A stretch of DNA of 38,338 bases from contig CANRQF010000007.1 of the NCBI GenBank assembly GCA_947632715.1, positions 1 through 38,338 of the forward strand. Direction: 5' to 3'. The notes beneath the pieces are model-generated. The model was not told the DNA's origin and searched no databases. It was given only the letters and a program-made list of their open reading frames with translations. The position numbers and the translations under genes are program-made. Of this stretch, positions 1 through 38,338 are shown in pieces. Source of the DNA: an uncultured Bacilli bacterium. GTDB taxonomy: Bacteria > Bacillota_I > Bacilli_A > RF39 > UBA660. Position 1 is the stretch's first letter, and each line of letters starts with the position of its first letter.

Positions 1-1086
1 ATTGATAATATGTTATCTAATTATATTTATGTTGGTGATTATCAACATAGAAAAAGAATTAAAGATGAAGAAACACAGACTTTTAAAAATGTTTGTCCTG
101 CTATTATAGATAGAAAGACATTTGAAATAGTTCAAAAACAGAAAGAAAAAAATCAAAAAAATTATAAAAGAAAATATACTTATATCTTTATGCAAAGTAT
201 TATTTGTTCTAAATGTCATAAAATTATGGGTGGTACATCTTGTTCTTCTAAAAGTAAAAGAAAATATATTTACTACCAATGTAATAATTGTGGAATGACT
301 ATTAGTGAAAACAAATTAGAAGATAAAATTATGATATTTTTAAATGATATGTTAGATTATTTCTTACTAATTGATAATACTTTTAAACCTTTTTTAAATC
401 AAGATATAGAAAAAGAAATTAAACGATATAAAAAAATGTTAACAGATTTATCTACTAAAGAAAAACGAATTAAAAACGCGTTTGTTAATGGCAACATTGA
501 AGTTAAAGTTTTACAAGAAGAATTAGATAGTATTACAAATCAAAAGAAAGATATTGAATCAAAACTAGAAGATTTAAAGTTTTCAAACAAAAATTTAGAT
601 CATAGAAATGATATTAGATTAATAAGCACTTTAAAAGAAATTGAAAAATTAAAATACAAATCTTACTATGTTAGAAAAAATGGTTTATGGAAAAAACTTA
701 CTAAAGAACAAAAATATGAACTTATTTACAAATATATTGATACTATTGAAGTTTGCAAAAATAAAGAAGAAATTATTATTAAAAATATTAAAATTAATAG
801 TAAAGAATTAGAAAACTTTGGCTATTTATTTCGTAATGATTGCTTTGATATGGTATTAAATATAAATGAACAAAGTTTAATATTATCAAATGAAAAAACT
901 AAAGAACAAATTGATAACTATATAAAATCATTAAGTGAATTTTATAATATTAAAGCCACTACAATTGATAAAAAATTATTAAGTTTAGATGAAATAAAAA
1001 CAGACAATGTTTTTCAAATAATCCCTAATAAGAAGAAAAATAAATTAGAAAAGGATTGTATTACTCTACTATCAATAAGGGCATAA
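1..1086 (+). CDS. Large serine recombinase, C-terminal part (5' end lies outside the window)
   Basis: Recombinase-domain-like start (NYIYVGDYQHRK), zinc ribbon CSKCHKIMGG...YYQCNNCG, then a long coiled coil; typical of large serine recombinase C-termini. The ORF track starts at 10 but the gene probably enters from the left. Confidence 0.85.
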   Translation: MDNMLSNYIYVGDYQHRKRIKDEETQTFKNVCPAIIDRKTFEIVQKQKEKNQKNYKRKYTYIFMQSIICSKCHKIMGGTSCSSKSKRKYIYYQCNNCGMTISENKLEDKIMIFLNDMLDYFLLIDNTFKPFLNQDIEKEIKRYKKMLTDLSTKEKRIKNAFVNGNIEVKVLQEELDSITNQKKDIESKLEDLKFSNKNLDHRNDIRLISTLKEIEKLKYKSYYVRKNGLWKKLTKEQKYELIYKYIDTIEVCKNKEEIIIKNIKINSKELENFGYLFRNDCFDMVLNINEQSLILSNEKTKEQIDNYIKSLSEFYNIKATTIDKKLLSLDEIKTDNVFQIIPNKKKNKLEKDCITLLSIRA

Positions 1087-1121
1087 ATAGTGTATAATTA
1101 TATTAATTGGAGATGACTTTT

Positions 1122-1901
1122 ATGAAATTACTAAATTTAAATGTATGTATTAAATTAGATAACACTAATAAAATAATTAAATTATTAAAAAATATAGATG
1201 CCGATATTTGTACATTTCAAGAAGCAATGAATGGAATAGATGATACTTGTTACGATATGTATAAATCAAAAAATAAACTTGTTGAAATTAGCAATTATCC
1301 ATTTAATGAATTTGCACCTTTATTTATTGCAAAAGGTGTTTCAAAAAATGGCAAAATTACTAGAGATTTTGGTGGAAATGCGGAACAAGGTTCACTAATA
1401 TTATCTAAATTTAAAATTAAAGAACATTATAATCAGTTTTACTATAATGAATATCGTTATGAATATGATGCTACTGAATTTAGAGAAAAAGATTGGTGTC
1501 GTTCTATTCAAAATGCTATTATAAATATTAATGGCAAAGATTTACAAATAATAAATGTACACGGCATTTGGAATAAAGATAAATTAGGAGACGAAAGAAC
1601 AAATAAACAGTCAGAATTCATTTTATCAAAAATTAGGTTCGATATTCCATGTATTGTATTAGGTGATTTTAATTTACTACCTAATACTGATAGTATTAAG
1701 TTAATTAATGATAAAATGCATAATTTAATAGATGAATATAATATTAAAACAACTAGACCTATATTTGATGATGGTCTTGATAAAGGAAGTATCGTATGTG
1801 ATTATGTATTTGTAAACGATAAAGTAAAAGTAAAAGATTTTAAAGTTTTAAACAATGATGTTTCTGATCATTTACCTTTACAATTAGATTTTGAAATATG
1901 A
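1122..1901 (+). CDS. Endonuclease/exonuclease/phosphatase (EEP) family protein
   Basis: CTFQEA, INVHG, VLGDFNLLP and SDHLPL motifs. RBS GGAG upstream of ATG 1122. Confidence 0.8.
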   Translation: MKLLNLNVCIKLDNTNKIIKLLKNIDADICTFQEAMNGIDDTCYDMYKSKNKLVEISNYPFNEFAPLFIAKGVSKNGKITRDFGGNAEQGSLILSKFKIKEHYNQFYYNEYRYEYDATEFREKDWCRSIQNAIININGKDLQIINVHGIWNKDKLGDERTNKQSEFILSKIRFDIPCIVLGDFNLLPNTDSIKLINDKMHNLIDEYNIKTTRPIFDDGLDKGSIVCDYVFVNDKVKVKDFKVLNNDVSDHLPLQLDFEI

Positions 1902-1914
1902 AAGGAAAGCAAAA

Positions 1915-2760
1915 ATGAAAGAAAAAATAAATGATAGTGATTATGAAGAAATAAGTCCAACTGCTATTGTAACTGCTTATCCTAGAATTTTTACCGATAT
2001 TCCTTACGAAAAGGAAATATATAAATGGCTTAATACTAATTGTAAAACAGAATTAACTTTATATAAAAATTTAGCTCCAGAAATGGAAGCTAGATATAAA
2101 TTAACTAATAAATTATTAAATAATTCAAAAATAAAACAGGTATTAGAATTAGCTTCCGGTTATTCTTCAAGGGGACTTATATATTCAAAAAAAGGATATA
2201 ATTATGTTGAATTAGATTTGGAAAGTATCTGTAAAAATAAATTAAAACTATTCAAAGACATTAACATAATGATTCCAGAAAATTTAAAAATTCTTAGTGG
2301 TAATGCCTTAAGAAAAAGTAGCTTTGATGAATGTGAAAAACATTTTAACAAAAAAGAACCTATTGCTGTAATTAATGAAGGTTTATTAAGATATTTAACA
2401 TTTGAAGAAAAAAAGATAGTAGCAGAAAATATTTATAATATACTTTCTAAACATGGAGGTATTTGGATTACATCAGATGTAACTCCTAAAAAATTCATAA
2501 AATCTCAAGATAATGCACTTCAAGATTTTAATAAAAATGTTAGTAAGATAACTTCAAGAAATAATTTAAATGATAGATTTGAAAATATAGAGCATATAAA
2601 AAAATTTTTTGGAGATATAGGCTTTGAATTAATTGAAGTTCATCAATTTAATGAAATGAAAGATGAACTATATTCTATAAATAAATTGAATATTATAGAC
2701 GATAAGATAGAAAAAACACTCGAAGATGCTATTGTAGTAGTTATGAAAATTAAAGATTAA
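1915..2760 (+). CDS. Class I SAM-dependent methyltransferase, leucine carboxyl methyltransferase (LCM)-like
   Basis: SPTAIVTAYPRIFTDIPY N-terminus, VLELASGYSSRG motif I, later YVELD and VINEGLLRYL. RBS GAAAGGAAAG before ATG 1915. Confidence 0.7.
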   Translation: MKEKINDSDYEEISPTAIVTAYPRIFTDIPYEKEIYKWLNTNCKTELTLYKNLAPEMEARYKLTNKLLNNSKIKQVLELASGYSSRGLIYSKKGYNYVELDLESICKNKLKLFKDINIMIPENLKILSGNALRKSSFDECEKHFNKKEPIAVINEGLLRYLTFEEKKIVAENIYNILSKHGGIWITSDVTPKKFIKSQDNALQDFNKNVSKITSRNNLNDRFENIEHIKKFFGDIGFELIEVHQFNEMKDELYSINKLNIIDDKIEKTLEDAIVVVMKIKD

Positions 2761-2771
2761 ATGAAAAAGTT

Positions 2772-2793
2772 GAGCAAGAAATTGCTCTTTTTT
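2772..2793 (+). terminator. Intrinsic terminator after the EEP/methyltransferase pair
   Basis: GAGCAA-GAAA-TTGCTC-TTTTTT. Confidence 0.85.
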
Positions 2794-2808
2794 ATTGCTT
2801 GAAAGGAG

Positions 2809-2997
2809 GTGAAATTTATCAATTATTTCTTTGAAATAGTCGTACCACAAGTATTAGAGTATTTTAAAGAAAACGCAAAAGATATACCAAGTTTTCTTCT
2901 ATTAGAAGTATTATTAAAGAATAAAAATTATGAAAAAGACATTCAAAAAATGTTTGAAAAGTCAGAAGAAATTAGTAATAAGTATTGTAAAAAATAA
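2809..2997 (+). CDS. Small hypothetical protein
   Basis: 62-aa ORF; strong SD AAAGGAGGTGA overlaps the only canonical start (GTG 2809). Confidence 0.45.
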   Translation: MKFINYFFEIVVPQVLEYFKENAKDIPSFLLLEVLLKNKNYEKDIQKMFEKSEEISNKYCKK

Positions 2998-3029
2998 TTA
3001 AATTTCTTATCAATTTTAAGAAAAAAATT

Positions 3030-3106
3030 GATCCGTCGGAGACTAATTTTAACGGGTCTTAGGGGTATCCCCTAACAAGAAAATGGGTGTGTAAACACCA
3101 TGCTTG
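3030..3106. other. Cluster of three consecutive hairpins (structured RNA or transfer-origin-like DNA)
   Basis: GATCCGT(3030-3036)/ACGGGTC(3052-3058); TTAGGGG-TAT-CCCCTAA(3059-3075); GGTGT-GTAA-ACACC(3086-3099) with flanking CAAG/CTTG. Confidence 0.6.
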
Positions 3107-3169
3107 ATAGTTCATTTTTATATATTAAGTAATCTTGAAATTTTAAAGTCAAATGAAAGGAGAAAAACT

Positions 3170-3718
3170 ATGGAATTTAAATGGCAAGATAACTACTATA
3201 CATTAAGAAAATATAACTTAACTTATGATGATTTAAAGAAGATAATTAAGAAAGTTTATAAAAGACATCCACTCGAAGATTGGACTTACTTAAGACATCC
3301 TTCAAATGGTCAAACTTGGCTATATCTAAATATGGAATTTGTAGAATATTTAGAAGAAGTCTATTTCAATAAGAATGGTTATTATTTAGATTTGGAAATT
3401 ACATTTTTTGAAAAACAAATTTTAAGACTAGAAAAAGAATTTAATTTAAAACATAGTGAATTTCATTATAAAGATGTTTCACTATACGATTTAAGAAAAT
3501 ATTTTGGAAAAAGCAAAAATGTAATTGGAGTAGCAACTCATAGGATGCAACAACATTTTTCATATCCTTTAAAGTATATTAAAGATGGAAAAGTCTATGT
3601 AAAAGCTGAAGGTGTTAAATGGCTTAATGAAAAATATTTTAGAAAATCATATTTAGAAGAATTAGAAAATTATAAATTAGCACTTCAAAAAGCAAAAAAG
3701 ATTAAACATAACAATTAA
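3170..3718 (+). CDS. Hypothetical protein
   Basis: RBS AAAGGAG before ATG 3170; 182 aa, no family recognised. Confidence 0.65.
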   Translation: MEFKWQDNYYTLRKYNLTYDDLKKIIKKVYKRHPLEDWTYLRHPSNGQTWLYLNMEFVEYLEEVYFNKNGYYLDLEITFFEKQILRLEKEFNLKHSEFHYKDVSLYDLRKYFGKSKNVIGVATHRMQQHFSYPLKYIKDGKVYVKAEGVKWLNEKYFRKSYLEELENYKLALQKAKKIKHNN

Positions 3719-3725
3719 TTTAAAA

Positions 3726-3743
3726 AACCTACACTAGTAGGTT
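3726..3743 (-). terminator. Intrinsic terminator of the GHKL-ATPase gene
   Basis: Minus strand AACCTAC-TAGT-GTAGGTT followed by a T-tract. Confidence 0.7.
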
Positions 3744-3766
3744 CCTTACATAACTGTATTAATAAT

Positions 3767-5680
3767 TTATTTATCAAATTCTAATGTTCCTTGCTTTGGT
3801 TCTTTTAAAACTTTATTTACTATATTTTCTGTTTCCATATTATCGTATCTTTCTTTCAAATGTTTTCTTAAAGAGAACATCCTCCTATTAGCTGTTGATA
3901 CTAATTGATTATATGTACAAGCGGTTATATAAATATTAGATGATTCAATATAAGAATCCATTTTAGATTCAACAGTATCTCCAACAACATAAGATATTAT
4001 TTTATAATCTCCAATAAATGATTCAGAATATTTTAAAGCATTTGCATAAGATTTTGCCTGATTCATTTCTTCTTCACCAATCTTATATCCGCCTTTTTTT
4101 AACTCAATTATTAATATTTTTTTTACTTCTTGAAGATTAGTTTTTTCATTAAAATCTTCAAAATAAAATGGGACTATAGTAGACGTATCAAAAAAAATTA
4201 AATCAGGTCTTCTATTTTCTTCTAAAAGTTCTTTATATCCTTTTCCTTTTAATACATCTCTTACTATTGTTTTTAGAGTACGATTAGAAACATACATTTC
4301 AGAATCGTATTCTGGCCCGAATAACCATCTTGCTTGTGCAATCAAAGGGTGAAGAGTATGTAACTCATCTGTATCCTTTTGACTACATAATCTACTAATT
4401 GCTTCTATTACTAAAATTCTATTGTCTATTTCATCAATTGTCTTTAATATATCTTTTATATCCCAATTATCTAATAGTTTGTTTAATGATTCAATATCTT
4501 CCTCTGAGTAACTAGACAATTTTTCCAATAAACTTTTTCCACTTCTAGATTTTTCAATGTTTATAAGAGCACCTACTGCATTATTTAAATTTTCTTGTGA
4601 TATTTCTGGTTGAGATTCTACCAAATTATCAACAAAGTTAGCTATTTCATATTGTGAATATGGCGAAAGTACTTCTATATCATTTCTCTTAGCTCTGACT
4701 ATCTCCGTTTTAGTTTCTTCAATTTTTGAACTAAAAATTTGTCTAATAATTTTGTTAACGTATTCTGCTACAGCATCATAAACTTTTTTCATTAATTCAG
4801 AATCATAAAATCCTGTCCAATCCGGTTGAACTTCATCAATCAAATCATCGCTTTTAACAATAACCGTATGAGTTTTCGCAAGTCTTGTACGACCATCTCT
4901 TATCATTCTATCGCCAAGTTCCCAAGAAGGACTTCCTACTAATCTATTTCCAACCCAAAAAGCAATACCATGATAAACAGATTTAGATCCACTAACATTA
5001 GAATTTATTACATACATTTCTAATTTTATACCATCTATTTCTACTGTTTCCTTATTAATAAGGCCTTTATGATCATCTAATTGTACAATATCACCATTAA
5101 TACAAATCTCAAATTCTGGATCATATAAATATCTAGCAGATAAAATTTGTTTGCAAGCATCAATATTTGGTAAATTTTGAGTTACAAAAACGCTTAATTT
5201 AGTACCATGACCAAATTTTTGACTTTCTTCTATATTAGTTAACTTAAAAGCACTATCTCCTTCTGAAAGTGTGACATCACATTTAGTACATTGATTATTT
5301 TTCCAGGTCTCAAGTTGATAGTTATTATTAAAGCAAAACATACTATGTCTACCAATACCATTATGACCATAAGCTATTCTTTTTTTATCTTTTATTTCTT
5401 CGGGAAAAATAACTTCTAATCCTTGATGTTTTAATCTATTGTAACCTAATGTTAACCATCTTTTTCTTAATTCTTCTAGGCTCATACCAGTACCATCATC
5501 TTCAATAATTAATTCTTCATGATAATCTGTTGGAATGGTTATGTTTACTTTTGTTGCGCCAGCATCCCAAGCATTTGCAATTAGTTCTGTTAGTGCAATA
5601 TCATATCTACTCGTTATGTTTCTATTATTTCTATATAAAAAATCTTCTTCAAATTGTAATCCCATTTGTGTAGGTACCAT
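3767..5680 (-). CDS. MORC/Hsp90-like GHKL ATPase with C-terminal PD-(D/E)XK-like nuclease region
   Basis: GHKL motifs ELIANAWDA, IEDDGTGMS, GHNGIGRHS, GHGTKL. C-terminus RPDLIFFD...ILIIELKKGGYKIGEEEMNQAKSYA resembles D...ExK nuclease cores. Confidence 0.75.
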   Translation of the reverse strand: MVPTQMGLQFEEDFLYRNNRNITSRYDIALTELIANAWDAGATKVNITIPTDYHEELIIEDDGTGMSLEELRKRWLTLGYNRLKHQGLEVIFPEEIKDKKRIAYGHNGIGRHSMFCFNNNYQLETWKNNQCTKCDVTLSEGDSAFKLTNIEESQKFGHGTKLSVFVTQNLPNIDACKQILSARYLYDPEFEICINGDIVQLDDHKGLINKETVEIDGIKLEMYVINSNVSGSKSVYHGIAFWVGNRLVGSPSWELGDRMIRDGRTRLAKTHTVIVKSDDLIDEVQPDWTGFYDSELMKKVYDAVAEYVNKIIRQIFSSKIEETKTEIVRAKRNDIEVLSPYSQYEIANFVDNLVESQPEISQENLNNAVGALINIEKSRSGKSLLEKLSSYSEEDIESLNKLLDNWDIKDILKTIDEIDNRILVIEAISRLCSQKDTDELHTLHPLIAQARWLFGPEYDSEMYVSNRTLKTIVRDVLKGKGYKELLEENRRPDLIFFDTSTIVPFYFEDFNEKTNLQEVKKILIIELKKGGYKIGEEEMNQAKSYANALKYSESFIGDYKIISYVVGDTVESKMDSYIESSNIYITACTYNQLVSTANRRMFSLRKHLKERYDNMETENIVNKVLKEPKQGTLEFDK

Positions 5681-5773
5681 ATTATCACCTCTTGATGAGT
5701 ATTATACCATTTTTCTTTACATTTTTATATATGTGAAGTAAAATATATTTATCAAGTAATTATGAATTTTATG

Positions 5774-5873
5774 TTTATTAGGTGTTCATAACCTAACAAG
5801 CAATCGCTCCATTTTGTATTTTAGTCGAACTATTTTGGTTCGCTTTTTTATTGCCAAAAAGATACCTAATAAA
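5774..5873. repeat. 100-bp unit bounded by perfect 10-bp inverted repeats (MITE-like or ncRNA)
   Basis: TTTATTAGGT (5774-5783) and ACCTAATAAA (5864-5873). Internal CGAAC-TATTTTG-GTTCG-C-TTTTTT terminator-like hairpin at 5826-5849. Confidence 0.5.
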
Positions 5874-6276
5874 TTGATAATATAATTTTCTACAATAAGT
5901 TTTTTTATTTGAATGATATTATTAGATGATAACAATGAAATAATTATGACTAAAAATTATTTAACAAAAGGTGTAAAAATAAACCATTGCTTTTGCAAAT
6001 ACTAATGGTGGAAAGAATTATATGTAGAATGATAATTGTAATATTATTAGAATAGATAATCCAGATAATGATTCAAAATTACTCCGACTTATATATATTT
6101 ATTTGTAATTTTTTACAACCCTTTTTCTTTATTGAGGTAATATATTCAATATTTATCTAATATAATTTCAAATATTTTATCTCTTAATTTGTCAATTAAA
6201 ATGTTAAATTTACTTAATTTTTTTAAATTCACTTAAATTTTATTGTAAAATAAAAAAAGAAAGGATATGAATAACT

Positions 6277-6708
6277 ATGGATATAGATGCTAAGTTAACT
6301 TCACAATCATCATTAATAAGAGTACTCGATAATAACCAAATATCATTAGAACTTGATAAGTCAATCAGTAGTGCTTCATTTAAATTAAATTTTGATGACA
6401 AAGTCTTTGAATATCTTGAAGGTTCAGTTGTGAGCTTACTTAAAATTAACAAAGTTGATACTTCTACTTCAGGTGAAATTATCTATGAAGGAAAAATTAA
6501 TGGAGGTCAAGGTTCAAAAAAGATTGGTTTTACTTTTAAAGCTTTACAAGAATCAAAATCGACTACTTTCAAAATAACTGATTTAGTTTTAGACAATGAA
6601 CCAAGTGAACAACAACCAGAATTGATATTAAATACTTTACCATTTCAAATAACTGGTGCTGAAGCCGAAAAAGTAGTAGATGATACTCATCACGATGATG
6701 ATGAATAA
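6277..6708 (+). CDS. Cohesin-like beta-sandwich domain protein without signal peptide
   Basis: SFKLNFDDKVFEYLEG...GEIIYEGKINGGQGSKKIGFTFKALQESKSTTFKITDLVLDN pattern; acidic DDTHHDDDE tail. Confidence 0.5.
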   Translation: MDIDAKLTSQSSLIRVLDNNQISLELDKSISSASFKLNFDDKVFEYLEGSVVSLLKINKVDTSTSGEIIYEGKINGGQGSKKIGFTFKALQESKSTTFKITDLVLDNEPSEQQPELILNTLPFQITGAEAEKVVDDTHHDDDE

Positions 6709-6751
6709 TATTGAAAAAAACATGGTGGCAATTTATTTCAATTAATAAATA

Positions 6752-6775
6752 CTAACAGAAATGTTAGCTTTTTTT
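6752..6775 (+). terminator. Intrinsic terminator
   Basis: CTAACA-GAAA-TGTTAG-C-TTTTTTT. Confidence 0.8.
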
Positions 6776-6828
6776 ATTTAAAAAACCGAGCAATTCTAAA
6801 TACTAAGCTTCATTTTTCAAATTCTTCC

Positions 6829-7269
6829 CTATTTATCTAAATAATCCTTTAAATCAAAAGTTATTTCACTCATACCACTATAATCTTCATCATCATAACT
6901 ATAATCTGTATAAAATGTTAAGAATATAAGAAATTTAGTTTTTAAATATCTATTTATTTTAATATCAATTAGTGGTTCTACTCCATTTAAGCCTTTAACA
7001 TTTAACCAAGTTTCACCACCAAGGAGATATTTGTTAAAATCAACCATTTCATTTTCAGGCAATTTTAACAAATCTTCTAATCTACAATTTAGTTCAAATG
7101 AAAAATTATATTCGTCATTACCTATTTTACCATCAATATCAAAACCTAAAGTTTTAAATGATTCACTAGATACCTTTTTACCATTTTCATATTTACAATG
7201 TTCTTGAGTTAATAACTCAATATTAACGTTTTCATTCTTAACTTGATTTAATTTAGCAATTTTAAACAT
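6829..7269 (-). CDS. Hypothetical protein
   Basis: 146-aa ORF, no family recognised. Confidence 0.6.
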   Translation of the reverse strand: MFKIAKLNQVKNENVNIELLTQEHCKYENGKKVSSESFKTLGFDIDGKIGNDEYNFSFELNCRLEDLLKLPENEMVDFNKYLLGGETWLNVKGLNGVEPLIDIKINRYLKTKFLIFLTFYTDYSYDDEDYSGMSEITFDLKDYLDK

Positions 7270-7307
7270 AAAACCACTCCTACTTATAATTTTATCATAA
7301 AAAGCAT

Positions 7308-8426
7308 TTATTTTTCCGTTTTATCTACTATTATTAAAGGAACAAATACTTCATCATCTGTATAGCCAGCATGTTGAGAAAATAGGGCATCGCTGCCATC
7401 TGAAGTTAAACATTTATTAGAATCTTCTGCTATAGCTATAAAATCTCCTATGGCATCATCAAATAATTCATTTGGTACACCATCCCCAAAAATTTTACTT
7501 TCTATTATTTCTCTTTTGTTATAAATTTTAAAATACTTTCCAAAAAGTTCATTAAACTTATCAGCAAAAGTATGCAAATATTCTTTCTTTACTTTAAAAG
7601 ACACAGCTCGTTGTTCTATTGATGGAGTTCTTTCTAACATTTCTAAAAACTCCGGATAATCATTTAAAAATATATTATCAACTTTAATATGACCATGATC
7701 TGCTACAATTATAACTAAAGAATTTTTTAAATTTTTACAAAAATTTGCTACTTTTATATCTCTTTCTTTTATAAGATTTTTAACAATCTCACTATCAGCT
7801 CCAAATTCATGCATTGTATAATCTGGTTCATCATCATATACATATAAAAATTTCTTACCTTTAATTATTATCTCTTCATCGACAAGTTCCAACACATTAT
7901 CTAAGTTAGAATATACAGTGGCATTTCCTGCTTTAAAAGGGAAAAACTCTTTAGCATGATATAAACCTTCTTTTTCTATCTCATCTACTATTGTAGTATT
8001 AACTAATTTATTCTTTACTTCTAAAAATTCTTCACATACTTCTTCTTTACCTTTTTCACTATTTAAAAATAAAGTTATAGTTTTATCTATTGGTTTTATA
8101 TATGTATTCCAACCAAGCCAACCATGTTCAATCGGATTCAAACCAGTTCTAATTGATGTTGTGGCTGCCGTTGTAGTAGCAGGAAAAACAGTAGTTATTT
8201 CTTTATATTGATTCTTTCTGAAAAATGAATCTTTTTCTAAAGTTCTATCTAATATTCTAGAACCCATTCCATCAAAAAGCATAACAATAACATTATCGGG
8301 TTGTTTTTCATCTAATATTTTATCAATATATTCTAGTGATTTATGATGATATTCTATACCAAAATACTTTCTAATAGAGCAAGCTAAATTTGTTAAACAT
8401 TCGTCATAATTGTTTTTAACTTTCAT
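7308..8426 (-). CDS. Alkaline phosphatase superfamily / type I phosphodiesterase
   Basis: VIVMLFDGMGSRIL, FPATTTAATTSIRTGLNPIEHGWLGW, VIIVADHGHI, SQHAGYTDDE. Confidence 0.85.
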   Translation of the reverse strand: MKVKNNYDECLTNLACSIRKYFGIEYHHKSLEYIDKILDEKQPDNVIVMLFDGMGSRILDRTLEKDSFFRKNQYKEITTVFPATTTAATTSIRTGLNPIEHGWLGWNTYIKPIDKTITLFLNSEKGKEEVCEEFLEVKNKLVNTTIVDEIEKEGLYHAKEFFPFKAGNATVYSNLDNVLELVDEEIIIKGKKFLYVYDDEPDYTMHEFGADSEIVKNLIKERDIKVANFCKNLKNSLVIIVADHGHIKVDNIFLNDYPEFLEMLERTPSIEQRAVSFKVKKEYLHTFADKFNELFGKYFKIYNKREIIESKIFGDGVPNELFDDAIGDFIAIAEDSNKCLTSDGSDALFSQHAGYTDDEVFVPLIIVDKTEK

Positions 8427-8589
8427 AATAAAAACTCCTTTAATTAAATATACTTACAACTTCAATCAATCTCATTATACCATTTTGTCAGTATTTACTA
8501 TATATTTTTAAAAATTATTATTAATTTAATAAAATAGAATTATTTATTTCAATAATAAGTTATCGTATAATATAAAAAGAGGTGTTTTG

Positions 8590-9072
8590 ATGGTAAAATT
8601 TACTTGGTTTAAAAATGAATTACCCAAAGACTTAGAAATTAGACAAGTTTATGGTATAGTTTTCTCTGATTCTGGAAATATTCTATTACAAATTGATGAT
8701 AATAAATATAATTTAACCGGTGGTAAGCCAGAAGTGTTTGATTCTAGTTTTGAAGAAACTTTAAAAAGAGAATATCTTGAAGAATTAAATATTGAGATTA
8801 AAGATATTTATTATTTAGGATACTTATTAATTAGTGAAAATACAGAAAAATATGCCCAAGTTAGAATGATTGCTAAAATTAAAAAAATTGGCAATATTAG
8901 ACCAGATAAAGATAATGGAAAAATTTATAAAAGATTTATGGCAAATATACAAAATGTTAAAAAATATTTAAATTATTCAGGTACTGCTGGAAACGAGTTA
9001 ATTGATGATGCAATTATAATGGCAAAAGAAAAATATAATATTAATTTTAGTGATAAGGAATACTTTATTTAA
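8590..9072 (+). CDS. NUDIX hydrolase
   Basis: LTGGKPEVFDSSFEETLKREYLEELNIEI Nudix box (slightly degenerate); RBS GAGGTG. Confidence 0.8.
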   Translation: MVKFTWFKNELPKDLEIRQVYGIVFSDSGNILLQIDDNKYNLTGGKPEVFDSSFEETLKREYLEELNIEIKDIYYLGYLLISENTEKYAQVRMIAKIKKIGNIRPDKDNGKIYKRFMANIQNVKKYLNYSGTAGNELIDDAIIMAKEKYNINFSDKEYFI

Positions 9073-10402
9073 TATTATATTTCTTTTTAAATTCATTAAT
9101 ATATCTTTTTCTCATTATAGGTAATATTTGAGATGCTATTTCTATGGATGAATCTCTCATACTAGTATTAGTAGTATCTAAAAAAATCAAATTATCTACA
9201 CTACTTTTAAATAAATCTTGTAATGCTAATAAATTTTCATTATAGTCATCTATATTATCTATATTTAAAAAGCTTCTATTTTCTAATGCTAAACTAGAAC
9301 TATAATCTCTTTTTAATGATGTAAGTGAATCAGTATAAGTTACTACTAAAAAATCTATTAATTCTTTAGATAAATTAGTATACTTTTCTTTTTGTTCTAA
9401 ATAAACTTCTTCTTTCATATTGCCGTTTATAAAATGTTTATGATTCCAAATTTGTCTATCATTTAGAGATCTATCTATCAATATTATATCTTTATTTTCT
9501 TTTATAGTACTTTCTAACTCCTTATAAACTTCATCAATTATAGCTATATTTCGATCAGAACAATTCATTTTTTCAAAATCATTTTTTAAGTTTTCTTTGT
9601 AATATTTAGAAGTAGTAAATTCTTCAATTAAAGAAACATTAAAACTGCCCTTTTTAAAAAAATCATATAAATTATTAATTATGGAGGTTTTACCTGTTCT
9701 AGGTGTACCGGTAAATTCTATTACAAATGGTTTAGAAAGAGTAACTAATTCTTTTAATTTTAGTAGTTCTAACTTTTCGGCATGTAATTTTTTTAACTTA
9801 TTATAATATTCTTCATCTTCTTTAAAAATAGTATCTTTTAAAAATAAATCTTCTTTTTCAAAAAATACTTTATCTAAAACATTTTTTAATCTTACAAAGA
9901 TAGGTAAATCTTCATATTCTCCTAAAACAAGATTTTCATAAACACTAGTATAATACCATTTTTGTTTTTCTTCTCCTCTTTTAAAAGCACTGAAATCTCT
10001 ATTACCACTCTTTTCAAATTTTAAATATAAATCTTCTAAATTAGCTATTTTATCTGCACATATAACAAGTTTATTTCTAATTGGTAAAGTTTTAATTTCT
10101 TCGATTGTATGGATTTTTCTTTCTTCCCATGATAATGATTTATCTGGTTCAGATGCACCCATAACTAAAGAAGCAATATCACTGCCAAATTCTCTTTCTA
10201 TATCTTCAATAGTATATTTTGTATCTTCCACAACATCATGTAAATAACCGGCTGCAATTAAATTATCATCATAGCCATAGAATTCTAAAATATTTCCTAC
10301 TAAAATAGGATGCATAATCATTGGTTTATCTGGTTCGCTTTTTCTTATTTGTCCCATATGGGCTTTAATTGCAAATTCTTTTGCTTTCTCTTTAACGTTC
10401 AT
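9065..10402 (-). CDS. HD-domain hydrolase fused to a P-loop kinase/ATPase-like domain
   Basis: N-terminus HMGQIRK...MHPILVG...AAGYLHDVVEDT (RelA/SpoT-like HD); C-terminus FTGTPRTGKTSIINNLY (Walker A) and IILIDRSLNDRQIW. Confidence 0.8.
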   Translation of the reverse strand: MNVKEKAKEFAIKAHMGQIRKSEPDKPMIMHPILVGNILEFYGYDDNLIAAGYLHDVVEDTKYTIEDIEREFGSDIASLVMGASEPDKSLSWEERKIHTIEEIKTLPIRNKLVICADKIANLEDLYLKFEKSGNRDFSAFKRGEEKQKWYYTSVYENLVLGEYEDLPIFVRLKNVLDKVFFEKEDLFLKDTIFKEDEEYYNKLKKLHAEKLELLKLKELVTLSKPFVIEFTGTPRTGKTSIINNLYDFFKKGSFNVSLIEEFTTSKYYKENLKNDFEKMNCSDRNIAIIDEVYKELESTIKENKDIILIDRSLNDRQIWNHKHFINGNMKEEVYLEQKEKYTNLSKELIDFLVVTYTDSLTSLKRDYSSSLALENRSFLNIDNIDDYNENLLALQDLFKSSVDNLIFLDTTNTSMRDSSIEIASQILPIMRKRYINEFKKKYNIK

Positions 10403-10530
10403 AAAATACCTCTTTCATATCTAACCCATATTTATTCTTCTCTAATAATTATTATAGCAATGTTTAATAAAAAATAAAAGTTAGTAATTCACTTATTTAG
10501 ATGTTATAATAATTATAAGTTGGTGAGTGT

Positions 10531-11124
10531 ATGGATAATATTTATATATTTGATATGGGTAGTGTTTTAAAAAGACCTTTTGAATTTTTAAGATTTTATA
10601 CAGAACTTGCTTGTGAAATAAGTTTTGAAGATTTTAAAAATTATTGGTATAGTATTTTAGAAAGTGCTGAAAAAGGAGAAATAACCTCTAACCAATTTTT
10701 AAATATGATTAAAGGATATTCTAAATCAGCTAAAACACTAGATGAGATAAGAAAAATATATAAAGATTGTACTAATTCTATCTATGAAGATACTTTAAAT
10801 ATTATTTATAATTTAAAGAATCATAATAAAAAAGTATATTTATTATCAGATTTAAAAGAGATAGATTATGAAAGTTTAAAAGAAAAAATAGATATCAATA
10901 TATTTGATAAATTATTTTTATCATATAAAATTGGATACACAAAAAGAAATAAGGAAATATTTAAAATAGTAATTGATGATTTAAATGTTAATCCGAAGAA
11001 AATATACTTTTTTGATGATAGAGAGAGTAATATTGAGAACGCTAAAGAAATGGGAATAAATGCTTATTTAGTAACTGGTGATAACATAAAAGAAAAATGT
11101 CATGATTTATTTACTGACATTTAA
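10531..11124 (+). CDS. HAD-family hydrolase
   Basis: IFDMGSVL, LLSDL, FFDDRESNIENAKEMGINAYLV. Confidence 0.8.
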   Translation: MDNIYIFDMGSVLKRPFEFLRFYTELACEISFEDFKNYWYSILESAEKGEITSNQFLNMIKGYSKSAKTLDEIRKIYKDCTNSIYEDTLNIIYNLKNHNKKVYLLSDLKEIDYESLKEKIDINIFDKLFLSYKIGYTKRNKEIFKIVIDDLNVNPKKIYFFDDRESNIENAKEMGINAYLVTGDNIKEKCHDLFTDI

Positions 11125-12726
11125 CTTTCTTTCTATAGTATTTTTATAATCATCATAATTACCAACATATTCAACTAATTTATTATCTTGGATTTTTATT
11201 ATTTTAGTAGCTAATTTATTAATAAAGGTACGGTCATGGGAAACAAACAAAATAGTACCATCATATTCACTTAAGGTATCTTCTAAAATTTCTCTTGTTG
11301 TAATATCAATATGATTAGTTGGTTCATCCAAGATTAAGAAATTAATATTACTTTGCATTAAACAAAATAATTTTAATCTAACTTTTTCTCCACCAGATAA
11401 CTTAGAAACTTTTTTATAAATTGTATCTTTTATAAACATAAACTTAAATAATACACTTCTAAGTTCATATTCTTCTCCTTTAAAATATTCTCTAGCAATT
11501 TCATAAATTGTTTTATCTTCAGCAAATTTAATTTCTTGGGGAATATAACCAATATTTATATTCGTTCCTAATTTAATACTATTATTTTCTTTTAATATTT
11601 CTTTTATTAATGTCGTTTTCCCACTTCCATTTTTACCAAGTAAACATACTCTTTCTTTATATTTTATAATCATATTGGCATTCGCAAAAATTATTTTATC
11701 ATCATAATTAATATTTAAATCTTTAATTACTAAAACATCTTCACCTGAACGAGAGCCAACATTAAAATTTAAAGGTATAGCTTTTACTTCTTTTACTTTT
11801 TCTAATTTTTCCATTTTATCTAATCTTTTTTCAATAGATTTAGCTCTTTTATAAAATCTTTCATTATTTCCTAAAGAGGCAAAATATCTTAATTTTTTTA
11901 TACTTTCTTTCATGGCTTTAATCTTCTTTTGTTGATCTTTATAATCTTTAAATTCTAACATCAATCTTTTTTCATTTTCATTCACAAAATAAGTATAGTT
12001 ACCAAAATAAATATATAAATTACCATTTTCCACTAAAACTGTTTTCTTAGAAATTTTATCTAAAAACATTCGATCATGAGATACTAATAAAATTGTTCCT
12101 TTATAATTTAATAAATATTTTTCTAACCATTCAATAGTATCAATATCTAAATGATTAGTGGGTTCATCTAAAAGTAAGATATCGGGATTTTTTATCATCA
12201 GACTAGCAAACAAAACTAATCTTTTTTCACCACCAGATAAAGTATCATAATATGAATCTTGTAAGTGTTCTATTTTAAAGCCATTCAGTATTTTACCAAT
12301 CTTTTCCTCTAATTCATAACCACCCATACTAATAAATTTATCTTGTAAATTGGTATATTTAATTATTATTTTTTCTAATTCTTCATTACTAGCATTTGTC
12401 ATTTTTGCTTCATAGTTTTTTAATTTATTTTTTATTTCTAAAATTTCATTTAAGCTTTCATATAATATTTCTTTTACTTTACAATTTTCTCTTTCAATAT
12501 TGGCCATTTGATTTAAATAACCAATCGTAGCATTTTTTCTAATGCTTATTGTTCCTTGTTTGGGATTTTCTAAACCCATAATTAATTTTAAAATAGTTGA
12601 TTTTCCTGAACCATTCGGTCCAATTAGAGAACCTATTTCGCCTTTATTAATATCTAGTGATATATTTTTAAGAACATCACCAAAACCATAATTTACTGTA
12701 ATATTATTTAAACTTATATCTAACAT
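11107..12726 (-). CDS. ABC-F family ATPase, antibiotic-resistance ribosome-protection type
   Basis: Two Walker A motifs (GPNGSGKST, GKNGSGKTT), two LSGGE signatures, LLDEPTNHLD and ILDEPTNHID. ATG 12726 has RBS AAGGAGTG; upstream extension in the ORF track passes through the terminator. Confidence 0.9.
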   Translation of the reverse strand: MLDISLNNITVNYGFGDVLKNISLDINKGEIGSLIGPNGSGKSTILKLIMGLENPKQGTISIRKNATIGYLNQMANIERENCKVKEILYESLNEILEIKNKLKNYEAKMTNASNEELEKIIIKYTNLQDKFISMGGYELEEKIGKILNGFKIEHLQDSYYDTLSGGEKRLVLFASLMIKNPDILLLDEPTNHLDIDTIEWLEKYLLNYKGTILLVSHDRMFLDKISKKTVLVENGNLYIYFGNYTYFVNENEKRLMLEFKDYKDQQKKIKAMKESIKKLRYFASLGNNERFYKRAKSIEKRLDKMEKLEKVKEVKAIPLNFNVGSRSGEDVLVIKDLNINYDDKIIFANANMIIKYKERVCLLGKNGSGKTTLIKEILKENNSIKLGTNINIGYIPQEIKFAEDKTIYEIAREYFKGEEYELRSVLFKFMFIKDTIYKKVSKLSGGEKVRLKLFCLMQSNINFLILDEPTNHIDITTREILEDTLSEYDGTILFVSHDRTFINKLATKIIKIQDNKLVEYVGNYDDYKNTIERKLNVSK

Positions 12727-12750
12727 AGTAATCACTCCTTTAATTTCATT

Positions 12751-12777
12751 AAAAAACCATACGATGCATCCGTATGG
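12751..12777 (-). terminator. Attenuator terminator in the ABC-F leader
   Basis: Minus strand CCATACG-GATGCAT-CGTATGG-TTTTTT, 24 nt upstream of the ABC-F start codon. Confidence 0.85.
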
Positions 12778-12831
12778 TAAAGGATGCAGGCATGACAAAA
12801 CTTCACACCTGCTATTACTATTTTTTTAAGT

Positions 12832-12885
12832 TTATGCAGGTGTGATTACTAATGTATACATAATTGCATGATAACTACTTAACAT
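12832..12885 (-). CDS. 17-aa leader peptide MLSSYHAIMYTLVITPA
   Basis: Start context AAGGAGTGATTACTTATGTTA nearly duplicates that of the ABC-F gene; last codons overlap arm 1 of the leader hairpin. Confidence 0.75.
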   Translation of the reverse strand: MLSSYHAIMYTLVITPA

Positions 12886-12953
12886 AAGTAATCACTCCTT
12901 CTTATCCAAGATTATAACATAATTTTTGAAAATTACTAGTCTAAAATTAATAA

Positions 12954-13520
12954 TTATCTTGTTCTTTGTTTAGAACCTTCATATTTTTTGATCGCATCAT
13001 CTACATTAATCCAATATCTTTGAATTATTTTACCATCTTTATCTTTAACTTCATTTTCTAAAATACCACAACTATTCTCAATTGTTTTTACTGAACCTAA
13101 ATTATCTTTATGACAAGTAAGTAATACTTCTTCAAGTTCTTTTTCTTTGCAAAATTTTAATGCACAATATAATTGATAACTATTGTAACCCTTTCTTCTT
13201 TCAGTTGGTCTTATTCCATAGCCAATATGACCACCATGTTGTAATAAATACTCATTTAAAGCAAGTCTTATATTAATAATACCTAATAATTTATTATCTT
13301 CTTCTCTAATTAACATGAATGTTTCATTGGGAACTCTGTCTTTATTATAATTTTCACGTTCTATCTCTAACTTTTTTAACCATTCATCATATTTTCCTAT
13401 ATAATCATCTAATCCACCTGTACCATTAATTTTAGAATTATATTTTTTAAATTCTTCAATATAATCGTATGCTTGTTGTTCATATTCTTTAGTAGGTCTT
13501 ATAAATTTTAATTTTTCCAT
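12954..13520 (-). CDS. GNAT family N-acetyltransferase
   Basis: GHIGYGIRPTERRKGYNSYQL and CHKDNLGSVKTIENSCGIL. Confidence 0.85.
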   Translation of the reverse strand: MEKLKFIRPTKEYEQQAYDYIEEFKKYNSKINGTGGLDDYIGKYDEWLKKLEIERENYNKDRVPNETFMLIREEDNKLLGIINIRLALNEYLLQHGGHIGYGIRPTERRKGYNSYQLYCALKFCKEKELEEVLLTCHKDNLGSVKTIENSCGILENEVKDKDGKIIQRYWINVDDAIKKYEGSKQRTR

Positions 13521-13638
13521 AACATTTCTTCTTTCAAAACTTATTATATATTATTTTCACATTAAAATAAAATATTTATTATTGTTAATTGCTAGATTTT
13601 TAATATTGTTTTATAATTAAAATAGGAGATAATAAAAT

Positions 13639-15927
13639 ATGAGTTCTATTAAGATAATTAGTGAAAACATAAAGTATAGAATTAAATATACAGTAAGATT
13701 AAGTAAAAGTATAATAACTAATATATATACTATATTAAAAAAATATAATAGTTATATCCCTTTAGAGCTTGAGAACAAATTAAATGAAGATAAAGAGTTT
13801 TATGATTTATCAGTTAATGAATTTGCTACTTTATTTGAAAAATTAATTGATCATGCTAGAAGTTGTTTAGTCACTTCAAACGATGTTACATTAGATACTA
13901 AAACTAACGAACAATATCTTAATACAGTATCCAAATTTGAAAACGCTTTATCATCTGTTAAAGATGCTAACTCTATAAGTGATGCTTTAATATATAGTTA
14001 TCTTGATAGTGAAATAGATATTGAACCAATAATTAATTATGCTATAGAAATAAACAATTATAAATTTTTATGCTATAAAGCAAGAGATTTAGTAAATGCA
14101 AAAGATAATTTATTAGAAAATTTAAAGTATTTATCTTCTAGTGATGAAATAAATAAAATTAATGTAGAATATGAACAAGCATTAAATGATCTTGACATTG
14201 ATAAAATGGAAAAGATATTAAACTATATAAATATGGTTATAACAAATCATTGGCATGAATTTATTACTAAACCAGAAGATATAGAAGATGCCATTAAAAA
14301 TAATAAACCTATTTATTTTTTAGGCCATAGTACTAATAGTACAGAATTTAAAACACCTTTTCATTCACGATTTGTTTCAAATTCCCTTTTGACTAATGAT
14401 TTAACTGATACATATCATGGTGGATATGGTTTTATTATTGCACCTGTTAATATAGTTGGAGCTAAAAGTAAAGATATGCACGTTGATAATGACGCTCAAG
14501 ATGTTGAAAATATTGCTTTTTACTCTTCTATTCCCTTAATTGATACACCAGAAAAAATAATAAAAGAATGTTTAGATTTAAAAAAAGAAAATAAAAAGCA
14601 TAAGATTGATTGCAAGGTTTATTCTGAAATCGTAACTGATGGTTTTAATCCCATTGGTATATTTTGTATTACTGATGGAAGTAAAACCTTAAACTCTAAT
14701 TATACTAACGCCCTTAAATTACATAAAAGTTTCTCTAATTTACCTTTTGTAGAAATAGATAAAACATTATTAACAAATGATAATTTAGAAAATTGTTCTC
14801 ATCTTATTGATGTAATAATGGACAAATTGGATAATCATGATTATTATATTAGTACTCATCGTGATTTACGTTTCCGATTATTTTGGGAAAAGTTTATGGC
14901 ATTAAAAAAACAAGGTGACTATACTGAAGAAGATATTTTAAAAATATATAAAGAAAATGAAGAATATATTACTATGACAAATTTTAAAGATTTAGATAAA
15001 AAAGGCTATAATGATAAAACATTAAAATATATTTTATTAAAAAACTTTTACACTAATATTGAATATATTTTTAAACGAGAAATTTATAATCCAAAAATTT
15101 ATGAATTTTTATATAATAGTTTAAAAGATTTACCAACAGATTTTTTAAACAATATTATTCCTAATCTAGGAGATTTTATCAAATTATATTCTGTAATTAA
15201 AGTTGATAGTGAAATGGTTTTTGCAATTAATAATTTAGATACTATTAATTTTAAAAATATTAATAAAGTTTTATTAAATAAAATAGCAGCTAAACAAATG
15301 AATATGCAAACAAGTTTACAACAAATGTTAGAAACAGAAAAAAGTTTAGAACAAAAATTAGCAGAAACGCAAAATTTAGCAAACAGTTATCAGACCGCTA
15401 AAAAAATTAAAGAAAGTCAATACCAGTATAAACTTGCTGATGAAGAAATAAAAAAAATAACAGAAAAAACTAATGAAGAAGAAAATAATAAAAGACAATA
15501 TCAAGATAAAAATAATATTTTAAAAAGTGATTTAAATGAAAAAGAACAAAAGTTGGCAAAATATAAAAAAATATTCTTTTTATACTTATTTAAAATTAAA
15601 AAGATTAAAAAAGAAATAGAAAAATTAAAAGAAGAAATAAATAATAATGAAATAACTATTAAAGAATTAGAAATAAATATAGGTTTTTTGTATCAAGAAC
15701 TTGCTATAAATTATAAATATTTTCAAGAACAAATTGGTTGTGACTTTAATAAATATCCCCAAGTTTTAACAGAATCTTTAGATTTATTAGAAACTACTAA
15801 TCCAAATGATTTAGATATAACAAATATAAAAAGTAATTTAGAATATTTTCAAAAACAAATAGAATATTATAAAATGCGTATAACAGAATTAGAAAGTGTT
15901 ATGGGAAAGGACAATATAAAAAGGTGA
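13639..15927 (+). CDS. Large hypothetical protein with C-terminal coiled coil
   Basis: 762-aa ORF, RBS AATAGGAG; heptad-rich region at residues ~555-690; no family recognised. Confidence 0.7.
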   Translation: MSSIKIISENIKYRIKYTVRLSKSIITNIYTILKKYNSYIPLELENKLNEDKEFYDLSVNEFATLFEKLIDHARSCLVTSNDVTLDTKTNEQYLNTVSKFENALSSVKDANSISDALIYSYLDSEIDIEPIINYAIEINNYKFLCYKARDLVNAKDNLLENLKYLSSSDEINKINVEYEQALNDLDIDKMEKILNYINMVITNHWHEFITKPEDIEDAIKNNKPIYFLGHSTNSTEFKTPFHSRFVSNSLLTNDLTDTYHGGYGFIIAPVNIVGAKSKDMHVDNDAQDVENIAFYSSIPLIDTPEKIIKECLDLKKENKKHKIDCKVYSEIVTDGFNPIGIFCITDGSKTLNSNYTNALKLHKSFSNLPFVEIDKTLLTNDNLENCSHLIDVIMDKLDNHDYYISTHRDLRFRLFWEKFMALKKQGDYTEEDILKIYKENEEYITMTNFKDLDKKGYNDKTLKYILLKNFYTNIEYIFKREIYNPKIYEFLYNSLKDLPTDFLNNIIPNLGDFIKLYSVIKVDSEMVFAINNLDTINFKNINKVLLNKIAAKQMNMQTSLQQMLETEKSLEQKLAETQNLANSYQTAKKIKESQYQYKLADEEIKKITEKTNEEENNKRQYQDKNNILKSDLNEKEQKLAKYKKIFFLYLFKIKKIKKEIEKLKEEINNNEITIKELEINIGFLYQELAINYKYFQEQIGCDFNKYPQVLTESLDLLETTNPNDLDITNIKSNLEYFQKQIEYYKMRITELESVMGKDNIKR

Positions 15928-15933
15928 TTTATT

Positions 15934-16254
15934 TTGAAAAAACATTTACAAGAATTTATTAAAAAATTAGAAAAAGAAATAGCTGAAAATCATAAATTTT
16001 CAGCTAAGGAAATAGAACTAATAAGAGAAAAAATAAATGATTTTCAACATGAAAGATTAATTCATTTATTAGTTACTTTATTTTATGTTATTTTTACATT
16101 TACATTTATGGGATTTGGTATGATTTCACCAATATTCTTAATTCCATTCTTTATTGGTATTATTTTTCTTATCTTTTATATTAAACATTATTTTTTCTTA
16201 GAAAATGGTGTTCAATATATTTATACCTTATATGATAAAATAACTAAACTATAA
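15934..16254 (+). CDS. Small protein with two predicted transmembrane segments
   Basis: Starts 6 nt after the previous stop; adjacent hydrophobic stretches LIHLLVTLFYVIFTFTFMGF and PIFLIPFFIGIIFLIFYI. Confidence 0.6.
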   Translation: MKKHLQEFIKKLEKEIAENHKFSAKEIELIREKINDFQHERLIHLLVTLFYVIFTFTFMGFGMISPIFLIPFFIGIIFLIFYIKHYFFLENGVQYIYTLYDKITKL

Positions 16255-17712
16255 TTCATTATAATCATTTATTTTATTTATATTATTTTGATATTCATTA
16301 ATTACTAAACTAGTTGTAGTAAGAAGCATACTGGCAATTGATGTAGCATTTTTCAAACTATTTAAAACAATATCTAATGGATCAATAACTATTGTATCTT
16401 CTTTAGTTTCATATTTACTGTTTATGATATTATAAACTACTTCATAATTATTATTTTTTATATTATTTATAATTTCATGATCTAAACCAGCATTAGTTAT
16501 TATTTGCTCTAAAGGTTTCTTTAGAGCTTTTTTTAATATTTTTGTAGCGTTATTTTCGTTATTAACAATTTCGCTTATTTTATATAAAGAAATTCCACTT
16601 CCCATTAATACTCCATTTTTAGAAGATGCAACTGCTTCTTTAGCATCATCATAACGCATTTTCAACTCTCTTCTTTCTGTATTCGTTAATGCTCCCACTT
16701 TAATTTCAATAATTCCTTTACTTAATTTTTCTATTCTTTTGTTATTTGTTATATCTTTATTAAAAGTTATGATACTTTCATCTTCTTTTATTTTTATATT
16801 GTTAATAACTCCCAAGTTATCAACACTCAAATTATTTAAATTAGTATTACTTATCAAACATAAATCATTTATAATATTTACTTTTTCAGCTCCATAGCCA
16901 GGAATTTTTAAAAGAATAATTGGTAAATTGTTTTGCAAATATAAACTTATCATATCATTACTAAATTTATCGTTATAATCATCTGCAAATATTACTAAAC
17001 TTTTTTTAGTTTCTAAAACATAATTTATTATATCTGCTATCTCTTCAATATCGGTCATAAAACTATTTACAATTAAAATATATGGATTATCTATGTCAAT
17101 AATTTTTTGATTAGCAAAATAATATGGTGATATTATTGAATCCATTACATAACCTTTTTTATAAATTACTTCTGTTTTATAACTTCCCTCACTTATTTTT
17201 ATTTTATCTTTATCTTTTACTTTTAAATAAGCACTACTAATTATTTTTCCAATCTCTTTACTACCTCCAGCAATTGTAGCTATCTTCTCTATTTCTTTTT
17301 TACTTGCATGCCATGATTCTTTTTTTAACAATTTTTCTAATTCACTTAAATAACTATTTAATTCATTTTTGATAACTATGGGACTTACTCCTTCATCAAT
17401 TAATTTAATACCTTCATGATAAATACTTTGTAATAAGACTAAAGTAGAAGTTGTACCATCACCCACTAATTCATTCGTTTTAATTGATGCTTCTTTAGCT
17501 AATAGTAAAATTGTATTAACTACTTCATCATCACTTTCTATGTTTTCAGCAATAGTAACTCCATCATTAGTAATAAAAGGACTAAATGCCGAATGGTCAA
17601 TAATAATATTACTCCCCTTAGGTCCTAAAGTCATTTTTACTGTATCACATAATAAATCAATCGCAGTAGTCATCTTTTCTCTAAGTTCATTTTTACTTAC
17701 TACTTTTTTCAT
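16249..17712 (-). CDS. groEL: Divergent GroEL/Hsp60 chaperonin
   Basis: TVKMTLGPKGSN, ITNDGVTIAENIE, ELVGDGTTST, RRELKMRYDDAKEAVASSKNGVLMGSG, SLKNATSIASMLLTT; no Gly-Gly-Met tail. Confidence 0.9.
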   Translation of the reverse strand: MKKVVSKNELREKMTTAIDLLCDTVKMTLGPKGSNIIIDHSAFSPFITNDGVTIAENIESDDEVVNTILLLAKEASIKTNELVGDGTTSTLVLLQSIYHEGIKLIDEGVSPIVIKNELNSYLSELEKLLKKESWHASKKEIEKIATIAGGSKEIGKIISSAYLKVKDKDKIKISEGSYKTEVIYKKGYVMDSIISPYYFANQKIIDIDNPYILIVNSFMTDIEEIADIINYVLETKKSLVIFADDYNDKFSNDMISLYLQNNLPIILLKIPGYGAEKVNIINDLCLISNTNLNNLSVDNLGVINNIKIKEDESIITFNKDITNNKRIEKLSKGIIEIKVGALTNTERRELKMRYDDAKEAVASSKNGVLMGSGISLYKISEIVNNENNATKILKKALKKPLEQIITNAGLDHEIINNIKNNNYEVVYNIINSKYETKEDTIVIDPLDIVLNSLKNATSIASMLLTTTSLVINEYQNNINKINDYNEL

Positions 17713-18464
17713 ATTTCATCACTCACTTCTAATATATATTGCCAATACTTTTTCGGCATAAAATTCATTCGACATCGATCATTTTTTCTTTCTTTAATAC
17801 CTATTGTTTGATAAAATTCTTTCCATAATTCTTCAAATTCCATTTCATTATTTGAGTATTCATTTAAATTTATACTAATATCATCACAACTTTTTATAAG
17901 TACATCTTTTTTATTATAGATGGCTATAATATTTCTTTTAACATCTTTAATTAACCAATATTCATTACTTAATCTTGCTTTAAAATGTTTGACTAAGATA
18001 GGTAAGATATTATTTTCTGGACTAATTTCAGCATATAAAACATGGTTTTTTAATTCTTTAAATCTTAAAAATCCTTTCATTTTATGATTTTCATTTTGAA
18101 CATATTTACATACTTTTAATCCTTCATTTATTACGGGTATATTACGCATATAAAAAATATTATGATGATATTTTAAGCTATAAACAATAAAATAATATAT
18201 CAATAATTCTTTATTATTATGGTTAGATAAATATATTTTATATATAACATTGAATATTTCTATTCCTAAATTATCAATTAAATTTTTTATAACTATTTCA
18301 TCATCATTTATTTTAAGAGTAATTAAATTATCAAATAAATTAGCATTGTAATTATTATCTTTAATATTTAGAGGTATTATTTTATTTTTTATTAATTCTT
18401 TAATTAAATTTAATAATGTTATAAAATTACCATCATAAATAAAAATATGATTATCTTTTTTCAT
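17709..18464 (-). CDS. DUF4130 / TIGR03915-like putative DNA metabolism protein
   Basis: RMNFMPKKYW, GFLRFKE and HFKARLSNEYWLIKDVKRNIIAIYN; overlaps the radical SAM gene by 4 nt as usual for this pair. Confidence 0.8.
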   Translation of the reverse strand: MKKDNHIFIYDGNFITLLNLIKELIKNKIIPLNIKDNNYNANLFDNLITLKINDDEIVIKNLIDNLGIEIFNVIYKIYLSNHNNKELLIYYFIVYSLKYHHNIFYMRNIPVINEGLKVCKYVQNENHKMKGFLRFKELKNHVLYAEISPENNILPILVKHFKARLSNEYWLIKDVKRNIIAIYNKKDVLIKSCDDISINLNEYSNNEMEFEELWKEFYQTIGIKERKNDRCRMNFMPKKYWQYILEVSDEI

Positions 18465-19681
18465 GAAAATAATGTTAACTGCTCCATTCTATTATCACTA
18501 GTTACTTTTTCTTCTAATACTAAATTACTCTCAATAAATCTTTTAGTTAAATACTCTTTATCGATATAAAACTCTTTATTACATGTTATAAAATATTTGG
18601 CTCTCTTTAAAACAATACCCATTCTTTTCAAATCATTAAAAGTAATTTTAAAATGTTTCCTCGATGTTATTATTCTTTTGGCTGATGTGACACCAATACC
18701 TGGTACTTTTAATAAATCATTATAAGAACATGTATTAATTTCTTTTGGAAATTCATTCATATGCCTAAGTGCCCAATCTGCTTTAGGATCAAGTAGAACA
18801 TTAAAATTGGGATTATCTTTACTTAGAATATCCTCTACTTTAAAATTATAATAACGCAGTAACCAATCAGCTTGATATAATCTATTTTCTCTTTTTAATG
18901 GAGGTATTTTTATAGTAGGTAAATATTTATCGGTATTTACTGGAATATAAGCTGAATAAAATACTCTTTTTAAATGATACTTTTGATACATATCATCACA
19001 TTTTTTCATAATATCTAAATCTGTTTCTTTAGTTGCTCCGATTACCATTTGGGTACTTTGACCAGCTGGGGTAAATTTTTTACTACGATTATCCTTAACA
19101 TACTGCATAATTTTTGTAACATTTTTACTATCTTTATTGGGTGCAAGTAACTTAATACCATCATCTGTTGGTAGTTCAATATTAGCACTAAGTCTATCAA
19201 CAAGTGAGCCTAGTTTTTTTACTAAATATTCACTAGCACCAGGTATGGCTTTACAGTGGATATAACCACCAAAATGATATTTATTTCTTAATAAACTGAT
19301 TGTTTCAATTAATAAATTCATTGTATAATCAGGGCTTTTAATAATTCCTGAACTTAAAAATAATCCTTCAATATAATTTCGACGATAAAAATTAATTGTT
19401 ATTTCACAAATCTCCTCTGGTGTAAATGCTGCTCTTTTAATATTATTACTTACTCTATTAATACAATATTTACAATCAAAGATACAAGCATTAGTTAAAA
19501 GAATTTTTAAAAGAGATATACATCTTCCATCACTAGCAAAAGAATGACATATTCCAGAGTATGCCACATTACCTATTTTACTATTACTTTTTCTCATACT
19601 TCCACTAGATGAACATGATGCATCATATTTTGCTGAATCAGCTAAAATAGTTAACTTTTCTTTTAAATCCATTGCTATCAC
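18461..19681 (-). CDS. Putative DNA modification/repair radical SAM protein (TIGR03916-like) with C-terminal HhH
   Basis: TNACIFDCKYCINR radical SAM cysteines, SSSGSMRKSNSKIGN, LKVPGIGVTSAKRI helix-hairpin-helix. Confidence 0.9.
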   Translation of the reverse strand: MIAMDLKEKLTILADSAKYDASCSSSGSMRKSNSKIGNVAYSGICHSFASDGRCISLLKILLTNACIFDCKYCINRVSNNIKRAAFTPEEICEITINFYRRNYIEGLFLSSGIIKSPDYTMNLLIETISLLRNKYHFGGYIHCKAIPGASEYLVKKLGSLVDRLSANIELPTDDGIKLLAPNKDSKNVTKIMQYVKDNRSKKFTPAGQSTQMVIGATKETDLDIMKKCDDMYQKYHLKRVFYSAYIPVNTDKYLPTIKIPPLKRENRLYQADWLLRYYNFKVEDILSKDNPNFNVLLDPKADWALRHMNEFPKEINTCSYNDLLKVPGIGVTSAKRIITSRKHFKITFNDLKRMGIVLKRAKYFITCNKEFYIDKEYLTKRFIESNLVLEEKVTSDNRMEQLTLFS

Positions 19682-19754
19682 CCTTATTAATTATAACTTA
19701 TTATTTTCAAAAAGTAAACATTTGTTTGCGTAATTATTTTAGAATTTTTTGGCA

Positions 19755-19776
19755 ATAAAAAAGACACGATAAGTGT
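19755..19776 (-). terminator. Intrinsic terminator
   Basis: Minus strand GGACAC-TTATC-GTGTC-TTTTTT downstream of the 19829 gene. Confidence 0.75.
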
Positions 19777-19828
19777 CCAAAATTTTATTATTTAGTTAAT
19801 TTTCTACTACATATAAAATACTAGTAAG

Positions 19829-20611
19829 TTAATACGATTTATATCTTGTTAAATTTGTATCAATAAATAAATTATCTATAAAAGGCTTGACATTAATTAT
19901 TATACCTACTTCTTGTTGCATTTCTTCTATTAATAAAGTTGCTCTTTTAATACCTGTTTCAGGATTAGTATTTGGTGAATAAATAAGTTTTAATGCTGCA
20001 AATTTTATGATGTCACGACTTATCATATCATTTAAATCGTGCAGTAAAACACATTTTTTAACATCTTGAAGATTAAATTTATTTTCATCTAAACTATATA
20101 AATCAAATAATGATTTATGATATAAATCAATAAATATTCCTTTAGTATCATTTATTAATCCTGTTTTACTGCTAGCATAAACATATTTTAACTCACCATC
20201 TAAACCAATATTTATTGGTAAAATATAATCATTTATTTCTTTACCATTAATATCTGTGGTCGTTCCATAAAAGCCACCCAAAGCACGATAATAACTGCGA
20301 AGAAAAACATTAGCATTATTTCCAAGACGTGATAATAATTGTTTAACACTCATATATTGCGAAATGGAATCGACATTTAAATCTTTATCTTGGTATGTAG
20401 CATTATTAAGTTCCATATCAGGATATTTTATCTCATACCAATTGGCAATATAATCAATTAAATATTGCATTTCATCAATACTTAAATTTGGTTCATAAAC
20501 ACCATTTTTAATAAGTAACTTTAATTGTTTTAAAAACTTTTTATTCTTTTTAAGAATGTATAATTGTTCATCATATTTTCGAAATTCTTCTATTTCACTT
20601 AAAGTCATCAT
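19829..20611 (-). CDS. Hypothetical protein, paralog of the 21586..22503 product
   Basis: Shared LSIDEMQYLIDYIANWYEIKYPDMEL, VKQLLSRL, ALKLIYS..., GIKRA. Confidence 0.75.
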   Translation of the reverse strand: MMTLSEIEEFRKYDEQLYILKKNKKFLKQLKLLIKNGVYEPNLSIDEMQYLIDYIANWYEIKYPDMELNNATYQDKDLNVDSISQYMSVKQLLSRLGNNANVFLRSYYRALGGFYGTTTDINGKEINDYILPINIGLDGELKYVYASSKTGLINDTKGIFIDLYHKSLFDLYSLDENKFNLQDVKKCVLLHDLNDMISRDIIKFAALKLIYSPNTNPETGIKRATLLIEEMQQEVGIIINVKPFIDNLFIDTNLTRYKSY

Positions 20612-20671
20612 AATATTACCTCTTTCATATTACATTATTTTCTATTATAATCTTATCCTTAATCATTTATC

Positions 20672-21583
20672 CTATTTCTTCTTAAAATATTTTCGATATT
20701 TCCTTATTAATTCTTCATTATTTTCTAAAGTAGATTCTTCTACAGAGTTAATGAAAGAATCAACACAAATTTTATCAATAGCGTTTAAATGAGTAATTGC
20801 CATATCGATTTCTAATGTAATGTCACCATATTTATCTTTAGATTTTTCTTCTTTTAGTTTATTAATAAATGCTTGTGTATTATATGGTTTGTTGACTAAA
20901 CGTATATATCTTAAAGTAATGACAACATCAGCTTTTTCAAGAATTATTTTTTCCATTTCAAAACTAGTGGTTTCAAAATTCAATACATATTCATAAATAG
21001 CCAATGGTGAATTTAAATTTATAATAGCTATTCTTGTATTTTCAATTCTTTGATAAGCATCTTCTATTTTATCTTCATTTTTCTTTAAAATCTTTATATA
21101 AGAAATCATATTGCTATAACTTTTACTTGTTAAAATAACATTTCCAAGTATATTAAGTTCATCTTTATTAAGTATGGAAAAATCCACTATTTCTAATAAA
21201 TGAATAGCATTATAATCATTTTTTTCAATTTTTATTTTACTAATTAATATTGGCAACCCATAGTTTATATTTTCATAAAATTTTATTATTTGATTTGAAT
21301 AAATTTCATCCCAATTAATATTTTTCATAACTTTATTTATATTATATGAAGATGGATAATACTCTTTTAAATATTTTAAAAATATAATTAATTTTTCTAA
21401 ATTTTTAGCATTATTAGAATAAGAAATAAAACCATCTAGTAAATAATCTATTTCAATAATTTTATTTTTTATAATCGTATCAATTATTTTTATTGATTGT
21501 TCATTAAATTGGAAAGTTTCATAATTGTAACCACTATAATTTACTTTCAATTTATCTATTAAATCTATAATATTTTGATTCAT
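20672..21583 (-). CDS. Hypothetical helical protein
   Basis: 303-aa ORF between the two paralogs; no family recognised. Confidence 0.7.
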   Translation of the reverse strand: MNQNIIDLIDKLKVNYSGYNYETFQFNEQSIKIIDTIIKNKIIEIDYLLDGFISYSNNAKNLEKLIIFLKYLKEYYPSSYNINKVMKNINWDEIYSNQIIKFYENINYGLPILISKIKIEKNDYNAIHLLEIVDFSILNKDELNILGNVILTSKSYSNMISYIKILKKNEDKIEDAYQRIENTRIAIINLNSPLAIYEYVLNFETTSFEMEKIILEKADVVITLRYIRLVNKPYNTQAFINKLKEEKSKDKYGDITLEIDMAITHLNAIDKICVDSFINSVEESTLENNEELIRKYRKYFKKK

Positions 21584-21585
21584 TA

Positions 21586-22503
21586 TTACATCCTTCCATC
21601 ATTTTTTCTTTTAACTTCAACTTTTACTTTTTTAGGTTTATTTTCTAAAACTAATTTTTTAGGTTCATCTAATAAATCTTTATTTTTATCATTAATTACA
21701 GCACTTTCTTTTAATAATTTTGATACGTTTGCTTTATCTAACAGGTCTGAAATTGTATTATATTGGGGATTATCTATAAATCTAATATTTAAATCTCTTT
21801 GAATTTCTTCAAAAAACAATTTAGCTCTTTTAATTCCTAAATTTAAAACTGTATCATCGGAATATATCATTTTTAAAGCTGTAAAATACATTAAGTCATT
21901 ACATAAATCCCAATCATCTTGTGATAATTTAGTAACTTTTTCAAGTTCTTTTGTACTATACCTACTCTCATCTAAATTAAATAATTTATTTATATAAAGT
22001 TCATCTTTTTCACGATAACCAAAATAATCATAAATTTCTTGATCATATTCAACTAGACCATTTGTCGTATTTACATAAACATTTTTCCATCTATCCTTAC
22101 CAATATTTATGGCAATAACACCATATCCTCCGATTTCTTCACCCTTAGAATTAACGAGTCTTCTATAACCACCAGCACATCCTCGATATAGTCTTCTCAT
22201 AAGTGTAACCATTCTATCACTAAGACGAGATAATAATTGTTTAGTATCCATATAAGGAGCAATTGGTTTAACAGCAAATTCTCCTACTCTGTGCATATAT
22301 TCTTGAAGTTCTACATCAGGATATTTAATTTCATACCAATTTACAATATAATCAATTAATTCTTGCATTCCATCAATACTTAGTAATGGCTCATAACCAT
22401 TTTTAATCATTTCTTTATATTTTTTTAAAAACTCTTTATTCTTATTTAAATCATATAATTTCTTATCTTGTTTTCTAATATTTTCTTCTTCTTCGCATGT
22501 CAT
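21586..22503 (-). CDS. Hypothetical protein, paralog of the 19829..20611 product
   Basis: LSIDGMQELIDYIVNWYEIKYPDVEL, TKQLLSRL, ALKMIYS..., GIKRA; Lys-rich tail. Confidence 0.75.
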   Translation of the reverse strand: MTCEEEENIRKQDKKLYDLNKNKEFLKKYKEMIKNGYEPLLSIDGMQELIDYIVNWYEIKYPDVELQEYMHRVGEFAVKPIAPYMDTKQLLSRLSDRMVTLMRRLYRGCAGGYRRLVNSKGEEIGGYGVIAINIGKDRWKNVYVNTTNGLVEYDQEIYDYFGYREKDELYINKLFNLDESRYSTKELEKVTKLSQDDWDLCNDLMYFTALKMIYSDDTVLNLGIKRAKLFFEEIQRDLNIRFIDNPQYNTISDLLDKANVSKLLKESAVINDKNKDLLDEPKKLVLENKPKKVKVEVKRKNDGRM

Positions 22504-22567
22504 TATGTATCCTTCTTTCTTGTAAAATTTATTCTAACATAGTAATTATTTTATTGCAATTAAAAAA

Positions 22568-22585
22568 CCAACAAATAATCGTTGG
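22568..22585 (-). terminator. Intrinsic terminator
   Basis: Minus strand CCAAC-GATTATTT-GTTGG-TTTTTT. Confidence 0.75.
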
Positions 22586-22587
22586 CT

Positions 22588-22968
22588 TTATAAATATTTT
22601 TTTAAAGTTTCAACTGCTTTTTCTTGCATATCAACATAGGCCTTAACAATTGCACTAACTTTATTATCCATTTTCTTTTTATTTAATATTTTCTTTCCTT
22701 CAATAATACCCATATTAACTCCTTGAAGTAATAACTCTGCTATTTTAGAGTTAGTCTTATCATTAAATGTTCTAATCTCAATACCATACCAAGTCATTAC
22801 TTTATTTCCTAAAGATGTACTATGAGGTTTTCCTTCATTATATTTAGGATATATTTTTTCAATATCTTTAGCTATCTTTCTATAGTCATCTAATTCAATT
22901 TCTAATACTTCTTTTAAACTATTATCTTCTACTTTATCCATAATAAAATTAATCGCATCAATACCCAT
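22588..22968 (-). CDS. Ferritin-like/DUF2383-type helical protein (start uncertain)
   Basis: MGIDAINFIMDKVEDNSLKEVL...IAELLLQGVNMGIIEGKKIL; frame stays open upstream to 23046. Confidence 0.55.
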   Translation of the reverse strand: MGIDAINFIMDKVEDNSLKEVLEIELDDYRKIAKDIEKIYPKYNEGKPHSTSLGNKVMTWYGIEIRTFNDKTNSKIAELLLQGVNMGIIEGKKILNKKKMDNKVSAIVKAYVDMQEKAVETLKKYL

Positions 22969-23053
22969 TGTTGTACCCTTATGAATTTCATCTAAAGCAT
23001 TTATATTTTCTTCCGTGTTATCACCATACTTATTATTACCAATATTTTAATAA

Positions 23054-23944
23054 TTATTCTTTTATTTTTCTAAAGACAGGATGTCTTAAATGATTACTTT
23101 TAGTTCTTTCTAAATATTCTATTTCACATATAATTTTATCATCTATATAATAAATTCCTTCTTCATTGTAATCAGCAAAAACTGATTTTTTATTTTTAAA
23201 TTTCTTTAATTTTTCATATATTTCTTTTTTCTTACTCATTACTACTTTACCTACATAGTATAGTTTATTATTTCGCATTTCTCCTAAAATTAGAGATACA
23301 GTATTATTTTTATTATTAGTGTAGCCACCAATTACAAAATCTTCCATTTTAATATTTTTTATTTTTATCCAGTTATTACTTCTTTCATTAATATCATAAG
23401 TACTATTTTTATCTTTGGCAACAATTCCTTCTAAACCTAATTTTTTAACCTTCTTAAATAAATTAATTCCTTCTTCATTTATATACTTAGTTTTAATAAA
23501 AACATCATTATCTTGATACTTATCTAATATTCTCTTTCTTTTTAAAAGTGTTAAATTAGTTAAATCTTCATCTTTATATAAAATATCAAAACAAACAAAG
23601 ACAACAGGATTATCTACACTTTGACTTTTTATCGTTAATTTATTTTTTAATCTATTTCGTTGTTGTAATTTATTAAATGATGGCTTATCTTTATCGAAGG
23701 CAACTATTTCACCATCGAAAATAACTTTTTCTTTAACTAAGTTTTTGATCTCTTGTAATTCAGGAAACAGATAAGTTAAATCTTGCTTATTACGACTTTG
23801 AATAACCACTTCATTTGGAGTTGCAAACACAATAGCTCTTATTCCATCAAATTTCATTTCATAAATATAATTACTTGAATCAAATGGTTCATCAATTTCT
23901 TTTAAAAGCATTGGTTGCCAATCTCTATTTTTCCATATATTCAT
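23054..23944 (-). CDS. ligD: ATP-dependent DNA ligase (LigD ligase-domain type)
   Basis: YEMKFDGIRA (KxDG), FDGEIVAFD, LGLEGIVAKD, NWIKIK; overlaps ku by 4 nt. Confidence 0.9.
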   Translation of the reverse strand: MNIWKNRDWQPMLLKEIDEPFDSSNYIYEMKFDGIRAIVFATPNEVVIQSRNKQDLTYLFPELQEIKNLVKEKVIFDGEIVAFDKDKPSFNKLQQRNRLKNKLTIKSQSVDNPVVFVCFDILYKDEDLTNLTLLKRKRILDKYQDNDVFIKTKYINEEGINLFKKVKKLGLEGIVAKDKNSTYDINERSNNWIKIKNIKMEDFVIGGYTNNKNNTVSLILGEMRNNKLYYVGKVVMSKKKEIYEKLKKFKNKKSVFADYNEEGIYYIDDKIICEIEYLERTKSNHLRHPVFRKIKE

Positions 23945-24687
23945 TTTTTCTTCAGACTCTTTTCTAAAGCTTCCATTAAATCGTTAACTTTTTGTTTAGG
24001 TTTCTTTTTAACTTTTTTAACACTTTTACCATCTAGTTTATCCTCAATTGCATCTTTTATATTATTTTGATATTCATCTTGATATTTGGATGGTTCAAAT
24101 TTACCAGATCTCTCTTCAATTATTTTTATAGCTAAAGCAAGTTCTTTTTCATCTACTTTATCTATAGTTTCTTTTTCAGGAAGTATTACTTCTTCTTGAA
24201 AAAATAAAGTAGTCATAACTATACCATAAGGTGTAAATCTTAAAATACAATAATAGAATTTATTACCAATAACTGTTTTAGCTAAAGCAACTTTTTTAAC
24301 TTTCTTTAAAGCTTCACAAAATAAGTTATAAGCTTTTGATTTCTTTTCGACATCTAAAATGTAACTCTTTTCAAAATAAGTTGAATCTACTTCTTTAATA
24401 TCAATAAAAGAAACAATATCTATTTCATGTTCATTTTCTGGTTTTAATTTATCTAATTCTTCTTTAGAAAAAGTTAAATACTTATTTCTTTCATATTCAT
24501 AACCTTTAATAATATCTTTTTCTTTAATATTCTTTTTACAATGTTCACAATATTTAACATATTTAATTCGATGTAAGCAACTTTTATGCAATTGATTAAA
24601 GGAAGTATCATTATTCTTGATTATGGGATTCATTACAACGGGAATATTAACAAGTCCAAAAGAAATATTATTTTTTATATTGGGCAT
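23941..24687 (-). CDS. ku: Ku homodimer protein for NHEJ
   Basis: ISFGLVNIPV, HRIKYVKYCEHC, YEYERNKYLTFSKEEL, DSTYFEKSYILDVEKKSKAYNLFCEAL. Confidence 0.9.
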   Translation of the reverse strand: MPNIKNNISFGLVNIPVVMNPIIKNNDTSFNQLHKSCLHRIKYVKYCEHCKKNIKEKDIIKGYEYERNKYLTFSKEELDKLKPENEHEIDIVSFIDIKEVDSTYFEKSYILDVEKKSKAYNLFCEALKKVKKVALAKTVIGNKFYYCILRFTPYGIVMTTLFFQEEVILPEKETIDKVDEKELALAIKIIEERSGKFEPSKYQDEYQNNIKDAIEDKLDGKSVKKVKKKPKQKVNDLMEALEKSLKKK

Positions 24688-24738
24688 ATTATCACCAAGT
24701 ATATTATGAGAAAATATCTTATTTTTTAATCAAAAAAA

Positions 24739-24755
24739 GTCTATATTACATAGAC
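24739..24755 (-). terminator. Intrinsic terminator after the amidase
   Basis: Minus strand GTCTAT-GTAAT-ATAGAC-TTTTTTT. Confidence 0.75.
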
Positions 24756-25922
24756 TAATTAGGTAAAATTAAAGTTTGACCAATACTTAAAGTATTACTT
24801 TTTAAATCATTTAATTCTTTTATTTTATCTACTGTAGTATTGTAAGTTCTAGCTATACTATATAGGGTATCACCACTTTTAACTGTATATGTTAATTGAT
24901 TATTACTTGAATCAGGTATTTTTAAAACTTGACCAATTGATAAAGTATTACTATTTAAATTATTCAATGCTTTTAAGTCATTTACAAATACACCAAATTT
25001 ACTAGCTATACCGTATAAAGTATCACCTTTCATTACAGTATATGTTTTAGCTTTCTCAGTACTAGATGATGAGATTATTAATTTTTGACCAATACTTAAA
25101 GTATTACTTGTTAAATTATTTAAACTTTTTAAATCATCAACAGATAAACCAAATTTTCTTGCTATACCATATAATGTATCACCACTTTTAACAATGTATA
25201 CTTCATTTTCTTCTGTAGTAGTATCATCTTTCTTTTTCGGTATATATAAATTTTGACCAATTGACAAAGAATTACTTGTTAAGTTATTTGCACTCTTTAA
25301 TTCATCAACTGATATTCCAAATCGTCTTGCTATACCCCACAAAGTATCACCACTTTTAACTTGGTAATAATCTTCACCTAAAGAAACTGGTTTATAAGGT
25401 ACACCAATATATTCAGTTATAGCTTTAACTACTGCTTCAGCATATTGCTCCCAATTATTTTTAAGTTGACTTACATCATCACCCGTTGAATCTAAAAAGC
25501 CATATTCTACTAATACTGATTCGTTATTAGGAGTATCTCTTAAAATATAATAATAGTCTTTAGAAGGATTACTAGGTAACCTTCTTTGATAATATTTACG
25601 AACATTTTGACCTGTCTTTTCAATTTCACTTGTTATTTTTCTAGATAATGCATCACTGTTTCGTAATGAATATATAATCTCGAACCCATCACCGCCACCA
25701 GCATTGATATGGTTGGAAACTAAAATAACATCACTTCCATTACCATAAAAACTTTGAGCTCTTTTTGGTCTTGCATTAGAATCTAAAGTTTCATCAGTTG
25801 TTCTTGTCATTTGTGAATCTACTCCAAGTTCATCAAATCTTTTCTTCATATATTGACTTATTTTTAAAGTTAAATCTTTTTCAACAATACCATTACCACT
25901 GGCACCGGGATCATCGCCACCA
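24755..25922 (-). pseudogene. N-acetylmuramoyl-L-alanine amidase (amidase_3 plus four LysM), 3' part of an interrupted gene
   Basis: In frame upstream of the ORF-track start: HGGDDPGASGNGIVEKDLTLKISQYM; in-frame TAG and no start codon beyond. Four LysM units (VKSGDTL...IGQ). Confidence 0.9.
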
Positions 25923-25944
25923 TGGAATGACCCAAATAAACCCG
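25923..25944. promoter_or_regulatory. Attachment-site half (attL)
   Basis: + strand TG-GAATGACCCAA-ATAAACCCG next to amidase CGCCACCA. Confidence 0.9.
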
Positions 25945-25980
25945 GAAACTATATTTTTATATTAAAAGACTAAATATTTA

Positions 25981-27585
25981 TTATAAGTCAAGATTCCATT
26001 CGATTTTAATTTCTCGTGTTTTAGAGCTTTTATCAAATGTACCAATATATATTTTTTCTATAAATTCTTCTACAATTATTCTTGTTAGTTTTTCTATACG
26101 TGTATATTTTCTTAATATGCTATCAATATCTTTAGTATTTTCTTTTCTTTCTGCTACTTCACTTAATTCATTTTCAATTTCTTCTAATCTATCTTGATAA
26201 GAACTAACATCTCTTGAATACTCTTCTCTAAGCATTGAAAAATCATTATCTGAAATCATACCATTCATTCTATCAGAATAAAGATTTTTAAAATATAATT
26301 TACTTTCATTTAATTTCTTTTCAAGACTAACTTTTTCTTTATTTAAATTCACTATAACATTATTTTGTCTGTTTTGTCTTTCTAATTCTAAACTATATTT
26401 ATCTTTTAATAATTTTTCATTACACTTTTTTAATAAATTATTAATTGAATCTAGCACATATTGTTCTATAACATCATATCTTATTGATTTATTATTATCA
26501 CAAGTATGATATTTTTTATGTCCTTTGCATTGAAGATATGCCTGTTTAACTATTGTATTATTTTTACCTTTAACATTGAATAGATTTCGCATAAATATTC
26601 TTCCGCATTCAGCACAATAAACTTTACTACTTAAAATATGTACTTTTCCATCTTTAACTGGTCTATGATGATTTTTTAACCTTTTTTGAACAATAAACCA
26701 AGTATCATTATCAATAATAGGTTCGTGAACATTTTCTATTATACACCATTCAGATTTTGGAACTTTTTTTGCTTTATGATTTTTATAGCTAATACTCGTT
26801 CTTTTTCCTTGAACAAGATTTCCAATATATGTTTCATTTTTTAGTATTGTTGATATTGTATCTGGAGTCCATAATCCTGTTGCTTTATAATCAAAATTAC
26901 AACATACAAAATTACTACCAATAGATTTTTTATAAAGAGATGGACATAATATTTTTCTTTTGTTTAAACTTTCACATATTTTGTAATAACCAAGTCCATT
27001 TTTATATTTACCAAATATTTCTTTAATTATGGGTGCAACATTTTCATCAATAATTAGTTTATGTTTATTATTTGGATCTTTCAAATATCCATAAGGTGCA
27101 AAGCTTCCCATAAACAAGCCATCTTCTCGTTTATTTTTTAAAGATTTTTTAACATTATTTGATAAATCTTCTAAATACCACTCATTAACAAGTCCATTAA
27201 TTTGTCTTGATTTTTTATTTGCTTCATTATTAGTATCAGCATTATCTACTATACTAACAAATCGAACGCCCCATTCAACAAATTTATTATGCAAATATTT
27301 TTCTATTACTTCCATATCTCTTGAAAATCTACTTTGAGTTTTACATAACACAAGATTTATTCTGCCATTTTCACAATCATTAATTAGTCTATTAAAATCC
27401 GGTCTTTCAACTCCTGCTCCTGAATAATCATCATCTGAATAAATATCAACTATTTCCCAACCTTGATTCAAAGCATATTTTAAAAGCATACTTTTTTGAT
27501 TTGCTATTGACTCACTATCATCATTTTTATTTTTTTTAAATCTATCTTCATCAGATAGTCTACAATAAACACCTACCTTTTCCAT
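25981..27585 (-). CDS. Large serine recombinase (integrase/excisionase) of the element
   Basis: GVYCRLSDED, SIANQKSMLLKYA, YSDDDYSGAGVERPDFNRL, SRFSRD; Recombinase domain; CAECGRIF zinc ribbon; coiled coil. Confidence 0.95.
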   Translation of the reverse strand: MEKVGVYCRLSDEDRFKKNKNDDSESIANQKSMLLKYALNQGWEIVDIYSDDDYSGAGVERPDFNRLINDCENGRINLVLCKTQSRFSRDMEVIEKYLHNKFVEWGVRFVSIVDNADTNNEANKKSRQINGLVNEWYLEDLSNNVKKSLKNKREDGLFMGSFAPYGYLKDPNNKHKLIIDENVAPIIKEIFGKYKNGLGYYKICESLNKRKILCPSLYKKSIGSNFVCCNFDYKATGLWTPDTISTILKNETYIGNLVQGKRTSISYKNHKAKKVPKSEWCIIENVHEPIIDNDTWFIVQKRLKNHHRPVKDGKVHILSSKVYCAECGRIFMRNLFNVKGKNNTIVKQAYLQCKGHKKYHTCDNNKSIRYDVIEQYVLDSINNLLKKCNEKLLKDKYSLELERQNRQNNVIVNLNKEKVSLEKKLNESKLYFKNLYSDRMNGMISDNDFSMLREEYSRDVSSYQDRLEEIENELSEVAERKENTKDIDSILRKYTRIEKLTRIIVEEFIEKIYIGTFDKSSKTREIKIEWNLDL

Positions 27586-27640
27586 TTTCTACAACACCTC
27601 ATATTCTAAGAGTTGTAGCAAAATTAAATCTACATAGATA

Positions 27641-27796
27641 TTATAATTCATATTGTGAATTATTTAAAGCCACGTTTTCATCCTCACTTGCTAATATAAC
27701 TCGTAATAATTTCTGAGTAATAACATTCTCTAATTCTATTTCTTGTAATTTTTTATCATCTTTTATTACATATACTACATTATAATTTACCTCCAT
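27641..27796 (-). CDS. Small 51-aa protein upstream of the recombinase
   Basis: MEVNYNVVYVIKDDKKLQEIELENVITQKLLRVILASEDENVALNNSQYEL, preceded by AAGGGGG; below the ORF-track length cut-off. Confidence 0.6.
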   Translation of the reverse strand: MEVNYNVVYVIKDDKKLQEIELENVITQKLLRVILASEDENVALNNSQYEL

Positions 27797-27852
27797 TTAT
27801 ATTCCCCCTTTTTTATTTTCTATAAAGAATAATCTCCATAAATAATCATATA

Positions 27853-28338
27853 TCACTCCTCCTTAAAATTTTTTAATAAATCTTCCATACTTTTTAATTC
27901 ATCTCCTGTTAATTTTTCATCTTTACAAATCTCTGAATTTTTCATCCAATATGGAATAACATTTAATTTTTTATAATTATTTCTTGTATATTCTTTTCTT
28001 GTATCTTGGTAATTTTTTACTACCCTATCATTACCTTTTTTTTCTAATGCTTTAGCATTTTCTTTTACAATAATATTAGTATTCAAATATATTCTTCTTT
28101 GCCCTTTAATAAATTTAATATCTATATAATTGTTTCTTTTTAAATTATTAATTGAATTAGAAATTGTTTTTTCTTTAACATTTAACGAATTAGCAAAGTA
28201 TTTATTACTAGCGTAGCAATACTCCCTATTATTAGATAATGAGTTAATCATTCCATAAACTAACTTCTCAGTTTGAGAACAAGATTGGTCATTTAATATT
28301 ATTCTTGGTACAGCGATAAAATAACTTATAAAAGCCAT
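27853..28338 (-). CDS. Helix-turn-helix protein, replication/regulation type
   Basis: SQTEKLVYGMINSLSNN...YFANSLNVKEKTISNSINNLKRNNYI winged HTH. Confidence 0.7.
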   Translation of the reverse strand: MAFISYFIAVPRIILNDQSCSQTEKLVYGMINSLSNNREYCYASNKYFANSLNVKEKTISNSINNLKRNNYIDIKFIKGQRRIYLNTNIIVKENAKALEKKGNDRVVKNYQDTRKEYTRNNYKKLNVIPYWMKNSEICKDEKLTGDELKSMEDLLKNFKEE

Positions 28339-28497
28339 ATAATCCTACTCTCTTAAAATATAGTTTCCATTTTTTGGGTATAAATATCCTAGAATGATGT
28401 TATCCTAAGATATTTATTAAAATTCATTCTATATTTTATATAGAATAGGTACTAACATAAGTCTTACTCTTACTGTACCCTTTTAACTAATGTTCTC

Positions 28498-28761
28498 TTA
28501 ACTATTAGTTAAATGTATCGTATACATTCCTTTATCATATTCTTTAAATATTAAATACTTAAATTTTTCTAATATTTGAAGATTATTTCTTAACCCCTCA
28601 TTTTTTATCTTAATTGTTTGTTGTAATTCTCCGATATTTATGTTAGTAATTATTTGCTCACTACCTTTTGCATAAATATATGTATAGATATATTTTGCTT
28701 CTATCGGAATGTTTTTATTTTTCCAAATATTATCTGAAATCTGAAATTTCATAATCTTCAT
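28498..28761 (-). CDS. Small HTH-like protein
   Basis: IPIEAKYIYTYIYAKG...LRNNLQILEKFKYL, similar layout to replication-initiator-type wHTH proteins. Confidence 0.55.
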   Translation of the reverse strand: MKIMKFQISDNIWKNKNIPIEAKYIYTYIYAKGSEQIITNINIGELQQTIKIKNEGLRNNLQILEKFKYLIFKEYDKGMYTIHLTNS

Positions 28762-28814
28762 ACATAATTTTCGCTCCTTTTCACTTGATGAGTTTTACAT
28801 CAATTTCAATTTTG

Positions 28815-28891
28815 AGTATATCATCTTGTATTGAGTTTGTCAACATAGTAATTACAAATTTGTTGACTTTCTCATCATTTTGTGATATAGT
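28815..28891. promoter_or_regulatory. Divergent promoters with shared inverted-repeat operator
   Basis: Minus: TTGACA(28843-28838)-17-TATACT(28820-28815). Plus: TTGACT(28863-28868)-17-TATAGT(28886-28891). GTCAACA(28839-28845)/TGTTGAC(28861-28867). Confidence 0.85.
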
Positions 28892-28928
28892 TGTTTTGTG
28901 ATTTACAAAGAAAGGTGGCTTTTTTTAT

Positions 28929-29486
28929 ATGAAAAAAACTACTACTGAATTAGGTAAAACAATAAGTACAGCAAGACAAAAATTAGGCATTTCTCAACGA
29001 GAACTAGCAAGACAAGCAAATATGGATTGTGCAGAAATTTCTAGAATCGAAGCAGGTAAAAGAATAAAACCAAATATTCTTTATTTAAAAGGCATTGCTG
29101 ATACATTAAATTTAAGTATGGTTGAATTAATGAAACTTGCAGGATATAACGATATAGATATTAATTGGGGAAAAGATTTTTCAAACAGAAGATCTATTTC
29201 TGATTATCAAAAACAAATCCAAAGTTATGAAAAATTTTATTTTAATGTATTAGAAGAAATTGAAAATAGAAGAAAAGTTGATTTTGCTATTAAAGGTGGT
29301 ATTGCCGATTTAATTGATAAAATAGAATTAGCTAAAATTGAAAAAAAGGAAATTGCAAACAATGAGATTTTAGAAAGATTAACAGAGATAATTATAATGA
29401 TTAAACCGAATTTAGAAAAATTGGATAAGTCAAAATATCCAATTCATGATTATGGAGTCCATTCTAAACCCGAAAATAAATTTTAA
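28929..29486 (+). CDS. XRE-family transcriptional regulator
   Basis: LGKTISTARQKLGISQRELARQANMDCAEISRIEAGKRIKP. Confidence 0.9.
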   Translation: MKKTTTELGKTISTARQKLGISQRELARQANMDCAEISRIEAGKRIKPNILYLKGIADTLNLSMVELMKLAGYNDIDINWGKDFSNRRSISDYQKQIQSYEKFYFNVLEEIENRRKVDFAIKGGIADLIDKIELAKIEKKEIANNEILERLTEIIIMIKPNLEKLDKSKYPIHDYGVHSKPENKF

Positions 29487-29593
29487 CGTAAAATTTACTG
29501 CTAATATATTCAATAAGCAAAATAAATTTATGAGCACGTTTTGTTTTTCGTTAGAAAAATGAAAGTGATTATAATAAATTTATTCATCAAAAA

Positions 29594-29690
29594 ATAATCT
29601 TTTTGCCTTTTCTAAAGATTAGGCATTAAGATTATTTTATATAAAAGATATGCTATTTTTTATAACTATTTTGCATATCTTTTCTTTTTT
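29594..29690 (+). terminator. Two hairpins after the XRE gene; second is an intrinsic terminator
   Basis: ATAATCTTTTTGCC(29594-29607)/GGCATTAAGATTAT(29622-29635); AAAAGATATGC(29643-29653)/GCATATCTTTT(29673-29683) then C-TTTTTTT. Confidence 0.7.
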
Positions 29691-29771
29691 TAGAATAACA
29701 TAAGGTATTATAAAAAAGGCAACAATATTACTTACGATTAGTTTGTAATTTGTTACTTTAATGGGGTATCA

Positions 29772-29851
29772 AAAGGGGAATATTCCCTTTGCACACCTAT
29801 ATTGGTTTTACCAATATAGTAGTGTGTTACCTAGTTGTCAAAAAACTAGGT
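29772..29851 (+). promoter_or_regulatory. MobV-type origin of transfer (oriT)
   Basis: Perfect hairpin CTATATTGG-TTTTA-CCAATATAG (29797-29819) followed at once by TAGTGTG/TTA (29820-29829), the pMV158-type nic motif; flanking hairpins 29772-29790 and 29829-29851. Confidence 0.85.
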
Positions 29852-29910
29852 TAAATTAAAAATACATTTGTTATAAAAGATGTCCTTTAAATTTTGTTTT
29901 TGTTAATATT

Positions 29911-31449
29911 TTATTTAGATTCCTTTTGCTTAGCAATTTCAACCATTTCTTTTAATTTATTTCTATCCCACAAAATTATATTTTTGTTTTTAGCTAATTC
30001 TATTGCGCTTGGTGTAAAATAACTATTAGTCAATACAACTCCAACATGACAATTATATATTCCCATACTTCCAATTACTTCTTGAACAGCTTTAATACCT
30101 ACTGAACCAGAAAACTTTTTACATTGAATAGCGTATTTAATTTCATCTTTCCACGCAATTACATCTGCTCCAAAATCACCACTTGCTTTTGTTACTTCAA
30201 CATTCTCAAAACCATTAGCTAATAATAATTCTTTACTATAAAATTCAAATTCAAATCCATCTAAATTGTTATCTATATTTTCAATAGTGTTTTTTTCATA
30301 AGCTTCTTTCACTTCATTATCTTCTTTTTCATTGCTAACGCTTATTTTTTTAACTGAATGTAATTCAATCATTTTTTTATTATATTTTACATGATTTTTT
30401 TCTAAAAATTTATTAATGTCAACATTCTTTATATTTACATTATTAAATGCGTTTTTATTTAATTTAATTGAAAAAATATTTATTTCCTCTTTTATTCCAT
30501 TTAATGGATTAATATCAGTAACTAAACAATTAACTATTACGTCATCAATGCATTCTTTAAATATACTAAACAAATCTGAAATTATTTTTAATGTACCTTG
30601 CATAATAATATTTTCATAAATTATATTTATTTCATTATCCGAATAGTTTTGATATTCAATTTGTTTCTTTGCATTATTATATTTTGCTTTTTTCTTTAAT
30701 TTGTTTAATTCTTTAGGTGAGATGAAATTAATTTCAGAATAAAACAACTTTTTACTTTGATTATATTCACATTTATAATATTTAGCAAAGTCCTTTATTT
30801 TATCAATTTTAAATTTAAATGCATATTGAGATAAATATTCTTTTATCAATTTGGCAATTACATTTTTATCATCTTGATAATTTCTATATTCATTCATAAT
30901 CAAATCATTATGGACTTTTGTTTTCAATATATTAATTATAGCATTTATGTAATATTGTTTTTTTAACTTATTATCCAAAGCTATATATTCTTGATATTTT
31001 TTTAAATAATTGTCATTTGCTTGTTGAGTTAATTTAATTCGTTCATTTTTTCTCTTTTTATAAAAGAATTCTAAAATTTTATTTTCTTCCTTTACTTCTA
31101 ACAATTCTAATTCTTTATTTAAAGTAGGTACTTTTAGTTTTGAAATATAATTGTAATCAGGAATTTCTTGTAATTGTTTTTTATAATATTCAAAAATAAA
31201 ATTAGGATTAACTTCTGGCAATTCTTTCAATATGTGCAAAATATTATTATAATTTTTAGTCAATATTTTATTTTCTTTTTCGACTTGAATTTTTAAATTT
31301 TCAATTTTTTTTGCTTGTAATAATTTTTGCATAGCTTTTCTTTCTTTTTCTTGCTGAGCAGCTAATCTTTGATTTCTTCTTTGAACAGAATCAGCATATT
31401 TCGTTATATCATCTAATAGTGAAAAAATGCCATAATTATTTTTTGCCAT
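29911..31449 (-). CDS. Mrr-like restriction endonuclease with long N-terminal coiled coil
   Basis: FEFYSKELLLANGFENVEVTKASGDFGADVIAWKDEIKYAIQCKKFSG...AVQEVIGSMGIYNCHVGVVLTNSYFTPSAIELAKNKNIILWDR. Confidence 0.85.
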   Translation of the reverse strand: MAKNNYGIFSLLDDITKYADSVQRRNQRLAAQQEKERKAMQKLLQAKKIENLKIQVEKENKILTKNYNNILHILKELPEVNPNFIFEYYKKQLQEIPDYNYISKLKVPTLNKELELLEVKEENKILEFFYKKRKNERIKLTQQANDNYLKKYQEYIALDNKLKKQYYINAIINILKTKVHNDLIMNEYRNYQDDKNVIAKLIKEYLSQYAFKFKIDKIKDFAKYYKCEYNQSKKLFYSEINFISPKELNKLKKKAKYNNAKKQIEYQNYSDNEINIIYENIIMQGTLKIISDLFSIFKECIDDVIVNCLVTDINPLNGIKEEINIFSIKLNKNAFNNVNIKNVDINKFLEKNHVKYNKKMIELHSVKKISVSNEKEDNEVKEAYEKNTIENIDNNLDGFEFEFYSKELLLANGFENVEVTKASGDFGADVIAWKDEIKYAIQCKKFSGSVGIKAVQEVIGSMGIYNCHVGVVLTNSYFTPSAIELAKNKNIILWDRNKLKEMVEIAKQKESK

Positions 31450-31530
31450 ATCACACTTCCTATCTAACATTCAAAACAAATTAACTTATAAGTTACAGGA
31501 CATTTAAATTTTGATATTATTAAAAATATG

Positions 31531-32316
31531 CTAATTTAATGTAACATATTCAACAACAATTCTTGGAATAGTTATGCTCTCTCCAAATATTGATTCATAG
31601 GTTTCTAAACCATTTAATTGACCATATATTGTCAAAATATCTTCTTCCAAAATTCTACCTTCAAAATATGTAACTGGTATATATGCTAACATAGTGTCAT
31701 CATAATAACCATATTTATCTTTAGTAACATTAATCCTTATCAAATAATATCCATATGATTCTTGAACTTGTATTACTTCACCAGTAAATGTAGCATATTT
31801 TCCATCATAATTACTTGAATTTCTAAAAATTTCTTTATAATTGTATTCCTTACATTTATCTTTGTAATCTTCAAAATAATAGTTTCTTCCTTCTAAAATC
31901 GTTTGCTTTATTAATTCATTTTTTTCATTATAAAATTTTGTTTTATCTTCAAAATTATCGTAACTTGTATTTTTTGGATCTTCTAAAATTATTTTACCTG
32001 TTAAATCTTGATTATTATAACATTCAAAATTAATGTTTTTTATTTTTATCTCTTTAAATTTATCATTATTAATTGATGAAATAGCATCTCTAGCAAATAT
32101 AGCACATGAACTCCAATTATCAGTGTTTATTGCATTAATATTTAAATTTAAGTCATCATCAATATTTATTTTATCATCAGAATATATCCAATATGATGGC
32201 ATATTATTTTTTATATGTTGTTTTATTTGTTCCTTATTATTTTGTAATATTTCTTCTTTGTTCTCACAACCACATAAACATATACAAACCATTATAAAAA
32301 TTATAATTTTTTTCAT
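31531..32316 (-). CDS. Lipoprotein with C-terminal OB-fold-like domain
   Basis: Signal MKKIIIFIMVCICLCGC lipobox; YDGKYATFTGEVIQVQE...YLIRINVT...DILTIYGQLNGLETY. Confidence 0.7.
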   Translation of the reverse strand: MKKIIIFIMVCICLCGCENKEEILQNNKEQIKQHIKNNMPSYWIYSDDKINIDDDLNLNINAINTDNWSSCAIFARDAISSINNDKFKEIKIKNINFECYNNQDLTGKIILEDPKNTSYDNFEDKTKFYNEKNELIKQTILEGRNYYFEDYKDKCKEYNYKEIFRNSSNYDGKYATFTGEVIQVQESYGYYLIRINVTKDKYGYYDDTMLAYIPVTYFEGRILEEDILTIYGQLNGLETYESIFGESITIPRIVVEYVTLN

Positions 32317-32388
32317 ACTTCCACTCCACTCACTTTCTCTAATTATAACATATTTTCAAAACGAATATATATAATATCACGATATTTG

Positions 32389-32610
32389 TTATTTTTGCTT
32401 TATTCGTTTTATTTCTTTTAATCCAGCACATCTTGATTCTTCAATTAAAGCACTTATTATATTAACAAGAAATTTTCTTTGTTTCTTTTCTATTTTCTTG
32501 TTTTCAATTAATAACCATATAACTAATGTAACTATTAAAATTGTCATTATTAATACAGCTATAATAAGTAAATTTATATGATTAGAAAAATATATTAAGA
32601 TTTCATCCAT
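32389..32610 (-). CDS. Small single-pass membrane protein
   Basis: LLIIAVLIMTILIVTLVIWLLI then a basic tail. Confidence 0.55.
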   Translation of the reverse strand: MDEILIYFSNHINLLIIAVLIMTILIVTLVIWLLIENKKIEKKQRKFLVNIISALIEESRCAGLKEIKRIKQK

Positions 32611-32724
32611 AATTTTTCCTTTCTTTTAAATATTATATCATTTTTACGACATTTAGTGAACTTTTTAGATTAACATTTTTTAAAATGGGAAAATTATTAC
32701 ATAAAGGAATTAGATGATGTAATA

Positions 32725-33180
32725 ATGATTAACAATACTCGATTAGAAGAATTAAGAGAAGAAAATGATTTAAAACAAATAGAACTTGCTCATATTTTTA
32801 AAATTGCAAAAAGTACATATTCTGAATGGGAACATAATAAAATTCCTATACCAACTAAAAGAGTAATTCAAATTGCAAATTACTATAAGATTAATATTGA
32901 TTATATATTAGATATATCCAACATTAAAATAACTATTAATAATATTACCTCTATTAACTTAAATATAATTGGCAATAATATTAAATGTATAAGAAATAAT
33001 TTAAAATTATCTCAACATCAACTTGCTGATATGCTAAATATAGACCAAACAACACTAAGTAAATATGAATTAGGAAAATCTTTAATTCAAATTGATACTT
33101 TAATAGGATTAAGTAAACTATCAAATATCTCAATAGATTATATTATAGGTAGAACTAACAATCCCAAAATAAGCAAATAA
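32725..33180 (+). CDS. Tandem-HTH XRE-family regulator
   Basis: Two XRE units: LREENDLKQIELAHIFKIAKSTYSEWEHNK and IRNNLKLSQHQLADMLNIDQTTLSKYELGK. Confidence 0.85.
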   Translation: MINNTRLEELREENDLKQIELAHIFKIAKSTYSEWEHNKIPIPTKRVIQIANYYKINIDYILDISNIKITINNITSINLNIIGNNIKCIRNNLKLSQHQLADMLNIDQTTLSKYELGKSLIQIDTLIGLSKLSNISIDYIIGRTNNPKISK

Positions 33181-33217
33181 AAAAGTGAGAGTATGAACAT
33201 ATAATATTCTCACTTTT
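33180..33217. terminator. Bidirectional terminator between convergent genes
   Basis: AAAAGTGAGA...TCTCACTTTT, 10-bp stem with A/T tracts. Confidence 0.75.
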
Positions 33218-33219
33218 AA

Positions 33220-34500
33220 TTATAAACTTATTTCAAAATCATCTTTGTTTTTATCCGAATGTTTTTTAGTTTTTAAATAACTTGGTACTTCTGCGTATTC
33301 AAATAACTCATCTTCTTTGGTAGTTTCTTTTGAAATATCATAAACATCATCAAAATCAAAATTTTTATTGTCATAATAGTTTTTTATTTCGCTTGTAGTA
33401 CGTTCTTTAGTTTTATCATTACCAATTTGTAATAATTCTCTAAAAAATTTCTTTATAACTTCTAAAATGGATTTTAAATAGTCTTTAAGATTATTATTCT
33501 CTTTAACTAAGTTTTGATTTCTTGCAGTAAGAACTTTTACTTCAAATTCTAAATTATTATTTTCTTTTTTTAATGTTTGATGACTTTTAGTAAAAGTTTC
33601 TACTTCATTAAATAATTGTTCCATTTTAGGTTGAAATTCCATTATTTTTTTACTTTCTTTTATAACATTTTTCATACTATCAAAAGTATCTTTTTTTACT
33701 TTAACATATTCTTTATCAATAAAAGTATTTTTGGTAGTTTTCATTTTTTCTTCAAAATCATTTACAGCATTATCTAACCCTTTATTTATTGTAATAACTT
33801 TGTTTTCTAAATATCTAGTTGTCTTTTTAAATTCTTTTACTTTTTGATGCTCTGCATCACTACCTTTAATACCTCTTTCTAGTTCAAAACCTGCTTCTTT
33901 TAATCTCACATTATAAATATCTTGTAATTCTGACAAATGAATATTATCTCTAATATATTGTTTTTTAGAAATAGTATATCTTTCTGTATTAGTTCTTTTA
34001 TCTAGTTTTTTAACAAGTGGTATAACAACACAATGAATATGAGGTGTTAATTCATCCATATGAATAGTTGCGTGTAAAACTTGCTCTTTTGTATAACCTA
34101 AATCATTATAAACAAAATCCATACAAGTATTAGCCCATCGCATTATATCTTCTTTACTCATATTCTCGAAAAAATTATGAGATGCCGTAAATAGTAATTC
34201 ATCTGCTACAACACTTTTTGATTTATTTAACATTTCATTAAAAGTCTTTTTTCTTTCCGGTCTTTCACTTTTCATTCTTTCATTATGCTCTTTTTCGTAA
34301 TCTTTTACTTTCAATTTAAAACCCTTAACATACTTTTCTGCTAAGGGTACTAATTCAATATTATTTTTTGTTAATTCTAATTTTATATCTTTATTGCTTT
34401 TATATGCTTTCTTTTCTCTTTTATTATGTGATCCGATTTGTGCTAAATCATTTATAGTCATTATCGGTTGACTTCTAAATATTCCATAATTTAAATTCAT
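33220..34500 (-). CDS. MobV-family relaxase (Mob/Pre)
   Basis: VLHATIHMDELTPHIHCVVIPL (HxDExxPHxHxxxxP) plus long C-terminal coiled coil. Confidence 0.9.
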   Translation of the reverse strand: MNLNYGIFRSQPIMTINDLAQIGSHNKREKKAYKSNKDIKLELTKNNIELVPLAEKYVKGFKLKVKDYEKEHNERMKSERPERKKTFNEMLNKSKSVVADELLFTASHNFFENMSKEDIMRWANTCMDFVYNDLGYTKEQVLHATIHMDELTPHIHCVVIPLVKKLDKRTNTERYTISKKQYIRDNIHLSELQDIYNVRLKEAGFELERGIKGSDAEHQKVKEFKKTTRYLENKVITINKGLDNAVNDFEEKMKTTKNTFIDKEYVKVKKDTFDSMKNVIKESKKIMEFQPKMEQLFNEVETFTKSHQTLKKENNNLEFEVKVLTARNQNLVKENNNLKDYLKSILEVIKKFFRELLQIGNDKTKERTTSEIKNYYDNKNFDFDDVYDISKETTKEDELFEYAEVPSYLKTKKHSDKNKDDFEISL

Positions 34501-34546
34501 TTATCATCCTCGCTTTCTTATGCGTATAAAAAAGAATTAAATCTTC

Positions 34547-35389
34547 TTAACCATTATAGTTTTTATCAAAATATGCCATTTTTCCAATTTCAATATATTT
34601 ATCATCTAAATATTTAATAAATTTATTATATATAAACAAAGAACCATTTTTATCGCAAATAGTTAAACATGGTATTCCACTTTCTATAATTTGCATTCTT
34701 TCATCATCTAATTTTTCTATATCAATTGTACTTTTTTCACAAAAAATATTCTTTTGATATTCTCTAATTTTGTCGTAAATTGCAATTGGATTTACCACCG
34801 AGGTTTTATAAATATTTAAATGATAAGAAAGATTTCTTATATTACTCGCTTCATCATATATTTTTTTAAATATTTCATTATACAATTTAATTTTTTTTGA
34901 TTTATTATTAACTATGAATCTTATATCATCATATATAGCCCAAAAATCATTAAAGTTTATATCTGATATATTTAGATATGCATCTATTATTTCATCAAAA
35001 TCATTAAAAATATTTTTATTGTATTCATCGCATAGTTCTCGTAATTTAATTTTTTTGTCTATAGTATTATCTTGCTTTTTGAATTTCTCTTTATATTCGC
35101 TGTAACTTAAATACTTTGTCTCTTTAAGATATTTAATTTTTGAAAAACAATTTTGATATTTCAAAATGAAATTCATAATACTTTCCAAATCTTTTCTTCT
35201 ATAAGAAAAGTATTCAATTAGCGAAGTAGCAAACAAAATAATTGCACCTGCAAATATATTTAAAGAAATATTACAAATAAATTTTGTTATTTCGTTTTGA
35301 ATTGTAAAAAATGTTAACATTATGCTTAATCCTAATGTAATTAATATAAAAATACTGCTTAATCGAAAAAGTCTATAATTTAATTTCAT
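34547..35389 (-). CDS. Membrane protein with two N-terminal transmembrane segments
   Basis: SSIFILITLGLSIMLTFF and SLNIFAGAIILFATSLI; start taken at MKLNYRLF. Confidence 0.6.
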   Translation of the reverse strand: MKLNYRLFRLSSIFILITLGLSIMLTFFTIQNEITKFICNISLNIFAGAIILFATSLIEYFSYRRKDLESIMNFILKYQNCFSKIKYLKETKYLSYSEYKEKFKKQDNTIDKKIKLRELCDEYNKNIFNDFDEIIDAYLNISDINFNDFWAIYDDIRFIVNNKSKKIKLYNEIFKKIYDEASNIRNLSYHLNIYKTSVVNPIAIYDKIREYQKNIFCEKSTIDIEKLDDERMQIIESGIPCLTICDKNGSLFIYNKFIKYLDDKYIEIGKMAYFDKNYNG

Positions 35390-35492
35390 TATCAATACCT
35401 CATATATATTATACCACTTAAAAAGACACTTTCTAAAGTATCTTATCATAAATCATAGATTCTTTTTTGCTACAACCCAAGTTTTAATTTAT

Positions 35493-35514
35493 CGGGTTTA
35501 TCAAAACTCGGGTG
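35493..35514. promoter_or_regulatory. Attachment-site half (attR)
   Basis: + strand CGGGTTTAT-CAAAACTCGGG-TG next to amidase ACCAGCATCAAT. Confidence 0.9.
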
Positions 35515-35556
35515 ACCAGCATCAATTACAACCTTCTTTGTAGCTCTTTCATCCAT
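35513..35556 (-). pseudogene. Amidase gene, 5' part (MDERATKKVVIDAG + CA)
   Basis: ATG 35556 with RBS AGGTGATT; encodes the KKVVIDAGH strand expected before HGGDDPGA at 25922. Confidence 0.9.
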
Positions 35557-35656
35557 TATGAATCACCTATTATAAGGTATGAAAAGTTATTAATTTAGTG
35601 AATCGTATTTTTTAGATAATCTAAATTCATCAATACATCTTAGAAATTTTTTGTGA

Positions 35657-36016
35657 TTAATAATTTTTTACCAAATTATAATAATTCCCTTTTCTATTCA
35701 TTAATTCTTGATGAGTTCCATTTTCTAATATATTTCCATGTTCCATATAAATAATTTTATTACAACTTTTAATCGTTGTTAATCTATGAGCAATTATAAA
35801 ACATTGTTCTTCAATCTTTTCTATTGTTTTATCCAAATCGCCTAAATTAATACTTTGTATTTCATCTTTAAATGCTTCATTAATAAGTTCTATTATTTCT
35901 TTATTTTGATTATCTAATAATTTTTCAATTACACTAAATAAAAATTTTTTAATTTGTTCTTTTGAACTTTTTTCACATAATTCTTCCAATAATTTATATA
36001 AATCTTTTTTATTCAT
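35657..36016 (-). pseudogene. Chimeric ORF: helical N-terminus joined to the C-terminal end of an ABC exporter ATPase
   Basis: IEEQCFIIAHRLTTIKSCNKIIYMEHGNILENGTHQELMNRKGNYYNLVKNY (H-loop and tail) without Walker A or signature motif. Confidence 0.7.
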
Positions 36017-36030
36017 AACATTCCTAAGGA

Positions 36031-36630
36031 TTAATCTCCCACTTCATAACCATTTTTTATTGCTAATATTTTTCCTTTTAATTCTCTATTATCCTTTTTA
36101 ATATTATACTTTCTATAATCATATTTTCTATTTGTTTCATATCCTGGAGTAAAGTAATGATTAGAATAACCTAATTTATCTATATCATCAACAATATCTT
36201 TTAAATCAAAATCACACATATCATCAAGCATTCCTAAACCTTCACCATCAACTACTATTGGATAAAGCTCTTGTTCTTTATAACTTTCTATTTTCTTTGA
36301 ACCTAAATATATGATATTGAAAGTAGTTGTAGAGCCAGTGTCATATTCCATTTTCATGGTGTCATTCTTTTTTAATTTCAATTCACTTAATTTTGTTACA
36401 ACAGCATTAGATAACTCATCAAAGTAAGGATCTTCTTCAGGACATATCCAGCAATCAAATAGATAATCTTTGTATTCAATGTCATATAAATGATATGCTA
36501 GCGAATTAAATGATGCAAGTATAGTATATGCAAGATCGGCTACTGTTCTTCTACTTGGTATTTCTATTTCTCTCCATATTTTATTTTCTAACCCTTCTAT
36601 TCCAATTCTAAAAGTTAATATTTCATTCAT
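36031..36630 (-). CDS. Plasmid pRiA4b ORF-3-like family protein
   Basis: FRIGIEGLENKIWREIEIPSRRTVADLAYTILASF...MEYDTGSTTTFNI. Confidence 0.7.
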   Translation of the reverse strand: MNEILTFRIGIEGLENKIWREIEIPSRRTVADLAYTILASFNSLAYHLYDIEYKDYLFDCWICPEEDPYFDELSNAVVTKLSELKLKKNDTMKMEYDTGSTTTFNIIYLGSKKIESYKEQELYPIVVDGEGLGMLDDMCDFDLKDIVDDIDKLGYSNHYFTPGYETNRKYDYRKYNIKKDNRELKGKILAIKNGYEVGD

Positions 36631-36642
36631 TTTTAAACACTC

Positions 36643-37047
36643 CTATTCAAATTTAATATTATTTTTATTACACCATTCTATGGCAATTTCTTTATACTTT
36701 TCATCTCTAAACTTATACCAATCTTCAATTATATCAAAATTAATACATGTATCTTTGAATCTTCTAAAAGCACCACGTCCATTAATGGCAATTTGTAATT
36801 GATTGTAAAGCTTAACATCCTCTATAGTCTCTATAAACTCTTCCATCATACCATATTCATCAATATAGTATTTAGTAGGTAGTCCTATACAATTATCGTA
36901 TATTTCTTCTTTTTCATCTTCGCTCATATCTGAATAATCACCTATATATATAAATTCATTTGTTTTATCATTGTAATAAGCACTAGAATCCATTCCATCA
37001 TTTACAAACTCTAACATTTCTATAACATCATCTAATTTTACTTTCAT
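36643..37047 (-). CDS. UPF0158-like family protein
   Basis: YYNDKTNEFIYIGDY...LPTKYYIDEYGMMEEFI...GRGAFRRFKDTC...WYKFRDEKYKEIAIEWC. Confidence 0.8.
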   Translation of the reverse strand: MKVKLDDVIEMLEFVNDGMDSSAYYNDKTNEFIYIGDYSDMSEDEKEEIYDNCIGLPTKYYIDEYGMMEEFIETIEDVKLYNQLQIAINGRGAFRRFKDTCINFDIIEDWYKFRDEKYKEIAIEWCNKNNIKFE

Positions 37048-37068
37048 TTTAACTTCACTCTCTTTCCA

Positions 37069-37893
37069 TTAGACTTCTACATATTCCAAACTAGCAATGA
37101 AATTTAATATACTATTTAATACTTCATCTATTGGCAATTCTAGCCAATTATTTTTAATATTATCAAAGTTTCTAATGAATCTGTTACTACTTAATATTTC
37201 TTTTAATTCACTATAAATATCATTTATATTATAATACTCTAAAGCTTCATTTAAAAATATATAATCATTTATTAACAAATATGTTTTACCTTTATCTAAA
37301 TTTGTTTCATTTATTAAAAAATAAAAATCTAAAATATCTTTATATCTAGTAGAAGCCCTACCAAATACCAATAATGATTTTAACTTTTCTACAAAAATTT
37401 GCTCTTTCGAATTAACAAGTAATACAACATTTTCATTTAAAATATCTAAACTAAACACTAATTCTTCTTGTTCTATATTCACATTTTTATGAACGCCTAA
37501 ATCTAATTTAATAACAATGCTATTATCATAATTATCCATTAGCTTAAGTTCTAATCGTTTACCCTTATAATCTTGTTGCTTAAGTTCCATTATTTCATCA
37601 TTTACGATTTCTAACTTTATACCATCTTTTACTTTTCCAAGTCCACTAATAAACTTTCTTATTTGATTATCTTCAAGTGAATATCTTATAAAATCTAAAT
37701 CGATATCTCTAGTTGCCCGTCTTTTATCTTTAGAGATATTGTGCATTACAACTCCGCCTTTAATAGTTACATTATTTATATATGGGCTTTTAGAAATTTT
37801 TGAAAGTATAATATCTTGTCCAACTTTTGCCATAGCATCACGAGTATTGTACCCAATATTATGATATTTTTTAATTAATTCTTGTATATTCAA
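37069..37893 (-). CDS. abiEii: AbiEii-type nucleotidyltransferase toxin
   Basis: TIKGGVVMHNISKDKRRATRDIDLDF nucleotidyltransferase motif; VNSKEQIFVEKLKSLLVFGRASTRYKDILDFYFL. Confidence 0.88.
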   Translation of the reverse strand: MNIQELIKKYHNIGYNTRDAMAKVGQDIILSKISKSPYINNVTIKGGVVMHNISKDKRRATRDIDLDFIRYSLEDNQIRKFISGLGKVKDGIKLEIVNDEIMELKQQDYKGKRLELKLMDNYDNSIVIKLDLGVHKNVNIEQEELVFSLDILNENVVLLVNSKEQIFVEKLKSLLVFGRASTRYKDILDFYFLINETNLDKGKTYLLINDYIFLNEALEYYNINDIYSELKEILSSNRFIRNFDNIKNNWLELPIDEVLNSILNFIASLEYVEV

Positions 37894-37894
37894 G

Positions 37895-38338
37895 TTACAA
37901 AACCTCCAACTGTATTGTATCTAAAATATGATCCTCTATATTAAACTTGCTAGCATATTTTTCAACTCTTTTCATACTTATTTTATATATACTATCACGG
38001 TAGTTATTTATTATTTCTTTATAATAATCTAATGGCATTTGTTTTTTTCGCCTAATTAGTTCAATTAATAATCTTTCCTTATCGTACATATTAACTAACA
38101 TTCCATCTATTTCAACTTGCGTTTTACCAATTTCAAATAATTCATCAGTTGTAAATATTTGAACAATATTTTTATTTTTGATGACTGCTGCTTTCTGTTT
38201 AGTGGCTAAATAACATTTATCAGGAATTACATCAGTTAGCCCATAAAAATAAAAAGCATTCTCTAATGTTACAATAGCATTTGGATATTTTTTAGCATAT
38301 ATGAGAGTTGGATTGACTATTTCTTTTGTGGAATAAAT
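37895..38338 (-). CDS. abiEi: AbiEi-type antitoxin/regulator (N-terminus beyond right edge)
   Basis: Frame open from 38101 to the edge: IYSTKEIVNPTLIYAKKYPNAIVTLENAFYFYGLTDVIPDKCYLATKQKAAVIKNKNIVQIFTTDELFEIGKTQVEIDG, then MLVNMYDKERLLIELIRRKKQMPLDYYKEII. Confidence 0.8.
   Translation of the reverse strand: MYSTKEIVNPTLIYAKKYPNAIVTLENAFYFYGLTDVIPDKCYLATKQKAAVIKNKNIVQIFTTDELFEIGKTQVEIDGMLVNMYDKERLLIELIRRKKQMPLDYYKEIINNYRDSIYKISMKRVEKYASKFNIEDHILDTIQLEVL

Follow-up and report, generated by a model that had tools for sequence, protein, structure and literature searches.

A predicted MobV-type transfer origin lying behind, and antiparallel to, the relaxase gene of an IME from uncultured gut Bacilli

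The window analysed here is the whole stretch of 38,338 nucleotides from an uncultured member of the Bacilli (RF39/UBA660; contig CANRQF010000007.1 of assembly GCA_947632715.1, positions 1-38,338, plus strand). At 25925-35514 it carries an IME inserted in an Amidase_3 gene. The amidase ORF (24755-25849) extends upstream, reading from 25924 downwards, just to HGGDDPGASG, and the missing N-terminus (MDERATKKVVIDAGH) is found at 35556-35514 of the same window; the gene is split at the HGG codon by a serine-recombinase element. Relatives G294 and G301 (L103, L104) possess the uninterrupted gene (VVIDAGHGGEDPGASG) and represent empty sites. Comparison of the junctions places the attL core at 25923-25924 (recombinase end) and the attR core at 35513-35514 (relaxase end), both on the minus strand. 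Because the dinucleotide CA is common to both window junctions and to the L016 and L069 pairs, it is probably the crossover dinucleotide, hence the element length of 9,590 bp. In another relative (G303:C12; L153, L154) different serine-recombinase elements interrupt an Amidase_3-LysM gene at two points, and the amidase gene appears to be a hotspot for integration. The ORF beside attR (35657-36016) ends in a C-terminal fragment of an ABC exporter ATPase and represents a gene remnant.

Next to attL a large serine recombinase (integrase) is encoded (25981-27585, minus strand; PF00239, PF07508, PF13408), which is kept beside the amidase in L010, L014, L016, L047, L054 and L069. It is followed by two proteins assigned to a conserved backbone by synteny, an HTH_36 winged-helix protein (27853-28338, minus; PF13730) and an 87-aa protein (28498-28761, minus; syntenic in more than 30 loci), and by an HTH_3 regulator (28929-29486, plus; PF01381; syntenic in part of the family) which adjoins the predicted oriT. 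On the other side of the oriT lie three cargo genes: one for a restriction or defence-like protein with an Mrr_cat nuclease domain (29911-31470, minus; PF04471, E=2e-30; PADLOC matches to ZorD and type IV REase), one for a putative lipoprotein without family, its lipobox read from the sequence (31531-32316, minus), and one for a tandem HTH_3 protein, cargo or regulator, with PF01381 in two stretches (32725-33180, plus). The last is antiparallel to the relaxase gene mob (33220-34500, minus), and a similar gene is found behind mob in many loci. Only 46 bp separate mob from the next gene upstream; between mob and attR an ORF for a 300-aa membrane-type protein (34547-35449, minus) gave no match in Pfam, NCBIfam or PADLOC. 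No T4SS or coupling-protein gene was found among the ORFs of 25925-35514. The element thus combines its own serine recombinase and two attachment ends with a relaxase and a predicted oriT, but no T4SS, as is typical of IMEs.

Outside the element, the window starts within a second serine recombinase, of which the C-terminal portion is present (1-1086); this is probably the edge of another element. A divergent GroEL-like chaperonin ORF of 487 aa lies at 16249-17712, and adjacent Ku-like and ATP-dependent-ligase-like genes at 23054-24687 form a probable non-homologous end-joining pair in this 1.2-Mb genome. At the contig end (37069-38338) a nucleotidyltransferase/antitoxin-like pair looks like AbiEii/AbiEi; a similar pair adjoins the second relaxase copy on contig C50 (L004, 688-2063).

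The predicted oriT (29772-29851, plus strand, which would be the transferred strand) consists of three hairpins and a nic motif, scores 93 bits with the covariance model R1 and has homologues at about 50 loci. Hairpin H1 (29772-29790, plus; AAAGGGG..TCCCTTT) is kept and covaries in relatives, for example CAAAAGGG/CCCTTTG vs CCAAAGG/CCTTTGG. Hairpin H2 (29791-29826, plus) contains an IR1-like stem at 29797-29819, made up of CTATATTGG (29797-29805), TTTTA and CCAATATAG (29811-29819), which is directly followed by TAGTGTG (29820-29826) and TTA (29827-29829). In the single-stranded fold, where H2 spans 29792-29826, CACAC/GTGTG closes this 9-10-bp stem and lengthens it to an IR3-like structure. The nic motif TAGTGTG/TTA (29820-29829, plus) has its predicted cut at 29826/29827; TAGTGTGTT is invariant in 35 aligned homologues, as are the nic and GCACAC motifs. 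Just 3' of nic follows H3 (29829-29851, plus; ACCTAGTT..AACTAGGT), a hairpin of the single-stranded fold with stems also in relatives. The letters, the lengthened stem and a further hairpin on each side are as the sequence-only reading had described them. A degenerate fourth hairpin, H4 (29852-29896, plus), is decayed in the window and intact in 23 of 50 relatives. Where it is found (L010, L014, L035, L040, L047, L054 and others) it lies about 25-75 nt past nic and has a covarying stem and a nearly constant 19-nt loop (TTAGTTACGAAGTTTCTTT); a single-strand origin or an ssDNA promoter are guesses at its role.

Folded as ssDNA, 29765-29860 forms the three hairpins with -21 kcal/mol (z = -6.3), and none of 200 shuffles was as good. 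TAGTGTG occurs once in the whole window; in 200 order-2 Markov windows it occurred about 1.9 times per window and never after a 9-bp hairpin. The pattern GCACACN{16,30}GTAGTGTGTTA matched in four of 291 genomes of the phylum, its reversed control in none. On the minus strand a near-consensus promoter (TTGACA-17 nt-TATATT, 29813-29841) overlaps H2 and H3; it is directed toward the recombinase operon and away from mob, while the overlapping promoters of pMV158 point into mobM.

The relaxase (Mob_Pre, 426 aa) belongs to the MobV family according to PF01076 (E=9e-30, 104 bits, cut-off 25.5) and NF041497 (112 bits, cut-off 100). Its sequence matches the MobM crystal structures (4lvi, E=3e-14), the similarity to MobM being distant. 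His25 is aligned with His22 of MobM and kept in 43 of 44 sequences. In the HxDExTPHxH motif (residues 147-156) H147, D149, E150, P153, H154 and H156 are present in all 44 sequences and T152 in 43.

In pMV158 IR1 lies 8 nt before the nick, IR3 adds to IR1 a basal stem that has a small bulge, nicking takes place between G and T, it is the coding strand of mobM that is transferred, and oriT is located upstream of mobM (PMC5863519), which agrees with what the earlier reading had said of this plasmid. The window resembles this MOBV1 system in the nesting of IR1 in IR3 with a GCACAC/GTGTG basal stem and small bulge, in the nic TAGTGTG/TTA with the same G/T dinucleotide, in a single-stranded, nic-proximal stretch with GTGTG/TT that comes after IR1, and in the His nucleophile and HUH motif of the relaxase. 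However, IR2, which in pMV158 overlaps the right arm of IR1 and encloses nic, is absent from the fold of the window, where the 3' flank of nic pairs with itself as H3; instead, H1 and H3, and in the family often H4, are present. The proposal of a MobV oriT with pMV158-like IR1/IR3 and nic is strongly supported by the relaxase's family assignment and kept catalytic residues, the co-occurrence, the position and the covariation, with IR2 missing and H1 and H3 as additions. The arrangement differs as well: in pMV158 oriT and mobM share a strand, with oriT upstream and overlapping the mobM promoters, whereas in this family the predicted oriT is found 3' of mob, antiparallel and up to about 7 kb away. 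In the window nic is 4,674 bp from the relaxase start at 34500, matching the distance of about 4.6 kb given before. The term "unlinked from the relaxase gene" has to be withdrawn, because both lie on one 9,590-bp element and oriT follows the 3' end of mob throughout the family.

A relaxase scan of genome contigs yielded 80 loci, almost exclusively from uncultured gut Bacilli; they contain about 50 oriTs of the same build. A covariance model, which brought up further ones, was run on 195 genomes of the window's family, all metagenome assemblies in which contig breaks are common. It found oriT matches in 69 genomes; Mob_Pre was present in 92, in 46 of these with at least 80 bits, our own cut for a strong match. 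In a table made from the listed hits, 40 genomes had oriT and strong Mob, 29 oriT without it, six strong Mob without oriT and 120 neither (Fisher p ~1e-16). Wherever both occur on one contig, oriT comes after the 3' end of the relaxase gene (40 of 40 pairs), in 39 of 40 on the opposite strand, the exception being G377:C9; almost every locus with mob from the relaxase scan shows this downstream, antiparallel position too. In the compact forms of many genomes oriT directly adjoins the stop codon of mob, at about 1.2 kb from where mob starts; elsewhere 1 to about 7 kb of genes lie in between. An oriT behind mob and antiparallel to it is the family-wide arrangement, and just the cargo between them varies. 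Of the 29 oriT-positive genomes without a strong Mob match 14 have no Mob match at all; because the inspected cases are mostly contig breaks or truncated mob copies, we do not claim relaxase-less hitchhikers. In L163-L165 (G181, G105) H1 and H2 occur with a GACTTTGC..GCAAAGT stem and TAGTGTGTTATACGC, and in L164 and L165 Mob is found kilobases downstream of oriT on the same strand, which is the pMV158 polarity.

The interval between mob and oriT is a cargo slot, in which 135 of 159 ORFs from 38 loci read toward oriT. An enrichment of anti-defence functions was considered and rejected: 104 ORFs match 68 Pfam families, none present in more than three members, so that the slot is mixed. Beyond oriT many loci share the backbone of HTH regulator (sometimes), 87-aa protein, HTH_36 protein and serine recombinase. 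The predicted oriT is therefore the fixed border between backbone and cargo.

H3 occurs with 14 different stems in the relatives, and 48 of 50 are perfect over at least 7 bp vs 0.6% of shuffles, so it is the pairing and not the sequence that is selected. The divergence of the H1-H2 half follows that of the relaxase (Mantel r=0.40, p<0.001), and each hairpin correlates with Mob distance (r=0.33-0.44); these tests were done on related sequences and are descriptive. Because oriT is also correlated with backbone genes (87-aa protein, r=0.42), the co-variation with Mob is no specific proof of pairing.

Taking together the relaxase family match with its conserved catalytic residues, the nested IR1/IR3-like hairpin, the nic identical to that of pMV158, the position conserved in 39 of 40 pairs, the co-occurrence, the Mantel correlation, the element ends with their empty sites and the H3 covariation, we consider 29772-29851 very probably the oriT cognate to this IME's MobV relaxase; a VirD4-type coupling protein encoded in the same MAG was also counted in its favour. 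It is improbable that the site is an oriT served in trans by another MobV protein, the local relaxase using a different site. Such a mimic would fit the further Mob genes (C50, C92) and second oriT (C15) of the MAG as well as the genomes that hold oriT without Mob, and the Mob copy on C50, 96% identical, means that the pairing in vivo need not be unique. However, the window has no second TAGTGTG, a scan of its sequence found no hairpin-plus-nic beside mob, where only the 46 bp upstream are available, the position relative to mob is kept in 40 of 40 pairs, and the distances of H2 follow those of Mob.

Integrated elements can also use a relaxase for rolling-circle replication, and the neighbouring HTH_36 gene resembles replication-type winged helices. 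Considering also the reviewed multifunctionality of relaxases (PMC5714925), the site could be a rolling-circle origin, with MobV-type nicking for replication of the excised circle, or an integrase or regulator site. This is less probable still, as nic and hairpin nesting match the MobM oriT and the element has no Rep-type HUH gene, although roles in transfer and in replication are not mutually exclusive. The lowest probability is given to transcription terminators or other RNA hairpins that just resemble an oriT: the hairpins are indeed intergenic and overlapped by the promoter-like site, but there is no T-tract and no terminator call, the oriT region has no match in Rfam, and one would not expect a terminator to keep its nic and GCACAC motifs invariant.

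For the cognate oriT we infer the following course. The serine recombinase would excise the element as a circle, and the relaxase would bind H2, cut the plus strand at 29826/29827, probably via His25, and stay on the 5' end. Through a helper T4SS the strand would then enter the recipient, with H3 and cargo leading and mob behind them, and it would be re-joined at nic. A helper would be needed because the element has no T4SS gene; the VirD4-type gene (G000:C24), which nothing ties to the element, only suggests one. Since cargo and mob both read toward oriT, the incoming strand would serve as their template, like that of leading regions on other plasmids (cf. PMC11541004). In this reading cargo was inserted between mob and the antiparallel oriT behind it.

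Tn4451/TndX-type IMEs differ in target and gene order. They share with the window element the serine recombinase and MobV relaxase without T4SS (PMC5704250). IMESag-rpsI of Streptococcus agalactiae is likewise chromosomal, has its own integrase and a MobV relaxase, lacks a T4SS and is mobilized by a helper; in contrast, its order is oriT-mob-ssoA with oriT directly upstream, and its nic is GTGCG/T (PMC5090054). The oriT type is known (MobV), and it is the inverted mob-cargo-oriT layout of the predicted IME that is new.

Comparing distances between loci, H1 and H2 are correlated (r=0.55) and so are H3 and H4 (r=0.26), whereas H2-H3 (r=-0.01, p=0.57) and H1-H3 (r=0.03) are not. Although just a few invariant bases separate H2 and H3, their correlation is below that with a gene kilobases off. 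L038 and L042, for example, agree completely in their left halves and differ in H3, while pairs such as L027/L035 have H3 in common and different H2, and between H2 and H3 only TAGTGTGTTAC is shared, probably not enough sequence for ordinary homologous recombination. Recombination of oriT-type RSA sites by Mob/Pre proteins is known to proceed without RecA (PMC5714925), and other systems offer documented cases of oriTs exchanged through a relaxase (PMC4652767). The linkage break would fit such an exchange at nic. RSA recombination (pT181, pE194, pMV158; pBMB0228) involves the same relaxase family and an oriT-type site, with RecA-independent exchange documented (PMC5714925; PMC4652767), whereas what the window's family shows is a linkage break at nic in its sequences. 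The H3 variation could also come from a short stem that mutated repeatedly with compensation (homoplasy). Tentatively, with somewhat less than even chances, we regard nic as a joint for module exchange, at which Mob/Pre recombination between oriTs of co-resident IMEs would swap all that lies 3' of nic, namely H3 and the cargo region that enters first, while the backbone with H1-H2 stays constant. L088 carries two oriTs of different type as direct repeats and would offer a natural substrate.

In viral contigs of IMG/VR neither exact nor relaxed oriT patterns matched, and no relaxase relatives were found in viral contigs. A blastn search with the oriT and the family consensus against plasmids and phages gave partial matches only, which were not used as evidence. 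Nucleotides 4-30 of the query hit an H1-like hairpin near MobC/LPD7 genes of proteobacterial plasmids, and nucleotides 40-67 a sequence that is conserved on Lactobacillaceae plasmids and has another nic. The former hairpin (GGGGTTTCAAAGGGG..CCCCTTTGGCAC) is found on plasmids of E. coli, Aeromonas and Pseudomonas (L090, L092, L094) and adjoins MobC/LPD7-relaxase genes in L092 and L094; possibly it is an accessory oriT motif common to MOBV and MOBP systems. The Lactobacillaceae plasmids (L091, L093 and others) carry TTATTGGCTAGGCCAATATCGTAATGTGAC, in which the IR1-like stem is the same and nic is altered; it lies in a conserved block between genes, in one case 2.6 kb away from a mobV gene.

To our knowledge, few if any transfer origins have been described for these uncultured gut Bacilli. 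The covariance model provides a computable oriT signature, together with an exactly delimited element, for this widespread group. Search rules have dropped oriT-relaxase pairs more than 3.5 kb apart (PMC11541004); with such a limit, or when the search is directed to the surroundings or the upstream side of the relaxase, many of these oriTs would be overlooked or given the wrong orientation. In this layout the leading region contains cargo and mob, both of which are transcribed in the direction of oriT. With the linkage break exactly at nic, the old idea of plasmid evolution by Mob/Pre recombination at oriT becomes testable, and, if it is true here, these IMEs would evolve by trading leading regions at their transfer origin.
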